Positions 1 to 64,000 of a stretch of 64,000 nucleotides of DNA are shown piece after piece. Source of the stretch: Marinilabiliaceae bacterium JC040 (GTDB lineage Bacteria; Bacteroidota; Bacteroidia; Bacteroidales; Marinifilaceae); NCBI GenBank assembly GCA_022496785.1, contig SNAP01000004.1:62001-126000 (forward strand), given 5' to 3'. Numbering within the stretch: the first letter of the stretch is position 1; each line of letters opens with the position of its first letter. The notes under the pieces are model-generated. The model had not been told where the DNA came from, did no database searches, and saw nothing but the letters and a program-made list of their open reading frames with translations. Made by a program: the position numbers and the translations under genes.

Positions 1-2
1 AA

Positions 3-680
3 AGAGGACATAATGTCGTTTTAAAGATAGATGTAGATAAGTCTAAAAAGATTTCTTCTAATGAACTAAAACAAGCTGATGTTGTTATTGAATTTTCAAC
101 TCCAGATTCAGCTGTTGATAATTATTTGAAATGTTTTGAGGCTCAATTGCCAGTTGTATCTGGAACAACAGGTTGGTTAGAACATAGAAGTATGATTGAA
201 AATAAATGCATAGAGTCAAATTCTGCATTTTTTTATGCTTCTAATTTTAGTCTAGGTGTAAATGTTTTTTTTGAATTAAATAAACGATTAGCTTCTCTTA
301 TGAAGCAATTTAGTAATTATGATGTAGATTTAGAAGAAACTCATCATATTCATAAGTTAGATGCCCCAAGTGGAACAGCTATTAGTTTGGCTGAGGGTAT
401 TATTGAAAATTCTGACTCTAAGCAAGAGTGGGCTCTAGAATCTTCTTTTGAAAAATTTGTAGAGAAAAAGTATGATGATTCTAAACTTGCTGTTCGTTCT
501 TTTAGGAAAGGTGAAGTGCCAGGTACTCACTCTATAAGATATTTTTCTGAGGTAGATGAAATAAAAATTACTCACGAGGCATATGGACGTCAAGGTTTTG
601 CTTTGGGAGCTGTTATAGCTGCTGAATTTTTACGTGATAAGAAAGGCGTATTTTCAATGAACGATCTCCTTAAATTTTAA
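3..680 (+). CDS. dapB: 4-hydroxy-tetrahydrodipicolinate reductase, 5' end outside window
   Basis: Reduces 4-hydroxy-tetrahydrodipicolinate with NAD(P)H in the diaminopimelate/lysine pathway in the cytosol. The reading frame is open from base 3, so the gene enters from the left; only the first couple of dozen residues (with the GxGxMG nucleotide loop) are missing. Visible motifs are VIEFSTPDS, SGTTGW and the family signature E-x-H-H-x-H-K-L-D-A-P-S-G-T-A, which carries the catalytic His and Lys. The tail EAYGRQGFALGAVIAAEFL is the usual DapB C terminus. The first ATG in the window (126) lies inside the NAD-binding domain and is not the real start. lepB follows after 21 bases, so the two are probably co-transcribed. 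Confidence 0.95.
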   Translation, partial: RGHNVVLKIDVDKSKKISSNELKQADVVIEFSTPDSAVDNYLKCFEAQLPVVSGTTGWLEHRSMIENKCIESNSAFFYASNFSLGVNVFFELNKRLASLMKQFSNYDVDLEETHHIHKLDAPSGTAISLAEGIIENSDSKQEWALESSFEKFVEKKYDDSKLAVRSFRKGEVPGTHSIRYFSEVDEIKITHEAYGRQGFALGAVIAAEFLRDKKGVFSMNDLLKF

Positions 681-701
681 TATTAAAACTATTATACTAT
701 T

Positions 702-2114
702 ATGAAATCATTATTAGGAAAGATTAAAGAAATATATAGAAGAAAATATGTAGGATTCGGTATTGCTGTTGCAGTGTATATCTTTTTCTTGGTTTGGGTG
801 CATTCATGGGTTTTATTACTTATTGCTCCTGTAATTTTTGATGTTTATATTACAAAAAAAGTTCATTGGGCATTTTGGAAAAAAAGAGGAGTTAAAAAAC
901 AATCTAAAGGAAGAGAGTGGATAGATGCTGCTATTTTTGCTATTGTTGTTGCAACTATTATAAGAATGTTCTTTATCGAAGCATATACAATCCCTACTTC
1001 ATCTATGGAAAAATCTATGTTAGTGGGAGATTATCTTTTTGTTAGTAAATTAGCTTATGGACCTAAAACTCCAAATACCCCTTTAGCTCTTCCTTTTACT
1101 CATCATACTTTACCAGGAACAAAAAGTACTAAACCTTATTCAGAACTTATCAAGTGTGATTATAATCGTTTGGCAGGTTTTGGTAAAGTAAAAAGAAACG
1201 ATATTGTGGTATTTAATTTTCCTGCTGGAGATACTGTTTTAATTGGTAGAGAAGATGTTGATATCTATACACCTATTAGATCTATTATTTCTGATTTGAA
1301 AACTAATGATTTAAGTAATAATATTCCTGTTCTTACAAATGATGAATATAGAAAGAAAGCTCTTGAAATATTAGGAAGAAACTATGAAATTAGACCTCGA
1401 CCTGTAGATAAAAGAGAGCATTATATTAAGAGATGTGTTGCTATACCTGGAGATGAAATAGAAATAGTAAATGCAGAGGTGTATATAAATGGGAAACCTC
1501 AAAAAGCTATAGAAACTAAGCAATTTAATTATACTGTAATAACAGATGGTACAGCTATAAATCCTAAAATTCTTGAAGAATTACATATTTCTAAAGAATC
1601 TCAATCTGCATATTCAGCTTCAGAGTATAGATACCCTTTAACTAAAGAGATGCTTGAAAAATTAAAGAAACTTCCTAACGTTAAAAATATAATTAGAGTA
1701 TCTAGTAAAAAAGGAGAGTGGGATCCTAATGTTTTCCCTTTCTGTGAAAGATATAAATGGAATAGAGATAATTTCGGTCCATTAAAGATACCTGCTAAAG
1801 GAGAAACAATTGAAATCAACGAATTAAATCTTCCTTTCTATTCTAGAATTATAAATGCATATGAAGGTAATAAATTAGAGGTAAAAGATGGTGATATCTA
1901 TATTAATGGTAAGATATCTAGAACTTATACTTTTAAGATGAATTATTATTGGATGATGGGAGATAATCGCCATAATTCTGCTGATTCTAGATATTGGGGT
2001 TTTGTTCCTGAAGACCATGTTGTAGGTAAAGCTTTATTTATATGGTTGTCTTTGGATAAAGAAAAATCATTCCCAATGAATATAAGATGGAATAGAATAT
2101 TTAGATTCATCTAA
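702..2114 (+). CDS. lepB: Signal peptidase I (S26)
   Basis: Membrane-bound Ser/Lys protease that removes signal peptides from exported proteins. At 470 residues it is much longer than the E. coli enzyme but normal for Bacteroidetes, which carry long insertions. Hydrophobic segments lie at about residues 18-48 and 74-93. The nucleophile is probably S101 in IPTSSM and the general base K243 in YIKRCVAIPGDEIEI. The C-terminal S26 box GDNRHNSADSRYWGFVP is present. It sits 21 bases after dapB and is followed by a hairpin terminator, so it ends the operon. Confidence 0.95.
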   Translation: MKSLLGKIKEIYRRKYVGFGIAVAVYIFFLVWVHSWVLLLIAPVIFDVYITKKVHWAFWKKRGVKKQSKGREWIDAAIFAIVVATIIRMFFIEAYTIPTSSMEKSMLVGDYLFVSKLAYGPKTPNTPLALPFTHHTLPGTKSTKPYSELIKCDYNRLAGFGKVKRNDIVVFNFPAGDTVLIGREDVDIYTPIRSIISDLKTNDLSNNIPVLTNDEYRKKALEILGRNYEIRPRPVDKREHYIKRCVAIPGDEIEIVNAEVYINGKPQKAIETKQFNYTVITDGTAINPKILEELHISKESQSAYSASEYRYPLTKEMLEKLKKLPNVKNIIRVSSKKGEWDPNVFPFCERYKWNRDNFGPLKIPAKGETIEINELNLPFYSRIINAYEGNKLEVKDGDIYINGKISRTYTFKMNYYWMMGDNRHNSADSRYWGFVPEDHVVGKALFIWLSLDKEKSFPMNIRWNRIFRFI

Positions 2115-2134
2115 GAATTCTATTCTTTAATTTA

Positions 2135-2176
2135 AAAAAGATTAAGCAAATATTATACTTGTTTAATCTTTTTTTG
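2135..2176 (+). terminator. Rho-independent terminator after lepB
   Basis: A 13-bp stem with one G-T wobble (AAAGATTAAGCAA paired with TTGTTTAATCTTT) is followed by a run of T. It lies about 25 bases after the lepB stop. Confidence 0.8.
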
Positions 2177-2331
2177 TGGTTAACACCTGTTAACAATAAG
2201 AAACATCTATATATCAAACTGTTAAATATGTTTTAATCTTATATTTTAATTATTATTATCCCCAATATTTATTATATTTTTAGAGTATTGTTAAAAATCT
2301 ATAAGAATAATATTAACTAAACTATCAACTA

Positions 2332-5300
2332 ATGAAAAAAATAAGTTTATTAGTACTTATCTTTTTCTTTTCATTGTCTGTTTTCGCTAAAGCAACAAAT
2401 GAATGGATAAGATATGCAGCAATTTCTCCTGATGGAGAAAAAATAGTTTTCACAAAAAAAGGAGATCTATTTATAGTTTCTTCTAAAGGTGGTGAAGCTA
2501 AAGCATTAACAAATCATGAAGCGCATGATTATATGCCAGTATGGAGTAAAGATGGTAAAAAAATTGCCTTTGCTTCTAATCGTCATGGAAACTTCGACGT
2601 ATATATTGTTGATGCAAAAGGAGGAACTCCTAAAAGATTAACATTTCATTCAGCAAATGAGTATCCATATACATTTGCTAACAATAACAAGGATGTTATT
2701 TTTGGTGCACAACGTCTTGACGATGTAAAACAACGTCAATGTGCTAAATCTTATCTTCCTGAATTATATTCTGTACCTGTAAAAGGTGGAATAGTAGATC
2801 AAATTTTCTCTGTACCAGCTGAATCTGTTCAAGTTAATAGAAAAGGTAATATTTTATTATATCAAGATAAAAAAGGTGGTGAAGATGAATTTAGAAAACA
2901 TCATACTTCTGCAATCACTCGTGATATATGGAAATATGATATGAAGACTAAGAAACATACTAAACTAACATCATTCAATGGTGAAGATAGAAATCCTATT
3001 TTCTCTAATGATGAAAAAAGTGTTTATTATCTATCAGAACAAGCAGGTAACTTTAATGTTTTCAAATTTGCTATTAATATTCCTTCAAAAGTTAAACAAA
3101 TAACAAAATTCAAAAAACATCCTGTAAGATATCTTTCTTTAGCAAAAAATGGTACTCTTTGTTATACTCATAATGGAGATCTTTATATTAAAACAGCTAA
3201 AGGTTCTCAAAAGAGATTAAAAGTTACTATTAACGAAGAAGACAAAGAAAACTATCAAAGATTTGCTTCAGTAAGAGGTAATGTATCTGAGATGGCTATA
3301 TCTCCTAACGGTAAAGAAGTTGTTTATGTTGTAAGAGGTGAAGTGTTCGTTTCTGCTGTAAAAGGTCACTATACAAAAAGAATTACTAATACACCTGAAC
3401 AAGAACAAGAAGTTTCTTTCTCTCCTGACGGTAAGAAGATTATTTACTCTAGTGAAAGAAATGGAAAATGGGGTATCTATTCTACTGAAAAAGTATATGA
3501 GAAAGAACCATATTTCTATGCATCTACTGTATTAAAAGAAAAGCCACTTATCGTTAATAAAACAGAGAACTACAATCCTAAATTCTCTCCTGATGGTAAG
3601 GAAATAGCATATATTGCAAATAAAAGAAATCTAAAAGTATATAACCTTAAATCGAAGAAATCTCGTCAAATTATTGGTGGTGAGAAACTATTCTATATGA
3701 GAGACGGAGATCAATATTTTGCTTGGAGTCCAGATTCTAAATGGTTATTACTAAACTATTCTCCAGTACTTGCTAATAGCGAAGTTGTTTTACTTCAAGT
3801 TCGTGGTGGTAAGAAATTTGTAAATCTTACAGAAAGTGGATATGGTGATTACTCTCCAAAATTTGTAAATGGAGGAAAACAAATTCTTTGGTGTTCAGAT
3901 CGTCACGGTATGCGTTCTTATGCAAATAGTGGTTCAAGAACTCTTGATGTTTATTCTATCTTCCTAACAAATGATGCTTGGGATAGATATAGAATGAGCG
4001 AAGATGACTATAAGTTATTCAAAGAGCTTGAGAGTATCGAAAAGAAAGAAGCAGCTAAGAAAAAAGCTAAAGCTGATAAGAAAAAGAAAAAGAAGAAAAA
4101 GAAATCTAAGAAGGATAAGAAGAAAGCCAAAGTTAAATCTCTTAAGATAGACTGGAATGGTATAAGCGATCGTAAAGCTCGTTTAACTGTTAATTCTTCA
4201 AGAATTGCTGATGCTGTTTTATCTAAAGATGGTGAAAAACTATATTATCTTGCTAATCTAGGTAAAGGTTACGATTTATGGCAAGTTAACCTTCGTACTT
4301 CTGAATCTAAATTATTAATCCCTTTAAGAGCTCGTTCTGGACAATTAATGTGGGATAAGAAAATGAAAACTCTTTTCTTACTTTCATCTGGTCGTATTTC
4401 TACAGTTAATTTAATGTCTCGTAGAACTAAATCTATTAGCATTAATAGTGAAATGAAATTAGATGAAAAAGCAGAACGTAGAAATATGTTCGAGCACGTT
4501 TGGCAAAGAAATAAGCAAATGTTCTATACTCGTACTTTCCATGGTATCGATTGGGATGAAATGAAGAAAAATTATGAGCCTAAATTAGAATCTATTGGTA
4601 ATAATTTCGAATTCGCTCAACTTCTTTCTGAAATGCTTGGTGAACTAAACGTTTCTCACTGTGGTGCTCGCTATTATGGATCTTTCTATAAAGGAGACTC
4701 AACAGCTTCTCTAGGAATCTTTTTCGATTATAATTATAAAGGTAATGGTATCAAAATTACTGAAATTATAAAAGGTGGTCCTCTAGATAAGGATAGATTT
4801 AACCTTCACAAAGGAATGATTATTACTGCAATTAATGGTGTTAAAATAAAAAGAGATAAAGATATCGCTGTTTACCTAAACCGTATTGCTGGTGATTATA
4901 CTTTATTGACTATAAAAGATCCTAAAACTAAGAAATCTCAAAACATTAGAATGAAACCTATCTCTAGAAGATACGAAAGTGCTCTTCTTTATAGACGTTG
5001 GGTTAAACAAAACGAAGCTGACGTTAAGAGATTAAGTAATGGTACTCTTGCTTACGTTCATGTTCCTGGTATGAATGATGGTGCTTATAGAAATGTTTAC
5101 GAAAAAGTAATGGGTAAATACTATAACGCTAAAGGTCTTGTTGTAGATACTCGTTTCAATGGTGGTGGTGACCTTGTTGCCGATCTTACTATGTTCCTAA
5201 CTGGTGAACATTTCATAGAGTATGCTATTGATTCTAGAGATATAGGTCAAGAACCTTCTTACAGATGGACTAAACCTTCTGTTGCTATGGCTAATGAAGC

Positions 5301-5610
5301 TAACTATTCTGATGGATCTTGTTTCTCTTGTGCTTATCAAGAACTTGGTATTGGTAAACTTATTGGTATGCCTGTCCCTGGTACTTGTTCTTTCGCAGGT
5401 TGGGAAATGCTTCAGTCTGGTGATGTGCTTTGGGGATCTATTCCTGTAAGTGCTAAAAACAAAGCAGGAGAGTGGATGGAAAACAATCAAACTGTTCCTG
5501 ATGTTCAAGTTAAAAATATGCCTGGTGTTATCGACCAAGGAAAAGATAAACAACTTGAGGTTGCTGTTAAGGAATTACTTAAAGATGTAAAAAAGAATTC
5601 TAGAAAATAA
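2332..5610 (+). CDS. Tricorn-type S41 peptidase, exported
   Basis: Predicted periplasmic or surface protease of the tricorn family; it probably trims peptides. A signal peptide covers residues 1-19 (ends FSLSVFA). Residues 25-560 contain WD40/TolB-like propeller repeats with recurring SPDGKKI motifs. A lysine-rich stretch lies at about 568-603. A second propeller segment follows, then the S41 core with H776 (NVSHCGAR), a PDZ-like domain near 800-870 and the probable nucleophile S993 in NEANYSDGS. The length of 1092 residues matches tricorn homologues. Single gene, with a terminator on each side. The substrate cannot be read from sequence. Confidence 0.9.
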   Translation: MKKISLLVLIFFFSLSVFAKATNEWIRYAAISPDGEKIVFTKKGDLFIVSSKGGEAKALTNHEAHDYMPVWSKDGKKIAFASNRHGNFDVYIVDAKGGTPKRLTFHSANEYPYTFANNNKDVIFGAQRLDDVKQRQCAKSYLPELYSVPVKGGIVDQIFSVPAESVQVNRKGNILLYQDKKGGEDEFRKHHTSAITRDIWKYDMKTKKHTKLTSFNGEDRNPIFSNDEKSVYYLSEQAGNFNVFKFAINIPSKVKQITKFKKHPVRYLSLAKNGTLCYTHNGDLYIKTAKGSQKRLKVTINEEDKENYQRFASVRGNVSEMAISPNGKEVVYVVRGEVFVSAVKGHYTKRITNTPEQEQEVSFSPDGKKIIYSSERNGKWGIYSTEKVYEKEPYFYASTVLKEKPLIVNKTENYNPKFSPDGKEIAYIANKRNLKVYNLKSKKSRQIIGGEKLFYMRDGDQYFAWSPDSKWLLLNYSPVLANSEVVLLQVRGGKKFVNLTESGYGDYSPKFVNGGKQILWCSDRHGMRSYANSGSRTLDVYSIFLTNDAWDRYRMSEDDYKLFKELESIEKKEAAKKKAKADKKKKKKKKKSKKDKKKAKVKSLKIDWNGISDRKARLTVNSSRIADAVLSKDGEKLYYLANLGKGYDLWQVNLRTSESKLLIPLRARSGQLMWDKKMKTLFLLSSGRISTVNLMSRRTKSISINSEMKLDEKAERRNMFEHVWQRNKQMFYTRTFHGIDWDEMKKNYEPKLESIGNNFEFAQLLSEMLGELNVSHCGARYYGSFYKGDSTASLGIFFDYNYKGNGIKITEIIKGGPLDKDRFNLHKGMIITAINGVKIKRDKDIAVYLNRIAGDYTLLTIKDPKTKKSQNIRMKPISRRYESALLYRRWVKQNEADVKRLSNGTLAYVHVPGMNDGAYRNVYEKVMGKYYNAKGLVVDTRFNGGGDLVADLTMFLTGEHFIEYAIDSRDIGQEPSYRWTKPSVAMANEANYSDGSCFSCAYQELGIGKLIGMPVPGTCSFAGWEMLQSGDVLWGSIPVSAKNKAGEWMENNQTVPDVQVKNMPGVIDQGKDKQLEVAVKELLKDVKKNSRK

Positions 5611-5632
5611 TACTCTAGGTTTTAAATAAATT

Positions 5633-5668
5633 AAAGGCTGATTCTCAGATAAGGAATCAGCCTTTTTT
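5633..5668 (+). terminator. Rho-independent terminator after the tricorn-like gene
   Basis: Perfect 12-bp stem AAAGGCTGATTC / GAATCAGCCTTT with a T run. The 250 bases from here to the convergent phoH-like stop hold no gene that I can see. Confidence 0.9.
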
Positions 5669-5917
5669 GTCTAGAGCGTAATACTGTTGATCTTATAAGG
5701 TATAGTTATCGTAGTATTATTTTCTTTAAAAGAAACTCATAATATCAATATCAGCTCTATCTATTAGCGCGTTTTAGTGAGTAGTCTTATTCATAATATT
5801 TATAGAGAATATTTGCACACTTTATTTACAAAATGGTGATATTATCTACATATATCCGTTGATCGACCTCTAATATAGGTATTTAGTCAAAAACTTCCAA
5901 AATTATCTTCACAATTT

Positions 5918-7249
5918 TTATAATAAATTACTTGCCAATTCTGCCAATTTACTCCTTTCACCTTTCTCTAAGTTAATGTGGGCAAAGAGTTCTTGATTTT
6001 TCATTTTGTCAAATAAATGTGATAATCCATTAGATTTTTTATCTAAATATGGTGAATCAATCTGTTCAATATCTCCAGTAAATATTATTTTGCACCCTTC
6101 ACCAGCTCGTGTAATAATTGTTTTAACTTCATGAGGTGTTAGATTTTGTGCTTCATCAACTATAAAATATGCATTTGTGATACTCCTACCTCTAATATAT
6201 GCCAAAGGTGCTAGTAATAACTTCTTAGTTTTTTGCATCTCGTCAACTTTTAAAGCCTCTCTGGAATGTATATTAAACTTTCTTTTTATGAAATCTAGAT
6301 TATCAAATAATGGTTGCATATATGGAGAGATCTTATCGTCTACATCTCCAGGTAAAAATCCTAAATCTTTATTTGATAAAGATACTATCGGGCGTGCTAA
6401 ATAGATATATTCATATATTTCACTCTGTTGTAGTGCTGCAGCCAATGCCAATAAAGTCTTACCAGTTCCAGCCTTACCACTAATAGCTACTAAAGAAATC
6501 TCAGGATCTAATAGAGCATCTACAGCAAAAGTCTGTTCTGCATTTCTAGGATAGATACCATAAGTATTCACTTTCTCAACTTTCTTAATAGTCTTTGAAT
6601 ATGGTTCATATCTACATAAAATACTATTATTCGTACTCTGTAATATAAAATATTGATTACCCTTAATAATTCCTAATTGAGGTATATCACTTGCTTCTAC
6701 GCCTTGTGGACTCTTGTATAATAAATCAATTACACTATCGTCAATTTCATCAATTTTAGTAATTCCAGAAATTACTTGCTTTTCTATGTCTTGAACCTGT
6801 CCTCTTTTGTAATCTTCAGCCTGAACACCTATTGCCTTAGCTTTCATTCTAAGATTTATATCCTTAGTAACTAAAGCTACCTCTCTATCCTTATACTTAT
6901 CTTTTAGATTTTCTGCAATAGATAGAATTTTATGATCAGGAATATTCTCACTAAAAGATTCTTTCATCAATTCAGAGAACTTTTTTCCTGTTGCTATATA
7001 CAATTTTCCAAGACCATCACCTAAACTTACCCCTTCATTAAACAAATCGTCACCAGCTAAACTATCTAGTTCTCTTGTGAATTCTCTTGCATGAAAATTA
7101 AGTAAAGTATCTCCTCTTTTAAATTTATCTAATTCTTCAAGTACTGTTATGGGGATAACAACATCATGTTCTTGAAAGTTATAGATACTTCTGTAGTCGT
7201 GAAGAATTACATTTGTGTCTATTATAAAGATTTTGTTTTTATTCTTCAT
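5918..7249 (-). CDS. PIN domain-PhoH family ATPase
   Basis: Cytosolic protein joining an N-terminal PIN-type nuclease domain (about 1-150; FIIDTNVILHD and VLEELDKFKRG carry the acidic residues) to a C-terminal PhoH P-loop ATPase (about 230-443). Walker A is GKAGTGKT at 258-265 and Walker B FIVDEAQN at 362-369. TGDIEQIDSP follows as sensor. This PhoH2/YlaK-like layout is known for RNA helicase-linked RNase activity in some bacteria, so a role in RNA turnover is an inference. It appears monocistronic and converges with the tricorn gene. Confidence 0.9.
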   Translation of the reverse strand: MKNKNKIFIIDTNVILHDYRSIYNFQEHDVVIPITVLEELDKFKRGDTLLNFHAREFTRELDSLAGDDLFNEGVSLGDGLGKLYIATGKKFSELMKESFSENIPDHKILSIAENLKDKYKDREVALVTKDINLRMKAKAIGVQAEDYKRGQVQDIEKQVISGITKIDEIDDSVIDLLYKSPQGVEASDIPQLGIIKGNQYFILQSTNNSILCRYEPYSKTIKKVEKVNTYGIYPRNAEQTFAVDALLDPEISLVAISGKAGTGKTLLALAAALQQSEIYEYIYLARPIVSLSNKDLGFLPGDVDDKISPYMQPLFDNLDFIKRKFNIHSREALKVDEMQKTKKLLLAPLAYIRGRSITNAYFIVDEAQNLTPHEVKTIITRAGEGCKIIFTGDIEQIDSPYLDKKSNGLSHLFDKMKNQELFAHINLEKGERSKLAELASNLL

Positions 7250-7421
7250 TGTCTTCTTTTTTTTGGTTAGTGATTATAAGTTATAAAATTTTTTTGTAAT
7301 AAAAAAGACTGGTGAAGACTAGACCTGTAAAAAAATAATTACTTGTATAACAATCAATTGAAGAATATAAGAAACGTCTATTTCTTTCTGTTTTGTATAT
7401 TAGAAGATACCTTATCTAATT

Positions 7422-7480
7422 CCATAAAAAAAAGAAACTCTTAGTCTATAAATTTCTTTATAGATTAAGAGTCTTTCTTT
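7422..7480 (-). terminator. Terminator downstream of the MsbA-like gene
   Basis: A long imperfect stem of about 22 bp (AAAGAAACTCTTAGTCTATAAA against 7457-7480) has A8 on its left, which reads as a U run on the minus strand. The rest of 7250-7554 contains only the extra hairpin listed next and presumably the promoter of the phoH-like gene, for which I see no clear box. Confidence 0.7.
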
Positions 7481-7489
7481 TATTGCCTT

Positions 7490-7527
7490 GTTTAATATTA
7501 TAAAGATCTCTCTTAATAATATTAAAC
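7490..7527. repeat. Perfect 11-bp inverted repeat
   Basis: GTTTAATATTA (7490-7500) pairs exactly with TAATATTAAAC (7517-7527) across a 16-base loop. It lies 28 bases past the MsbA-like stop and could be a 3' end-stabilising hairpin. It has no T run of its own. Confidence 0.5.
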
Positions 7528-7554
7528 TACATTTATAGTATTAGTTTATGCTTT

Positions 7555-9378
7555 TTAAAAAGATTGCATATCCTGAAGTTTCTTATAATTACCATTCAAT
7601 TCCATAAGTTCATTATGAGTTCCTCTTTCAATAATTTCTCCTTCATGGAAAACACAAATTTCATCTGCATTCTTAATTGTAGATAACCTGTGGGCAATTA
7701 CAACACTAGTTCTATTCTCCATTAATTTATATAAAGCATCTTGAACTAATTTTTCCGATTCAGTATCTAATGCAGAAGTCGCTTCATCTAAAATTAATAT
7801 TGGTGGATTCTTTAAAATAGCTCTTGCAATACTTATCCTTTGTCTCTGTCCACCAGATAATTTTCCTCCTCTATCTCCAATATTTGTATCATAACCTTTG
7901 TCCATCTCCATAATGAAATCGTGGGCATTAGCTATCCTAGCTGCATTCTCAACATCTTCCTTACTAGCTGTTTTACTTCCAAAAGCAATATTATTATATA
8001 TGCTATCATTAAATAAAATAGGATCTTGATTTACATTTCCCATTAAATCTCTTAAAGATGTCATTCTAAGATCTTTAATATTCTTGCCATCTATATATAT
8101 TCCTCCATTTTCTACATCATAGAATCTTGGTAATAAATCTACTAAAGTACTCTTACCAGAGCCAGATTGCCCTACTAGAGCGATAATCTTTCCTTTATTA
8201 ATTTCAAGATTAATGTTCTTAAGAACTCTCTTCGATTTATTATAAGAAAAATCTACATTACGGTATTCAATCTTATTATTAAACTCTGTAATCTCTGAAG
8301 CGTCATCTTTATCTTTAATTTTAGAATCTGCTAAAAGAATCTTATCTATACGCTCTATAGATGCCATACCTTTTTGTACTGAATAAAGAGCATTTGTGAA
8401 TTGTTTAGCTGGATTAATAATTGAATAAAACAATATTAAATAAGCAATAAAACTCTGAGGTGTTAAAGCACTGTGATCAGAAAGAATTAAAGAACCTCCG
8501 TACCAAAGAACAATAACAATAACAATAGTTCCAAGAAATTCACTCATAGGATGTGCCAATTCTCTTCTTCTCATTAATTTGTTCATAATCCTTCTATACT
8601 GATTAGCATCATTCCCAAAATTAGAATTCATCTGCTTCTCTGCATTAAAGGCTTTTATAATTCTCAGTCCAGAAAGAGTTTCCTCTATATTAGAAAGAAT
8701 TACTCCCATCTTATTCTGACCTTCAAGAGATTTCTTTTTAAGAGTCTTTCCTATTTTACCTATAATTCCTCCTGCTATTGGAAGAAGTACAAATACAAAA
8801 ACAGTTAATTGCCAACTCATTATCACCATCATACTAAGATAAACTATAATGATAATTGGGTTTTTAAATAACATATTTAAAGAGCTCATAACAGAAGCCT
8901 GAACCTCTTGAACATCACTAGTTATACGAGTAATTATATCCCCTTTCTTCTCATCTGAAAAGAATGGTAAAGGAAGTTGAAGAATCTTTTTATAAATCTG
9001 TATCCTTAAATCTCTAACAACTCCATTGCTAATAAATATCATTTCGTAGGCTGCTAAATATGCAAAACCTGTCTTAAACAATACCATAACAACCATAAAA
9101 AGACCAATAATTAAAAGAGTTGACGCTTGTCCATACTCTAGTTTAATCTGAGTTACATAGTACGATAAGTTATGTTGAAGAACTTCACTTGTTATTTCCC
9201 AATTCATAAGGGTAATTACGTCTTTTTGAGTACCAAAGATAATACCTAGAACAGGCATTATTAAAACGAATGAAGCACCACCAGAAATAGAATGAAGAAG
9301 ATTGAATAAGATATTCTTAACCATCTTCCACTTATAAGGAGGAACAAATCGTCTAAATAGATTTAAAATGTCTTTCAT
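7555..9378 (-). CDS. ABC exporter, MsbA-like (fused permease and ATPase)
   Basis: Type IV ABC half-transporter that works as a homodimer in the inner membrane, probably exporting lipid or lipid-A precursors as MsbA does. The transmembrane domain covers about residues 1-310 (six helices). The ATPase domain has Walker A GQSGSGKST, signature LSGGQRQR, Walker B ILILDEAT and H-loop AHRLST. The frame is open to an ATG at 9426, but the upstream purB terminator hairpin lies between the two. The ATG at 9378 (MKDILNLFRRF, 607 residues) is therefore the likely start. Substrate is not proven. Confidence 0.85.
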   Translation of the reverse strand: MKDILNLFRRFVPPYKWKMVKNILFNLLHSISGGASFVLIMPVLGIIFGTQKDVITLMNWEITSEVLQHNLSYYVTQIKLEYGQASTLLIIGLFMVVMVLFKTGFAYLAAYEMIFISNGVVRDLRIQIYKKILQLPLPFFSDEKKGDIITRITSDVQEVQASVMSSLNMLFKNPIIIIVYLSMMVIMSWQLTVFVFVLLPIAGGIIGKIGKTLKKKSLEGQNKMGVILSNIEETLSGLRIIKAFNAEKQMNSNFGNDANQYRRIMNKLMRRRELAHPMSEFLGTIVIVIVLWYGGSLILSDHSALTPQSFIAYLILFYSIINPAKQFTNALYSVQKGMASIERIDKILLADSKIKDKDDASEITEFNNKIEYRNVDFSYNKSKRVLKNINLEINKGKIIALVGQSGSGKSTLVDLLPRFYDVENGGIYIDGKNIKDLRMTSLRDLMGNVNQDPILFNDSIYNNIAFGSKTASKEDVENAARIANAHDFIMEMDKGYDTNIGDRGGKLSGGQRQRISIARAILKNPPILILDEATSALDTESEKLVQDALYKLMENRTSVVIAHRLSTIKNADEICVFHEGEIIERGTHNELMELNGNYKKLQDMQSF

Positions 9379-9391
9379 TAATAAAAAGTTT

Positions 9392-9423
9392 AAAAAAAGC
9401 TGAGATTTTACAACCCCAGCTTT
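9392..9423 (-). terminator. purB terminator
   Basis: On the minus strand AAAGCTG, a 14-base loop, CAGCTTT and a run of T. It lies downstream of purB and just before the chosen start of the ABC exporter gene. Confidence 0.7.
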
Positions 9424-9538
9424 CATTTATATTACTGTGTCTTTTATGTTTCTACAAATTTAATACCAATGATACTATAAATAGTGATATATAGCTAAAT
9501 TTATTACCTAAAAGATGTAATTAAAAAGTTAAATAAAC

Positions 9539-10876
9539 TTAAATTCCAGTGTAATTACTTGGAGTAATAGCTTTCATCTCTTCTTTAATCTCAGCGCTAA
9601 CTTCTAAAGTCTCAATGAATTCAGAAATACTAGCATGATTAATCTTCGCATTTGTACGAGTAAGAGCTTTTAAAGTTTCATATGGATTAGGATATCCCTC
9701 TCTTCTCAAAATAGTTTGAAGAGCTTCTGCCACTACTGCCCAATTGTCTTCTAAATCTTTTGCTAATGCATCTTCATTAATAATCAATTTATTCAATCCT
9801 TTAAGAGTAGATTGCATTGCTATTAATGAATGAGCCATAGGTACACCAATATTTCTTAATACTGTTGAATCTGTAAGGTCTCTTTGTAATCTAGATACTG
9901 GCAATTTAGCTGCTAAATGTTCATATATGCAATTTGCCATTCCACAGTTACCTTCTGAGTTTTCAAAATCAATAGGATTTACTTTATGAGGCATAGCTGA
10001 TGAACCTACTTCACCTTTTTTAATCTTTTGTTTGAAATATCCCATAGAAATATATGTCCAGATATCTCTGTCAAGATCGATGATAATAGTATTTATTCTC
10101 TTGAAATTATCAAAAATAGCTGCAAAATTATCGTAATTAGAAATTTGAGTTGTGAATTGCTCTCTTTCCAATTTTAAGATGTCATTTACAAAATGATTAC
10201 CAAATTCTTTCCAATCTTTAGTAGGATAAGCTACTTTATGAGCGTTGAAATTTCCTGTTGCACCACCAAATTTTGCTGAACAAGGTATAGTCTTTAATAA
10301 TTCTAATTGTTTCTTTAATCTATATACATATACATTAAACTCTTTACCCAATCTCGATGGAGAAGCAGGCTGACCGTGAGTCTTAGCTAGCATAGGAATT
10401 TCTTTCCACTCTTCTGCTAAATTCTCTAATTTTAAGATTAAGTCCTCTAACATTGGATAGAAAACATCGTGTGCTGCATCTCTTAAACTTGCAGGTACCG
10501 ATGTATTATTAATATCCTGAGATGTTAATCCAAAGTGTATAAATTCTTTATACTTTTCTAGTTTTAATTCATCAAATTTTTCTTTAATGAAATATTCAAC
10601 TGCCTTAACATCATGATTTGTAATGCTTTCAATATCTTTGATTTTTTGAGCATCTTCAAGTGTGAAAGATTCATATAAATCTCTTAATTCATCGTAATTA
10701 GCTTTGTCAAAATCTTTTAATTGGTCTAATGGTAATTCACAAAGAGCAATAAAATATTCAACCTCAACCATCACACGGTAACGAATTAACGCTCCCTCTG
10801 AGAAATACTTTTCTAACTTTTCTGTCTTACCTCTATATCTTCCGTCAATTGGAGATACTGCTGATAATGTGTTCAT
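9539..10876 (-). CDS. purB: Adenylosuccinate lyase
   Basis: Cleaves SAICAR and adenylosuccinate in purine synthesis; fumarase/aspartase superfamily, cytosolic homotetramer. The length of 445 residues is close to the E. coli enzyme. Conserved blocks include TSQDINNTS (118-126), the catalytic His block KTHGQPASP (165-173) and the flexible signature loop SSAMPHKVNP at 292-301, with the catalytic Ser. The start ATG at 10876 gives MNTLSAVSPIDGRY, the standard N terminus. It is divergent from cmk across a 134-base gap and ends in its own terminator. Confidence 0.96.
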   Translation of the reverse strand: MNTLSAVSPIDGRYRGKTEKLEKYFSEGALIRYRVMVEVEYFIALCELPLDQLKDFDKANYDELRDLYESFTLEDAQKIKDIESITNHDVKAVEYFIKEKFDELKLEKYKEFIHFGLTSQDINNTSVPASLRDAAHDVFYPMLEDLILKLENLAEEWKEIPMLAKTHGQPASPSRLGKEFNVYVYRLKKQLELLKTIPCSAKFGGATGNFNAHKVAYPTKDWKEFGNHFVNDILKLEREQFTTQISNYDNFAAIFDNFKRINTIIIDLDRDIWTYISMGYFKQKIKKGEVGSSAMPHKVNPIDFENSEGNCGMANCIYEHLAAKLPVSRLQRDLTDSTVLRNIGVPMAHSLIAMQSTLKGLNKLIINEDALAKDLEDNWAVVAEALQTILRREGYPNPYETLKALTRTNAKINHASISEFIETLEVSAEIKEEMKAITPSNYTGI

Positions 10877-10925
10877 TTGTATAGTGTTTTATTAATTAAA
10901 ATTACAAATCTTCTATCTTCCTTGA

Positions 10926-10942
10926 CAAAATTAGTAAATTTG
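10926..10942. promoter_or_regulatory. Overlapping divergent -7 boxes of purB and cmk
   Basis: CAAAATTAGTAAATTTG is a near palindrome that contains a Bacteroidetes -7 box on each strand: TAATTTTG towards purB and TAAATTTG towards cmk. Neither has a convincing -33 TTTG at the usual spacing, so support comes only from the -7 boxes and the divergent layout. Confidence 0.4.
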
Positions 10943-11010
10943 TACTAATAATGTAGGTGATTTTTAAACAACTTATTCTACCTTACTAAAACATTAGAAA
11001 AATTCTTGAT

Positions 11011-11715
11011 ATGGAAAATAAAAAATTAGTTATTGCTGTTGATGGTTACTCTTCTTCAGGTAAAAGTACTTTAGCTAAAGATTTTGCTGCTAAAGTGGGT
11101 TATGTCTTTGTAGATACAGGTGCTATGTACCGTGCTGTTACACTATCTGCTTTGAGAAACAATCTTTTCGATGCTAAAAATAATATAGAGCTAGAAAAAC
11201 TTGAGAAGCTAGTTGAGGAAATTGATATTCACTTTAAATATTCTAAAGAAGAAGGACGTTCTATCACTTATATTGGAGACGAACTTGTGGAAAGTGAAAT
11301 TAGAAATATCGAGGTTTCTGATAGAGTTAGTTATATAGCTGCCGTTCCTTTTGTAAGACGTAAACTTGTAGATATGCAAAGAAATATGTCTAAAGAATCA
11401 GGACTTATTATGGATGGTAGAGATATAGGTACAGTAGTATTTCCAAATGCAGATATCAAACTTTTTGTGACTGCAGATGTTATGGTAAGAGCACAAAGAA
11501 GATATAGAGAATTAACAAATAAAGGCGAAAATGTTAGTCTTCAAGAAATTGTTGACAATGTTAAGAAAAGAGATCATCTCGACGAAACAAGAGAAGAAAG
11601 TCCTCTTCGTAAAGCAAAAGATGCTATTGTTCTGGATACTGGAAAATATTCTCCAAAAGAACAATTAGATTGGCTAATGAAATTAGTCGATGAGAAAACA
11701 CAATCTGCAAAATAA
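11011..11715 (+). CDS. cmk: Cytidylate kinase
   Basis: Phosphorylates CMP/dCMP to the diphosphate. The P-loop VDGYSSSGKSTLAKDF is at the N terminus, followed by DTGAMYRAVTL and MDGRDIGTVVFPNADIKLF, and the NMP-lid region with VRAQRRYREL. At 234 residues it has the normal length. First gene of the cmk-ispH-pfkA run, a common order in Bacteroidales; ispH begins 17 bases on. Confidence 0.96.
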   Translation: MENKKLVIAVDGYSSSGKSTLAKDFAAKVGYVFVDTGAMYRAVTLSALRNNLFDAKNNIELEKLEKLVEEIDIHFKYSKEEGRSITYIGDELVESEIRNIEVSDRVSYIAAVPFVRRKLVDMQRNMSKESGLIMDGRDIGTVVFPNADIKLFVTADVMVRAQRRYRELTNKGENVSLQEIVDNVKKRDHLDETREESPLRKAKDAIVLDTGKYSPKEQLDWLMKLVDEKTQSAK

Positions 11716-11732
11716 TCTAGAAAACAGTCAAA

Positions 11733-12584
11733 ATGAAAGTAGAAATAGACCCTAACTCAGGATTCTGTTTTGGTGTGGTAACTGCTATCAATAAAGCCGA
11801 AGAATATCTTAAAGAGAACGAAATCTTATATTGTATAGGAGATATCGTTCATAATAGTCGTGAAGTAGACCGTCTTGGTAATAAAGGCCTAAAAGCTATC
11901 AATCATCAAGAGTTTCAAGAGATGCACGACTGTAAAGTGCTTTTTCGAGCTCATGGTGAACCACCTCTTACTTATAAAATAGCAAAAGAAAATAATATTG
12001 AAGTTATTGATGCTTCTTGTCCTGTTGTCCTAAATCTTCAAAAACGTATTCGTAACGCTTGGGAATTAGGAAAGAAAGATAATATTCAAATAGTTATTTA
12101 CGGGAAAAAAGGTCATGCTGAAGTAAACGGACTTGTAGGTCAAACAAATGGAGAAGCTATTGTTGTTGAAGGTGTTGAAGGTGCAGATGTTATTGATTAT
12201 ACTAGACCAATAAAACTATTTTCTCAAACAACAAAACCACTAGATGGATTTAGAAAACTATCATCTCATATAGCAGAAAGGGCTCAAGCAAAATTCGATA
12301 TCTACGATACCATCTGTAGAAAAGTATCTAATAGAATACCAGAATTAAGAGAATTTGCAAAAAAACACGACTATATAGTTTTTGTAAGTGGAAAGAAAAG
12401 CTCTAATGGAAAGATGTTGTATAATATCTGTAAAGAAGAAAACGAAAATACATTCTTTATACAATCTGCGTCCGATTTAGATTTATCTATTTTTAAAGAT
12501 ATAGAAACGGTAGGTATATGTGGTGCTACATCTACTCCTAGGTGGGTAATGGAAGAAGTTTATGAAACCTTAATAAATCTATAA
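11733..12584 (+). CDS. ispH: 4-hydroxy-3-methylbut-2-enyl diphosphate reductase
   Basis: Last step of the MEP isoprenoid pathway: an Fe-S enzyme reducing HMBPP to IPP and DMAPP. The three cluster cysteines are C12 (GFCFGV), C96 (DASCPVV) and C195 (DTICRK). Substrate residues include the RAHGEPP and SQTTKPL blocks and the catalytic Glu E130 in KKGHAEVNG. The 283-residue length is normal for the short Bacteroidetes form. pfkA starts one base after the stop, so translation is probably coupled. Confidence 0.95.
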   Translation: MKVEIDPNSGFCFGVVTAINKAEEYLKENEILYCIGDIVHNSREVDRLGNKGLKAINHQEFQEMHDCKVLFRAHGEPPLTYKIAKENNIEVIDASCPVVLNLQKRIRNAWELGKKDNIQIVIYGKKGHAEVNGLVGQTNGEAIVVEGVEGADVIDYTRPIKLFSQTTKPLDGFRKLSSHIAERAQAKFDIYDTICRKVSNRIPELREFAKKHDYIVFVSGKKSSNGKMLYNICKEENENTFFIQSASDLDLSIFKDIETVGICGATSTPRWVMEEVYETLINL

Positions 12585-12585
12585 A

Positions 12586-13563
12586 ATGAAAAATATCAAT
12601 AGTATCGCAGTACTTACATCTGGTGGAGATTCTCCAGGTATGAATGCTGCAATAAGAGCCGTTGTTCGTTCTGCAATTTACTACAATCTTAAAGTCTATG
12701 GTGTTTATGAAGGATACAAAGGACTTATAGAAAATAATATATGCGAACTAAAATCTTCCGACGTAAGTAATATCATTCAAAGAGGTGGTACAATACTAAG
12801 AACTGCTAGATGCGATGAATTTAAAAGTCCAGAAGGAAGACAAAAAGCTCACCAAAACCTTAAAGAAAAAGGTATTGATGGATTAGTAGTTATTGGTGGA
12901 GATGGAACTTTTACAGGAGCTAAATTCTTCTCTCAAGAGACTAATATTCCTGTTATTGGCATCCCAGGTACTATTGATAACGATTTATATGGAACAGATT
13001 ATACCATAGGTTACGATACAGCACTAAATACAGTTGTTGAAGCAGTAGATAAAATTAGAGATACAGCATCAGCTCACAATCGCCTTTTTTTCATTGAGGT
13101 AATGGGTAGAGATGCTGGTTTTATTGCTCTTCGCTCTGCTATTGCTGTTGGTGCTGAAGCTGCCTTACTTCCGGAAGTGAAGACTCACTACGAAGAATTA
13201 AAAGAGTTTTTGTTAGCTAATAATTCTCATAAAAAAAGTAGTATCATAATAGTTGCTGAAGGTGAAAGACACGGAGGTGCATACAATATTGCAGAAAGAG
13301 TAGAAAAAGACCATCCAGAATATAATGTTAGAGTCTCTGTTCTAGGTCATATGCAAAGAGGAGGTTCTCCTTCTGCATTCGATAGAGTTATGGCCTCTCG
13401 TTTGGGAGTGTCTGCTGTAAAAGCATTAATAAATGGACATTCTGCTCTTATGTGTGGAGTCCTTAAAAACGAAGATGTTTTAGTTCCTTTTAAAGAAGCT
13501 ATTAAAGATACAAAACAACTTAATCAAGCTCTATTAGATATAAACAAGATTCTTACTATATAA
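12586..13563 (+). CDS. pfkA: ATP-dependent 6-phosphofructokinase
   Basis: Phosphorylates fructose 6-phosphate in glycolysis. The N-terminal LTSGGDSPGMNAAIRAVVR, the Mg-ATP block IGGDGTFTGA, the active-site loop PGTIDNDLYGTD (catalytic Asp) and VMGRDAGFIAL are all present. At 325 residues it matches the bacterial PfkA type. The Gly after GGDG is typical of ATP rather than PPi use (inference from family). Third gene of the cmk operon. Confidence 0.95.
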   Translation: MKNINSIAVLTSGGDSPGMNAAIRAVVRSAIYYNLKVYGVYEGYKGLIENNICELKSSDVSNIIQRGGTILRTARCDEFKSPEGRQKAHQNLKEKGIDGLVVIGGDGTFTGAKFFSQETNIPVIGIPGTIDNDLYGTDYTIGYDTALNTVVEAVDKIRDTASAHNRLFFIEVMGRDAGFIALRSAIAVGAEAALLPEVKTHYEELKEFLLANNSHKKSSIIIVAEGERHGGAYNIAERVEKDHPEYNVRVSVLGHMQRGGSPSAFDRVMASRLGVSAVKALINGHSALMCGVLKNEDVLVPFKEAIKDTKQLNQALLDINKILTI

Positions 13564-13635
13564 TAAATAAGAAGAGAATTTAAATTAATAAGAATCTTAA
13601 AATATCTACTCAATAAATAAACTAATAAGAAGAAA

Positions 13636-15894
13636 ATGAAGTTTGCCGACCTAATACTACCTGTTGCGGTAGGAGATTTGTATACATACTCAATACCTCA
13701 AGAAATGCAATCCAAAATATTTATAGGAATGCGTTGTAAGGTATCTTTTGGTCCTAGCAAGACTTATATCGGACTTATTAGACATCTTCACGACGAAGAA
13801 CCTAAAGAATATAAAGTGAAACCTATTAAAGAATTAATAGATGAAAGTCCTTTATACTCTGAAAAACAATTAAAATTCAACGATTGGATTTCTCAATACT
13901 ATATGTGCACCTATGGAGATGCTTTCAAAGCTGCTCTTCCTGCTAGTATGAGAGGAGAAGAGGAAACATATAAGCCAAAATTAGAAAAATGTGTACGTTT
14001 AGCTAAAGATTTCTCAGAAGAAGAACTAGCTCAAACATCCGATAAACTGTCATTAGGAAGGTCGAGAGCTCAAGAAAAACTATTTCTTGCATATCTTAAT
14101 TTATCTCAAATATCTTTTCAAGAAAAACCTAAAGAAGTAAAACAAAACGATCTTTTAAGAGTAGCAAATGTTTCATCTTCAGTTCTTAAAGCTCTTTGCA
14201 ATAAAAAAATCTTACAAGTATATTCCGAAGAAGTAAGTCGTATACCAAAATTTGAAGGGGAAACTCAAGATTTGTATAAACTATCTGAATCTCAAGAAGA
14301 GGCCTATAAAAGTATAAAAAACCAATTCGAAGATAAAGATACTGTTCTACTCTATGGAGTTACTTCTTCAGGAAAAACAGAAGTCTATACTCACTTAATA
14401 AACGATACTTTAAAAGAAGGTAAACAAGTCTTATACCTACTTCCAGAAATAGCTCTAACATCTCAATTAACAGAAAGATTACAATCATTTTTTGGGAAAG
14501 ATCTAACAGTTTATCACTCAAAATTTTCTAGTCAAGAAAGAGTTGAAGTATGGAAAAAGATGCAATCAAAAAATCCATACCCTATTGTACTCGGAGCTAG
14601 ATCGTCTATTTTTTTACCATTCAACAATTTAGGTTTAATAATTATAGATGAGGAACACGAAACAAGTTATAAACAGCAATCTCCAGCACCAAGATACCAT
14701 GCTAGAGATGCTGCTCTAGTACTTGCTAAACGTTTAGGAGCAAAATGTCTTTTAGGATCTGCAACCCCTTCAATAGAATCAGCTCACAATTCACAAACGG
14801 GTAAATATGGAATGGTAAAACTAGAGAAACGATATTCCAATGTAGAACTACCTGAAATAATCCTAGCCGACACTCTCGAAGCTAGAAAAAGGAATAGTAT
14901 GAAAGCTTCTTTTACTCCACTTCTTTATACTTCCATTAAAGAATCTTTAGAAAAAGGAAAACAAATCTTACTATTTCAAAATAGAAGAGGGTATGCAAGT
15001 TTTGTGAAATGTGACTCTTGTGGTGAACCTCTTAAATGTAAACATTGCGATATTAGTCTAACATACCATAAATTCTCTAATAAATTGATTTGCCACCATT
15101 GTGGATTCACTCAAGATATGGCTCATCAATGTCCTAATTGCGATTCTAACGAACTTTCTATTCATGGGCTGGGTACAGAAAAAATTGAAGAACAAGTTGC
15201 TAAACTATTTCCCAAAAGTGTTTGTAAAAGAATGGATCTGGATACTGCAGGTACCAAGAATAAAATTGATACTATTATTGAAGATTTTCAGAACCATAAA
15301 ATTGATATTCTTATAGGTACACAAATGATATCTAAAGGTCTCGATTTCGATAATGTATCTGTTGTGGGGGTAATGAATGCCGATTCAATAATCAATTTTC
15401 CAGATTTTAGAGCATACGAAAGAGCATATCAACTCTTGGCACAAGTTGCTGGAAGAGCAGGAAGAAGAGGGGAAAGAGGAAAAGTTATAATCCAAACTAG
15501 CGAAATAGAAAATCCAATATTCTCTTATGTAATAAACAACGACTTCAATCGTATGTATTACTATCAGGTAAAAGAAAGAAAAGAATTTGTATATCCTCCT
15601 TTTTATAGGATGATAGAGATTATTGTAAGTTCTAAAAATGAATCTTCATCTAATAGTGCAGCAAAGGTTCTAGCTCTTCAATTAAAACAACTGTTTGGAA
15701 TAAGAATCTCAGGTCCATTCGATCCTCTTTTACATAAGGTGAATAATAAATACTACAAACATATCATTCTTAAAATAGAACCTCAGGCTTCAATCTCAAA
15801 GGCAAAAAGAATACTTTTAGATACAGTTAACAATCTAAAACACCAAAAAGGAAGATCGCAAATCAGTATACGATTTAATGTCGATCCTCAGTAA
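13636..15894 (+). CDS. priA: Primosomal protein N' (replication restart helicase)
   Basis: Superfamily 2 DNA helicase that reloads the replisome at stalled forks. The N-terminal DNA-binding domain starts MKFADLILPVAVGDLYTY. Walker A is GVTSSGKTEVY, the DEEH box IIDEEHETSYK, and eight zinc-binding Cys lie in CDSCGEPLKCKHC and CHHCGF...CPNC. The helicase motif VAGRAGRRGERGKV follows. The length of 752 residues is normal. It lies 72 bases after pfkA on the same strand; it may be read from the cmk promoter. Confidence 0.95.
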   Translation: MKFADLILPVAVGDLYTYSIPQEMQSKIFIGMRCKVSFGPSKTYIGLIRHLHDEEPKEYKVKPIKELIDESPLYSEKQLKFNDWISQYYMCTYGDAFKAALPASMRGEEETYKPKLEKCVRLAKDFSEEELAQTSDKLSLGRSRAQEKLFLAYLNLSQISFQEKPKEVKQNDLLRVANVSSSVLKALCNKKILQVYSEEVSRIPKFEGETQDLYKLSESQEEAYKSIKNQFEDKDTVLLYGVTSSGKTEVYTHLINDTLKEGKQVLYLLPEIALTSQLTERLQSFFGKDLTVYHSKFSSQERVEVWKKMQSKNPYPIVLGARSSIFLPFNNLGLIIIDEEHETSYKQQSPAPRYHARDAALVLAKRLGAKCLLGSATPSIESAHNSQTGKYGMVKLEKRYSNVELPEIILADTLEARKRNSMKASFTPLLYTSIKESLEKGKQILLFQNRRGYASFVKCDSCGEPLKCKHCDISLTYHKFSNKLICHHCGFTQDMAHQCPNCDSNELSIHGLGTEKIEEQVAKLFPKSVCKRMDLDTAGTKNKIDTIIEDFQNHKIDILIGTQMISKGLDFDNVSVVGVMNADSIINFPDFRAYERAYQLLAQVAGRAGRRGERGKVIIQTSEIENPIFSYVINNDFNRMYYYQVKERKEFVYPPFYRMIEIIVSSKNESSSNSAAKVLALQLKQLFGIRISGPFDPLLHKVNNKYYKHIILKIEPQASISKAKRILLDTVNNLKHQKGRSQISIRFNVDPQ

Positions 15895-15994
15895 AAAATC
15901 TTAAGAATTTAATAATTAGGCTTATATATAAGTTTAAAGACTCCATTTATCAACAATTTACACACAATTGTTAATAAAAAGACAATAATATTGC

Positions 15995-16002
15995 TAAATT
16001 TG
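15995..16002 (+). promoter_or_regulatory. Possible -7 box of the parAB operon
   Basis: TAAATTTG fits the TAnnTTTG box and lies 71 bases before the parA ATG. The nearest upstream TTG is 24 bases away, wider than the usual 19-21, so this is tentative. Confidence 0.35.
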
Positions 16003-16072
16003 TAAGGACTTCAAAAAAAATCTAAAGATTTAAATAGTAACTTTAACCACATATAATCAATACGCTACAAGT

Positions 16073-16846
16073 ATGTCAAAAGTTATCGCGATAGCCAACC
16101 AAAAAGGAGGGGTAGGGAAAACAACAACAGCAGTAAATTTAGCAACAAGTCTTGCAGTACTTGAAAAAAAAGTATTGCTAATTGATGCTGATCCTCAGGG
16201 AAATGCAACTTCAAGCTTCGGTTACGATGTAAAAGAACAAGAGAAGACTATATACGAGGCTTTACTTAGTGAACTTCCTTTCAAAGAATGTATCATTCCT
16301 ACAGAAATAGACAATCTTAAATTAGTACCTTCAAATATCGATTTAGTAGGAGCAGAAATAGAAATGCTTGAACTACCAAAAAGAGAATTTATTATCAGAA
16401 GGATGCTAGAAGAGGCAAGAGAGAAATACGATTATATATTAATTGATTGCTCACCTTCTTTGGGACTTATTACTGTGAATTCACTTGTAGGTGCCGATTC
16501 TGTATTAATTCCTGTTCAATGTCAATACCTTGCCCTTGAAGGTTTAGGTAAACTTTTAAATACAGTGAAACTAATACAAGCAAGATTAAATAAACATCTT
16601 ACCATAGAAGGTTTTCTACTAACAATGTACGATTCACGAACACGACTATCTAATCAAGTAGTGGCAGAAGTTAGAAAACACTTTAGCAAAATGGTATTCA
16701 AAACCATCATACAAAATAATACTAAACTTGGAGAAGCTCCTAGCTACGGAAAACCTGTTATTCTTTACGATGTAGAATGTAGAGGATCGAAAAATTATCT
16801 ATCTTTAGCTGAAGAAGTAGTCCATAACAACGAAATAAAGAAATAA
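16073..16846 (+). CDS. parA: Chromosome partitioning ATPase ParA/Soj
   Basis: Deviant Walker-type ATPase that positions the chromosome origin together with ParB. The deviant Walker A KGGVGKTTTAVNLA is at residues 10-23, LLIDADPQGNATSS follows, and Walker B is YILIDCSPSLGLIT. The 257 residues match chromosomal Soj. parB starts ten bases downstream. The pair suggests that the replication origin is not far away, although no parS site is seen here. Confidence 0.95.
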   Translation: MSKVIAIANQKGGVGKTTTAVNLATSLAVLEKKVLLIDADPQGNATSSFGYDVKEQEKTIYEALLSELPFKECIIPTEIDNLKLVPSNIDLVGAEIEMLELPKREFIIRRMLEEAREKYDYILIDCSPSLGLITVNSLVGADSVLIPVQCQYLALEGLGKLLNTVKLIQARLNKHLTIEGFLLTMYDSRTRLSNQVVAEVRKHFSKMVFKTIIQNNTKLGEAPSYGKPVILYDVECRGSKNYLSLAEEVVHNNEIKK

Positions 16847-16855
16847 GAAATACAA

Positions 16856-17755
16856 ATGTCAAAAAGAAATGCTTTAGGAAAAGGCTTAGGTGCTTTAATT
16901 AGCGATGCCAACGATGTAGATAAGAACGGAGAAATAATAGCATCTTCTATTCATGAAATATCAATCTCAAATATAGAAGTCAATCCATTTCAACCACGAA
17001 AAGAGTTTAATCAAGAAGCTCTAGAGGAATTGGCACAATCAATAAAAGCAATAGGAATTGTTCAACCGATAACAGTAAGAGAAATCTCATACGAGAAATA
17101 TCAAATTATCGCTGGAGAACGCCGTTTCCGTGCATCAAAACTAGCAGGATTAAAAAATATTCCAGCATATATCCGTCAAGCAGATGACGATAAAATGTTA
17201 GAGCTAGCTCTTGTAGAAAATATACAAAGAGAGAATCTTGATGCAATAGAAGAAGCTCTTTCATACCAAAGTCTTATTGACGATTGTAAACTTACTCAAG
17301 AACAAATGAGTGAAAGAGTAGGTAAAAAACGATCAACAATAACAAATTTCTTAAGACTATTAAAACTACCAGTAGAAATACAAAAGGGAGTTAAGAACAA
17401 AGATATAAGCATGGGACACGCTCGTGCCCTATTAGGATTAGAAGAAGAGGAAACTCAAATAATGATATACGAACAAATTCTTAAATACGAATTCTCTGTA
17501 AGAAAAGTAGAAGAGATAGTTCGTCAACAAAACAATCCTGAATTAGCAGAAGAAAAAGCAAGAAAAGCTGCCGAGAAAGTGGCAAATAAAGAAGCTAAAA
17601 AGGCCTATAAATCTCTAGAAACTAAGCTTACAAACTACTTCGATTCAAAAGTGAAGTTGAAATGTACAGCCGAAGGTAATGGAAAAATAGAAATACCATT
17701 TACATCTAACGAAGAACTAGAGAGAATCATCGAAATACTTGATAAAAATAAATAA
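16856..17755 (+). CDS. parB: ParB/Spo0J chromosome partitioning protein
   Basis: CTP-dependent DNA clamp binding parS. The N-terminal ParA-stimulating tip RNALGKGLGALI is followed by the clamp motifs PFQPRK and GERRFRASKLAGL, then ENIQRENLDAIEEA. An HTH lies near 150-175 (TQEQMSERVGKKRSTITNFLRLL). The 299 residues are normal. Co-transcribed with parA; the next two genes encode envelope proteins, an association common in Bacteroidetes. Confidence 0.95.
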   Translation: MSKRNALGKGLGALISDANDVDKNGEIIASSIHEISISNIEVNPFQPRKEFNQEALEELAQSIKAIGIVQPITVREISYEKYQIIAGERRFRASKLAGLKNIPAYIRQADDDKMLELALVENIQRENLDAIEEALSYQSLIDDCKLTQEQMSERVGKKRSTITNFLRLLKLPVEIQKGVKNKDISMGHARALLGLEEEETQIMIYEQILKYEFSVRKVEEIVRQQNNPELAEEKARKAAEKVANKEAKKAYKSLETKLTNYFDSKVKLKCTAEGNGKIEIPFTSNEELERIIEILDKNK

Positions 17756-17810
17756 ACTGACAAGATAATAGGATACCTACCTACTATCAAAACGCAAAAG
17801 TGAGAGAGAA

Positions 17811-18521
17811 GTGAAGAGATTATTGTTATTATTGCTTGTATGCACAATTTGTATAAAAGCAAACTGCCAAAATGAACCAACAAAAGACAGTCTTAATGTA
17901 AATAAAGATGCATCCTTTGTTGTTAAGAAAGCCAAACTCGATAAGGCTATTCAAGTAGATATGGAAAGTGGAACTGCTAATATCTTAAAAATGAGCAAAC
18001 CCCATAGTCCAAGAAAAGCATGGATAATGTCAGCTTTATTACCAGGTTTAGGGCAGGTATACAATGGTCAGTGGTGGAAAGTACCAATCATTTATGGAGC
18101 TTTAGGAGGTCTTGTAGCAGCAGCTATATATAACGATAATCAGTATACGAACTATAGAAATGCTTTTATAGATTTCAACGATTATCTAACATATAAGGCA
18201 ACAGGAGCTTCAGATCCTTATTCTGGTAAAACAAGATGGAAAAAAGTCTATGTTCAAGATGCAACTCAATTAGACGAATCAGGTCAAGAATGGTTTAGAG
18301 AAGCATTAAAGAACAAGAAAGATGCTTTTAGAAGGGATAGAGATTTTATGTACATCTTATCAGGAGGATTCTATGTATTGAATATTATTGATGCATTGGT
18401 TTACGCTCACTTTTATAATTTTGATATTACTGAGGATATCAGTATGGGATTGCAACCTACCGTAGGTTATAATCCATATTCAGGTAATAATTACGGACTA
18501 TCTTGTACCATAAACTTCTAA
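17811..18521 (+). CDS. DUF5683 envelope protein
   Basis: Unknown function. The N terminus is a signal peptide (MKRLLLLLLVCTICIKANCQ), and the core HSPRKAWIMSALLPGLGQVYNG with a following hydrophobic segment is characteristic of DUF5683. The only usable start is GTG at 17811: an in-frame stop lies at 17769-17771 and there is no ATG before the signal peptide. It follows parB by 55 bases and precedes the lytic transglycosylase by 8, so it likely acts in the cell envelope. Confidence 0.85.
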   Translation: MKRLLLLLLVCTICIKANCQNEPTKDSLNVNKDASFVVKKAKLDKAIQVDMESGTANILKMSKPHSPRKAWIMSALLPGLGQVYNGQWWKVPIIYGALGGLVAAAIYNDNQYTNYRNAFIDFNDYLTYKATGASDPYSGKTRWKKVYVQDATQLDESGQEWFREALKNKKDAFRRDRDFMYILSGGFYVLNIIDALVYAHFYNFDITEDISMGLQPTVGYNPYSGNNYGLSCTINF

Positions 18522-18529
18522 GAAACAGC

Positions 18530-20173
18530 ATGAAAATTAAAAACATTATTCTAGGCCTTTGCTTAAGTATGCCCATATGTGGAATAGCTCAAGATAATAT
18601 TAAGGTCGATACCGTTATTACTCATCAAGATAGTCTTGCTTTTAAGACAGGAATCTTGGTGGATAGTCTTCAATTTAAATCTCAAAAGAAAGAGGAAGTA
18701 AAAAAGAACAATTTCCCCGATATGAAAGTCATTGTCAACAATATTGACGATGATATAGATTCTTCATTCATAGAGAAAATAGAATTATTACATAAGAAAT
18801 GGTATTGCGAAGAAATAGATTCTTTAGACGATTTATCACAAGAAGACTTAAGAGCTTTAAGAAAGACTAGAATTATTCTATCAGATAAAGAGATTCAAAA
18901 GAAAATGGATACTCTTCAATATAATTCAGCTGTACAGCTAACTTTCAATAAAATTGTAAACAGATATATAAAGCATTATACCGTTAAAGCAAGAAAGCAA
19001 ACTTGTTTAATGTTAGGTCTGTCGGACTATTATTTCCCAATCTTCGAAGAAGAATTAGATAGAGCAGGACTACCACTAGAATTAAAATATCTTCCTATAA
19101 TAGAATCAGCACTGAATCCTAGAGCATATTCTCGTGTAGGTGCAGCAGGATTATGGCAATTTATGTACAGAACAGGTAAACACTATAAATTAAATATCAC
19201 ATCGTATGTAGATGAACGTAGAGATCCTAGAAGAGCAACTCAAGCAGCAGTTCAATATCTAAAAGATCTATACGGAATGTACAACGATTGGATGTTAGCA
19301 ATAGCAGCCTACAATTGTGGTCAAGGAAATGTTAATAAAGCAATACGTCGTAGTGGTGGTAAAAAGAACTATTGGGATGTATACTTCTATCTTCCTCGTG
19401 AGACAAGAGGTTATGTACCAACATTTATTGCAGCAATGTATGTATTCAACTACTATGAAGATTATAAACTAAAACCTATTTCTTCATCATTTCCTCCAAT
19501 ATGTGATACTTTAACAATAACAAAGAAATTACATTTCGAGCAAATTTCAGAAGTAGCAAAAGTACCAATAGAGAAATTAAAGGAATATAATCCTCAGTAT
19601 GTAAGAAATATAGTTCCATCTTCTCCAATACATAAATACTCAATAGTATTACCATACGAATATATACCTGTTTTTATAGAGCATCAAGATTCTATAATGG
19701 CTCACAATAGAAAGAAATATTTCGACAATTCAGATAGAGTTGTGGACCCACGTGCACGTAGAAACTCTTATTATGCATCTTATAATCCATCAGGAACAAC
19801 AAGAATTACATATAAAGTAAAAAGAGGTGATGTAGTAGGTAAAATAGCAGAGAAATTTCATGTATATTCTTCTAGTATAAGCAGATGGAATAGATTAAGA
19901 AGAAATAGAATTAAAGTAGGTCAGAAGCTAGTTATATATGTTCCTAATAAATACATAAATAGAGTAAAGAACTATAGAAACGTAAAAGTAAACGGAAGTG
20001 TACGTCTAGCTAAAGGTTCATATACATACCATAGAGTAAGAAGAGGAGAGAACCTATGGACAATAGCCAGACACTATCCAGGAGTATCTAATAAAGATAT
20101 CATGAAATGGAATAATATCCGTAATGTAAAGATGTTAAAACCAGGAATGCGTTTGAAAATTAAGATACATTAA
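18530..20173 (+). CDS. Membrane-bound lytic murein transglycosylase, MltD-like, with two LysM domains
   Basis: Cleaves peptidoglycan glycan strands in the periplasm. A signal peptide occupies residues 1-20 (ends CGIAQ). The SLT domain has the catalytic Glu in YLPIIESALNPRAYS, GAAGLWQFM and AAYNCGQGNVNKAI. Two LysM repeats lie at about 425-470 (YKVKRGDVVGKIAEKF) and 500-547 (HRVRRGENLWTIARHY). The frame is open from a TTG at 18503, but ATG 18530 puts the signal peptide at the N terminus and removes an overlap. In many relatives a RelA/SpoT gene follows; here a convergent gapA does. Confidence 0.9.
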   Translation: MKIKNIILGLCLSMPICGIAQDNIKVDTVITHQDSLAFKTGILVDSLQFKSQKKEEVKKNNFPDMKVIVNNIDDDIDSSFIEKIELLHKKWYCEEIDSLDDLSQEDLRALRKTRIILSDKEIQKKMDTLQYNSAVQLTFNKIVNRYIKHYTVKARKQTCLMLGLSDYYFPIFEEELDRAGLPLELKYLPIIESALNPRAYSRVGAAGLWQFMYRTGKHYKLNITSYVDERRDPRRATQAAVQYLKDLYGMYNDWMLAIAAYNCGQGNVNKAIRRSGGKKNYWDVYFYLPRETRGYVPTFIAAMYVFNYYEDYKLKPISSSFPPICDTLTITKKLHFEQISEVAKVPIEKLKEYNPQYVRNIVPSSPIHKYSIVLPYEYIPVFIEHQDSIMAHNRKKYFDNSDRVVDPRARRNSYYASYNPSGTTRITYKVKRGDVVGKIAEKFHVYSSSISRWNRLRRNRIKVGQKLVIYVPNKYINRVKNYRNVKVNGSVRLAKGSYTYHRVRRGENLWTIARHYPGVSNKDIMKWNNIRNVKMLKPGMRLKIKIH

Positions 20174-20202
20174 TATCTAAATTAGAATACATATCACGAC
20201 AT

Positions 20203-20234
20203 AAAAAAAGCTCATCTTTAAGATGAGCTTTCTT
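20203..20234. terminator. Bidirectional terminator between mltD-like and gapA
   Basis: Perfect 12-bp stem AAAGCTCATCTT / AAGATGAGCTTT with A7 on the left and Ts on the right, so it can serve both convergent genes. Confidence 0.9.
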
Positions 20235-20257
20235 AGTATAATACAAATAATTAAGAA

Positions 20258-21277
20258 TTATTCATTACCAATTTTAACGGCTAAATCAACTACCCTATTA
20301 GAATAAGCCCATTCGTTATCATACCATGCAAGCACTTTAACCATTTTACCAATGACCATAGTAGAAAGAGCATCGAAGATAGCAGAATTAGGATTGTGAA
20401 TAACATCACAAGAAACAATAGGATCCTCAGTGTATTCAATAATACCTTTCATATGAGATTCCGCAGCTTTTTTCATAACTGAGTTAATTTCCTCAATAGT
20501 TCTTTCGTTTTCAAGGTTAAACACCATATCAACAAGAGAACCCGTTGGAGTAGGAACGCGAACAGCCATTCCGTCAAGTTTTCCATTCAATTCAGGAATA
20601 ACTTTACCTACAGCAACAGCAGCACCAGTACTAGTAGGAATCTGAGATAAATTACAAGCTCTAGCTCGTCTTAAGTCTTTATGAGTACCGTCTAATACTT
20701 TTTGATCTAAAGTATAAGAATGAATAGTAGTCATCATACCGTTAACGATGTTAAAGTTATCATGCATTACTTTAACAATAGGAGCAAGACAGTTAGTTGT
20801 ACAAGAAGCATTTGAAACGCAGATATCATGTTCAGGTTTATACGATTCCTCGTTAACACCCATAACAATCATATTATCCACCTCGTCTTTAGCAGGGAAA
20901 GTTAAAAGAACTTTCTTAGCACCAGACAACAAATGATCGCCATAACCTCCTTTTTCGTCGTGTCTTGTTTTGAATTTACCTGTAGATTCGATAACAACAT
21001 CAGGAGTAATAGGCCATTTAATATCTTTTATTGCAGAACTAGTGCAAACTTTGATTTTAACCCCATCAACAATGATATTCTCATCATCATGTGAAACTTC
21101 ACCAGGGTATCTTCCTTGAGTTGAATCATACTTAAAAAGGTGAGCCATAGTCGCAACTTTTGAACCTGTACGACCATTAATTCCAACAATTTCAATATCG
21201 TCTCGATTTAGAGCGATTTTAACTACGTTTCGCCCTATCCTTCCGAAACCATTGATTGCGATTTTAATTTTAGACAT
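20258..21277 (-). CDS. gapA: Glyceraldehyde-3-phosphate dehydrogenase
   Basis: Glycolytic NAD-dependent oxidation of glyceraldehyde 3-phosphate. The Rossmann start AINGFGRIGRNV, the catalytic Cys in SNASCTTNCLAP and the C-terminal WYDNEWAYSNRVVDL are present. At 339 residues it has the normal length. It is a single gene on the minus strand, with a -7 box 33-40 bases upstream of its ATG. Confidence 0.96.
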   Translation of the reverse strand: MSKIKIAINGFGRIGRNVVKIALNRDDIEIVGINGRTGSKVATMAHLFKYDSTQGRYPGEVSHDDENIIVDGVKIKVCTSSAIKDIKWPITPDVVIESTGKFKTRHDEKGGYGDHLLSGAKKVLLTFPAKDEVDNMIVMGVNEESYKPEHDICVSNASCTTNCLAPIVKVMHDNFNIVNGMMTTIHSYTLDQKVLDGTHKDLRRARACNLSQIPTSTGAAVAVGKVIPELNGKLDGMAVRVPTPTGSLVDMVFNLENERTIEEINSVMKKAAESHMKGIIEYTEDPIVSCDVIHNPNSAIFDALSTMVIGKMVKVLAWYDNEWAYSNRVVDLAVKIGNE

Positions 21278-21309
21278 TTTATTTTAGTTTGATATTTTCT
21301 ATTGTTCTG

Positions 21310-21317
21310 CAAATGTA
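21310..21317 (-). promoter_or_regulatory. Candidate -7 box of gapA
   Basis: The minus strand reads TACATTTG, matching TAnnTTTG, 33 bases before the gapA ATG. No good -33 element is visible. Confidence 0.4.
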
Positions 21318-21424
21318 TAAATAAAAAACACAACTATTAACTAGTAAACAATATTTTTGGTAAAAATAACATCTTGAATAGATATTGTGAAATTCCTCAC
21401 AATATTATCATAATAAGATATTGT

Positions 21425-21559
21425 TTACTTTGCTTGTACGTTAGTAACATCGTAATAAGTATACGCAGGACAAGGTTTGTCAATCGCACAAGAAGAAAGT
21501 AATGCTAGAGAAAGAACAGTAGCAATAGTCGCGATAATTAGTTTTGATTTTTTTTTCAT
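21425..21559 (-). CDS. Small lipoprotein, 44 residues
   Basis: A short frame starting at the ATG at 21559 gives a Lys-rich N terminus (MKKKSKL), a hydrophobic stretch (IIATIATVLSLALL) and a lipobox LSSC with Cys at residue 24. A mature peptide of only 21 residues follows, containing the motif KPCPAYTYYD. This is a complete type II signal peptide. Very small lipoproteins with a CPAY-like motif occur in Bacteroidetes, but I know no function. It stands alone between gapA and the POT transporter gene. Confidence 0.7.
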   Translation of the reverse strand: MKKKSKLIIATIATVLSLALLSSCAIDKPCPAYTYYDVTNVQAK

Positions 21560-21774
21560 ATTGTTATCATTTAAAGTGAAACATATTTAACAATCATTCT
21601 TATTAAGAATAATATGTTATAGGTTCTAATAATCAGTTTTGATATTATAAAGGTAGTAAAAATATTAAAAAAACTTAAATAAAGGCATAAAAACAGAAAT
21701 ACGTAAAAAGTATAAAATTTATATCACTATAAATCATTTCTTTGTCAATAATAATAAGCTTTCTATCATATTAT

Positions 21775-21806
21775 ATTGCAGAGTATTCATCTATATCGTA
21801 TATTTG
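21775..21806 (+). promoter_or_regulatory. Promoter of putative small RNA
   Basis: ATTG (21775-21778), a 20-base spacer and TATATTTG (21799-21806) match the Bacteroidetes housekeeping promoter well. No plus-strand coding frame follows before the terminator at 21867. Confidence 0.6.
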
Positions 21807-21811
21807 AAAGT

Positions 21812-21905
21812 GAAGTTAAATACTACGTATTATTTTAAAAAGTAGTTAGTTAATTGTTAGTGTGTTAAAAGAGTGTCATTTTCAAAATGTGACGCTCTTT
21901 TTTTG
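21812..21905 (+). ncRNA. Putative small RNA, about 90 nt
   Basis: A strong promoter is followed about 60 bases later by a stem (AAAAGAGTGTCATTTT against 21884-21901, with a two-base bulge) and a T run. The only ATG is followed at once by TGA, so the transcript appears noncoding. Start and end are estimated from promoter and T run. It could also be the terminator of a longer undetected transcript. Confidence 0.45.
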
Positions 21906-21938
21906 TATCCTAAAATAAGATGATTTATAAAATAAATA

Positions 21939-21967
21939 AGCCTGCTAGAAAAAATCTAGCAGGCTTT
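21939..21967. terminator. Terminator of the POT transporter gene
   Basis: Perfect 12-bp stem AAGCCTGCTAGA / TCTAGCAGGCTT with a 5-base loop, 34 bases past the stop of the minus-strand transporter. An AT-rich flank makes it usable in both directions. Confidence 0.85.
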
Positions 21968-22000
21968 ATATTTATAAATTAAGATTTTAAATCTTAATGA

Positions 22001-23680
22001 TTAAGCATTTTTAGTTACTCTTTCTAGTCTTTTCATCACAGAGAAAATGAAGATAGCAGAAAGAATACAACAAACGATGAAGAATGCCCATAAGTAATAA
22101 AGTTCAATTCTTTCCCAAAGGAATGAACCAATACCAAGAAGAGCATTACCTGCAGCAGTAGCACATAACCAACCAGCTTGCATAGTACCTTTCATATTAG
22201 GAGGAGCAACTTTCGAAACGAAAGAGATACCCATAGGAGAAAGGAATAACTCAGCTATAGTTAAAGTGAAGTATACAGATATCATCCAATAAGGAGTAAC
22301 ACGCATTTCTTCAGGAGCAGCTACTTGATTTAATGTTGCTGGAGAATCTAAATTTAAAGAAGCTGCTAAAAGAATAGCAAAACCAACAGCAGTAATAATC
22401 ATACCGTAACCAATTTTTCTAGGAGCAGAAGGTTCCATATTTCTCTTATTAAGAGCAGCAAATATACCAACCACAACAGGAGTTAATGATACGATAAAGA
22501 AAGGATTCAAGTGTAAGAATGTTTCTGGAGAAACAGGATTAGTAGGAGCTAATCTCATATATTGGTAATAACCTAAATAACCTAAACCAGCAAGTAAAGC
22601 AGTACCTAAAATAAGATCTTTAGCAGGAGTATGGTTTTTCAAGAAATTAACAATCATATATGCACCAACAGCAGCACCAAAGAATGGTAATAGAATCCAT
22701 ATATCAAACCAGAAATATGTATTAGCAGCAGCTGAAGTAGCAGTATAGTCACGAGCAAAGAAAGTCAAAGTAAGACCGTTTTGGTGGAAAGACATCCAGA
22801 AGAAGATACAAACACCAAATACAAGACCTAGAGCAATTAATCTTTCTTTAACTTCTGCTTTAGACAATTCAGGAACAGCATGTCCATCAGAATTATCAGT
22901 AGAGAAAGCTTCGAAACCTGGTTTTAAGTACTTATTGAAAGCGAAGTAAACAACTAAAGAGATAGCCATCATTACAGCAGCAAAACCAAAAGCATAGTTA
23001 TAACCAGTAGAGAAAGCATTGATATAGTCGTTAGCAAACTGAGTAAGATCAGTAACAGGTTCAGCAGAAATAGTTGCTTTATTAGCCATTTCAGTGAAAG
23101 TTGCTGTATCAACAGAACCACCATCAATTAAAGTATGACATAATTTAGGTAGAGCATTGTCAGATAAGTAACCTTGAGTTTTAAGAATATAATCTTTAAT
23201 TTCAAGAGCAGCAGTAGGAGCAAAAAGAGCACCGATATTAATACCCATGTAAAATAAAGAGAAAGCAGAATCTCTCAAGTGAGCATACTTTTTATCTTCA
23301 TATAAGTTACCAACAACAGCTTGAAGGTTACCTTTGAATAAACCATTACCTAAAGCAATAGTGAAAAGACCTATACATACAGGGATAAGACCTAAACCTG
23401 GGATCGCAACAAGAAGATAACCACCTCCCATAATAAGGATACCAAGAGTAATAGTTTTACCCATTCCAATAAATCTATCAGCCATAATACCACCTACAAC
23501 AGATAGTAGATAAATAGCTGCATAAAAAGTTGAATAGATCCAACCGGCGTTAGTACCAGAAAGACCAAATTTTGCTTGTAAGAAAAGAACTAAAATAGCC
23601 ATCATGGTATAGAAACCAAATCTCTCTCCCATATTAGCAAAGAAAGCTACCAAAAGTCCTTTAGGATGTCCTTTTAACAT
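22001..23680 (-). CDS. POT-family proton-coupled peptide transporter
   Basis: Major facilitator superfamily protein of the inner membrane, importing di- and tripeptides with protons. The ExxERFxYY-like motif appears as MGERFGFYTM near residue 17. The POT signature FYMGINIGALFAP and about 14 hydrophobic segments are visible. The 559 residues are somewhat long, with an extra loop near 170-215. Its own promoter lies at 23782-23812 and a hairpin ends the gene. Peptide specificity is not readable. Confidence 0.9.
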   Translation of the reverse strand: MLKGHPKGLLVAFFANMGERFGFYTMMAILVLFLQAKFGLSGTNAGWIYSTFYAAIYLLSVVGGIMADRFIGMGKTITLGILIMGGGYLLVAIPGLGLIPVCIGLFTIALGNGLFKGNLQAVVGNLYEDKKYAHLRDSAFSLFYMGINIGALFAPTAALEIKDYILKTQGYLSDNALPKLCHTLIDGGSVDTATFTEMANKATISAEPVTDLTQFANDYINAFSTGYNYAFGFAAVMMAISLVVYFAFNKYLKPGFEAFSTDNSDGHAVPELSKAEVKERLIALGLVFGVCIFFWMSFHQNGLTLTFFARDYTATSAAANTYFWFDIWILLPFFGAAVGAYMIVNFLKNHTPAKDLILGTALLAGLGYLGYYQYMRLAPTNPVSPETFLHLNPFFIVSLTPVVVGIFAALNKRNMEPSAPRKIGYGMIITAVGFAILLAASLNLDSPATLNQVAAPEEMRVTPYWMISVYFTLTIAELFLSPMGISFVSKVAPPNMKGTMQAGWLCATAAGNALLGIGSFLWERIELYYLWAFFIVCCILSAIFIFSVMKRLERVTKNA

Positions 23681-23781
23681 AGTTTGAATTTTTAATTAGT
23701 ATTTGTTATTTATTTAATTTCAGTATTTAAAATTCTATCTCATAATCATTTAAAAAACGAAGTATGAAAACGCAACGCAGA

Positions 23782-23812
23782 CAAATATAGTTAAAAAACT
23801 TAGGCTTGCAAT
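23782..23812 (-). promoter_or_regulatory. Promoter of the POT transporter
   Basis: The minus strand reads ATTG, a 19-base spacer, then TATATTTG, about 100 bases upstream of the ATG. Both boxes and the spacing fit the Bacteroidetes consensus. Confidence 0.6.
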
Positions 23813-23869
23813 AGTCAAAATGGGGTAATAGATGTTAAAATTGAAAAAATACATATATAAAGGAAAAAA

Positions 23870-23901
23870 TTTCAAAAGCAGTGTAAATTAATGTAAGTTT
23901 G
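23870..23901 (+). promoter_or_regulatory. Promoter of the DUF4831 gene
   Basis: TTTC (one mismatch to TTTG), 20 bases, then TAAGTTTG, 54 bases before the ATG at 23955. Confidence 0.45.
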
Positions 23902-23954
23902 TGAATTATACACAAAAAACTAAAAGAGAAGAAATACCAACAAATTAATTAATT

Positions 23955-25100
23955 ATGAAAAAATTATTAATTCTAATATTATGTACAGCGTGCTTTATTA
24001 ACGTGTATGCTGATAAGAGAAAGAACAGTGATAATATAGGAGCAATAATAACTTATAATCTACCCAAGCGAGTTGTAGATGTAACAGTAGAGCTATCAAA
24101 AACAATCTATCAAGAGGGTCCATTTGCTCAATATGCTCAAAAGCTATTATCAATACCATCATCATCAGTTATTAAGAATACATCATCAGAATGTGTAGTT
24201 TCAAAAGTCTTTTTAAAAGGTAGGTCAGTTTTAGATACAAGGGCAGCTTTTAAAATGAAGATGATAGGTGCATACGAAGAATTACGTCTTTCATATACAT
24301 CACAAGGTTTTTTAGCATCTTTTAATGCAAAGGATGTTTATAATCCAAAAGAAGAGAAAGAAAAAACATACCAAGTAAAAGAAGAAAAGAAATTAGAGGA
24401 CATCTTTCCTGAATCTTTTATAGTAGATAGAACATATAAGATAATAGAAGAGGCGGAAGTTCAAATTGACAGTTTAGAAATGTCTTTTGAAAAGAAATCT
24501 AAGAATAAATCTCAAGCACAAAGAATACTAAAGTCAAATGAAGAAAAAGCAAAAGATGCTGCACATCTATTATTCAAATTAAGAAAGAGAAGATTTAAGA
24601 TATTGACATGTAATTATAAGATATTACCTCAAGATGGAAAATCGTATAAAGAGATAGTAAAACATCTTAAAAAATTAGAAAATAGATATATGGCATTATT
24701 TACAGGTAGAAAGATACATAGAAAAATAAAAAGAACTTTCAGTGTAAATATGAAGAAAGGAGAAAAATCGGTATTAGTAGCCAGATACAACGATGAAGGT
24801 AAATTCTTTGCTAAAGGATTATCAGGAACACCAATACATATCGATTTATCGAATATTACATATGCCTTACCAAAAATGACAACAGTAGCTAAGCCAGGAG
24901 GGAACTTCATATATTATAGATTACCAGTACATGCTCAATTAAATGTATTTGATGGTAAAAGATTGGTAGCATTCAAAAGAATGATATTACCACAATGGGG
25001 AGCAATAGGAAAACTATCGACAGATATACTAATAGATCGTAAATTGGCAGTAGAATTCTATCCACAATACGGAACAATAAAAAGAATCTACACAAAGTAG
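23955..25100 (+). CDS. DUF4831 family exported protein
   Basis: Unknown function. A signal peptide covers residues 1-19 (ends CFINVYA). The block ITYNLPKRVVDVTVELSKT followed by YQEGPFAQYAQKLL is typical of DUF4831, a family found in Bacteroidetes. A charged, Lys/Glu-rich middle (about 135-235) may form helices; the C-terminal third is beta-rich (VSVNMKKGEKSVLVARY-like). Probably periplasmic. The CLC gene follows 70 bases on with its own possible promoter. Confidence 0.8.
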   Translation: MKKLLILILCTACFINVYADKRKNSDNIGAIITYNLPKRVVDVTVELSKTIYQEGPFAQYAQKLLSIPSSSVIKNTSSECVVSKVFLKGRSVLDTRAAFKMKMIGAYEELRLSYTSQGFLASFNAKDVYNPKEEKEKTYQVKEEKKLEDIFPESFIVDRTYKIIEEAEVQIDSLEMSFEKKSKNKSQAQRILKSNEEKAKDAAHLLFKLRKRRFKILTCNYKILPQDGKSYKEIVKHLKKLENRYMALFTGRKIHRKIKRTFSVNMKKGEKSVLVARYNDEGKFFAKGLSGTPIHIDLSNITYALPKMTTVAKPGGNFIYYRLPVHAQLNVFDGKRLVAFKRMILPQWGAIGKLSTDILIDRKLAVEFYPQYGTIKRIYTK

Positions 25101-25132
25101 TCGAAAAAATACGAACAAAAGATAAAAATATA

Positions 25133-25140
25133 TAATTTTG
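25133..25140 (+). promoter_or_regulatory. Possible -7 box of the CLC gene
   Basis: TAATTTTG fits the -7 box 30 bases before the ATG at 25171; no matching -33 element is seen. Confidence 0.35.
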
Positions 25141-25170
25141 CACTCCAATCTATAAAAAAACAAAAACACC

Positions 25171-26955
25171 ATGCCAATAATGCATAAAAAGACTCTTTTA
25201 GCGAGATTCTTATTGTGGAGACTTAAGAATGTAAAAGAGAGATACTTTACTATAGCGTTAAGTCTTTTAGTCGGTTTAACATGTGGATTAGTAGGAGTAA
25301 TACTAAAGAATTCTATTCACGCAGTACATAGGTTTATAACTGAAAGTATGCAGATAGACTCGGGTAACTTCTTATTCATATTTCTACCCATAGTAGGTAT
25401 AAGCCTAACAGTACTGTTTCTAAAAATCTTTATAAAGGATGATATTGGGCATGGAGTATCAAAAATTTTATATGCAATAAGTCGTAAATCTGGTAAGATA
25501 AAAGGTCATAACAACTATTCATCAGTAATAGGATCTACTCTAACCATAGGATTTGGTGGATCTGTAGGAGCAGAGGCACCAGTGGTACTAACAGGAGCAT
25601 CAATAGGTTCTGGTTTAGCTCGACTATTCCATATGAATCAAAGAGTAATAGTATTAATGTTAGGATGTGGAGCTGCAGGAGCAATTGGAGGAATCTTTAA
25701 AGCCCCTATTGCAGGATTAGCATTTACTCTAGAGGTATTGATGTTAGACTTAACAATGGCATCTTTAATACCACTATTAATATCATCAGTAGCAGCAGCA
25801 TCAGTAGCACATTTAATGATGGGTCACGAGGTGATGTTTGAATATACAGCACGATCACATTTCGATTTAGGTAATATACCATTCTATATAATCTTAGGAA
25901 TACTAGCAGGACTATTGTCAGTCTATTTCATTAGATCATCAATGTATATAGAAGGAAAGATAGCTGGTCACCAAAGTATAATAAAAAGAATATTGCTAGG
26001 AGGGATGATGTTAGGACTTTTAATATTCCTATTTCCTCCACTATACGGAGAGGGATATTCAACAATACAGAATCTTTTAGATGGAGATGCTAGTAAATTA
26101 CTACACAATACCATTTTATATCCTATGAAGGATAATATATGGTTGTTATTACTATATGTAGCAGGAGTCTTTATGCTTAAGGTAGTAGCTACAGCCTCTA
26201 CCAATGGTACAGGAGGAGTAGGAGGTATCTTTGCCCCAACCATGTTTATGGGAGGAGTAGGAGGATTCTTTTTAGCAAGGATAATAAATGAATTAGGAAT
26301 AACAACCCTTCCTGAGAGTAATTTCTGTTTAGTAGGAATGGCAGGTATGATGGCAGGAGTAATGCACGCCCCATTAATGGCAATGTTCTTAATAGCAGAG
26401 GTAACAGGAGGGTATGCACTATTTATTCCTTTGATGATAACATGTACCATGTCGTATATAACTATAAAAGGATTTGAACCATATTCAATCTACGCTAAAC
26501 GATTAGCACAACAAGGCGATTTGGTAACTCATAATAAAGATAAAGCAGTGCTAACCTTAATGAAATTAGATAGGGTGATAGAAACAGATTTAGAAGTTGT
26601 ACATCCAGAAGATTCATTAGGAGAATTAGTAAAAGTAATATCTCGCTCTCATAGAAATATTTATCCTGTAGTAGATGACGATAGAAGGCTATTAGGTATA
26701 GTTATACTCGATAAGGTAAGACATATAATGTTCGATTCTGAAAGGTACGATGAGGTAAAGGTAAGCGATTTATTAAGTCTACCACCAGCCTATATAGATG
26801 TAAACGATCCAATGGACAAAGTGATGAAAGTCTTTGAACAGACAGGAGCATGGAATCTTCCAGTAACAGAAAAAGGAAGATATAAAGGATTTGTATCTAA
26901 ATCAAAAATCTTCAATACCTACAGAAGAGTATTAGTACATTTCTCAGAAGAATAA
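25171..26955 (+). CDS. CLC-type chloride channel or Cl-/H+ antiporter with tandem CBS domains
   Basis: Membrane protein moving chloride or a related anion. The selectivity motifs are recognisable as GGSVGAEAPVV (the gating-Glu region), GIFKAPIAGLAFTLEV and GGIFAPTMFMGG. About ten or more hydrophobic helices cover residues 20-430, and two CBS domains lie at about 460-590 (VHPEDSLGELVKVI and INDPMDKVMKVFEQTG-like). At 594 residues this is the CBS-bearing type. A second ATG three codons in (25180) is an alternative start. A perfect palindrome terminates it. Confidence 0.92.
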   Translation: MPIMHKKTLLARFLLWRLKNVKERYFTIALSLLVGLTCGLVGVILKNSIHAVHRFITESMQIDSGNFLFIFLPIVGISLTVLFLKIFIKDDIGHGVSKILYAISRKSGKIKGHNNYSSVIGSTLTIGFGGSVGAEAPVVLTGASIGSGLARLFHMNQRVIVLMLGCGAAGAIGGIFKAPIAGLAFTLEVLMLDLTMASLIPLLISSVAAASVAHLMMGHEVMFEYTARSHFDLGNIPFYIILGILAGLLSVYFIRSSMYIEGKIAGHQSIIKRILLGGMMLGLLIFLFPPLYGEGYSTIQNLLDGDASKLLHNTILYPMKDNIWLLLLYVAGVFMLKVVATASTNGTGGVGGIFAPTMFMGGVGGFFLARIINELGITTLPESNFCLVGMAGMMAGVMHAPLMAMFLIAEVTGGYALFIPLMITCTMSYITIKGFEPYSIYAKRLAQQGDLVTHNKDKAVLTLMKLDRVIETDLEVVHPEDSLGELVKVISRSHRNIYPVVDDDRRLLGIVILDKVRHIMFDSERYDEVKVSDLLSLPPAYIDVNDPMDKVMKVFEQTGAWNLPVTEKGRYKGFVSKSKIFNTYRRVLVHFSEE

Positions 26956-26979
26956 AAAAACATATTTAAAAAAGTATAA

Positions 26980-27020
26980 TAGCCTTTCAATTTTTAAAAA
27001 TTGAAAGGCTATATTTTTAT
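26980..27020. terminator. Bidirectional terminator after the CLC gene
   Basis: A 32-base perfect palindrome (26980-27011; arm TAGCCTTTCAATTTTT) followed by ATTTTTAT. Confidence 0.85.
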
Positions 27021-27033
27021 ACTGAATTGTGAA

Positions 27034-27099
27034 TGTACTTTTGGTGTACTTTCGACCATATAAATGGGACTTAATACGGACTTGATACGGAGAGGGTAG
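27034..27099 (+). repeat. 11-bp phased tandem repeats
   Basis: Consecutive 11-base units: TGTACTTTTGG, TGTACTTTCGA, CCATATAAATG, GGACTTAATAC, GGACTTGATAC, GGAGAGGGTAG. Units 1-2 and 4-5 are near copies of each other. The region is noncoding and richer in GC than its surroundings. Confidence 0.6.
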
Positions 27100-27165
27100 G
27101 TCTAAGGAATAGTAAAATATGTTATACAGCATAGGATAAAATTTCCTAATAAATGTTAAAATTCT

Positions 27166-27173
27166 TATATTTG
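27166..27173 (+). promoter_or_regulatory. Possible -7 box of the 112-residue gene
   Basis: TATATTTG, 52 bases before the ATG at 27225; the -33 region is poor. Confidence 0.4.
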
Positions 27174-27224
27174 AGATAGTAGAGAGAAGAATACGTAATT
27201 ACTAACCTTAAAACAGAGAAAGCT

Positions 27225-27563
27225 ATGACAGAAGAAAGAAAAAAAGTGATAGAGGTAGACGAGAAGACATTAACGAATTATGTTGCAAACAGATTAAATA
27301 CATATGTACGTCTCAATAGAGGAAAAGAATTTTGTATAATAGATGTATTAGCAGTAGGTCCACTACCATTAGAAGAAGCCCCATGCTATGGACTATATTT
27401 AAGAATATTGGAAGATATAAAAGACGAAGATTTAGCATTAAGTATCATGTATATCGATCTTACCATAACATTAGTATTGGCAATGCATGAAATGAAGGAT
27501 GTAAAATTTAAGAAAACTAAGAAGGAAAATCATCTATATTATTTTATATCAGATAAGAAATAA
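27225..27563 (+). CDS. Hypothetical protein, 112 residues
   Basis: I do not recognise the family. The product is soluble, with no signal peptide or membrane segment, an acidic and basic N terminus (MTEERKKVIEVDEKTL) and a block CIIDVLAVGPLPLEEAPCYG that looks like a structured core. It has its own -7 box at 27166 and a terminator after it, so it is a single-gene unit between the CLC gene and the polysaccharide operon. Codon use is like its neighbours. Probably a real small cytosolic protein. Confidence 0.6.
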   Translation: MTEERKKVIEVDEKTLTNYVANRLNTYVRLNRGKEFCIIDVLAVGPLPLEEAPCYGLYLRILEDIKDEDLALSIMYIDLTITLVLAMHEMKDVKFKKTKKENHLYYFISDKK

Positions 27564-27617
27564 ATAGTTAAAATGAATACAAGTTCTATATAGCTATTTT
27601 ATAGGTATTTACTTGAT

Positions 27618-27654
27618 AAAGGTGCAGTTTTATTGTGTTACTGTACCTTTTTTT
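27618..27654 (+). terminator. Terminator after the 112-residue gene
   Basis: Stem AAAGGTGCAGT / ACTGTACCTTT with one mismatch, then T7. Confidence 0.8.
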
Positions 27655-27666
27655 GTGTTTAAATGT

Positions 27667-27697
27667 TTTACAAATCGAATAAAAAGTTATACTTTTG
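27667..27697 (+). promoter_or_regulatory. Promoter of the polysaccharide operon
   Basis: TTTA (27667-27670), exactly 19 bases, then TACTTTTG (27690-27697). Transcription would start near 27704, leaving a leader of about 90 bases before the first gene. I see no inverted repeats flanking it, unlike phase-variable Bacteroides capsule promoters. Confidence 0.65.
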
Positions 27698-27795
27698 ATT
27701 TAATTAGGATCAAGGAGTTTGTTTATGGGGGACATGTACTAAGTTAAGTTTATGAGTAGTAAAATTAATTCATTCACTAACTAAATTTTTTTATA

Positions 27796-28155
27796 ATGGT
27801 AGTAATTAATAACAAAACTTCAGAATCTATAAATATGTTGAATATGCAGGGCGGTCAGCTTCAAGAAGGCTTGTACTATATTGAGAATATATCAAAAGAA
27901 ATATTTGAGAATAATAAAAAAACAGGAATAAAAGCTGAAACTGAATTTTCAGTTGACGGTATAAATACACGTCAATATCAAAATACACTTGATAGAAGAA
28001 TATTAACATGTTCTTCTGGTCAGGCATGGGTAATTTATGAAGAAGAAAAATCATTTGTAATAAATGAAGGAGAATCTTATTTATTGCCTAAAAAGTCTGA
28101 GAAAATAGTAATTAATACTTTAATTAATACTATTTTCGTCGAAACCTTAATATAG
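27796..28155 (+). CDS. Hypothetical protein at head of polysaccharide operon, 119 residues
   Basis: Not recognised. The C-terminal half (QAWVIYEEEKSFVINEGES followed by YLLPKKSEKIVI) has the alternating beta pattern of a small cupin-like barrel, but no metal-binding His cluster is present, so this is only a resemblance. It is cytosolic by appearance. As first gene of the operon, 25 bases before the dehydratase gene, it takes the place that transcription antiterminators often have in Bacteroides capsule loci, yet it does not look like NusG/UpxY. Confidence 0.6.
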   Translation: MVVINNKTSESINMLNMQGGQLQEGLYYIENISKEIFENNKKTGIKAETEFSVDGINTRQYQNTLDRRILTCSSGQAWVIYEEEKSFVINEGESYLLPKKSEKIVINTLINTIFVETLI

Positions 28156-28180
28156 GTTTATCAAACAGTAAGAATAATCA

Positions 28181-30088
28181 ATGAAAATTAATTTAGAGCG
28201 TAGTTTAAGACGATTTAGAAATCTCTACTACATGTCTTATACACCTAGATGGATAATATTCTGTATAGATGTATTTTTAGTTAGTGTGTCACTATTTTTA
28301 GCATATTTAGTGAGATACGATCTTTCTGTATCCTTAATGGATATAGATAAATTTCTTAAAGCTGGAAGTATAGTGGTTGCAATAAGAATATTAACATTCT
28401 TAATATTCAAACCATATGCAGGAATCGTTCGATTTACAAATGCAGAAGATGCTGTTAGGATATTTTATACAATAACGTCTGGAACTATATTGGTAATTTT
28501 AGCAAATATCTTTACTAAAATGTATTGTGGAGCATTTTTTATGCCATTTTCAATAATAGTAATCGATTTTATAGGTCTTATATGTGTAATGACATTATTT
28601 AGGATATTTGTAAAATTAACAATGGCACAATATCAAGTTAATTCAAATAATGCTCAAAATGTTTTGATTTATGGAACAGATAAAGCTGCTATAATGACAA
28701 AGCATGCTCTTGATAATTCAAAATCTCCATATAAGATATTATCATTCTTCGATACTGCTAATAAAAAAGCAGGGAAAAATCTTGAGGGAATCAAAATTAA
28801 GAATATATCTAAGCTAGAAAGTATATTAAAAAAAGAAGAAGTAGATAAGCTAATAATAGCAAAAGTCAAAATAAAGCCAGAGATAAAGCATACAGTAGTA
28901 GATTTATGCCTTAAATATGATGTTGAAATCTTAACCATACCAAAATTTGAATCTTGGGTAGAAGGTCAATTGTCAGTAAGACAAATGAAAAAAGTCAAAA
29001 TTGAAGATCTTCTTGAACGAGAACCTATTAAACTAGATGAAAAAGGAATTCATAAAGAAATAGGAGGTAAAACAGTCTTGGTAACAGGATGTGCAGGATC
29101 TATAGGTTCAGAAATTGTTAGACAGCTAACAAAACACAATCCTAAAGAAATATTATTATTTGATAGTGCAGAAACTCCAATGTATCAGATAGAAATGATA
29201 TTGAAGGAAGAATTTGCATTTTTTGACTATCAGATAGTAATGGGCGATGTAAGAGATATAGAAAGAGTAGAGGAAGTGTTTTCTCAATACAAACCTCAAA
29301 TAGTTTATCATGCTGCAGCCTTGAAGCATGTACCAATGGTAGAAGAAAACCCAAGAGAGGGGGTAAAAACAAATGTTGTCGGTACAATTAATGTTGCTGA
29401 AATGGCAAATAAATATGAAGCTGAAAAATTTGTGATGGTATCAACCGATAAGGCAGTGAATCCTACAAATGTAATGGGAGCTACTAAAAGGTTGGCAGAA
29501 ATATATACTCAATCTTTAAATGCTGTTAGTAAGACATCTTTTATAACAACACGATTTGGAAATGTATTAGGATCGAATGGTTCAGTAATTCCTCGATTTA
29601 AAAAGCAAATAGAAGAAGGAGGGCCAGTAACTGTAACTCATCCACAAATCACAAGATTCTTTATGACAATACCAGAAGCATGTCAATTAGTATTGCAAGC
29701 TGGAACATTAGGAAAAGGAGGAGAGATATTTGTATTTGATATGGGAGAATCTGTTAAGATAATCGATTTAGCTAAAAAGATGGTTAAGCTTTCAGGTTTT
29801 AAATTAGGAAAAGAAATAAATATAAGTATAACAGGATTGAGACCTGGAGAAAAATTATACGAAGAGGTGTTAAATGTAAAAGAAAACACTTTACCAACTC
29901 AGCATTCTAGAATTTTAGTTGCTAAAGTAAGGGAGTACGAATTCAAAAACGTAAAGAATAATTATCTTGTTTTTAGGGAAATAACAAAAGAAAATGATAA
30001 TTTTGAGATCGTAAGAAATATTAAGAGAATAGTTCCAGAATTCAAATCTAAGAACTCAAAATATGAAATATTGGATTGTAATTGTTAG
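28181..30088 (+). CDS. Membrane-bound UDP-sugar 4,6-dehydratase, CapD/WbpM-like
   Basis: Converts UDP-GlcNAc to a 4-keto-6-deoxy sugar, first step to bacillosamine, QuiNAc or FucNAc type sugars. Four transmembrane helices lie at about 20-135. A first Rossmann-like region follows (QNVLIYGTDKAAI), then the catalytic SDR domain with the NAD loop GCAGSIGSEIVRQL near 305 and the active-site stretch STDKAVNPTNVMGATKR, where Met replaces the usual Tyr as in WbpM/PglF. The 635 residues are normal. Second gene of the operon. Confidence 0.9.
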   Translation: MKINLERSLRRFRNLYYMSYTPRWIIFCIDVFLVSVSLFLAYLVRYDLSVSLMDIDKFLKAGSIVVAIRILTFLIFKPYAGIVRFTNAEDAVRIFYTITSGTILVILANIFTKMYCGAFFMPFSIIVIDFIGLICVMTLFRIFVKLTMAQYQVNSNNAQNVLIYGTDKAAIMTKHALDNSKSPYKILSFFDTANKKAGKNLEGIKIKNISKLESILKKEEVDKLIIAKVKIKPEIKHTVVDLCLKYDVEILTIPKFESWVEGQLSVRQMKKVKIEDLLEREPIKLDEKGIHKEIGGKTVLVTGCAGSIGSEIVRQLTKHNPKEILLFDSAETPMYQIEMILKEEFAFFDYQIVMGDVRDIERVEEVFSQYKPQIVYHAAALKHVPMVEENPREGVKTNVVGTINVAEMANKYEAEKFVMVSTDKAVNPTNVMGATKRLAEIYTQSLNAVSKTSFITTRFGNVLGSNGSVIPRFKKQIEEGGPVTVTHPQITRFFMTIPEACQLVLQAGTLGKGGEIFVFDMGESVKIIDLAKKMVKLSGFKLGKEINISITGLRPGEKLYEEVLNVKENTLPTQHSRILVAKVREYEFKNVKNNYLVFREITKENDNFEIVRNIKRIVPEFKSKNSKYEILDCNC

Positions 30089-30190
30089 TTATTAGAGTAA
30101 TACGTAAATCTATGATAGCTTTTTGAATTATTTTATGTTTTTAAAATAAATGTTGAATTATAAAGAAAAATATTAAAAGACTATTTAATA

Positions 30191-31396
30191 ATGAAAGAAA
30201 TTTGCTTTGTTGGACTTGGTTATATAGGATTACCAACTGCTGCTGTGGTTGCAAGTAAAGGGAATAAAATATTAGGTGTAGATATCAATTTAAATGTTGT
30301 TGAAACTATAAATAAAGGTGAGATACACATTGTTGAACCTGGTTTAAAAGAATTAGTAAAAGATGTAATAGATCAAGGATTTTTAAAAGCTTCTACAAAA
30401 ATAAAAGAATCTGATTATTATATTATTGTTGTTCCGACTCCTTTTAAAGGGAATCATGAACCAGATATTTCTTTTATTGAAACTGTAACCAAAGAAATAA
30501 TTCCTATTTTAAAGAAAGGAGATACTTTTATTATAGAATCAACATCTCCTGTCGGAACAACAGAGAGAATGGCTGAGTATATTTTTTCTAAGAGACCTGA
30601 TTTGCTGAATGAAATATATATTGCTTATTGTCCAGAAAGAGTTCTACCTGGAAATGTATTACATGAATTGGTTTATAATGATAGAGTAATAGGAGGTATA
30701 AATAATAAATCAACAGAAAAAGCTTTTGAATTTTATGAATCATTTGTTGAAGGGGATTTGCATAGGACAAATGCTCGTACAGCAGAAATGTGTAAATTGA
30801 CAGAGAATTCATCACGAGATTCTCAAATTGCTTTTGCAAATGAATTATCATTAATATGTGATAAGGCAAATATTAATGTATGGGAATTAATAAATTTAGC
30901 AAATAAACATCCAAGAGTAAATATTTTAAAACCAGGGTGTGGAGTTGGAGGGCATTGTATAGCAGTTGATCCTTATTTTATTTCTTCTGAATTTCCATTA
31001 GAGGCGAAGATGATATCCACAGCTCGTGAAATAAATAATTATAAAGCCTTCTGGTGCGCAGAAAAGATTAATAATACTGCATTAGAGTTTCAATTGCATA
31101 ATGGAAAGAAACCTAAAATTTCTATAATGGGGTTAGCTTTTAAACCTGATATTGATGATTTGAGAGAATCACCTGCAAAATACATTACTCAGAAGGTAAT
31201 GCAATCATGTAATAATGCAGATTTAATGATTGTTGAACCTAATATAGAGAAGCATAATGTATTTAAACTTACTGATTATACTTTTGCATATAAAGAAGCC
31301 GATATCGTGGTTTTTCTTGTAGCTCATAAAGAGTTTAAATCTTTGAAAATTGATGAAAGTAAAATAATCTTGGATTTTTGTGGGATTTCTAAATAA
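30191..31396 (+). CDS. wecC: UDP-N-acetyl-D-mannosamine dehydrogenase
   Basis: NAD-dependent four-electron oxidation of UDP-ManNAc to UDP-ManNAcA. The nucleotide loop GLGYIGLPTAAVVASKG is at the N terminus. The catalytic C256 is in GCGVGGHCIAVDPYF, and TENSSRDSQIAFANEL is the WecC form of the substrate helix rather than the UDP-glucose form. 401 residues. Its partner epimerase wecB follows directly, which supports the substrate call. The 102-base gap before it holds nothing recognisable. Confidence 0.9.
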   Translation: MKEICFVGLGYIGLPTAAVVASKGNKILGVDINLNVVETINKGEIHIVEPGLKELVKDVIDQGFLKASTKIKESDYYIIVVPTPFKGNHEPDISFIETVTKEIIPILKKGDTFIIESTSPVGTTERMAEYIFSKRPDLLNEIYIAYCPERVLPGNVLHELVYNDRVIGGINNKSTEKAFEFYESFVEGDLHRTNARTAEMCKLTENSSRDSQIAFANELSLICDKANINVWELINLANKHPRVNILKPGCGVGGHCIAVDPYFISSEFPLEAKMISTAREINNYKAFWCAEKINNTALEFQLHNGKKPKISIMGLAFKPDIDDLRESPAKYITQKVMQSCNNADLMIVEPNIEKHNVFKLTDYTFAYKEADIVVFLVAHKEFKSLKIDESKIILDFCGISK

Positions 31397-31403
31397 TATA
31401 TTA

Positions 31404-32552
31404 ATGACAATAAAGAAAGTGATGTTAGTTTTTGGAACCAGACCAGAAGCTATTAAAATGGCTCCCTTAGTAAAGGAACTAGAAAAGTATCCAAATAAAT
31501 ATAAGGTTATTGTTGTAGTAACTGCTCAGCATCGTGAGATGCTAGATCAAGTATTAAGTATATTTAATATAAAACCTGATTATGATCTAGATTTAATGAA
31601 AAAAGGACAAGATTTGTACGATGTAACTTCACGTGTTTTATTAGGAATGCGTGAGGTGTTAAGTAAAAATTCTCCCGATATTGTTCTTGTTCATGGAGAT
31701 ACTACAACTTCTACTGCTGCAGCTTTATCTGCTTTTTATGAACAGATACCAGTAGGTCATGTAGAAGCTGGGTTAAGAACTTATAACATATATTCACCGT
31801 GGCCAGAGGAAGCTAATAGACAATTAACTAGTCGTCTAGCTACATATCATTTTGCACCTACAGAATTAAGTAAAGATAATTTATTAAAAGAGGGTATAAG
31901 TAATGATAAAATATTTGTTACAGGTAATACAGTAATTGATGCTCTTAATATGGTTGTTAATAAATTTAAAAATGATATAGAACTTGAAGAAAAAATAATT
32001 ACAAATCTATCAAAAGCAGGATTTTGTAATGTACGTGGAGAAAGAAAGATAGTTCTAATAACAGGACATAGAAGGGAGAATTTTGGAAATGGTTTCATAA
32101 ATATTTGTGAAGCTATAAAAGAATTAAGTGTTAAATATCCAAATGTTGATTTTATTTATCCTATGCATTTAAATCCAAATGTTAGGAATGCAATTCGAAA
32201 GGTTTTTGGGAATATAAATAATATCTTTGGAAATTTATTTTTTATTGAGCCATTAGAATATCTATCTTTTGTTTACTTAATGGAGAAATCTTCAATTATT
32301 CTAACAGATAGTGGTGGAATTCAAGAAGAAGCTCCTAGTTTAGGTAAACCGGTTTTAGTTATGAGAGATACAACAGAAAGGCCAGAAGCTATTGAGGCAG
32401 GAACTGTCAAATTAGTTGGTACTAATGTAAAACAAATAGTTAATGAAGTTTCAATGTTGCTTGATGATGAAGAATATTATAAAAATATCAGTAAAGCTAT
32501 AAATCCATATGGTGATGGATTTGCTTGTTCAAGAATTTTAAAAAGGTTGTAA
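31404..32552 (+). CDS. wecB: UDP-N-acetylglucosamine 2-epimerase (non-hydrolysing)
   Basis: Interconverts UDP-GlcNAc and UDP-ManNAc. Motifs include FGTRPEAIKMAPL, VHGDTTTSTAAA, GHVEAGLRT and the UDP-binding SDSGGIQEEAPSLGKPVL. ATG 31404 gives MTIKKVMLVFGTRPE and 382 residues; an in-frame ATG at 31380 would overlap wecC by 17 bases and adds a non-conserved lead. With wecC it supplies UDP-ManNAcA for the polymer. Confidence 0.93.
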   Translation: MTIKKVMLVFGTRPEAIKMAPLVKELEKYPNKYKVIVVVTAQHREMLDQVLSIFNIKPDYDLDLMKKGQDLYDVTSRVLLGMREVLSKNSPDIVLVHGDTTTSTAAALSAFYEQIPVGHVEAGLRTYNIYSPWPEEANRQLTSRLATYHFAPTELSKDNLLKEGISNDKIFVTGNTVIDALNMVVNKFKNDIELEEKIITNLSKAGFCNVRGERKIVLITGHRRENFGNGFINICEAIKELSVKYPNVDFIYPMHLNPNVRNAIRKVFGNINNIFGNLFFIEPLEYLSFVYLMEKSSIILTDSGGIQEEAPSLGKPVLVMRDTTERPEAIEAGTVKLVGTNVKQIVNEVSMLLDDEEYYKNISKAINPYGDGFACSRILKRL

Positions 32553-32557
32553 AAGTT

Positions 32558-33583
32558 ATGTTCAAAGATAAGATTTTATTAATTACAGGAGGAACAGGTT
32601 CTTTCGGAAATGCAGTTTTAAGTAGGTTTATTAATTCAGATTTAAAAGAAATCCGAATATTTAGTAGAGATGAAAAGAAACAAGATGAAATGCGTCATAA
32701 ATTGAATAATCCAAAGATTAATTTTGTTATTGGTGATATAAGAGATTTTGACAGTATTAATAATGCTATGAGAAATGTAGATTATGTTTTTAATGCGGCG
32801 GCTTTAAAGCAAGTTCCTTCTTGTGAATTCTATCCAATGCAAGCTGTAAAAACAAATATTTTAGGATCTGAAAATGTATTGGAAGCTGCTGTAAGAAATA
32901 AGGTGAAGAAAATTGTAGTATTAAGTACAGATAAGGCTGCATATCCAATAAACACAATGGGTATGACTAAAGCTATTATGGAAAAATTAGCAATTTCAAA
33001 GTCTAGAGATGCTAGAGCAGTTGAAAATGGAACAATAATTTGTGCTACTAGATACGGAAATGTAATGTGTTCTAGAGGTTCTATAATACCTTTATTTATT
33101 CATCAAATAAAGGAAAACTTACCTATGACCATTACAGTGCCTGAGATGACTAGATTTATGATGTCACTCGATGATGCAGTAGATTTAGTTTTATTTGCTT
33201 TTAATAATGCTTTAGCAGGAGACTTATTTATTCAAAAAGCTCCAGCTGCAACAATTGTTGATTTAGCTCTTGCATTAAAAGAGTTGTTCAAAGTAAATAA
33301 TGAAATTAAAATTATTGGGGCTAGACATGGTGAAAAAATGTATGAATCGCTATGTACAAGTGAGGAAATGTCAAAAGCTATCGATATGGGTGATTTTTAT
33401 AGAGTACCTGCAGATTTACGAGATCTAAACTATACTAAATATGTTGAAAAGTTTGGTAATAGAATAGACTATGAAGAATATAATTCAGATAATACAAATA
33501 GATTAAAAATTGATGAGATTAAGAAATTACTTCTATCTTTAGATTATGTCAAAGATGAACTTGAGAATTATAATATTAATTAA
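32558..33583 (+). CDS. UDP-GlcNAc 4,6-dehydratase, CapE/FnlA-like SDR
   Basis: Soluble short-chain dehydrogenase-type enzyme of the polysaccharide biosynthesis family, likely acting on UDP-GlcNAc (dehydratase, possibly with 5-epimerase activity as in S. aureus CapE). The NAD loop is LLITGGTGSFGNAVLSRF, followed by RDEKKQDEMR and the active-site region STDKAAYPINTMGMTKAIMEK. The frame opens at a TTG (32525), but ATG 32558 gives the conserved MFKDKILLITGG start (341 residues) and clears wecB by five bases. The two aminotransferases downstream could use its keto-sugar product. Confidence 0.88.
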   Translation: MFKDKILLITGGTGSFGNAVLSRFINSDLKEIRIFSRDEKKQDEMRHKLNNPKINFVIGDIRDFDSINNAMRNVDYVFNAAALKQVPSCEFYPMQAVKTNILGSENVLEAAVRNKVKKIVVLSTDKAAYPINTMGMTKAIMEKLAISKSRDARAVENGTIICATRYGNVMCSRGSIIPLFIHQIKENLPMTITVPEMTRFMMSLDDAVDLVLFAFNNALAGDLFIQKAPAATIVDLALALKELFKVNNEIKIIGARHGEKMYESLCTSEEMSKAIDMGDFYRVPADLRDLNYTKYVEKFGNRIDYEEYNSDNTNRLKIDEIKKLLLSLDYVKDELENYNIN

Positions 33584-33595
33584 TACATTAATCAT

Positions 33596-34693
33596 ATGAA
33601 AACTCTAATTCCATTAATAAAACCTTATATTCCACCAAAGAATATATTAATGCCAGCTATAGAAGAAATCTTATATAGTGGTTATATCGCTGAAGGTAAA
33701 GAAGTTTATGAATTTGAAGATATGTTTAAAGCCTATATTGGTAATAAATATTGTTTAGCTGTACATTCTGGAACTGATGCTTTACATTTAGCTTTAAAAT
33801 TAGCAGGAGTTAAACCAGATGATGAAGTTATCAGCACACCTTTAACTGCAGAACCTACAAATACTACTATTGCTATGATGGGAGCAAAAGTTATTTGGGC
33901 TGATATTGATATAAATAATGGCTTAATAGATCCAGATTCTGTTGTGAAGTTAATAACTTCTAAAACAAAAGCAATAGTAGTTGTACATTATGCAGGAATG
34001 GTTTGTGATATGAATAGATTAAATAAAATATCTAAGGATTATAATATACCAATAATAGAAGATTCAGCTCACGCTATGGGTGCAAAATATAAAGGGAAAT
34101 ATATAGGAACAAATTCTCCTTATACTATATTTTCTTTACAGGCAATTAAGCAAATGACAACAATTGATGGTGGATTTCTGTGTGTAAAAAATGAAGAAGA
34201 TTATACAAATGGAAGATTAATGCGGTGGTTTGGATTGGATAAAACAAAATCTCGTTTGGATAATGATATAAAAACAGTTGGATATAAATATGCAATGAAT
34301 AATGTAAATGCAACAGTTGGAAAAATTCAAATGCATTTTTTAGACAAAGTATTAGATAAGTATATATCCAATGGTAAGTATTATGATAAAGAATTATGTG
34401 GGATTAAAGGTATAGAGTTAGTAAAATATTCTGATGATACCGAACCTTCTTATTGGTTATATACGATGAAAGTAGAAAGAAGAGATTCTTTTATTAAAAT
34501 GTTGGAATCTAATGGTGTAATTGCTTCACCATTACATCATCGTAATGATACGCATAGTATTTTTGCGGATTCAAAACGATTATTACCAAACATGGATAAA
34601 TTTTATAATTCATTTGTCCATATACCTTGTGGTTGGTGGGTAAATGAAACTGATAGAAAATTTATTGTAGATTGTATTAAATCTGGTTGGTAG
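33596..34693 (+). CDS. DegT/DnrJ/EryC1/StrS sugar aminotransferase
   Basis: PLP enzyme adding an amino group to a keto-sugar nucleotide. The fold-I pattern is complete: HSGTDALHLALKL (phosphate site), EDSAHAMGAKYKGK (PLP-binding Asp) and FSLQAIKQMTTIDGG with the Schiff-base lysine K185. 365 residues. It lies 12 bases after the dehydratase and one base before a related gene that lacks this lysine. Substrate is probably the 4-keto (or 3-keto) UDP sugar made nearby. Confidence 0.9.
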   Translation: MKTLIPLIKPYIPPKNILMPAIEEILYSGYIAEGKEVYEFEDMFKAYIGNKYCLAVHSGTDALHLALKLAGVKPDDEVISTPLTAEPTNTTIAMMGAKVIWADIDINNGLIDPDSVVKLITSKTKAIVVVHYAGMVCDMNRLNKISKDYNIPIIEDSAHAMGAKYKGKYIGTNSPYTIFSLQAIKQMTTIDGGFLCVKNEEDYTNGRLMRWFGLDKTKSRLDNDIKTVGYKYAMNNVNATVGKIQMHFLDKVLDKYISNGKYYDKELCGIKGIELVKYSDDTEPSYWLYTMKVERRDSFIKMLESNGVIASPLHHRNDTHSIFADSKRLLPNMDKFYNSFVHIPCGWWVNETDRKFIVDCIKSGW

Positions 34694-34694
34694 T

Positions 34695-35756
34695 ATGAAG
34701 AATCTATTTAAGCCGTATATATCAAATGAACTAGAAGATTTGAATGATATACTAAAATCTGGTTCTTTATCATATAATAATTGGGGAAGAAAATTTGAAA
34801 AACTAATTGAGAAATTTGTTGGTGTCAAAAATGTAGTTTCAACTAATACATATTCTAATGCAATAAATGTTGCATTAGCTACTTTAGGTTTAAAACAAGG
34901 TGATGAAGTTATTGCTTCACCTATGAGTTGCGTTGCATCTAATATGCCATTACTAAATTATGGATTAAAAATTAAATGGTGTGATATAGATCCTAAAACA
35001 GGAACTTTATCTCCAGATTATTTGCGTACAATCATTTCCAAAAGGACAAAGTTGATAGTCCATAATCATTTTTGTGGTTATGTTGGATATGTTGATGAAA
35101 TTAATGATATAGCTCGAAATTATTCAATACCTGTAATTGATGATTGTATTGAAGCATTTGGATCTGAATATAAAGGTAAAAAAGTAGGAAATTTAAAAAC
35201 AGATATAACTATATTTTCATTTCAAACAGTTCGATTGCCAAATACAATAGAAGGTGGAGCTATTATTTTTAATAGTGAAGAATTATATGAAAAATCATTA
35301 TTGTTAAGAGATTTAGGGATAAATAGGAAAAATTTTAGAGATGATTTTAATGAAATTTCAGAAAGTTGTGATATAATAACACCTGGGTATGCTGCAATGC
35401 CTAATGAAGTTTCTAGTTATTTTGGTTGTGTTCAAATGAATGAAATTGAAAAATTGTTAGTTCAGCAAAATGTTAATGCTAATAATTTATCAATTTGGTT
35501 AGATTCTAAATATCCAGAAATATATAGAATGAATTCTAGAAAAGAAATCAATCCTAATTATTGGGTATTTGGAATTATTGTGGATAATAAAATAGAAATG
35601 CTAAAGAAATTTAGAGAATTAGGTTTTTATGCCTCAGGAGTGCATATTAAAAATAATATTTATTCAGTGTTTGATTCAAAGATAGATTTAGAGGGAGTTA
35701 ATGAATTTAATAATAAATTTTTAGCCTTACCTTCGGGTTGGTGGATAAATAATTAA
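34695..35756 (+). CDS. DegT/DnrJ family protein with Arg in place of the PLP lysine
   Basis: Paralogue of the preceding gene (353 residues, same fold blocks: STNTYSNAINVALA, DDCIEAFGSEYKGKK). At the lysine position it reads FSFQTVRLPNTIEGG: the codon at 35232-35234 is CGA, giving R180. Without a Schiff-base lysine it cannot act as an ordinary aminotransferase. Known exceptions in the family (for example ColD with His) are dehydratases; it could also be a regulatory partner of the first enzyme. The gene is otherwise intact and tightly packed in the operon. Confidence 0.85.
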   Translation: MKNLFKPYISNELEDLNDILKSGSLSYNNWGRKFEKLIEKFVGVKNVVSTNTYSNAINVALATLGLKQGDEVIASPMSCVASNMPLLNYGLKIKWCDIDPKTGTLSPDYLRTIISKRTKLIVHNHFCGYVGYVDEINDIARNYSIPVIDDCIEAFGSEYKGKKVGNLKTDITIFSFQTVRLPNTIEGGAIIFNSEELYEKSLLLRDLGINRKNFRDDFNEISESCDIITPGYAAMPNEVSSYFGCVQMNEIEKLLVQQNVNANNLSIWLDSKYPEIYRMNSRKEINPNYWVFGIIVDNKIEMLKKFRELGFYASGVHIKNNIYSVFDSKIDLEGVNEFNNKFLALPSGWWINN

Positions 35757-35759
35757 GAT

Positions 35760-36437
35760 ATGAAAATAATATTTTTAGCTTATAGAGATTGGGCTATGCC
35801 AGTTTTTGTCACAATAGAAAAACATCCAAAAGTTTCTAAATGTATACTTTGTAAAACAAAGAAAGAACTTTTGAAATATAATTTATTAGATTTTGATTTA
35901 ATAATATCTTGTGGTTGGAGTGAGGAATTAGGTGAAGAAATAACAAGTAAAATTCCTGCAATTGGCGTGCATTGTGCAGAATTAGATAGATATTCTTACG
36001 GTACACCTATTCAATTGCAAATAATTGATGGTATTACTAGGTCAAAACATAGAGTGTTTAGTTTTACGTACGATAAAAATTCGAAAAGAGCTCATACGCA
36101 TAATAGATTGTATTCACATGAAGTTGATTTAGATCTTTCTGGAAATATGAAAGATATATTGGAGCAATTAACTGTAACTAGTAAAGTTTTGTTTGCCAGG
36201 TTTTTAGATGATTATCCTAATATTAGTTGGAAACAATGGCCTAAAGAGTCACAAATAAGATCTGCTAGAAAACCTAATGATAGTATATTGTCAATGAAAA
36301 ACTTTTCAAATATGACAACAGAACAATTATATAATTTTTTTAGATGTTTGGAGGATCCATATCCTAATGGTGGAATTGAGGATGAGGATGGAATACTATA
36401 TATAAAAGAAGTTAGATATAAAAAGAAAGTTAAATAA
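35760..36437 (+). CDS. Formyltransferase-family protein
   Basis: Resembles methionyl-tRNA and sugar N-formyltransferases, which use N10-formyltetrahydrofolate. H71 in IGVHCAELDRYSYGTP corresponds to the catalytic His and RKPNDSILSMKNFSNMTTEQL matches the conserved C-terminal block of the family. The usual Asn two residues before the His is G69, and no clear DxG catalytic Asp is seen, so activity may differ. After two aminotransferase-like genes, N-formylation of an amino sugar is the natural guess. 225 residues. Confidence 0.7.
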   Translation: MKIIFLAYRDWAMPVFVTIEKHPKVSKCILCKTKKELLKYNLLDFDLIISCGWSEELGEEITSKIPAIGVHCAELDRYSYGTPIQLQIIDGITRSKHRVFSFTYDKNSKRAHTHNRLYSHEVDLDLSGNMKDILEQLTVTSKVLFARFLDDYPNISWKQWPKESQIRSARKPNDSILSMKNFSNMTTEQLYNFFRCLEDPYPNGGIEDEDGILYIKEVRYKKKVK

Positions 36438-36441
36438 ATTT

Positions 36442-37356
36442 ATGAATATTGCATTAATAACAATTACTTATAATGATGATCTTCGTTTAAATCAATGGAA
36501 AGATTTATATCAGAGATATAATAAAGACATAAATTATCATATAATTGTCGATAATAATTCAAATCATAAATATAAGAACGAGTTAAAAAAAACTTTTCCA
36601 GATTCTATTATTATTGAAAGAACAACTAATGGTGGATGTACTGCAGCTTATAATGATGGAATTAAATATGCACTTGATTCTACTGATTGTGATGCTATTG
36701 GAATAATATGTAATGATACAAAAGTTGAACTAGATTTTTACCCAGTATTATATGACTATTTATATAGTGATGATGAATTGGGAATGGTTTCTCCTGCAAC
36801 TTTAATAAAAGATACTGATGTCGTAAATAACTTTGGACATTCTGTTACAAATCATTTAACCATGAAAAATAATTATCATGGAAAAAAAATTAATGATTTG
36901 AAAAATAATGAATACTCAGAAATGTTGTTAGGAGGAAATAATTTAGCTAAAAGATCATTTTATAAAAAGATTGGATTGCAAGATGAAAATTTATTTATGT
37001 ATTCTGATGAATTAGATACAGCTTTTCGAGCAAAAAAAGCAAAAATAAAATTGGGAGTTACTTCTAAAACAACAAGTATGCATTATCATATACCATATTT
37101 AAATAAACTAGATAAGCCGTATTTTTGTTATTATTTAATGCAAAGAAATAAAGTATATTTAGCTCATAAACATTTTGATATGTTTAAAGTTTTGCAAGTT
37201 TTTCTAACTTTCTTGTTTCTTGATATTGGTTTTATAATTAAATCTTTATTAACAAGAAATAGTGAGAAATTCCATGCCACTTTATGGGGATTATTAGGAT
37301 TAATAAATGGATTATTAAAAAATATGAAATCAAATAAATATTCACAACCAAAATAG
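36442..37356 (+). CDS. Glycosyltransferase family 2
   Basis: GT-A fold transferase that adds a sugar to the lipid-linked repeat at the cytosolic membrane face. The N terminus IALITITYNDDLRLNQW and IIVDNNSNHKY bind the nucleotide; GGCTAAYNDGIKYA follows and the metal site is probably ICNDTKVE. The C-terminal third has hydrophobic stretches (FLTFLFLDIGFIIKSLL), suggesting membrane attachment; rhamnosyltransferase-like. 304 residues. The donor sugar is unknown. Confidence 0.85.
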   Translation: MNIALITITYNDDLRLNQWKDLYQRYNKDINYHIIVDNNSNHKYKNELKKTFPDSIIIERTTNGGCTAAYNDGIKYALDSTDCDAIGIICNDTKVELDFYPVLYDYLYSDDELGMVSPATLIKDTDVVNNFGHSVTNHLTMKNNYHGKKINDLKNNEYSEMLLGGNNLAKRSFYKKIGLQDENLFMYSDELDTAFRAKKAKIKLGVTSKTTSMHYHIPYLNKLDKPYFCYYLMQRNKVYLAHKHFDMFKVLQVFLTFLFLDIGFIIKSLLTRNSEKFHATLWGLLGLINGLLKNMKSNKYSQPK

Positions 37357-37362
37357 AAAAAT

Positions 37363-38037
37363 ATGAAAGATATAATTATTCTTGGAGCTGGAGGTGCGGC
37401 GTTAAATATTTTAGAGTATATTGAAGATATTAATGAGTTATCATTAACTTGGAATATACTAGGTTTATTAGATGATAATATAAACTTGCACAATTCTGAG
37501 ATTATGGGATATAAAGTATTAGGTTCTATCGAAGATTCTATAAAATGGCCTAATGCTTTTTATATTTCTTCAATTGGATCTGCCCAAGATCTCGAATTAA
37601 GAAAATTAGTTAGAGATAAAGTTCCTTTTTCGAATGATAGTTTTGCAACAATTATTCATCCTAAGGCTCACGTTTCTAAAACTGCAATAATTGAACCAGG
37701 TTGTATTATTTGTCCATTTACATCTTTACAATCTCATACTCATATCAAGCATGATAGCTATATTACTTCTTTTACATTAGTAGGACATGAATCTGTTATA
37801 GGGGAGCATTGTGTTGTTGCTGGTAGAACAATGATTGCAGGTAGTGCAATTATCGGTGATTGTACATATATTGGCTGTGGTTCTACATTGAAGCATGAAA
37901 TATTTATTGGAGATCATTGTATGATAGGAATGGGGGCTGTTCTTTGGAAAAATGCTGAACCTTTTTCAAAGTATTATGCACCTCATGCAAGAACTAAAGA
38001 AGAAAGAATTATAGAAAAAAATATCTTTAAAAATTAA
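37363..38037 (+). CDS. Sugar O/N-acyltransferase, NeuD/PglD type
   Basis: Left-handed beta-helix acyltransferase. The N-terminal small Rossmann region (DIIILGAGGAALNILEYIED) binds the sugar nucleotide, and hexapeptide repeats cover about residues 95-210 (TAIIEPGCIICPFTSL, SVIGEHCVVAGRTMIAGSA). This layout is that of PglD, which acetylates the amino group of 4-amino sugars. 224 residues. It fits with the aminotransferases upstream; the following MaoC and CitE-like genes leave open a donor other than acetyl-CoA. Confidence 0.85.
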   Translation: MKDIIILGAGGAALNILEYIEDINELSLTWNILGLLDDNINLHNSEIMGYKVLGSIEDSIKWPNAFYISSIGSAQDLELRKLVRDKVPFSNDSFATIIHPKAHVSKTAIIEPGCIICPFTSLQSHTHIKHDSYITSFTLVGHESVIGEHCVVAGRTMIAGSAIIGDCTYIGCGSTLKHEIFIGDHCMIGMGAVLWKNAEPFSKYYAPHARTKEERIIEKNIFKN

Positions 38038-38039
38038 TT

Positions 38040-38501
38040 ATGCAAGAAAGTATTTTAGGCCATTTTTATGATGATTTTATTGAGAATGAGATTATATATC
38101 ATTCTCTTTCTAAGACAATATTTGAGAGTGATAATAATTTTTTTTCATTAATGACAATGAATCATCATCCTGTACATACTAACTTAAATTATGCGAAAAA
38201 TAATCAACATAAAAAAATATTAGTAGTAGGTACATTAGTTTTTTCATTAGCTGTTGGAATTACTGTTCCTGATATTAGTGGAAAAGCTATTGCTAATTTA
38301 GAATATAGTGATATAAGACACCTAAATCCTGTCTTCATAAATGATACAATATATGTTAGAAGTAAAATTGTAAAAAAAATCAAATCTAAAACTAAGGATG
38401 ATAGAGGTGTTATTTATGTTGAATCTATTGCTTATAATCAAGATAAAATAGATGTATTATCATTTAAAAGAAGAGTTTTAGTAAAGATTAATACTAAGTG
38501 A
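38040..38501 (+). CDS. MaoC-like hot-dog dehydratase/hydratase
   Basis: Hot-dog fold protein of the (R)-specific enoyl-CoA hydratase type. The hydratase-2 motif is recognisable in MTMNHHPVHTNLNYAKN (the pattern with Asp/His replaced partly by Asn/His). 153 residues. Relatives hydrate mesaconyl- or crotonyl-CoA. It lies 2 bases after the acyltransferase gene and 2 before a CitE-like lyase, so the two probably work on one CoA ester inside this operon. Confidence 0.8.
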   Translation: MQESILGHFYDDFIENEIIYHSLSKTIFESDNNFFSLMTMNHHPVHTNLNYAKNNQHKKILVVGTLVFSLAVGITVPDISGKAIANLEYSDIRHLNPVFINDTIYVRSKIVKKIKSKTKDDRGVIYVESIAYNQDKIDVLSFKRRVLVKINTK

Positions 38502-38503
38502 TA

Positions 38504-39394
38504 ATGAAGAAACAAGAAAATTATTTAATGCGTAGTTTAATGTTTGTTCCTGCGCATAATCAGAAGTTATTAAATAGTAGTTTGAAGAGAAATGCTGACG
38601 TTTTATTGTTAGATATTGAAGATTCAGTTCCAGAAAATGATAAGCAACTATCGAGAGATAACATAAAGAAATTTGTTAGAAATCCAAACTTAAATAATCA
38701 ATTGATTTTTCCTAGAGTAAATGATATTGAAAGTGGACACCTTCTTCAAGATGCTTATCAATTAACAATTGATGGTATAGCAGGATTTATGTATCCCAAG
38801 GCAACAAAAGCTGAGGATATTTATTTTTTTGGTAAACTACTTGAAACTATAGAAAGTGAAAAAGGGTATCCTGAAGGTACATTTAAAATAATTCCTTTAA
38901 TAGAAACTCCAGGAGCGGTGATGAATATTAGTAAAATTTGTTGTTCTTCTAAGAGAGTTATAGCTGTAGCTTTTGGATGTGAAGATTATGTTACAGATTT
39001 ACGTGGAAATCACGACGAATTTGATCAAAGTATATTTTTTGCTCGTAACATGATTGTTAATGGAGCTAGAGCTTGTGGAGTTATTCCTATAGACACTGTA
39101 CATATCAAAGTTCACGATTTAGAAGATCTTGAAAGAAATCTAAAAGTTTCTAGAGATCTTGGATTTGAAGGAATGTTGGTTTTAAATCCTAAGGAATTAC
39201 CTTTAGTACATAAATATTATTCACCTAGTGAAAGTGAAATCAAATGGGCAAAAGATATGATTGAATTATCTATTGAGGCTGTTGATAAAGGAAAAGGAGT
39301 AGCTGTTAAAGAAAATAAATTTATAGGTCCTCCTATGGTAAAAATGGCTAATGAGATATTAGATAAAATTGAATTAATATCATCAAAGTCATAA
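38504..39394 (+). CDS. HpcH/HpaI-CitE family CoA-ester lyase
   Basis: TIM-barrel aldolase family that includes citrate lyase beta, malyl-CoA and citramalyl-CoA lyases. Visible blocks are MRSLMFVPAHNQKLL, LLLDIEDSVPENDK, FPRVND (substrate Arg), PLIETPGAV (metal Glu) and AFGCEDYVTDLRG. 296 residues from ATG 38504; a GTG two codons earlier overlaps the previous stop. With the MaoC-like gene it could form or cleave a beta-hydroxy acyl-CoA used to decorate the polymer. Confidence 0.85.
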   Translation: MKKQENYLMRSLMFVPAHNQKLLNSSLKRNADVLLLDIEDSVPENDKQLSRDNIKKFVRNPNLNNQLIFPRVNDIESGHLLQDAYQLTIDGIAGFMYPKATKAEDIYFFGKLLETIESEKGYPEGTFKIIPLIETPGAVMNISKICCSSKRVIAVAFGCEDYVTDLRGNHDEFDQSIFFARNMIVNGARACGVIPIDTVHIKVHDLEDLERNLKVSRDLGFEGMLVLNPKELPLVHKYYSPSESEIKWAKDMIELSIEAVDKGKGVAVKENKFIGPPMVKMANEILDKIELISSKS

Positions 39395-39412
39395 ATCTTG
39401 ATACACTAAAAA

Positions 39413-40870
39413 ATGAGTACAAAGGAGAATTTGAGAAATAAAACAATTCTGGGTTTAATATGGAGCACTATTGAGAGACTTGGGTATTCATTAGTTATGT
39501 TTATTACTAATGTTTTCTTAGCTAGATTATTAATGCCAGAAGATTTTGGTTCTATTGCATTATTATTAGTTTTTATTTCTTTAGCTAATATTATTGTTGA
39601 AAGTGGATTTTCTTCAGCTTTGATACAAAAAAAGGATATTAACAAAAAAGACTGTGATACAGTCTTTTTGTTAAATTTGATTTTATCTATATTTGTGTAC
39701 TTGATTATATATTTTATAGCTCCATATGTTGCATCCTTTTATTCTTTACCTGAATTAACTAATTTATTAAGAATATTATCTCTTTCAATTTTAATTAATT
39801 CATTTGGAATAGTTCAATTAGCATTACTGAAAAAAGATATTGAACTCAAAAAAATTTCAATTATATCTATTTGTTCTTCTTTCTTAGGTGGTATAGTAGG
39901 AATAGGTGCAGCTTTTCAAAATTTTGGACCATGGAGTTTAGTTTATCAAATGCTAACTGCTAGTTTTATTAGAGTTGTTCTGATAAATATTTTATCTAAT
40001 TGGAGGCCGAGTTTTATTTTTTCATATAATTCTTTTATTAGTTTGTATAAATATGGATCAATGGTGTTTTTTACTCGAATTATTGATGTGATTTATCAAA
40101 ACACTATACCATTACTATTGGGTAAATTCTTTAATCCTAAGATTGTTGGAAATTATAATCAAGCCAAATCTTTAGAAAGTGTTCCTAATCAAACTATTAT
40201 TACTATTCTTAATCAAGTAACTTTTCCTGTATTTTCAATTATTCAAAATGATGAAGATAAATTGAAAGATTCAATACAAAAATCAATGAAAATCTTATCT
40301 TGGATCAATTTTCCAATTATGATTGTTTTGATAATAATTGCAAGACCTTTGTTTATATTATTGTATACAGATAAATGGATAGAAGCTGTACCATTTTTTC
40401 AAATTATGTGTTTTGGAGGAATGTTTAATTTTATTGTTCAAATTAATTTATCTCTACTTCTAGCTTTAGGTTATAGCAAATTAGGTTTTTTTAGTAGATT
40501 ATATCGTCAATTAGTTTTTTTTATATTAATATTTATTGGAATTTTTCTTGATGGTATTAATGGTCTACTTATTATGGGATTTATAATATTTCCATTTGTT
40601 TCAATTCTGATTACTATATATTATGTATTAAAGGTTTTTAATTATAGTTTTAAAGAGCAATTTAATGATATTGTTAGACCTCTATTCTTGAGTGTGTTAA
40701 TAGGGGTGTTAGTATTTGCTTTACCTTTAGAAGTAAATAACCTATTTGTAATTATCCTTTTAAAATCAATTATATATATTTTTTCATATCTTTTTTTATC
40801 AAAATTGTTTAAATTAGATTCTTATATATATATAAAAACTGAATTTAAAAGATTTAATTTGAAACAATGA
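39413..40870 (+). CDS. Wzx-type polysaccharide flippase
   Basis: Integral membrane protein of the MOP superfamily (PST/WzxC-like) that moves lipid-linked repeat units to the outer face of the inner membrane. The N terminus TILGLIWSTIERLGYSLVMF and ARLLMPEDFGSIALL are characteristic, and twelve or more hydrophobic segments fill the 485 residues. Presence with a Wzy-like gene indicates the Wzx/Wzy assembly route. It is followed by a 128-base AT-only gap with no recognisable gene. Confidence 0.9.
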   Translation: MSTKENLRNKTILGLIWSTIERLGYSLVMFITNVFLARLLMPEDFGSIALLLVFISLANIIVESGFSSALIQKKDINKKDCDTVFLLNLILSIFVYLIIYFIAPYVASFYSLPELTNLLRILSLSILINSFGIVQLALLKKDIELKKISIISICSSFLGGIVGIGAAFQNFGPWSLVYQMLTASFIRVVLINILSNWRPSFIFSYNSFISLYKYGSMVFFTRIIDVIYQNTIPLLLGKFFNPKIVGNYNQAKSLESVPNQTIITILNQVTFPVFSIIQNDEDKLKDSIQKSMKILSWINFPIMIVLIIIARPLFILLYTDKWIEAVPFFQIMCFGGMFNFIVQINLSLLLALGYSKLGFFSRLYRQLVFFILIFIGIFLDGINGLLIMGFIIFPFVSILITIYYVLKVFNYSFKEQFNDIVRPLFLSVLIGVLVFALPLEVNNLFVIILLKSIIYIFSYLFLSKLFKLDSYIYIKTEFKRFNLKQ

Positions 40871-40998
40871 TAAGTGTAATAAATAAGTATTATGCGTTAT
40901 TTTTATTTATAATAAAAGAAAATCATAATTTAAAAATGTATAATCTACTTATAATATATTTAATAATTTAAAATTTTATATTAATAAAACAAAGAAGT

Positions 40999-42174
40999 AT
41001 GACTCAAGATCTTAAATATGATATTAGATTATCACGATTAGTTGCTGTATTATTATCTGTTTTAGCTATAAATGGGACATTTAAAACGATATTTCATATG
41101 CAGTCTGGATCTTCTAGTTTTACCATTTTACTATCATCTATCTTTTTCTTATATTTTTTTTATAATATTCCAATAATCATTAAGCGTTCATTTAATATGC
41201 TTTTTTTTGGTTATACTTTGTTATTGTTAATAAATGTATATCCATATTTGATTTATGATAATTGTTCTTTAGTGTTTTCTAATTTTACACAGTGGAATCT
41301 TTTATTTTGGTTTCCTATAGGATTAACAGTCTATTCAATACGTAATATTAAGATTCTGTCTGATGTGTTATATAGGTGGTCTTTTTTTATATCCTTTGTA
41401 TTGTTATTATCTGGACCATTTCATTTTGAAGTTGGTGAAAGGCAGTTTTATAGTATGTTTTTTTCTTATTCGCTTTGTTTAATGGTAAATATTCATTTAA
41501 ACCGTTTATTTAATAAATTCTCATTTTTTCTCCTTCTATATGTAATTATTGAGTTTTGTTTTATTTTATTATATGGTTCTAGAACTGCTATTCTTGGGAT
41601 CTTTTTCTTTTTTCTTTTTAAACTTATAACATTTAAAAAAATTAGAAAATTAGTTATTATATTAGCAATTATAATATCTCCTATATTAATTAATTTTAAG
41701 TACTTTGTTACTTCAATATATATATTTCTAATGAATAATGGTATATATAGTAGAACCCTTGAACTTTTAATGAATAATAGAGCTAATAAATTGACAGAAA
41801 GAGATATGATCTGGAGACAAGCTTTATTATATATTAATCAAAAACCAATTTTTGGTTGGGGAGTAGGGGGAGACTATATGACTATTGGAGTTAGTACTCA
41901 TAATGGAATATTACAGTTGATGATGTATTTTGGAGTCATATTCGGCTTATTCTTTTTGCTATTCATATTGTTTTCTTTAATAAAAATATTTTTCATTAAA
42001 GATGTGTACTATAAAGAATTGTTAATGATTTTATTTTCATCATATATTTTATCTTCCCTTACTATTGGTGATGGATTTTTAGATAAACCTGCTATTGCTA
42101 TTTATTTATTTTTGTTTCTTAAAATTGTGCGTTATTCTAAAGTGAAAAATAATAACAAAATTAGTATTATATGA
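40999..42174 (+). CDS. O-antigen polymerase/ligase-like protein (Wzy candidate)
   Basis: Integral membrane protein with ten or more hydrophobic segments and a large outside loop (about 245-300) ending in WGVGGDYMTIGVSTHNGILQLMMYFG; the HNxxLQ pattern is typical of Wzy/WaaL proteins. 391 residues. It would polymerise repeat units in the periplasm. The stop overlaps the next ATG by four bases (ATGA). No second ligase-type gene is in the operon, so polymerase is favoured. Confidence 0.8.
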   Translation: MTQDLKYDIRLSRLVAVLLSVLAINGTFKTIFHMQSGSSSFTILLSSIFFLYFFYNIPIIIKRSFNMLFFGYTLLLLINVYPYLIYDNCSLVFSNFTQWNLLFWFPIGLTVYSIRNIKILSDVLYRWSFFISFVLLLSGPFHFEVGERQFYSMFFSYSLCLMVNIHLNRLFNKFSFFLLLYVIIEFCFILLYGSRTAILGIFFFFLFKLITFKKIRKLVIILAIIISPILINFKYFVTSIYIFLMNNGIYSRTLELLMNNRANKLTERDMIWRQALLYINQKPIFGWGVGGDYMTIGVSTHNGILQLMMYFGVIFGLFFLLFILFSLIKIFFIKDVYYKELLMILFSSYILSSLTIGDGFLDKPAIAIYLFLFLKIVRYSKVKNNNKISII

Positions 42175-43184
42175 AAACAAATATTATAACTCTTGATTAT
42201 GAAATGTTTCTTGGTAATCCAGGCGATGTTTATTCAACTTTGATTTTACCTACTAATAAATTGTCAGAAATCTTTGATAAATACAATATTAAACCAACTT
42301 TATTTGTAGATGTAGCATATTTATTAAAATTAAAAGAATTGTCAATTAATAATAATAAAGCATTAGATGATTATAATTTAATTGTTAACCAGTTAAAGAA
42401 TTTAGCAGATAAGGAATATGATTTGCAATTACATATTCATCCACAATGGTTTTTTTCTGATTATATTGATAATATGTGGTCTATGGACTATGATCATTAT
42501 TCTTTAGGTGATCTAGATGAAAAACATATAGATTTTATTTTTAAACACGGTATAAAATTATTGAATAACATATCAAAGAAACCTGTAATTGCTTTTAGAG
42601 CTGGAGGTTATACACTCCAATCATGTACTAACTATCATTTGTTTTTTAAAAAATATGGAATTAAAATTGATAGTTCTGTGATTTCAAATACAATCTCAAA
42701 TACACAATACCAAAAGTATAATTATCATAATACGCCAAGTTATTGTTTTTATAAATTTGATAATGATTGTAATACTGAAGATATAGAAGGTGATCATTTT
42801 GAATTTCCTCTTAAGGCATTAAAAATGAATCCTATTTTATATTCATTTTTAAGATATTTTAAGTATCGTTATTCTTATAAAAAATATGCAAATGGCAAAA
42901 GTATAGAAATTGTAAATTCAAATTTCAAAAAAATAAAACAATTATTAATCCAATTATTAAAGAAAAAATCAATAATGCCCTCTATAGATGGAGTTTCAAT
43001 TAATTTTATAAAGCGAATTTTTGATAAATCTCAAAGTAAAGTATTTCTAATCATAGGGCATCCTAAAAACACTTCTCCTCTTTCTTTAGAACAACTTGAT
43101 CTTTTTTTATCCTACGCAATACAGAAGGAAACTAAATTTGAATCATTAACTAATTATTACAAATATGAACTTAAAAATAATTAA
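42171..43184 (+). CDS. Polysaccharide deacetylase-like protein
   Basis: NodB-related fold: the N terminus IITLDYEMFLGNPGDVYS carries the first Asp, and LQLHIHPQWF looks like the metal-binding His pair. AFRAGGYTLQ corresponds to the Arg-containing motif 3. The 337 residues carry no signal peptide, so it would act in the cytosol on a lipid-linked or nucleotide substrate. It overlaps the polymerase gene by four bases and the next gene by 20, indicating coupled translation. Confidence 0.75.
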   Translation: MKTNIITLDYEMFLGNPGDVYSTLILPTNKLSEIFDKYNIKPTLFVDVAYLLKLKELSINNNKALDDYNLIVNQLKNLADKEYDLQLHIHPQWFFSDYIDNMWSMDYDHYSLGDLDEKHIDFIFKHGIKLLNNISKKPVIAFRAGGYTLQSCTNYHLFFKKYGIKIDSSVISNTISNTQYQKYNYHNTPSYCFYKFDNDCNTEDIEGDHFEFPLKALKMNPILYSFLRYFKYRYSYKKYANGKSIEIVNSNFKKIKQLLIQLLKKKSIMPSIDGVSINFIKRIFDKSQSKVFLIIGHPKNTSPLSLEQLDLFLSYAIQKETKFESLTNYYKYELKNN

Positions 43185-44163
43185 TACTCTAGATGAGCCC
43201 AAAGGAATTGAAGTTATATATGCAAAAAAAGAATATTTAAAAAGTATAGCTTCTAAATATGGTTGGTTATCATGTTTAAATGATGAAGAAATAATATATA
43301 CAATACCTTATGTGATTAAGAAAAAATTATTTTTTAAATATATTCAATTTCAATATTCAGGCATTAAACTGGCAAATACTGATGTTACATATAAACAATA
43401 TTATGATACAATATTGGATTTTTTAAAAAATCAAAATTGTTTTGATTTTGTTGGAGTTCCTCCTACGCACGTTTTGTTTTCAGATTACCCTAATAATTCA
43501 ATTGTAGCTAATTTTGGTAGTTACAGAATTAATTTATGCCAGACTGAAGATGAATTATGGAAAAATATTCATTCAAAACATAAAAATGTAATAAGAAAAT
43601 CTATTAATAGTAATGTTGAAATTTGTATTGGATTTGAATATATAAATGATGCTATTAAATTACTTAATAATACTAATAAATTAGCAGGATTTTCTTTAAT
43701 TAATAAAGATGATTTTATTAATAAAAATTCATCTTTATTTAATATAGGAGGTATTGTTGTTTTTGTTGCATATAAAGATAAAATCCCACAAAGTTGTGCT
43801 ATTTATAGAGTTGATAAAAATACTGTTTATTATGAACAGGGAGGATCTTGTATAAAACCTTTTACAGGCAGTGGAAATTTATTACATTGGGAAGCAATTA
43901 AGTATTTTAAAAATAATAATTGTAAGGTTTATGATTTTGTTGGAGCAAGAATATCACCTAATAAAGGTTCAAAATTAGAAGGTATTCAAAGATTTAAAAG
44001 TAGATTTGGGGGGGATTTGGTAAAAGGATATTTATGGAAATATCCTATCAATTTATTTAAATATCGTTTGTTTATGTTTTTATTTTGGATTAAAACTAAA
44101 AGAAAAGAAGATCTAATTGATCAAGAGAATATAAATAAACAGAGCATAACAAGTTCTATTTAA
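43165..44163 (+). CDS. FemAB/GNAT-like transferase
   Basis: Resembles the FemAB family (double GNAT fold), which transfers amino acids from aminoacyl-tRNA to peptidoglycan precursors, and related transferases in polysaccharide loci. Conserved-looking blocks are LWKNIHSKHKNVIRKS, AIYRVDKNTVYYEQGG and VYDFVGARISPNKGSKLEGI, the last matching the C-terminal FemAB motif before the Arg-rich FKSRFGG. 332 residues. Could attach an amino acid or acyl group to an amino sugar of the polymer. Confidence 0.75.
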   Translation: MNLKIINTLDEPKGIEVIYAKKEYLKSIASKYGWLSCLNDEEIIYTIPYVIKKKLFFKYIQFQYSGIKLANTDVTYKQYYDTILDFLKNQNCFDFVGVPPTHVLFSDYPNNSIVANFGSYRINLCQTEDELWKNIHSKHKNVIRKSINSNVEICIGFEYINDAIKLLNNTNKLAGFSLINKDDFINKNSSLFNIGGIVVFVAYKDKIPQSCAIYRVDKNTVYYEQGGSCIKPFTGSGNLLHWEAIKYFKNNNCKVYDFVGARISPNKGSKLEGIQRFKSRFGGDLVKGYLWKYPINLFKYRLFMFLFWIKTKRKEDLIDQENINKQSITSSI

Positions 44164-44174
44164 TAATAGTAAAT

Positions 44175-45266
44175 ATGAAGAAAAAGATAGTTTTTATAGT
44201 TGGAGCATTAACTTTACCTAGATGTATACGCAGAATAGAAGCATTTTATGAAGCTGGTTATGATATTAAAGTATATGGATATTCTAGAGGAGTAAATATG
44301 TTAAATGAATATGATTCTAATATCCCAATTGAAAATCTTGGGAAATTAAAAAATGGTTCAGGATACGTATCAAAAGTTTATAATCTTTATAAAGATGTAA
44401 ATTATATAATAAAAAATAACAAAGGAGCATTATTTTATTTAATATCTGCTCCTCTACAATCATATTTCTTTTTAAATAAGAAATGTGAGTTTATAAATGA
44501 AATTTCTGATATCAGATATGCTTATCCTAAATTTAGAATTTTTGAACCAATATTAAAATTTCTTGATAGAAAATTAATAAAAAAATCATTTTTAACGATT
44601 CTAACATCTGAAGGATTTAAAAAATATTTCTTTAAAGATAATAATATTGAGAATATAATTGTTCAACCTAATAGAGTAAGTTCAAAGATTAACCTATTTC
44701 AAAATATAAAATCATTTGAGATAAAAGACTCTCTTGAAACAATTAATTTTGGGTTCGTTGGTTCGATTCGATTTAATGCAGTCTATAATTTTGCAGAAAT
44801 TATAGGTAAAAATTTCCCTAAATATAAATTTCATTTTTTTGGAGATTCACCCTTCCCCGAAAAATTTGTTAAATTGTCAAATAAATATTCGAATATATAT
44901 TATCACGGAGTCTTTAAAAGTCCTGATGATTTATCAACAATATATAGTAAATTAGATATTGTTGTTTCATGTTATGATATAGAAGCTAAAAATGTAAGAA
45001 TAGCAGAGCCTAATAAATTATATGAAGCAATGATGTATAAAACACCAATTTTAGTATCTAAATTCACATTCTTGGAAAGGCAAGTTAATAAATATAATTG
45101 TGGTTATTCTGTAAATGTAAGCTCTAAGGCCGATATTATAGATTTTGTAGAAAATATTAAAATGTCGGATATTAATATAACAAGTAGAAATATTGAAAAT
45201 ATTGATTCAGAAATTTATATTGAAAATCATAAGAATATCTTCTCATATTTAAATAAATATTTGTAA
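44175..45266 (+). CDS. Glycosyltransferase, GT-B fold (GT4-like)
   Basis: Two-domain GT-B transferase. The N-terminal half begins KIVFIVGALTLPRCIRRIEAF; the C-terminal nucleotide-binding half has NFGFVGSIRF, YYHGVFKSPDDLSTIYSKLD and the acidic AEPNKLYEAMMYKTPILVS, typical of family 4. 363 residues, cytosolic or peripheral. Eleven bases after the FemAB-like gene. Donor and acceptor are not readable. Confidence 0.85.
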   Translation: MKKKIVFIVGALTLPRCIRRIEAFYEAGYDIKVYGYSRGVNMLNEYDSNIPIENLGKLKNGSGYVSKVYNLYKDVNYIIKNNKGALFYLISAPLQSYFFLNKKCEFINEISDIRYAYPKFRIFEPILKFLDRKLIKKSFLTILTSEGFKKYFFKDNNIENIIVQPNRVSSKINLFQNIKSFEIKDSLETINFGFVGSIRFNAVYNFAEIIGKNFPKYKFHFFGDSPFPEKFVKLSNKYSNIYYHGVFKSPDDLSTIYSKLDIVVSCYDIEAKNVRIAEPNKLYEAMMYKTPILVSKFTFLERQVNKYNCGYSVNVSSKADIIDFVENIKMSDINITSRNIENIDSEIYIENHKNIFSYLNKYL

Positions 45267-45269
45267 ACT

Positions 45270-46532
45270 ATGAATAAAATAGAAAAATTTGTTTACGATT
45301 CATTAAAGAATAATCCTAGAATAAAAGGGTATGTAAGAAATTTATATCAATTATCTATGGATATTTTACCTCGTCCAAAAAATTATTCTTTAAACGAAAT
45401 ATCTTGTAAATCAGGTTACTTTTTTGGATTTCATGACAAAAATCCTTTTTCAACTAATGAAGATATGGTTCTAGCACAATCTACAATTGAAGAATTAAGA
45501 ATGCCTATGCAAACTGATAGTGCGGATATTGGATATTTTGATTTTTCTAATGGGAAACTTGGATCTTTTACTAAATTGTCGGAAACATTTGCTTGGAATT
45601 ATCATAAAGGTTGTAGACTTCAGTGGTTAAATGATGATGAGATAATATTTAATACAGCAGTAAAAAATAATGTTGTTTCTAAAATTGTTTCAGTAAAGAA
45701 TAAAAAAGAACGAATTTTGAAAAGACCTATTGATACTGTTTCTGAAGATGGTAAATATGCTACTTTTTTTAGTTACGAGAGATTAGAAAATGATATGCCA
45801 GGATATGGTTATCCTTATAGTGATTCATTATCCTTTCTACATGAAAATATTTCTAAAAACACAGGTTTATATATATTTAATATTAATGATGAGAATGAAG
45901 AAATGGTAATTTCATTATATGATTTATGGAAACTTCTGGATGATAAGGATAAATACAAGAACTATCATCATTTTGTAACTCATACTGAATTTTCTTCTGA
46001 TTCTAGATATGTTTCTTTTATGCATAGATGGACAAATCCTTCTAATACGGATAAGAGATGGTCTTTATTATATGTGTATGATTTGCTAACAAAAGCTATT
46101 ATTAAAATACCTGTTGATAATATGGTTTCTCATTATGTTTGGAATGAACATAAAATACTAGCATATTGTAGAATTGACGGTATTGATAGTCATGTTATAT
46201 TTAATATAGATAATTTGAATGAATTTAGTAGGATTTTGCCTGAAAAATTGAATTCAGATGGACATCAAAGTTTTATAAATTCTTGTAGTTTTATTACTGA
46301 TACATATCCTAATGCACGACGAATGCAAAAGTTGTATAAGATTAATTTATTTGATAATTCATGTGTGCTAGTAGCATCTCTTTATCATAGAAGAAAATTT
46401 TCATCTTCGTTAAAAAAGGGAAATATTTGTGTTGATTTACATCCCATAGTATCAAAAAGTGGTGATTTTGTTTGTTTTGACTCTGGATTTAATAAAGAAA
46501 GAAGTTTATGTGTAATGAGTTTAAAAAAATAG
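45270..46532 (+). CDS. Unrecognised protein, probably beta-propeller, in polysaccharide operon
   Basis: I cannot name this family with confidence. The 420 residues contain repeated segments of the form W..DDEIIFNT, SEDGKYATFFSYE, SSDSRYVSFMHRW and SKSGDFVCFDSG, spaced like blades of a TolB/WD40-type propeller. No signal peptide or membrane helix is seen. Such proteins occur next to glycosyltransferases in other surface polysaccharide loci, but the role is unknown. Tight spacing (3 and 4 bases) ties it to the operon. Confidence 0.65.
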   Translation: MNKIEKFVYDSLKNNPRIKGYVRNLYQLSMDILPRPKNYSLNEISCKSGYFFGFHDKNPFSTNEDMVLAQSTIEELRMPMQTDSADIGYFDFSNGKLGSFTKLSETFAWNYHKGCRLQWLNDDEIIFNTAVKNNVVSKIVSVKNKKERILKRPIDTVSEDGKYATFFSYERLENDMPGYGYPYSDSLSFLHENISKNTGLYIFNINDENEEMVISLYDLWKLLDDKDKYKNYHHFVTHTEFSSDSRYVSFMHRWTNPSNTDKRWSLLYVYDLLTKAIIKIPVDNMVSHYVWNEHKILAYCRIDGIDSHVIFNIDNLNEFSRILPEKLNSDGHQSFINSCSFITDTYPNARRMQKLYKINLFDNSCVLVASLYHRRKFSSSLKKGNICVDLHPIVSKSGDFVCFDSGFNKERSLCVMSLKK

Positions 46533-46536
46533 TTAA

Positions 46537-47352
46537 ATGGCTTTGAAATTAATGTATATAACTAATCAAATAGAAGTAGCAAAGATTGCTGAGAAACATT
46601 CTGTAGATAGAATATTTATTGATTTGGAAAAAAATGGAAAAGCTGAAAGACAGGCTTATAAGGATACCGTAAAATCTAATCATGAGTTTTCTGATATCAA
46701 TAAAATAAGAAATGTAATATCAAAATCTGATATACTAGTTCGTATTAATCCTTTATATGATAAATCTAATCATGAAATAAATGAAGTTATCGAAAGAGGA
46801 GCAGATATAGTAATGTTACCAATGTGGAGAAAATTGGACGAAGTAAAAAAGTTTTACGATCTTGTAAATGGGCGTGCAAAGATTTCGTTACTATTAGAGA
46901 CTGTATCTGCTCAAAAAGAGTTAGAAAAGGTCTTAGAATTTGGCTGTTTTGATGAAATACATATTGGGTTAAATGATCTTCATTTAGATTATAAATTGAA
47001 ATTTATGTTTGAATTATTATCTAATGGGACAGTTGAAAATATAGCTCGTAAATTGAATCACGCTAATAAAACTTTTGGATTTGGTGGTATTGCTGATCTA
47101 AATTCTGGATTGATTTCAGGAAAAAATATTATTGCAGAACATTATAGACTAAATTCAAAATTAGCAATTTTATCGAGAAGTTTTTGTAATACAGATATTG
47201 TTAAAGATATTGATATGATAGATAAAACATTCTCGAAAGGTATCAATCAAATCAGAAAATATGAAAAGTATTTAGAAAATCAAGATGAATCTTTTTTCCT
47301 AGAAAATAAGAAGATAGTGCAAAAAAAAGTAGGTGAAATATTAAATTTTTAG
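46537..47352 (+). CDS. HpcH/HpaI aldolase family protein
   Basis: TIM-barrel metal-dependent aldolase/lyase, different from the CitE-like gene at 38504. Blocks are DRIFIDLEKNGKAERQ, ILVRINPLYD (substrate Arg), ISLLLETVSAQKEL (metal Glu) and IHIGLNDLHLDY (metal Asp), followed by FGFGGIADLNSG. 271 residues. It lies one base before a fold-III PLP decarboxylase gene, and the pair looks like a small carbon-skeleton pathway within the operon. Reaction unknown. Confidence 0.8.
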   Translation: MALKLMYITNQIEVAKIAEKHSVDRIFIDLEKNGKAERQAYKDTVKSNHEFSDINKIRNVISKSDILVRINPLYDKSNHEINEVIERGADIVMLPMWRKLDEVKKFYDLVNGRAKISLLLETVSAQKELEKVLEFGCFDEIHIGLNDLHLDYKLKFMFELLSNGTVENIARKLNHANKTFGFGGIADLNSGLISGKNIIAEHYRLNSKLAILSRSFCNTDIVKDIDMIDKTFSKGINQIRKYEKYLENQDESFFLENKKIVQKKVGEILNF

Positions 47353-47353
47353 T

Positions 47354-48577
47354 ATGAATTATAAAGAAATATCTAAGATAAGTGAATCGGTAGGAGAAGC
47401 ATTTTATGTTCTTGATACAGATAAGTTTGTTGATAATTGGAATAACCTGTTAACTAGTTTTCGTGATATATATAAAGAAACATATATTGCATATTCCTAT
47501 AAAACTAATTACATTCCTAGATTATGTAAATTAGTTGACGAAATGGGAGGATATGCAGAAATAGTTTCGCATATGGAATATGAAATCACTAAAAGATTAA
47601 AAATTAAAGCTGATAAAGTTATTTTCAATGGTCCATATAAAAATAAGGATTCTGTTAAAGAAATACTTTTATCAGGAGGAATAGTTAATATTGATTCTAT
47701 TTCTGAATTACCTTTCATTATTGAATTAGCTAAGTTGAATTCTTCCAAAACGTTAAATATTGGCATAAGGTGTAATTTTAAGATTAATGACAATGTTATA
47801 TCTCGTTTCGGAATTGATGTTTTATCAGATGAGTTTAAATTTTTAATAGATGAACTTACATGTAATACTAATATATGTATTAAGAGTTTGCATTGTCATT
47901 TCGCTTGTCGAAGTATTGAAACTTGGAAACCAAGAGCAGAAGGAATGTTAGACATCCTTCAGAAATATCCTGAATTGAATCCAGAAAATATTGATTTAGG
48001 AGGTGGTTTATATGGAAATATGAAAGAGTCATTAAAGGAACAGTTTGATTCGTTTATTCCAAAATATTCTGATTATGCTAATGAAGTAGCGAATGTCTTC
48101 AAAGAAAGATTTTCAAATTATAATATAAAACCAAAGTTATTTATTGAACCTGGAAGTGCTTTAGTTGGTGATGTAATGCAATTCATTTCAAAAGTTGTAT
48201 CTATAAAAAATGTACGTGGGAAAAAAATTGCGACATTATTGGGTAGCATATATAATATAAATCCAACTTTAAATAAAAAGAATCCACCTATTACAGTTCT
48301 AAATAATCTAGAATCAGAACAATTATATTATGAAGATTTGGATTTTAGTGGATTTACATGTATAGAATCAGATTATCTGTACAAAGGATATTCTGGATTT
48401 TTATCTTCTAATGATTTTGTTTTGTTTGATAATGTAGGATCGTATTCTGTTGTCTTAAAGCCTCCTTTTATTTTACCAAATTTTCCTATTATTGAAATAG
48501 TAAATGATAAAATAGTGTGTATAAAAGAACAAGAAACTTTTGATAATATTTTTAGTACTTATAAATTTGATTTTTAA
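47354..48577 (+). CDS. Fold-type III PLP decarboxylase (DapDC/ODC-like)
   Basis: Group IV decarboxylase with an alanine racemase-like barrel. The PLP lysine is K50 in IAYSYKTNYIPRL; HCHFACRS and the glycine loop DLGGGLYG (phosphate) follow; the active-site Cys is C336 in the C-E-S-D pattern. 407 residues. It is unlikely to be the housekeeping lysA, being inside a polysaccharide operon. Probable substrate is an amino acid or amino-acid adduct that becomes part of the polymer. Confidence 0.82.
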   Translation: MNYKEISKISESVGEAFYVLDTDKFVDNWNNLLTSFRDIYKETYIAYSYKTNYIPRLCKLVDEMGGYAEIVSHMEYEITKRLKIKADKVIFNGPYKNKDSVKEILLSGGIVNIDSISELPFIIELAKLNSSKTLNIGIRCNFKINDNVISRFGIDVLSDEFKFLIDELTCNTNICIKSLHCHFACRSIETWKPRAEGMLDILQKYPELNPENIDLGGGLYGNMKESLKEQFDSFIPKYSDYANEVANVFKERFSNYNIKPKLFIEPGSALVGDVMQFISKVVSIKNVRGKKIATLLGSIYNINPTLNKKNPPITVLNNLESEQLYYEDLDFSGFTCIESDYLYKGYSGFLSSNDFVLFDNVGSYSVVLKPPFILPNFPIIEIVNDKIVCIKEQETFDNIFSTYKFDF

Positions 48578-49261
48578 ATGTGGTTTTGGTTTAATAAGTT
48601 AATAAAAAGGATACTAGATATAGTAATGTCGATTATTTTGATAATAATCTTATCTCCTATATTTTTGATTTGTATTATTGGTGTGAAATTTGATTCAAAA
48701 GGTCCTGTTTTTTTTAAACAAGCTAGATTAACACTCAAAGGTCGTATCTTTTATATGTTTAAATTTAGATCTATGTATATTAATTCAGAGCAAATAGGAA
48801 CAGGATTATTTAATTATGAGAATGATCCTAGAGTTACTAAATTAGGTAGATTATTAAGAAATTTAAGTCTAGATGAACTTCCTCAATTATTTAATGTTTT
48901 GTGTGGAGATATGTCACTTGTAGGACCTAGACCTTGCGTTTCTTATGAGTTAGGTGATTTCGAAACTTTAAATCATAGATATAAGAAAAGATTTGAAATT
49001 AATGCTGGTATTACAGGATTAGCTCAAATACAAGGGAGAAATGAATTACCTTGGGATCAAAAAGTTTTATATGATGGAGATTATATTGAAAGATTTAAAA
49101 AATGGGGAGTACTATTAGATATAAAAATATTATTCTTGACTGTATATTGTATTTTTAAAAAGAAATCTATATTTGAAGATAAAGTTGATGAAAATATAAG
49201 TGATATAGAGTCAGCTAAAATAGCTAATGAGGAAATAATAAGAAAAGCTCATGAAAAATAA
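48578..49261 (+). CDS. Initiating sugar-1-phosphate transferase (PglC/WcaJ C-terminal type)
   Basis: Places the first sugar phosphate on undecaprenyl phosphate. One re-entrant or transmembrane helix near residues 12-36, then FKQARLTLKGRIFYMFKFRSM, the catalytic DELPQLFNVLCGDMSLVGPRP and INAGITGLAQIQGRNELPW. At 227 residues it is the short monotopic form. Its usual substrates are UDP-diacetamidobacillosamine or related 6-deoxy amino sugars, in line with the dehydratases upstream. Confidence 0.92.
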   Translation: MWFWFNKLIKRILDIVMSIILIIILSPIFLICIIGVKFDSKGPVFFKQARLTLKGRIFYMFKFRSMYINSEQIGTGLFNYENDPRVTKLGRLLRNLSLDELPQLFNVLCGDMSLVGPRPCVSYELGDFETLNHRYKKRFEINAGITGLAQIQGRNELPWDQKVLYDGDYIERFKKWGVLLDIKILFLTVYCIFKKKSIFEDKVDENISDIESAKIANEEIIRKAHEK

Positions 49262-50189
49262 AAGATATATGAATAAAGAAAGATTAATTTGGCTAGGAGG
49301 AGAACTTATTCCAGTTAGTGAAGCTAAGATAAATGTCTTATCACCAACATCTCAATTTGGAGCAAATGTTTTTGAAGGTATAAGATGTTATTGGAATAAT
49401 GATATGGATCAATTATATGCATTTAGATTAGAGGATCATTTTAATAGATTATTAGATTCAATTAAAATTTTTAAGATGGATGCAAATTATACTGTAGAAT
49501 ATCTTATAAGTGTGCTAAAAGAAGTTATAATTGCTAATAATTATAAAGAGGATATAGCTGTTAGACAAACTGTTTTCATAGATGGTTTAGGAGGTACTTG
49601 GAATTCAAAAGGACCTGTTAATATGTTTGTTGCTCCTATTGCAAAAAGTCGTAAAATATATAAAGAACAAAATGGTTTGAGATGTTGTATTAGTTCTTGG
49701 GAACGTATAAACGATAATAATTTATCACCGAGAGCAAAAGTTGGAGCTAACTATATTAATAGTAGAATGGCTCATTTAGAAGCCACAGATAATGGTTATG
49801 ATACAGCAATTTTTCTAAACAAATTTGGGAAAGTTGCAGAAGCTCCTGGTTCTTGTATCTTTATTATTAGAAATGGTGAATTAATAACGCCTCCATGTAC
49901 AGCTTCAGTATTAGAGAGTATTACTAGAGATACAATAATGAAAATTGCAAGAAATGATTTGAATATTTCTGTAATTGAAAGAGATATTGATAGAACTGAA
50001 TTATATATTTGTGATGCCGCTTTTTTATGTGGTTCAGCTATGGAAATTACACCAATTTGCAGTTTTGATTCATATAAGATTAATAATTCGGTTAATAATA
50101 ATCTTGTTCATAAGCTTTTTGAAGAATATGATAGTGTAATATCTGGAACTAATAATAAATATTTGAATTGGTTAACTCCTATATATTAA
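49251..50189 (+). CDS. Class IV aminotransferase (branched-chain type)
   Basis: Fold-IV PLP transaminase related to IlvE. The PLP lysine is K163 in SPRAKVGANYINSRMAH and the cofactor Glu lies in KVAEAPGSCIF. FGANVFEGIRCY is the conserved N-terminal block. 312 residues from this ATG, which overlaps the previous gene by 11 bases; ATG 49269 is an alternative. Placed next to a PLP decarboxylase and an aldolase, it probably makes a special amino compound rather than valine or leucine. Confidence 0.85.
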   Translation: MKNKRYMNKERLIWLGGELIPVSEAKINVLSPTSQFGANVFEGIRCYWNNDMDQLYAFRLEDHFNRLLDSIKIFKMDANYTVEYLISVLKEVIIANNYKEDIAVRQTVFIDGLGGTWNSKGPVNMFVAPIAKSRKIYKEQNGLRCCISSWERINDNNLSPRAKVGANYINSRMAHLEATDNGYDTAIFLNKFGKVAEAPGSCIFIIRNGELITPPCTASVLESITRDTIMKIARNDLNISVIERDIDRTELYICDAAFLCGSAMEITPICSFDSYKINNSVNNNLVHKLFEEYDSVISGTNNKYLNWLTPIY

Positions 50190-50192
50190 ATA

Positions 50193-50957
50193 ATGCAAAA
50201 AGATAATATATATATTAAAAATTTAATTTCTGTTATAATACCTGTATATAATTCTGCAAAAACAATAAGAGAGACATTAAATTCTGTAATTAAACAAACG
50301 TATGATAATATAGAAGTAATTATTATTGATGATTGTTCTACTGATGAAACTGTTAAAATAATATTGGATTTTGCAAAAATAGATACTAGAATTAATCTTT
50401 TTAGTTTAGATTATAATAGTGGAGCTGCTGTTGCAAGAAATTATGGAATAAACAAAGCAAAAGGGCAATATTTAGCATTTATTGATAGTGATGATTTATG
50501 GCTAAAAGATAAATTACAGAAGCAAATAGATACTGATTATCCTTTTGTATATACAGCAATTAAAATGATTAATGATAATAATGAAATTATTAAAGATAAA
50601 CTTTCAGTACCCTTAAAGGTCTCGTATAATTACCTTTTAAGAAATACAATTATAGTCACTTCTTCAGTTTTGATTAATAGAAATATAATAGGTGATTTTA
50701 ATATGCCATTGCGTAGATCTGGTCAGGATTATGCAACATGGCTATTATTATTAAGAAGAACAAAATACGCTTATGGAATTGATGAAGCTTTAGTTTTGTA
50801 TCGTAAAGGAAAGAATTCTTTATCATCTAATAAATTGAAAAGTATAAATCAAGTATATGAAATACAAACGAAGAATGAGAGTATCTCAAAAATAAAAGCA
50901 TTTTTTAATACTTTATGTTTTTGTATGTATGCATTTAAGAAACACTATTTAAAATAA
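50193..50957 (+). CDS. Glycosyltransferase family 2
   Basis: GT-A fold: ISVIIPVYNSAKTIRETLNSV, VIIIDDCSTDET, GAAVARNYGINKAKGQYLAFIDSDDLW with the metal-binding DSD. 254 residues, no membrane helix except a weak C-terminal hydrophobic patch (FFNTLCFCMYAF). Similar to EpsE/WcaA-type transferases that add a sugar to the growing repeat. Next to last gene of the operon. Confidence 0.9.
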   Translation: MQKDNIYIKNLISVIIPVYNSAKTIRETLNSVIKQTYDNIEVIIIDDCSTDETVKIILDFAKIDTRINLFSLDYNSGAAVARNYGINKAKGQYLAFIDSDDLWLKDKLQKQIDTDYPFVYTAIKMINDNNEIIKDKLSVPLKVSYNYLLRNTIIVTSSVLINRNIIGDFNMPLRRSGQDYATWLLLLRRTKYAYGIDEALVLYRKGKNSLSSNKLKSINQVYEIQTKNESISKIKAFFNTLCFCMYAFKKHYLK

Positions 50958-50963
50958 ATATTT

Positions 50964-52289
50964 ATGAATATAGCTATAGTAGGTACTGGATACGTAGGTT
51001 TAGTTTCAGGAACGTGTTTTGCTGAAATGGGAATTAATGTAACATGTATTGATATAAATAAAGATAAAATTAATTCATTAAAGAAAGGAATTGTTCCAAT
51101 ATATGAACCTAGTTTGGAAGAAATGGTTATTAGAAATTTAAATGCAGGTCGTTTAAGTTTTTCTACTGAATTAGTTTCTGTTTTGGATTCTGTTGATATA
51201 GTATTTAGTGCTGTAGGAACTCCTCCTGATGATGATGGAAGTGCTGATTTAAAATATGTTCTAGAAGTTGCTAAAACTTTTGGAAAACATATAAATAAAT
51301 ACACTATATTAGTTACTAAATCTACAGTTCCTGTTGGAACAGCAAATTTAGTCAAAGAAGTTATAAATAAAGAAATTAAGTTACGAGGTAAGAATATATC
51401 TTTTGATGTTGCTTCTAACCCAGAATTTCTTAAAGAGGGTGCTGCTATTAATGATTTTATGAGTCCAGATAGAGTTATTGTTGGCGTTGAAACTAATAAA
51501 TCTAAAGAATTACTGACAAAATTATATAGACCATTCCTTTTAAATAATTTTAGAGTTATTTTTACAGATATATTATCTGCCGAGATGATAAAATATGCTG
51601 CAAATTCTATGTTGGCAACCCGTATTTCTTTTATGAATGATATTGCTAATTTGTGTGAACTACTTGGTGCTGATGTTAATATGGTACGAAAAGGGATTGG
51701 TGCTGATACACGAATAGGTAATAAATTTCTTTATCCTGGATGTGGATATGGGGGGAGTTGTTTTCCTAAAGATGTTAAGGCTTTAATCAGAACTGCTGAT
51801 AATAATAACTACAGTATGGAGGTTTTGAAGGCAGTTGAAAAAGTAAATTCTTTTCAAAAATCAATATTATACAAAAAACTAAAATCACATTATAAAATAC
51901 TTAAGGGTAAAGATATAGCAATATGGGGATTGGCTTTCAAACCTGGAACTGATGATATGCGAGAAGCGACTTCTTTAGTTACAATACAATTACTTTTAGA
52001 TGCTGGATGTAATGTGAAAGTTTATGATCCTGTTGCAATGGAAGAGTGTAAACGTAGAATAGGCAATGTTGTAACTTATGCTACAGATATCTATGATGCT
52101 GTTCTAGATGCAGATGCCTTAATAGTTATCACAGAGTGGAAACAGTTTAGATTGCCAAATTGGAAAGTGATTTTTAAATCGATGAGGGAAGCCTTCGTTA
52201 TAGATGGTAGAAATATTTATTCTCCTGGGGAATTATCTAAGCTAGGTTTTAAATATTCTTGTATAGGTAATAGAAATTGTGAGATATAA
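50964..52289 (+). CDS. ugd: UDP-glucose 6-dehydrogenase
   Basis: Oxidises UDP-glucose to UDP-glucuronate with two NAD. NAD loop IAIVGTGYVGLVSGTCFAEMG; TKSTVPVGTAN; SNPEFLKEGAAINDFMSPDRVI; catalytic C266 in YPGCGYGGSCFPKDVKAL; the C-terminal domain has WGLAFKPGTDDMREA. At 441 residues it is the normal Ugd type, distinct from WecC at 30191. Last gene of the operon; a strong terminator follows 105 bases on. Confidence 0.95.
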   Translation: MNIAIVGTGYVGLVSGTCFAEMGINVTCIDINKDKINSLKKGIVPIYEPSLEEMVIRNLNAGRLSFSTELVSVLDSVDIVFSAVGTPPDDDGSADLKYVLEVAKTFGKHINKYTILVTKSTVPVGTANLVKEVINKEIKLRGKNISFDVASNPEFLKEGAAINDFMSPDRVIVGVETNKSKELLTKLYRPFLLNNFRVIFTDILSAEMIKYAANSMLATRISFMNDIANLCELLGADVNMVRKGIGADTRIGNKFLYPGCGYGGSCFPKDVKALIRTADNNNYSMEVLKAVEKVNSFQKSILYKKLKSHYKILKGKDIAIWGLAFKPGTDDMREATSLVTIQLLLDAGCNVKVYDPVAMEECKRRIGNVVTYATDIYDAVLDADALIVITEWKQFRLPNWKVIFKSMREAFVIDGRNIYSPGELSKLGFKYSCIGNRNCEI

Positions 52290-52394
52290 TCTGTATTTAA
52301 GTATTTAATATTCAATAGTATAATATGTTGTAATGTGAATGATATCAATAAAACTTTTAATATTTGGATATCAGGTACTTATTTCATAAAATGT

Positions 52395-52440
52395 ATAATA
52401 CAGGATCCTCTATATTTTTAGTGATCCTGTATTATAAAAA
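52395..52440. terminator. Terminator of the polysaccharide operon
   Basis: Perfect 13-bp stem ATAATACAGGATC / GATCCTGTATTAT with a 15-base loop, then AT-rich sequence. It also lies just past the stop of the convergent LytTR gene. Confidence 0.8.
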
Positions 52441-52457
52441 TTTTAATACATATCAAC

Positions 52458-53114
52458 TTATAACTTTATTATTAAAAATTTTAATAATCCTAATATTTCA
52501 TTCTTTTTAATTCTACTTATGCTTACTGGTTCGTTAATTCCTTTAAGCCATATAAAAGTATGATTATAAGATTTAATTTGGGAGATATTTATTATAATAC
52601 TTCGATTTATTCGTAGGAAATAAGTTTTACATAGATTATTTGATAGTGTAGAAATATTCATTGATAGTATATACGATTTGTTATTTCTAATTATAATTTC
52701 ACTATAACTTCCAGATGCTTTTATATACGGAATATCAGTGTATTTATGAACTATGTATTCGTTCCCTTGGTGAATAAATAGATGTTTTGTGAAATGTGGA
52801 ATATTGAAACGTTTTATTCCTCCTATATAATTGAATTGCTGTGTTAATAACCTATACTTCGATTCTATTGTATAGAAAACTTCATTTACACATAATTGGT
52901 TACCTATACATCTTGATACGTGATTTAAATTAATTATTAAGTGTTTATCTATCTTTATGAAATCTTGCCAAGAAAGTTGTTTTATTAGTTTATAATGGTC
53001 TATTTTTATTTCTTCTTTTTGATTTTTATATTCTATATAGTTTTCTTTAAGATTTATTAAATAGATCTTATCTATATCTTCTGATATTAACTCTTGTATC
53101 TCGTATGACTTCAT
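52458..53114 (-). CDS. Protein with two tandem LytTR-type DNA-binding domains
   Basis: Predicted transcription regulator. The C-terminal half (about 120-215) has the LytTR pattern: PYIKASGSYSEIIIRNNKSY, YFLRINRSIIINISQIKSY and EPVSISRIKKNEIL. The N-terminal half repeats it in weaker form: KIYLINLKENYIEYKN and DFIKIDKHLIINLNHVSRC. There is no receiver domain, so input is not by ordinary phosphorelay on this protein. 218 residues. It heads the minus-strand accessory region and may control the DUF2589 operon. Confidence 0.75.
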   Translation of the reverse strand: MKSYEIQELISEDIDKIYLINLKENYIEYKNQKEEIKIDHYKLIKQLSWQDFIKIDKHLIINLNHVSRCIGNQLCVNEVFYTIESKYRLLTQQFNYIGGIKRFNIPHFTKHLFIHQGNEYIVHKYTDIPYIKASGSYSEIIIRNNKSYILSMNISTLSNNLCKTYFLRINRSIIINISQIKSYNHTFIWLKGINEPVSISRIKKNEILGLLKFLIIKL

Positions 53115-53230
53115 AATTTGATTAGAATGTTTACTATAAAATTATGATTTGTTGAGATTTATAAAGTTCTTTGTTTTGTGAACTATACTTTATAATACTT
53201 TTTTAGGTAGTTTACAAACTTATATAAATT

Positions 53231-53258
53231 AAGGTTGCCTTTTTAGGCAACCTTTTTT
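53231..53258. terminator. Hairpin terminator at the end of the DUF2589 operon
   Basis: Perfect 9-bp stem AAGGTTGCC / GGCAACCTT with T6 on the plus side; on the minus strand the tail is AT-rich. It lies just past the stop of the zinc-ribbon gene. Confidence 0.65.
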
Positions 53259-53260
53259 GT

Positions 53261-53491
53261 TTATCCCTCAAATTTACTTGCATTTTCTACACTCTTCTCT
53301 GCTTGATGGATTTTTGCTAATGCAGAAAGAGCTTTTTGTGATTTTCCTCTGTCTATACTTAATTGTAATGAGCAATATGGACATTCAATTCCTTTCCTTG
53401 TTAATAAATCTCTTATTGAGATTGGAATAAATTTATTGCACTGTGGACATATTAAACCTGATGGTTTTTGTCTTGATGTATTTGGATTCAT
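53261..53491 (-). CDS. Small zinc-ribbon protein, 76 residues
   Basis: Two CxxC knuckles (C15/C18 and C37/C40) form a likely zinc ribbon, followed by a charged helix. No known function. The start gives MNPNTSRQKPSGLICPQC. It begins one base after the DUF2589 gene stop, so it belongs to that operon as the last gene, and could be an adaptor or DNA/RNA-binding partner of the DUF2589 proteins. Confidence 0.7.
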   Translation of the reverse strand: MNPNTSRQKPSGLICPQCNKFIPISIRDLLTRKGIECPYCSLQLSIDRGKSQKALSALAKIHQAEKSVENASKFEG

Positions 53492-53492
53492 A

Positions 53493-54107
53493 TTATTCTA
53501 TGCTTTTATTTTCTTTATTTCCTATCTCTTCTATTTGTGTGTTATGAGATGTAAGATGTAATAAGTTTGACAATCCTGCTGGCATATCAGCTTGTTTCAT
53601 TTTTACATGTATTTTCATGTTTGCTGATAGATTCTGATCTCTTTCTATTTTCTTTCCTCCTTTTTGAGGAGCTAGTGAGGCGCGCATCTTTAGTGAAGGT
53701 TTTGAATTTTCGTTTTTTACTTTTTTACCATCTTTTATTGAAAATCCATGTTCTTCTTCTTCGTGCATAGCATCGTGTATCTTTATGTCAAAATCGAATT
53801 CTGCTTCTTCTATATGTAGTAAAGGAAGAGGTATTAGTGTTACCAATGGAATTTTTACTTGTTGTTGCTTTTTCTCATTTAGGTTGTTCGATTGATAGCT
53901 AAATGTTAGCATTCTTAGATCGCCTGTATCGCCTGTCTCTGGATTATAGTCTTCAAAGGCTGTATGCATTACAAAGTCTAAATATCGTTCTGCTGACATA
54001 GAATCTGCATCTATTGTTGCTATTAATGGACCAGCTATTAATTGTTGAAGTTCTAAAACTTGACTACTACGTTTGCTTATCTGTTTCCCTTTCTCTTTAT
54101 TTTCCAT
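53493..54107 (-). CDS. DUF2589 protein, short form
   Basis: Family of unknown function. Core blocks seen: QQLIAGPLIATIDADSMSAE, the beta strand pair LRMLTFSYQ...VKIPLVTLIPLPLLHIEEAEFDFDIKI, a charged linker, then a second part ending KMKQADMPAGLSNLLHL, which is the DUF2589 end motif. 204 residues, no signal peptide. A His/Glu-rich segment (HEEEEHGF) lies mid-protein. Paired with the longer DUF2589 gene at 54956 and separated from it by a 268-residue unknown. Confidence 0.8.
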   Translation of the reverse strand: MENKEKGKQISKRSSQVLELQQLIAGPLIATIDADSMSAERYLDFVMHTAFEDYNPETGDTGDLRMLTFSYQSNNLNEKKQQQVKIPLVTLIPLPLLHIEEAEFDFDIKIHDAMHEEEEHGFSIKDGKKVKNENSKPSLKMRASLAPQKGGKKIERDQNLSANMKIHVKMKQADMPAGLSNLLHLTSHNTQIEEIGNKENKSIE

Positions 54108-54116
54108 TTCCTAATT

Positions 54117-54923
54117 TTATTTCATTACATAATCTTCGTACTCACTTTCTATCTGTGTTAATGTGTAATTCCTTGGACTGAATTTTAATTTGAAAGAGTG
54201 TATTGCTTCCTGGGGCATACTTGCTAACTCTTCTGATGTGATTGCTACATCAAGTTGAGGAAAGGTGTTTAACGATTTGAAATTCTGATTTACGATTCTG
54301 CTTTCTATTTGATTTGATACTACTTGTTTTATGTTTTGTATTACCTCCTCTTTAAGTTCTTCTCCTGATTTACCTGAAAATAATTCCTCTAAATCATCAT
54401 CTAGTATAAATCGATCTATTATTATTTCTATTACCTTTTCTTCTACTATTCCTTTTTTTACTTTTCCATCTGTATTATCTATTAATTCGTTGATGTTTAA
54501 TCGTAGTCCATTTAATATATTACGGCTCAGAAAAGAAGAAAAATCCTTACGCACTTTGGGACTGTTTTTCAATTTTATGAAAAAAGATTTTGTACTAGGT
54601 TTCCTTATTATCTCGGAATTCATTATTGTTTCAGTCGATGTTTCTATTATCTCTTCTGAGATTTCTTTACATAAACTTCTTATGAATACTCTAAATTTAC
54701 TGTATTCTATATTGAATTGTTGCTGTGTGTTTGAATCTCCTTTTATCCCATACTTGATATCCATCTCCATATCACTTACTACTACATTTGGTAATTGAAA
54801 ATCTCTCGCTTTCCCATCTTTATTGTATGTGTCACTTAGTGATAATGAATATAAATTAGCTTCGTGTTGGGCTGATACTATATCTCTTAGTACTGATCCT
54901 AATATTCTACTTAACTGAGCCAT
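54117..54923 (-). CDS. Hypothetical protein between the two DUF2589 genes, 268 residues
   Basis: Family not named by me. The N terminus (LSRILGSVLRDIVSAQHEAN, YSLSLSDTYNKDG) resembles the start of DUF2589 neighbours, with a beta-rich segment LPNVVVSDMEMDIKYGI. The middle is helical and charged (RKDFSSFLSRNILNGLRLNI, GEELKEEVIQNIKQVVSNQIESR) and the end is again beta-like (PQLDVAITSEELASMPQEA). No signal peptide or membrane segment. Likely partner of the flanking DUF2589 proteins. Confidence 0.7.
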   Translation of the reverse strand: MAQLSRILGSVLRDIVSAQHEANLYSLSLSDTYNKDGKARDFQLPNVVVSDMEMDIKYGIKGDSNTQQQFNIEYSKFRVFIRSLCKEISEEIIETSTETIMNSEIIRKPSTKSFFIKLKNSPKVRKDFSSFLSRNILNGLRLNINELIDNTDGKVKKGIVEEKVIEIIIDRFILDDDLEELFSGKSGEELKEEVIQNIKQVVSNQIESRIVNQNFKSLNTFPQLDVAITSEELASMPQEAIHSFKLKFSPRNYTLTQIESEYEDYVMK

Positions 54924-54955
54924 TGTTTTAGTTTTTAATTTTTGTTAATCAAATT

Positions 54956-55789
54956 TTATACTGTTTTGACAGAGATTTCTATTTTCTTTTTACCTGCCTC
55001 TATAGTGTAATCTCCTTCTACTAATTCAAAGACTTTATTGTCTCCATCAATTTTGATTTTTGATTCATCAACTTTTTTACCAATTTCTGTTATTTCTTTT
55101 GGATCTAATAGTCCATCTTGGTTTTTATAGGTTGCAATTAATTTGACAGATTCTCCAGCAGCTACTTTAAAGTGAGTAGAATTTACCTCTAATGTTCCAT
55201 TTGGATCTGATACATCTAATGAGTTTCCTAATAATTCAAGTACTTTTGCTAAACCTGCTGGCATACTGTCTTGTCCTGCTTTTACTCCCACATCCATTGT
55301 GTATTCAACACTGTATTTTGAATCAGATGTTGCTTTTGAGTCTTTCTTTGATGAATAACTTGCATTCATCTTTGTACTCATACTAAATGGACCAAGTTTT
55401 AATCGTGCTTGCATTTCTGCTTTTGTGTCTAATGATTTTGAACTTGAGGTCTCTGAATGAGTACTAGATGCTGCTGAAATATTTGCCTTGAAGTTGATGT
55501 CTATATCTTTAATTGCGATATAGGGAATTGGTACTATCGTTAGTAACGGTACATTGATTTGTGCCATCCTTCCTTCTTTGATAAAAGAGAATGATACATT
55601 TACTGTTTTCTTCTCTTTTGTACTAGGATCTTCATATAAACCAACTTCTTGTATGAATTCCCATGATGTTTTTGCTGCCATTGCCTGAGCTTCTATACAA
55701 GCTTTTAGTGGAGAACCAATTATTGAACCAAATGGTATTGCCTGAAGTGCATTTGTTGCTACTTGCGAAGGCGTTGTATCTATTGCCAT
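54956..55789 (-). CDS. DUF2589 protein, long form
   Basis: First gene of the minus-strand DUF2589 operon. The N-terminal domain shows the family pattern ALQAIPFGSIIGSPLKACIE, KTVNVSFSFI, INVPLLTIVPIPYIAIKDID, and KAGQDSMPAGLAKVLELLG at about 190-208. A Ser/Lys-rich linker lies mid-protein (about 115-170), and about 65 extra residues at the C terminus form a separate beta-rich domain. 277 residues, no export signal. Two similar palindromes lie upstream (55826-55898). Confidence 0.82.
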   Translation of the reverse strand: MAIDTTPSQVATNALQAIPFGSIIGSPLKACIEAQAMAAKTSWEFIQEVGLYEDPSTKEKKTVNVSFSFIKEGRMAQINVPLLTIVPIPYIAIKDIDINFKANISAASSTHSETSSSKSLDTKAEMQARLKLGPFSMSTKMNASYSSKKDSKATSDSKYSVEYTMDVGVKAGQDSMPAGLAKVLELLGNSLDVSDPNGTLEVNSTHFKVAAGESVKLIATYKNQDGLLDPKEITEIGKKVDESKIKIDGDNKVFELVEGDYTIEAGKKKIEISVKTV

Positions 55790-55825
55790 AGTTAAAAATT
55801 TTGTTTGTTAGTATTTTTTTATCTT

Positions 55826-55898
55826 GTAAGCTTACGGTTATAAAGATATTGTAGATGGTTTTCTCTTATTAATTCTTTTTTGTGAAGTAAGCTTTACT
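55826..55898. repeat. Pair of related palindromes upstream of DUF2589 operon
   Basis: GTAAGCTTAC (55826-55835) and AGTAAGCTTTACT (55886-55898) share the same half-sites and are about 61 bases apart, close to six helix turns. They lie 37 and 97 bases upstream of the DUF2589 start, where no ordinary -7 box is found. Possible operator. Confidence 0.4.
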
Positions 55899-55934
55899 AT
55901 TGCTTTTTATTCTCTTTATAAAGTTTTATAGAAA

Positions 55935-55968
55935 AAAGCCCTAAAGCAATTTTCTGCTTTAGGGCTTT
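55935..55968. terminator. Bidirectional terminator
   Basis: Perfect 14-bp stem AAAGCCCTAAAGCA / TGCTTTAGGGCTTT with a 6-base loop and A6 to the left; it ends the minus-strand operon 57610-55992. Confidence 0.9.
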
Positions 55969-55991
55969 CATATTTTTTGTGAATTGATTTC

Positions 55992-56381
55992 TTATTTTAC
56001 TTTCTCAATTTTTATATCATTAGATTTACCATCTAAATCTGTTCGTGTTAATGTAAATGAGATTTTTGTTCCTTCTGATAAATTTAATTTAGAAACTGCT
56101 GATTTGATTAATGCTAAATTTTTTTCGTATTCTTCTAATGCTTTAGCATCTGCTTTACTCTCTGAACTTTCTTCTACTTTATAATAGTTGAGATTCTCGT
56201 ATAAATAGGGTTTACATGCATTTTCTACTTTGGACATATCGTCATCCTCATAATTTACAGGACTTAGAGACATTGTATATATATATGTCTCCATTTTATC
56301 ATCGTCTTTACACGATTTTATACTTGATCCTAAGCCTACTATCATTCCTATTAGTAGAAGATTCTTGATTAATTGTTTCAT
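55992..56381 (-). CDS. Small exported protein, probable lipoprotein
   Basis: Starting at ATG 56381 the product is MKQLIKNLLLIGMIVGLGSS followed by IKSC, a plausible type II signal with Cys at residue 24, and a short acidic spacer (KDDDKM). The mature part is small, charged and without recognised domain (129 residues in all). A frame extension to ATG 56414 adds eleven residues and would bury the signal. It is the last gene after the holin, the position of an Rz1/spanin-like protein, but no spanin features (proline-rich or coiled) are seen. Confidence 0.7.
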   Translation of the reverse strand: MKQLIKNLLLIGMIVGLGSSIKSCKDDDKMETYIYTMSLSPVNYEDDDMSKVENACKPYLYENLNYYKVEESSESKADAKALEEYEKNLALIKSAVSKLNLSEGTKISFTLTRTDLDGKSNDIKIEKVK

Positions 56382-56432
56382 ATCTCTGTCTTTATAGATT
56401 TGTGTTTGTGACATTCAATTTACGATTTTAAT

Positions 56433-56801
56433 TTATTTGTGTATAACTTTATTTGTGATTTTTTCTGCACTCCTACCTATTACATAACCCCCTAATCCTA
56501 ATTCTAGTAAGGACCAAAATGGTGAATCTTTTTCTAATATTTCTAAAGGAGTAAACATCCCTATTACTATTATTAATGTGAAGGTTAACATTACTATTGG
56601 ACGCCAAGATTTTTGTAACCAATTCCCTTTTGCTTCAGATAATATCACTGAGGTCTGATTGTCGTTTACCTTCTCTAAATAGTAGAAAATTAATTTATTG
56701 ACTTCACTTTTAAGTTTTTTCTTTTCCAAATGTGTTGCTTCTACTCCTGTAATTACTTTTTCTACTTGTTCTAGTAGATCGTTGATTAATCCAAATTTCA
56801 T
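56433..56801 (-). CDS. 3TM-type phage holin
   Basis: Small membrane protein that makes holes in the inner membrane and lets an endolysin out. N-terminal amphipathic coiled helix (LEQVEKVITGVEATHLEKKK), then SWRPIVMLTFTLIIVIGMF as a hydrophobic helix and PFWSLLELGLGGYVIGRSAEK, which matches the 3TM holin family. 122 residues. It precedes the lipoprotein and follows the split gene; the muramidase at 58897 is the natural partner. Confidence 0.8.
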   Translation of the reverse strand: MKFGLINDLLEQVEKVITGVEATHLEKKKLKSEVNKLIFYYLEKVNDNQTSVILSEAKGNWLQKSWRPIVMLTFTLIIVIGMFTPLEILEKDSPFWSLLELGLGGYVIGRSAEKITNKVIHK

Positions 56802-57067
56802 TTTTTTCTCTTTTTATTTTGTTTCTTTTTTTCTAGCTTTTCATTCTTTTTCCCATAATAGAGATTTATTACTTCTTGTATTGTATCTGCATATATAGGT
56901 TCTTTTTCGTGATATAATCTGTTATAGCTTATAGGTGTCCCTTTTCTTGATAGAAAGATTCCACTTTCCCCTAATAAGTATAAGGTCATATGTTTATAAA
57001 AATTGTTTGTGTGTTTTACGATATATGACAAACAATTTGTAGGACATCCCAATTGTACTTTTTTTTT
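56798..57067 (-). CDS. Downstream part of a split gene (-1 frame)
   Basis: Continues the frame of the preceding gene if the ribosome slips back one base at 57058-57064, giving one protein of about 149 residues joined at IKKK-VQLGCPTNCL. As an independent frame it could start at ATG 57091 (97 residues), inside the upstream gene. Contains FYKHMTLYLLGESGIFLSRK and a Lys-rich tail. Function unknown. Its stop overlaps the holin start (ATGA). Confidence 0.6.
   Translation of the reverse strand, partial: KKKVQLGCPTNCLSYIVKHTNNFYKHMTLYLLGESGIFLSRKGTPISYNRLYHEKEPIYADTIQEVINLYYGKKNEKLEKKKQNKKRKK
57000..57064 (-). other. Candidate -1 ribosomal frameshift site
   Basis: On the minus strand the zero-frame codons are AAA AAA AAG, containing the heptamer A AAA AAG in the phase used by E. 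coli dnaX. Nineteen bases downstream a perfect 11-bp hairpin (AAATTGTTTGT / ACAAACAATTT, 57000-57038) is found. A -1 slip joins the two frames. Confidence 0.45.
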
Positions 57068-57246
57068 ATTGTATAAGGTTTGGATGAACATAGCATTTCT
57101 ACTAATGGCTCTATATCTTCATCGGATTCTAATAGGTGTATTTCCTTCTGAAGAGTTTTGTAGAATTGTTGTAATATCTTTTTAGATCCTTTATACCCGA
57201 AAAAGAAGATTTTATCTTCATTTCTATTGTTATCAGTCTCCTTCAT
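57016..57246 (-). CDS. Upstream part of a split gene, 76 residues in zero frame
   Basis: Unrecognised protein: MKETDNNRNEDKIFFFGYKG start, then charged helices (KKILQQFYKTLQKEIHLLES). After IKKK the zero frame adds only about 13 residues and stops. An A9 run precedes this point. Either a programmed -1 frameshift, a recent indel, or a sequencing error explains the split. Lies between the HTH gene (19 bases) and the holin gene in one operon. Confidence 0.55.
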   Translation of the reverse strand: MKETDNNRNEDKIFFFGYKGSKKILQQFYKTLQKEIHLLESDEDIEPLVEMLCSSKPYTIKKKYNWDVLQIVCHIS

Positions 57247-57265
57247 ATTAAATTATTTTGTTTAA

Positions 57266-57610
57266 TCAGTTTTCTTTCTTGAGTTTATTTATCCATTCAT
57301 CTAAATCTTCTCTTTTAAAGATGTTTCTTCTACTATTAAGTTTATAATATGGAATTTCTTTTTTTGAGATTAATTTGAATAAATATCTCCTAGATATTCC
57401 TAAATATTGATATGCTTCTTCTGTATTTAAAAGATTCCTGTCTTTAAGACTTAAATGCTCAACATATCTTTCTAATAGATTTTCCATATTTCTTAAATTC
57501 TCATTTATCTCGTCTAGTAATGTGTGTATATCACTTTCATGATGTATGAGTTTTAATAAGATTTCTTGTCTTACTTTTTTTATTATACTTATAATTATAT
57601 CTGTGTTCAT
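57266..57610 (-). CDS. Excisionase-family helix-turn-helix protein
   Basis: The C-terminal half is a MerR/excisionase-like HTH_17 domain: LLNTEEAYQYLGISRRYLFK followed by LISKKEIPYYKLNSRRNIFKREDLDEW. The N-terminal 55 residues form a helix, likely for dimerisation. 114 residues. First gene of the minus operon that contains the split gene, holin and lipoprotein, and so probably its regulator. A TAAATTTG -7 box (57634-57641 on the minus strand) lies 24 bases upstream. Confidence 0.8.
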   Translation of the reverse strand: MNTDIIISIIKKVRQEILLKLIHHESDIHTLLDEINENLRNMENLLERYVEHLSLKDRNLLNTEEAYQYLGISRRYLFKLISKKEIPYYKLNSRRNIFKREDLDEWINKLKKEN

Positions 57611-57633
57611 ATGTTTTTTTATATGTTCATAAA

Positions 57634-57641
57634 CAAATTTA
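57634..57641 (-). promoter_or_regulatory. Possible -7 box of the HTH-holin operon
   Basis: The minus strand reads TAAATTTG, 24 bases before the HTH ATG; the -33 region has no good match. Confidence 0.35.
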
Positions 57642-57668
57642 TAAAATTAAAGAATACAGATCTTTCAG

Positions 57669-57692
57669 ACTATACAATAAACTATACAATAA
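57669..57692 (+). repeat. 12-bp tandem repeat
   Basis: ACTATACAATAA occurs twice head to tail in the gap between the HTH gene and the plus-strand membrane peptide gene, just upstream of the minus-strand -7 box. Possible regulator site. Confidence 0.5.
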
Positions 57693-57823
57693 ATCTTAAG
57701 TATATTAACTCAATTCCCTATTCTATAATGTTTATAAGTGTATGTGGGTGAAAGTATTACACCACTATAAAAATTATGAAAATAAATATCTAATTTTATT
57801 AAAATTTTTAAAATTATATTTTT

Positions 57824-58021
57824 ATGAAGTACTCAAATTCGTTTTGTATTGGTAGTTTTTCTACCTTTTTGATCTCAGATCAGCTAATTTCTTCTTTCTT
57901 TCAAATACTTGTTAGTATTTTAGGTGGTATACTTTCTACTGTTTGTGTTGGCTTTTTTAAACATAGATGGAAGATGAGGGAGATTGAATTAAAAAATAAA
58001 CTAGAGAATAGGGATAAGTAA
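57824..58021 (+). CDS. Small membrane protein, 65 residues
   Basis: A single hydrophobic helix (FFQILVSILGGILSTVCVGF) is followed by a basic-acidic tail (KHRWKMREIELKNKLENR). Size and layout recall very small holin-like or anchor peptides next to phage-type genes, but I cannot assign a family. Codon use is ordinary. It lies alone on the plus strand between the HTH gene and the DUF6266 gene; the start ATG follows an AT-only stretch. Confidence 0.5.
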   Translation: MKYSNSFCIGSFSTFLISDQLISSFFQILVSILGGILSTVCVGFFKHRWKMREIELKNKLENRDK

Positions 58022-58146
58022 GATTTATAGTAAACAATATATTTTAAGCTTTTTAGCCTATAATATATTCCTCAAATGCTTTTGAATGCATATGAGTGTT
58101 TATAAAATTCTTCTTATCTTTTTATTGCTATTTATCACTTTTTATA

Positions 58147-58177
58147 TCTGATTCAAATCTTTTAGATCCTATATTTG
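58147..58177 (+). promoter_or_regulatory. Promoter of the DUF6266 gene
   Basis: TCTG (one mismatch to TTTG), exactly 19 bases, then TATATTTG; transcription would begin near 58184, about 58 bases before the ATG. The remainder of 58022-58241 shows no gene. Confidence 0.6.
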
Positions 58178-58241
58178 TAATGCGCAAGAGATAATAATAA
58201 GGCCTTATTTATAATGTTTTATAAATTTAAAATTTTTTATT

Positions 58242-58844
58242 ATGGCAATAATTGATGCAGGTATTTTAGGTGGTTTATCAGGGAAAATTGGTAATGTTGT
58301 TGGTTCTTCTTGGAAAGGTATTTCTTATCTTAGAATTAAAGCTGCTAGAAGAGCGAATCCAAGAACTGTCGATCAAGTTAATCAGAGAAATAAATTCTCT
58401 TCTGTTGTTAGACTTGCTTCTGAACTTTTATATCCTCTTATACATCCTTATTGGAATTCAGAGGCTGTGAGAATGAGTGGATATAATTTATTTGTCTCTA
58501 GAAATATTGAAGCTTTTGGTGTGAAAGGTGATTTAAGTTTCCCTAAGAATCTTCAATTGCTTCCTGACCCAAGAAAAGATGATTTCGATTTCATTTCTCT
58601 TAAACTTTCTGAAGATGATCCTAAATCTTTAGTATGTCAGTTTAAAAATCCTTCTGCTAAGGTTTTCTTATTGGCTGTTTCTAAAGATAGTGATTTTGTT
58701 TTCTCAGAACTTACTTGTGATAGAGATAGTTCAGCTAGTGTAAATCTAGATTTCCAAGCAGATGCTTCTACAATGGTTTTTGCTTGTACTTTAGATCCTA
58801 ATGCTGAACTTTATTCTAAGACTGTTTTCTCTTCTATAAAATAG
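58242..58844 (+). CDS. DUF6266 family protein
   Basis: Family of unknown function restricted mainly to Bacteroidetes. The N terminus has the hallmark GILGGLSGKIGNVVGSSWKG and YLRIKAARRANPRTVDQVNQ. The middle block LYPLIHPYWNSEAVRMSGYN is also typical. The C-terminal half is beta-rich and less conserved. 200 residues, no signal peptide. It has its own promoter and terminator. Family members often lie near muramidase/holin-type genes, as here (from memory, not checked). Confidence 0.78.
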   Translation: MAIIDAGILGGLSGKIGNVVGSSWKGISYLRIKAARRANPRTVDQVNQRNKFSSVVRLASELLYPLIHPYWNSEAVRMSGYNLFVSRNIEAFGVKGDLSFPKNLQLLPDPRKDDFDFISLKLSEDDPKSLVCQFKNPSAKVFLLAVSKDSDFVFSELTCDRDSSASVNLDFQADASTMVFACTLDPNAELYSKTVFSSIK

Positions 58845-58862
58845 TGTTTAGTTTATTTGTTG

Positions 58863-58898
58863 TTAAGCCGTCTCGATAATAGAGACGGCTTTCTTTTT
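58863..58898. terminator. Bidirectional terminator between DUF6266 and muramidase genes
   Basis: Perfect 10-bp GC-rich stem AAGCCGTCTC / GAGACGGCTT with a 7-base loop and a T-rich tail. Confidence 0.9.
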
Positions 58899-59676
58899 AT
58901 CCTTTATGTTTTGTATATGCCTTTTCGAGTTTTATATCGTATTTGTTTTCTTTATATGCTGGTCCATTATACCCTTTAGCAAATTTATCCCACTCTTTTG
59001 TTTGTAGATATTTATATAGTTTTGTTTTATGAAGAAAATTACTTGTTAATACTAATTGAGAAAATTCATCTTTATGCATGTATTTTATGAATTCTTCTAA
59101 ACTTGAAACTCCACATGATTGATAATTAAATCCCATTATTTGAAACATTCCCCATGATGCTGATGAGTCTGCTGCTTCTTTGTTTATTTCTCTTGCTTTC
59201 TCTAATCGTTCATATTCTTTTATTCCCCCTTTATAGTATTTCCTTGTCCATTTTGAGTATAGTATATCTTCATTACCTTTGATATGTAATTCAGGATCAA
59301 TTCCTCTTTTTTCTAATTCTCTCCAAAAAATATGACCTTCAAATAAGATACTTGGATATCCTTCTTTAAAGAATCCTCCTCTTCCTCCTGTTTCTACTTC
59401 TTGTATCGCTTTTAAACTAGCTATTTCTATATCAAGTAATTCTGATACGGTTTTGTAATCTGATGAATTTAATAAGATATTATCACTTTTATAGTTTTTT
59501 AATATTAGTTTTTGCCATGTATTATATCCTACAATTCCATCTGCTATTAATGAGTTTGCTTTCTGAAATTCTATTACTTTCTTTTTTGTCTCTTCATCGA
59601 ATTTGTATTCCATTGATAATAAATTGTGGAGTTTTTCTACTTCACTACCTGTATTGCCTATTTTTAGTGTTTTCAT
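58897..59676 (-). CDS. N-acetylmuramidase with peptidoglycan-binding domain (endolysin-like)
   Basis: Peptidoglycan hydrolase. The N-terminal 55 residues are a PG_binding_1 domain (LKIGNTGSEVEKLHNLL, VIEFQKANSLIADGIVGYNT). The catalytic domain (about 85-255) is the DUF3380 N-acetylmuramidase type: AIQEVETGGRGGFFKEGYPS carries the probable catalytic Glu, then ILFEGHIFWRELEKRG and SWGMFQIMGFNY. 259 residues without a signal peptide, so release would need the holin at 56433. Confidence 0.87.
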   Translation of the reverse strand: MKTLKIGNTGSEVEKLHNLLSMEYKFDEETKKKVIEFQKANSLIADGIVGYNTWQKLILKNYKSDNILLNSSDYKTVSELLDIEIASLKAIQEVETGGRGGFFKEGYPSILFEGHIFWRELEKRGIDPELHIKGNEDILYSKWTRKYYKGGIKEYERLEKAREINKEAADSSASWGMFQIMGFNYQSCGVSSLEEFIKYMHKDEFSQLVLTSNFLHKTKLYKYLQTKEWDKFAKGYNGPAYKENKYDIKLEKAYTKHKG

Positions 59677-59868
59677 ATTATTGTATTTAATTTATTTTTC
59701 TAGATCATAAAATTAGATTATTTACTTTGTTTTCTACCCATATCTTTTATAAGCCTATAATTTTATATATTATTAATGAACTTGAAGAAGTATTTTTGTG
59801 TTTGTTTAATGTATTGACTTTCAGGTATTATTGTCGTAATTTTATAAGCACACTAATATTTTTTTAAG

Positions 59869-61884
59869 ATGAAAACTTTTTCCAAACTAAAGAATTATAT
59901 TAAGATTATATATACGAAAATGGTAATATCTTTATTTAAGATTTTTGCCAGTTCGAAATCAAAACAAATTCTATGGATTTTATTATTTGTTCTTGTAGGT
60001 TTTTTAATGTCTATGTTTATATACTTTATTTTTATATCACCTTTTGATCTTAAACTTGCTTTTTCTAATGTATCATCCTTGTATGTAAACAAAAGTTTCA
60101 ATAATGAAGAAAATATTGTTATATCTTTCATCATTTATATAATAGGGTATTTTTTAATTTATGTACTTTTAATTTCTTTCGTAATTAACCTTATTTTTAA
60201 GCAAACCGAGGCTTATATTAATGGAGAGATAAGATACTTTCTTAAAAATCATATAATTATTTTAGGATATAATAATTCGGTTCCTAGTTTAATTAAAAGA
60301 ATTATTAAAAATAAGGATTTTAGTAATAAATCTAAAATCTTGTTACAATCATCTTCTGATATTAAATCTTTGCGTTCTAAATTGCGTACTAAGCTTAATA
60401 AAAATGAGGAAGATAAAATTCTATATTATTCTGCAAGTAGGGATTCTCTTGAAGATCTAAAAAATATGAATATAGAATATGCGAAATTGGTCTTTTGTAT
60501 AGGAGAGGGTGAAAAGAATTGCGATTTTATTAATTTAAATTCTATTAAAAAAATATCTAAGATTTATTCTTTATCTAATAAAAAAATACAGTGTTTTACT
60601 TCTATAGAGAGTAAATCAATTAATAAACTTCTTAAAAGAAATAATATAACTGAAGATATTTCTAGAAATATTGATTTCTGCCCTTTTAGTATTAATGAAA
60701 TTTGGGCAAGAAAATTATTCGTTCTTAATAATGCATGTCTAAATGATTGTGATTCTAATAATATTAGATATCAACCTCTCGATAGAGAAGGTATTAATAG
60801 TAATTCTGAAAAGAGAGTCCATTTGGTGATTATTGGAATGACTAATATGGGAATTACTCTTGCTATAGAAGCTTTACGAATTGCTCACTATCCTAATTTT
60901 AAGACTAAAAATATTAAAAGTATAATTTCCTTTATTGATGTTGATATAGATTTTGAAATGAATTGCTTTATTAATGAACATAAACAATTGTTTCAAAATA
61001 TAAGGTATAAGTATCGTGATGTCAATAATGATAAGAGAAAAAAAGACTATATTCCATCTTTAGAAATACAAGATTCGAATAAAATAAATATCGATTTTGA
61101 GTTCAATTTTTATAATGCCAATATTGCTAATCCTAAGATGCAAAATTATATTGACAATTGGGCTAATAATCCTAATCAGTATCTTACTATTATTTCTTGT
61201 TTAAATAATCCAACTGCTAATATTTCTGTTGGTTATAATTTTTCAGATCTTTTATATAAAAATAATATACCTATATATATTCTGCAAAAAGCTTGGGGTG
61301 AATTACATGACTTTATGAATGATTCTAAATATTTGTATTCGACTTATAAATATTCTAATGTAAGACCTTTTGGTATGGATTTTAATGGTATTGATTCTTC
61401 AGTAGATTTTAAAACATGGGGAAAGTATGTCAATTTCTTTTATAAAAGATCTTATATTTCTACGAGTAAGGATGAAATTGATGAAGAATGGAATAATTCT
61501 ACATATATTGAGAAATGGTTTAGTATATATCATGCTATGTCTATACCTACGAAATTAAGATCTTTAGGTATTAATCTAGTTTTTAATTCTTCTTCTTCTT
61601 CTTTCAATATTTTTAGTAATTTATCTTTATTAGATCTTAATATTGATGATATTAGAAATCTAAATGATGTTGAAGATAATAGATGGAATATTGAATTTCT
61701 ATTGTCGGATATAGAGAAAAATTATTTCTTTAATTCTTCTAAGCCAGGAGATAAATCTGAAATTTCACGTTCAGAAAACGTTTTTAAGTATGAAAAATTT
61801 ATTTATTATTTTGTTGAGATTTTAAAACTTAAATCTAAGACTGAAGGATTAGATATTCTTAAAGATATTTTGGAGAGTAAATAA
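59869..61884 (+). CDS. Predicted ion-channel-like protein with two Rossmann domains and RyR-like tail
   Basis: Two transmembrane helices near residues 33-56 and 82-110 are followed by a TrkA-N-like Rossmann domain (HIIILGYNNSVPSLIKRI, from about 127), a second one near 316 (VHLVIIGMTNMGITLAIEAL) and a C-terminal block at about 565-615 (VEDNRWNIEFLL) that resembles the E-H-N-R-W element of bacterial RyR domains. No TVGYG-type selectivity filter is visible between the helices. 671 residues. Probably a ligand-gated membrane protein sensing a nucleotide or dinucleotide; function unproven. Confidence 0.65.
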   Translation: MKTFSKLKNYIKIIYTKMVISLFKIFASSKSKQILWILLFVLVGFLMSMFIYFIFISPFDLKLAFSNVSSLYVNKSFNNEENIVISFIIYIIGYFLIYVLLISFVINLIFKQTEAYINGEIRYFLKNHIIILGYNNSVPSLIKRIIKNKDFSNKSKILLQSSSDIKSLRSKLRTKLNKNEEDKILYYSASRDSLEDLKNMNIEYAKLVFCIGEGEKNCDFINLNSIKKISKIYSLSNKKIQCFTSIESKSINKLLKRNNITEDISRNIDFCPFSINEIWARKLFVLNNACLNDCDSNNIRYQPLDREGINSNSEKRVHLVIIGMTNMGITLAIEALRIAHYPNFKTKNIKSIISFIDVDIDFEMNCFINEHKQLFQNIRYKYRDVNNDKRKKDYIPSLEIQDSNKINIDFEFNFYNANIANPKMQNYIDNWANNPNQYLTIISCLNNPTANISVGYNFSDLLYKNNIPIYILQKAWGELHDFMNDSKYLYSTYKYSNVRPFGMDFNGIDSSVDFKTWGKYVNFFYKRSYISTSKDEIDEEWNNSTYIEKWFSIYHAMSIPTKLRSLGINLVFNSSSSSFNIFSNLSLLDLNIDDIRNLNDVEDNRWNIEFLLSDIEKNYFFNSSKPGDKSEISRSENVFKYEKFIYYFVEILKLKSKTEGLDILKDILESK

Positions 61885-61982
61885 TTTGTTAAAAATTATT
61901 TTCAAGGATGTATTTTTTAAAACTTTTAATAAATTTGTTCGATTATCAATTTATCACACACTAATTAGATATTAATTTTATA

Positions 61983-63431
61983 ATGAAGTTTTTAAAATAT
62001 TCCCTACTGGTTCTATGCTTATCTTTTTCTATTTCTGTTTATTCTCAATTGGATAGTACTAAGTATAAAATAGAATCTTCAGTATTATATTCGAATAAGG
62101 ATAAACTTCCTCTTTGGTTTTATGCTAATTCTAATGGTATTATCCCTTCTGAATCGTCTTTTATTCTTAATGCTTCTGTTTTTAAAAATTATACCAAGAC
62201 TTTAGACCATTTTTGGGATTATGCTTTTGGTTTACAAATAGGAGGTTCTAATAAGTATGATAAGAAACTTGAATTGAATGAATTGTTTTTATCTACTAGA
62301 TTGTCTCAATTTGAATTTAAAATAGGTATGCAGAATGAACCTATCGAGTATGATGGTTTGAGTATGGTTAATAAATCTATTATCTGGTCTGGAAATTCAA
62401 GAATGTATCCAAGATTATCTTTTTCTTCTTTAGGTTATCTTAAGGTTCCTTTAAGTGGTGATTTATTATATGTAAAAGGTCTTATCTCAGAAGGTCGATT
62501 ATTTGATGACAGATATGTTGATGATGTGAGAATGCATTATAAGAATGCTTATCTTAGAATTGGTAAAGCTTATGGTTTTTCTTTTGAATTAGGAGTCGAA
62601 CATTATGCGTTCTGGGGAGGAAATCATCCAACAAAGGGAGAATTACCTCATTCTTTTAAGGATTTTCTAAGAATTATGGTTGCTAAAGAAGGTGGTGGTA
62701 AAATTGAAAATATTAATGCTTTAGGTAATCATATAGGGCAGAATCAAATTAGATTTAATTATAATAATGATGATTTCGAAGCTTCTTTCTATATGAGAAA
62801 TATGTTTGAGGATTCAAGTCAGTATTTTCTAAAATTATTTTATAAGAGTATTCGAGATATTAAGGATATTAATTATGGACTTTATTTTAACTTAAAAAAG
62901 ACATCTTTGGTTAAATCTTTTCTTATAGAGTATTATTCTACTATGAATCAAGGTCATGCTATTAGCGATGATGGATCTTTTATTTTAGGTTATGATTCTA
63001 ATTTTAATCATGGATTATATGGATCAGGTTGGTCGTATTATGGAAGAGGTATGGGAATAAGTCTTAATTCACCTACTAAAATATTAGATAATAAAAGGGT
63101 AATATTTGAAAATACTGCTTTTCGTTCTATAAATTTTGGTATTAAAGGAGAGTTCTCTAAAAATATTCATTATAAATTCAAGGCTACTTATCATATGAAT
63201 TATGGTTCTGTATATCCTAAATATCAAGGTAAATCTATAGATGATTATCCATCAGATATTAGATTATATACTAAGAAAAGAGAAAATCAAACATATTGTT
63301 TGTTTGAATTATATTTCCCTCAAGAGAAATTACCTTTTGATATTTCTGCTAGTATAGGTCTTGATGCTGGTGATATTCATAATGCTAGTGGATTTATGAT
63401 TAAGCTTTCAAAAACAGGTTTTTTTAAATAG
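61983..63431 (+). CDS. Capsule assembly protein Wzi family
   Basis: Outer-membrane beta-barrel that helps attach or export capsule. Signal peptide residues 1-21 (ends SISVYSQ). The barrel shows alternating strands; typical Wzi motifs are GMQNEPIEYDGLSM, GHAISDDGSFILGYDSNFNHG with GSGWSYYGRGMG. 482 residues, the Bacteroidetes length. It precedes the SLBB export gene, so the two form a capsule-export unit. A TAAATTTG -7 box lies at 61930-61937. Confidence 0.85.
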   Translation: MKFLKYSLLVLCLSFSISVYSQLDSTKYKIESSVLYSNKDKLPLWFYANSNGIIPSESSFILNASVFKNYTKTLDHFWDYAFGLQIGGSNKYDKKLELNELFLSTRLSQFEFKIGMQNEPIEYDGLSMVNKSIIWSGNSRMYPRLSFSSLGYLKVPLSGDLLYVKGLISEGRLFDDRYVDDVRMHYKNAYLRIGKAYGFSFELGVEHYAFWGGNHPTKGELPHSFKDFLRIMVAKEGGGKIENINALGNHIGQNQIRFNYNNDDFEASFYMRNMFEDSSQYFLKLFYKSIRDIKDINYGLYFNLKKTSLVKSFLIEYYSTMNQGHAISDDGSFILGYDSNFNHGLYGSGWSYYGRGMGISLNSPTKILDNKRVIFENTAFRSINFGIKGEFSKNIHYKFKATYHMNYGSVYPKYQGKSIDDYPSDIRLYTKKRENQTYCLFELYFPQEKLPFDISASIGLDAGDIHNASGFMIKLSKTGFFK

Positions 63432-63535
63432 GTATAATATCATTGTATATGAAATTATTTTTTATGATATAATGATAAATTAAATGAATTATTGTATTTT
63501 CGTCCGAAATTGTAATGTATAAATATTTGAATTAT

Positions 63536-64000
63536 ATGAAGAGAATTTTATTATTTGTCTTGACTCTATTCCTTTTAGGTATGTCTGTTTCTAAAGGGCA
63601 AACTCAGGAGCAAATTGAAATGGCTAAAAAAATGGCTAAGCAGATGGGATATTCTGATGCTGAAATTGAGAATTTAGTTAAGCAAAATGTGAAATCTAAA
63701 AAAACACAAGTTGTAAAAGCTAAAGCTGTTAATAGAAATAATCCTAAGAATAATAAAATGGGGAATAATCCTTATGGTTTTAAAGGAAATTATTCTTTAC
63801 CCCAGAATTCTGTTTATAATCAGTATTTGAATAATCAAAATTCTTTCAACCTTCAAGAAAAGAAAAAGAAGGCAAAAGTAAATATATATGGACATAGTAT
63901 TTTTGAAAATGAAAATTTAAATTTTATTCCATCATATAATGTACCTACTCCTAAAGGATATAAATTAAATGCTGGTGATCAAGTGATTATTAATATATGG
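63536..64000 (+). CDS. SLBB-domain polysaccharide export protein (Wza-like), 3' end outside window
   Basis: Open to the end of the window (155 codons). Signal peptide MKRILLFVLTLFLLGMSVSK, then a helical segment KMAKQMGYSDAEIENLVKQN, a linker, and the start of the Poly_export domain: VNIYGHSIFENENLNFIPSY and GYKLNAGDQVIINIW. This arrangement is the long Bacteroides UpxA-type exporter. It should form the outer-membrane channel for the capsule; most of the gene lies to the right. Confidence 0.88.
   Translation, partial: MKRILLFVLTLFLLGMSVSKGQTQEQIEMAKKMAKQMGYSDAEIENLVKQNVKSKKTQVVKAKAVNRNNPKNNKMGNNPYGFKGNYSLPQNSVYNQYLNNQNSFNLQEKKKKAKVNIYGHSIFENENLNFIPSYNVPTPKGYKLNAGDQVIINIW

Follow-up and report, generated by a model that had tools for sequence, protein, structure and literature searches.

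A conserved DegT-fold clade with arginine at the Schiff-base lysine site, encoded beside a lysine-bearing paralogue

The window analysed here, 64,000 nucleotides from Marinilabiliaceae bacterium JC040 (contig SNAP01000004.1, positions 62,001 to 126,000), holds two tandem genes of the DegT/DnrJ/EryC1/StrS family on the forward strand, with one base between the stop codon of the first and the ATG of the second. The first (window positions 33596-34693) encodes K, a predicted sugar aminotransferase of 365 residues in which the motif FSLQAIKQMTTIDGG carries the Schiff-base lysine, K185 (codon AAG at 34148-34150). The second (34695-35756) encodes R, a paralogue of 353 residues whose ORF translation reads FSFQTVRLPNTIEGG and places Arg180 (CGA, 35232-35234) at this site. 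This raises the question of what a DegT-fold protein does without its lysine beside a partner that has kept it.

Both proteins match PF01041, K at 283 bits and R at 189.5 bits against a Pfam cut-off of 19.8, so R belongs to the family. The two share 32% identity over 354 columns and the pairwise alignment sets R180 opposite K185, bearing out the earlier note's claim that arginine replaces the PLP lysine. The AlphaFold2 model of R shows an intact fold (mean pLDDT 95.8; 94.3 for K), as had also been claimed, without the final C-terminal helix present in K. In these monomer models the Arg loop of R reaches pLDDT 95-96 without cofactor, compared with 70 for the Lys loop of K, which weakly favours the PLP-free reading of R proposed below. 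The nearest solved folds to the R model are CalS13 and AtmS13 (Z 44-45, 45.3 to CalS13; rmsd 1.8-2.0 over 344-346 residues; PDB 4xau, 4zwv, 4zas), which are also the closest solved proteins to K and have a C-terminal GWW motif in common with the pair. Unlike R, with its arginine and altered phosphate loop, they are single Lys-bearing aminotransferases. Membership of R in a named aminotransferase family was ruled out for PseC, LegC, WecE and ArnB, whose models scored R far under every cut-off, and no NCBIfam equivalog covering R was found.

A first search for relatives returned six R orthologues, all with Arg at the lysine site within the motif VRLPN[TA]I[DE]GG, as in the R of the window. The resulting seven-sequence alignment was used to scan 84,980 species genomes, giving 45 loci at 45-60% identity before a sharp fall to 35% or less. 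The window added one more, the family four and a phylum-wide search another four, for 54 distinct R loci in all. The site is Arg in all 54 and never a Lys codon; all six Arg codons are in use (CGT 14, AGA 14, CGA 13, AGG 6, CGG 4, CGC 3), so the lone mutation that the earlier note had allowed for does not account for it. The hosts are Bacteroidota, Bacillota (Paenibacillus, Lachnospiraceae, Oscillospiraceae and others) and Vibrionaceae, and no R-clade member was found in plasmids, phage or E. coli (best identities 26.7% and 27.7%; no DNA match). Close R pairs in which synonymous sites are unsaturated gave an approximate dN/dS of about 0.1-0.16, a sign of purifying selection (for example, dN of 0.09, 0.06 and 0.02 versus dS of 0.55, 0.60 and 0.20, respectively). 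A relocated Schiff-base lysine, the other objection raised in the earlier note, is not apparent either: no lysine elsewhere is invariant in the R clade, and the best candidate, K6 (49 of 52), is common to the K clade.

R was accompanied in every case by K. A K-clade gene lies upstream of R on the same strand, within 5.7 kb, at 54 of 54 loci, and the gap between them is below 60 nt in 33 of these. R and K match identical sets of genomes, 5 of 395 from the phylum and 7 of 97 relatives; the genome of the window sits in both samples, which leaves 11 distinct genomes with the pair. At the thresholds used, neither gene was found without the other in these genomes, the phylum searches having scored the top first-look candidates, so that distant members may have been missed. 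Pairwise distances of R and K are correlated (r = 0.44; the highest of 2000 permutations was 0.23), and the correlations of R and K with the neighbouring dehydratase are lower (0.21 and 0.28, respectively). No K-R gene fusion was seen among the loci read. The arginine thus marks a clade paired with a Lys-bearing paralogue, the pattern that the earlier note had proposed to look for. Because the Arg-bearing pair recurs in distantly related bacteria, R is predicted to be kept as a partner that does not transaminate, rather than to be a broken gene.

The origin of the pair was examined through trees and second copies. R is monophyletic (SH-aLRT 100 in one tree, bootstrap/aLRT 100/100 in another), as is K (SH-aLRT 99; 100/99), and the two resolve as sister clades in these trees. 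Second copies that still bear the lysine fall on the R side of the tree in Pirellula (L071), Burkholderiales (L074 and L138) and an unassigned locus (L072), although the branch uniting them with R, at 91/82, is not decisive. L071, L074 and L138 adjoin a K-clade gene, which, given that branch, suggests that the pairing is older than the loss of the lysine. The same cassette of dehydratase, K, second copy and N-acyltransferase surrounds Lys-bearing and Arg-bearing versions alike. A betaproteobacterial second-copy DegT (L073:4038-5162) has Arg at the lysine site and is nested among Lys-bearing sisters (100/99, 100/98); this single sequence suggests an independent Lys-to-Arg change.

To compare the pockets, we aligned 52 R with 56 K proteins and took the site roles from relatives of known structure. 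Spr1654 and Pcryo_0638 have an Asp at N1 of PLP, His or Gln at O3', Thr and Ser at the phosphate, a Lys at the donor carboxylate (Lys241 in ArnB), and Lys215/Tyr229 of the other subunit at the UDP diphosphate (PMC5936713, PMC8040287). The K clade retains all family site residues but the aromatic over the PLP ring. Ala85 (Ala in 54 of 56) stands where other sugar aminotransferases pack an aromatic on the ring, and a TAEPTN motif invariant in the clade occupies its place. Of the classical PLP contacts, R retains Asp150 at N1 (52/52) and Ser175 at the phosphate (47/52). The O3' residue, His159 in K, is Glu153 in R (49/52; Asp in the other three), Gly59 of the phosphate loop is Phe or Tyr in 47 of 52, and the phosphate Thr60 is replaced by a variable residue (N in 19, S in 13, A in 6, H in 4, with T kept in 4). 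The donor site, Lys231 in all 56 K proteins, is Gly (28), Ser (16), Ala (5) or Asn (3) in R. We take this position (Lys241 in ArnB, Asn227 in WbpE) to be a residue of the partner subunit, as in the WbpE and PseC structures. Possible cross-subunit residues are both kept in R (Arg211, Arg215) and lost (the donor-site residue), the assignment to the partner subunit coming from homologues. The lost sites are among the ordinary columns of R, at the 57th to 78th entropy percentile. Invariant in all 52 are C79, D150, R180, R211, R215, H317, N320 and Y323, and nearly so are N183 and H125 (49/52 each).

On these residues, R is predicted to be unable to use the lysine mechanism of the DegT family. It reads as a re-tooled and strictly kept pocket in which a nucleotide sugar should still fit, not as a decayed transaminase. 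By residue homology R would be PLP-free; weak binding of PLP or PMP is possible, because Asp150 and Ser175 are kept.

The neighbouring genes indicate the pathway in which the pair may act. The window carries, in order, homologues of the UDP-sugar dehydrogenase WecC (30191-31396) and the UDP-GlcNAc 2-epimerase WecB (31380-32552), both common to several R loci, an FnlA/PseB-type UDP-GlcNAc 4,6-dehydratase (32525-33583; TIGR04130 at 513 bits, cut-off 730), K, R, a formyltransferase-like gene (35760-36437), a glycosyltransferase, a NeuD/PglD-type hexapeptide sugar N-acyltransferase recognised from model matches (37363-38037), MaoC and CitE-like genes and a flippase. The genes given here with coordinates lie on the forward strand. 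The start of the dehydratase, the expected source of a 4-keto sugar for K, is uncertain: Met at 32558 is likely, and a start at TTG 32525 would fall within the upstream gene. The formyltransferase-like protein, identified through weak model matches and neighbour clustering, is a candidate for N-formylation of the new amino group, with homologues beside R in L050 and L056 too; the NeuD-like enzyme would be the alternative for acylation. Across the 49 R loci analysed, an FnlA/CapE-type UDP-GlcNAc 4,6-dehydratase is present in 45 and an N-acylating type (GNAT, LpxD-like hexapeptide, formyltransferase, ATP-grasp or KAS III-like acyl supply) in 46, two of the remaining three being contig ends. The predicted cassette consists of the dehydratase, K, R and one N-acyl or formyl transferase, and fits a single 4-amino group that K installs and that is subsequently acylated, with no obvious second amination for R.

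Several loci carry further genes around this cassette. The MaoC-type hydratase and CitE/HpcH-like lyase of the window (38040-39394), flanked by the NeuD-like acyltransferase on one side and the flippase on the other, suggest a dedicated, unusual acyl group for sugar N-acylation. KAS III-like genes adjoin R at five loci (L029, L032, L035, L039 and L042), in most together with an SDR gene, likewise a hint that the amino sugar carries special acyl groups. At L065, L051 and L052, an ATP-grasp ligase and a HAD-like protein lie beside R at the place of the acyltransferase in other loci, which suggests ligation of an amino acid to the amino sugar.

How, then, should the missing lysine be read? That R is a decaying duplicate or carries a lone mutation has a negligible probability: beyond the missing lysine nothing speaks for it, and it is opposed by an arginine fixed through six codons, dN far below dS, an intact fold and obligate linkage to K. 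The earlier judgement that decay is unlikely therefore holds. A lysine-less member of this family has a precedent in the dehydratases ColD and CDP-6-deoxy-L-threo-D-glycero-4-hexulose-3-dehydrase (E1; PDB titles), and R might be a PMP-dependent dehydratase of that kind, with Arg standing in for His and Asp150 and Ser175 retained. We consider this very unlikely. ColD and E1 pair their His with a working PMP site, whereas R has Arg at all 54 loci, a poor proton acceptor, its Gly59-Thr60 phosphate loop has become Phe/Tyr and a variable residue, the donor residue is lost and the O3' His is Glu; nor do 3-deoxysugar genes occur among the shared neighbours of R loci. The comparison with ColD made at the outset stands insofar as another residue occupies the lysine site, but does not extend to mechanism, because the PLP-phosphate loop, without which a PMP-dependent dehydratase could not work, is lost from R as well. 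A stand-alone, cofactor-free enzyme acting on the UDP-4-keto (or amino) sugar, such as a C3/C5 epimerase or tautomerase with Glu153, Asp150, His123/125, Cys79 and Arg180 as acid/base groups, is unlikely but deserves more weight. Its polar pocket is invariant, at least as conserved as that of K, the UDP-sugar contacts are retained, and 4-keto sugars enolise readily, so that no cofactor is needed. Yet the cassette is the same with Lys-bearing second copies, so such a step would have to be older than the Lys-to-Arg change or independent of it; epimerisation is already within the reach of FnlA-type dehydratases, and no known cofactor-free enzyme of the DegT fold was found. In a wider form, R would be a cofactor-free enzyme or catalytic subunit in which Arg180 and the acidic cluster replace PLP chemically and spatially, and would isomerise the UDP-4-keto sugar or reshape it in another way before or after amination by K, a proposal that we hold only tentatively.

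R could instead be the structural half of an obligate K-R heterodimer whose single working site lies in K and is completed by R. The precedent is serine palmitoyltransferase, in which SPT1 (LCB1), a fold-type I PLP paralogue, lacks the lysine of its obligatory partner SPT2 (LCB2) (PMC6148460); R resembles SPT1 in being a Lys-less paralogue encoded with its Lys-bearing partner at all 54 loci and in identical genome sets. R and K are sister paralogues of one duplication, always co-encoded and co-inherited, two-lysine pairs occur in the same cassette (L071, L074, L138), each cassette has one amino group to make, and R keeps the UDP-diphosphate residue Arg211, an other-subunit position in Pcryo_0638 (PMC8040287). 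Against this, the donor-site residue is Gly, Ser or Ala in R and invariant in K, the opposite of what an R-completed K site would require. SPT1 also belongs to another family and lacks its pocket residues, whereas the pocket of R is invariant and re-tooled; the solved relatives are homodimers. Separate K2 and R2 sites fit better, because the donor/phosphate residue lost in R, which homologues place on the partner subunit, is invariant in K. The simplest heterodimer, with R completing the K active site, is mildly disfavoured, and we regard the reading modelled on SPT1 as possible but rather improbable. An R-K heterodimer in general, as suggested in the earlier note, is plausible, given the obligate co-occurrence and co-inheritance.

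The explanation that we favour, with an even chance of being correct, is that R is a PLP-free, UDP-sugar-binding protein, a dedicated companion of K in making one 4-amino (then 4-N-acyl or 4-N-formyl) deoxysugar of a surface polysaccharide. We prefer it because the lysine, phosphate loop and donor residue are lost while the sugar-nucleotide residues and the linkage to K are kept. The UDP-GlcNAc 4,6-dehydratase would make the 4-keto sugar, K would aminate it and the N-acyl or formyl transferase would then act. In R, Arg180, Glu153 and the retained Asp150 would form a charged cluster at the old place of the PLP ring and Phe/Tyr53 would fill the phosphate cup; side chains may thus stand in for the cofactor and leave the sugar site above open. 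R would serve K by holding, passing on or adjusting the labile UDP-4-keto (or 4-amino) sugar, most likely within a complex of the two proteins that leaves each with a site of its own.

Compared with PseC, ArnB, WbpE and Pcryo_0638, of whose kind K is, R has the same fold, the Asp at N1 of PLP, the phosphate Ser, the His near the sugar and the UDP-sugar contact positions, but lacks the Lys, Thr60, the O3' His/Gln and the donor Lys/Asn. We found no description of a Lys-less, Arg-bearing DegT clade in the open-access literature, a scope that leaves out most subscription journals. Databases call these genes 'DegT family aminotransferase', yet they form a clade across several phyla that is predicted to be unable to transaminate by the family mechanism. 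Two-lysine pairs followed by lysine-arginine pairs, with the arginine apparently gained twice, make up a natural series for studying how the cofactor is lost from one copy of a duplicated PLP enzyme and what that copy does afterwards. Where DegT genes are counted as amino groups, the wrong sugar would be predicted for many surface-polysaccharide loci of Bacteroidota and Clostridia.
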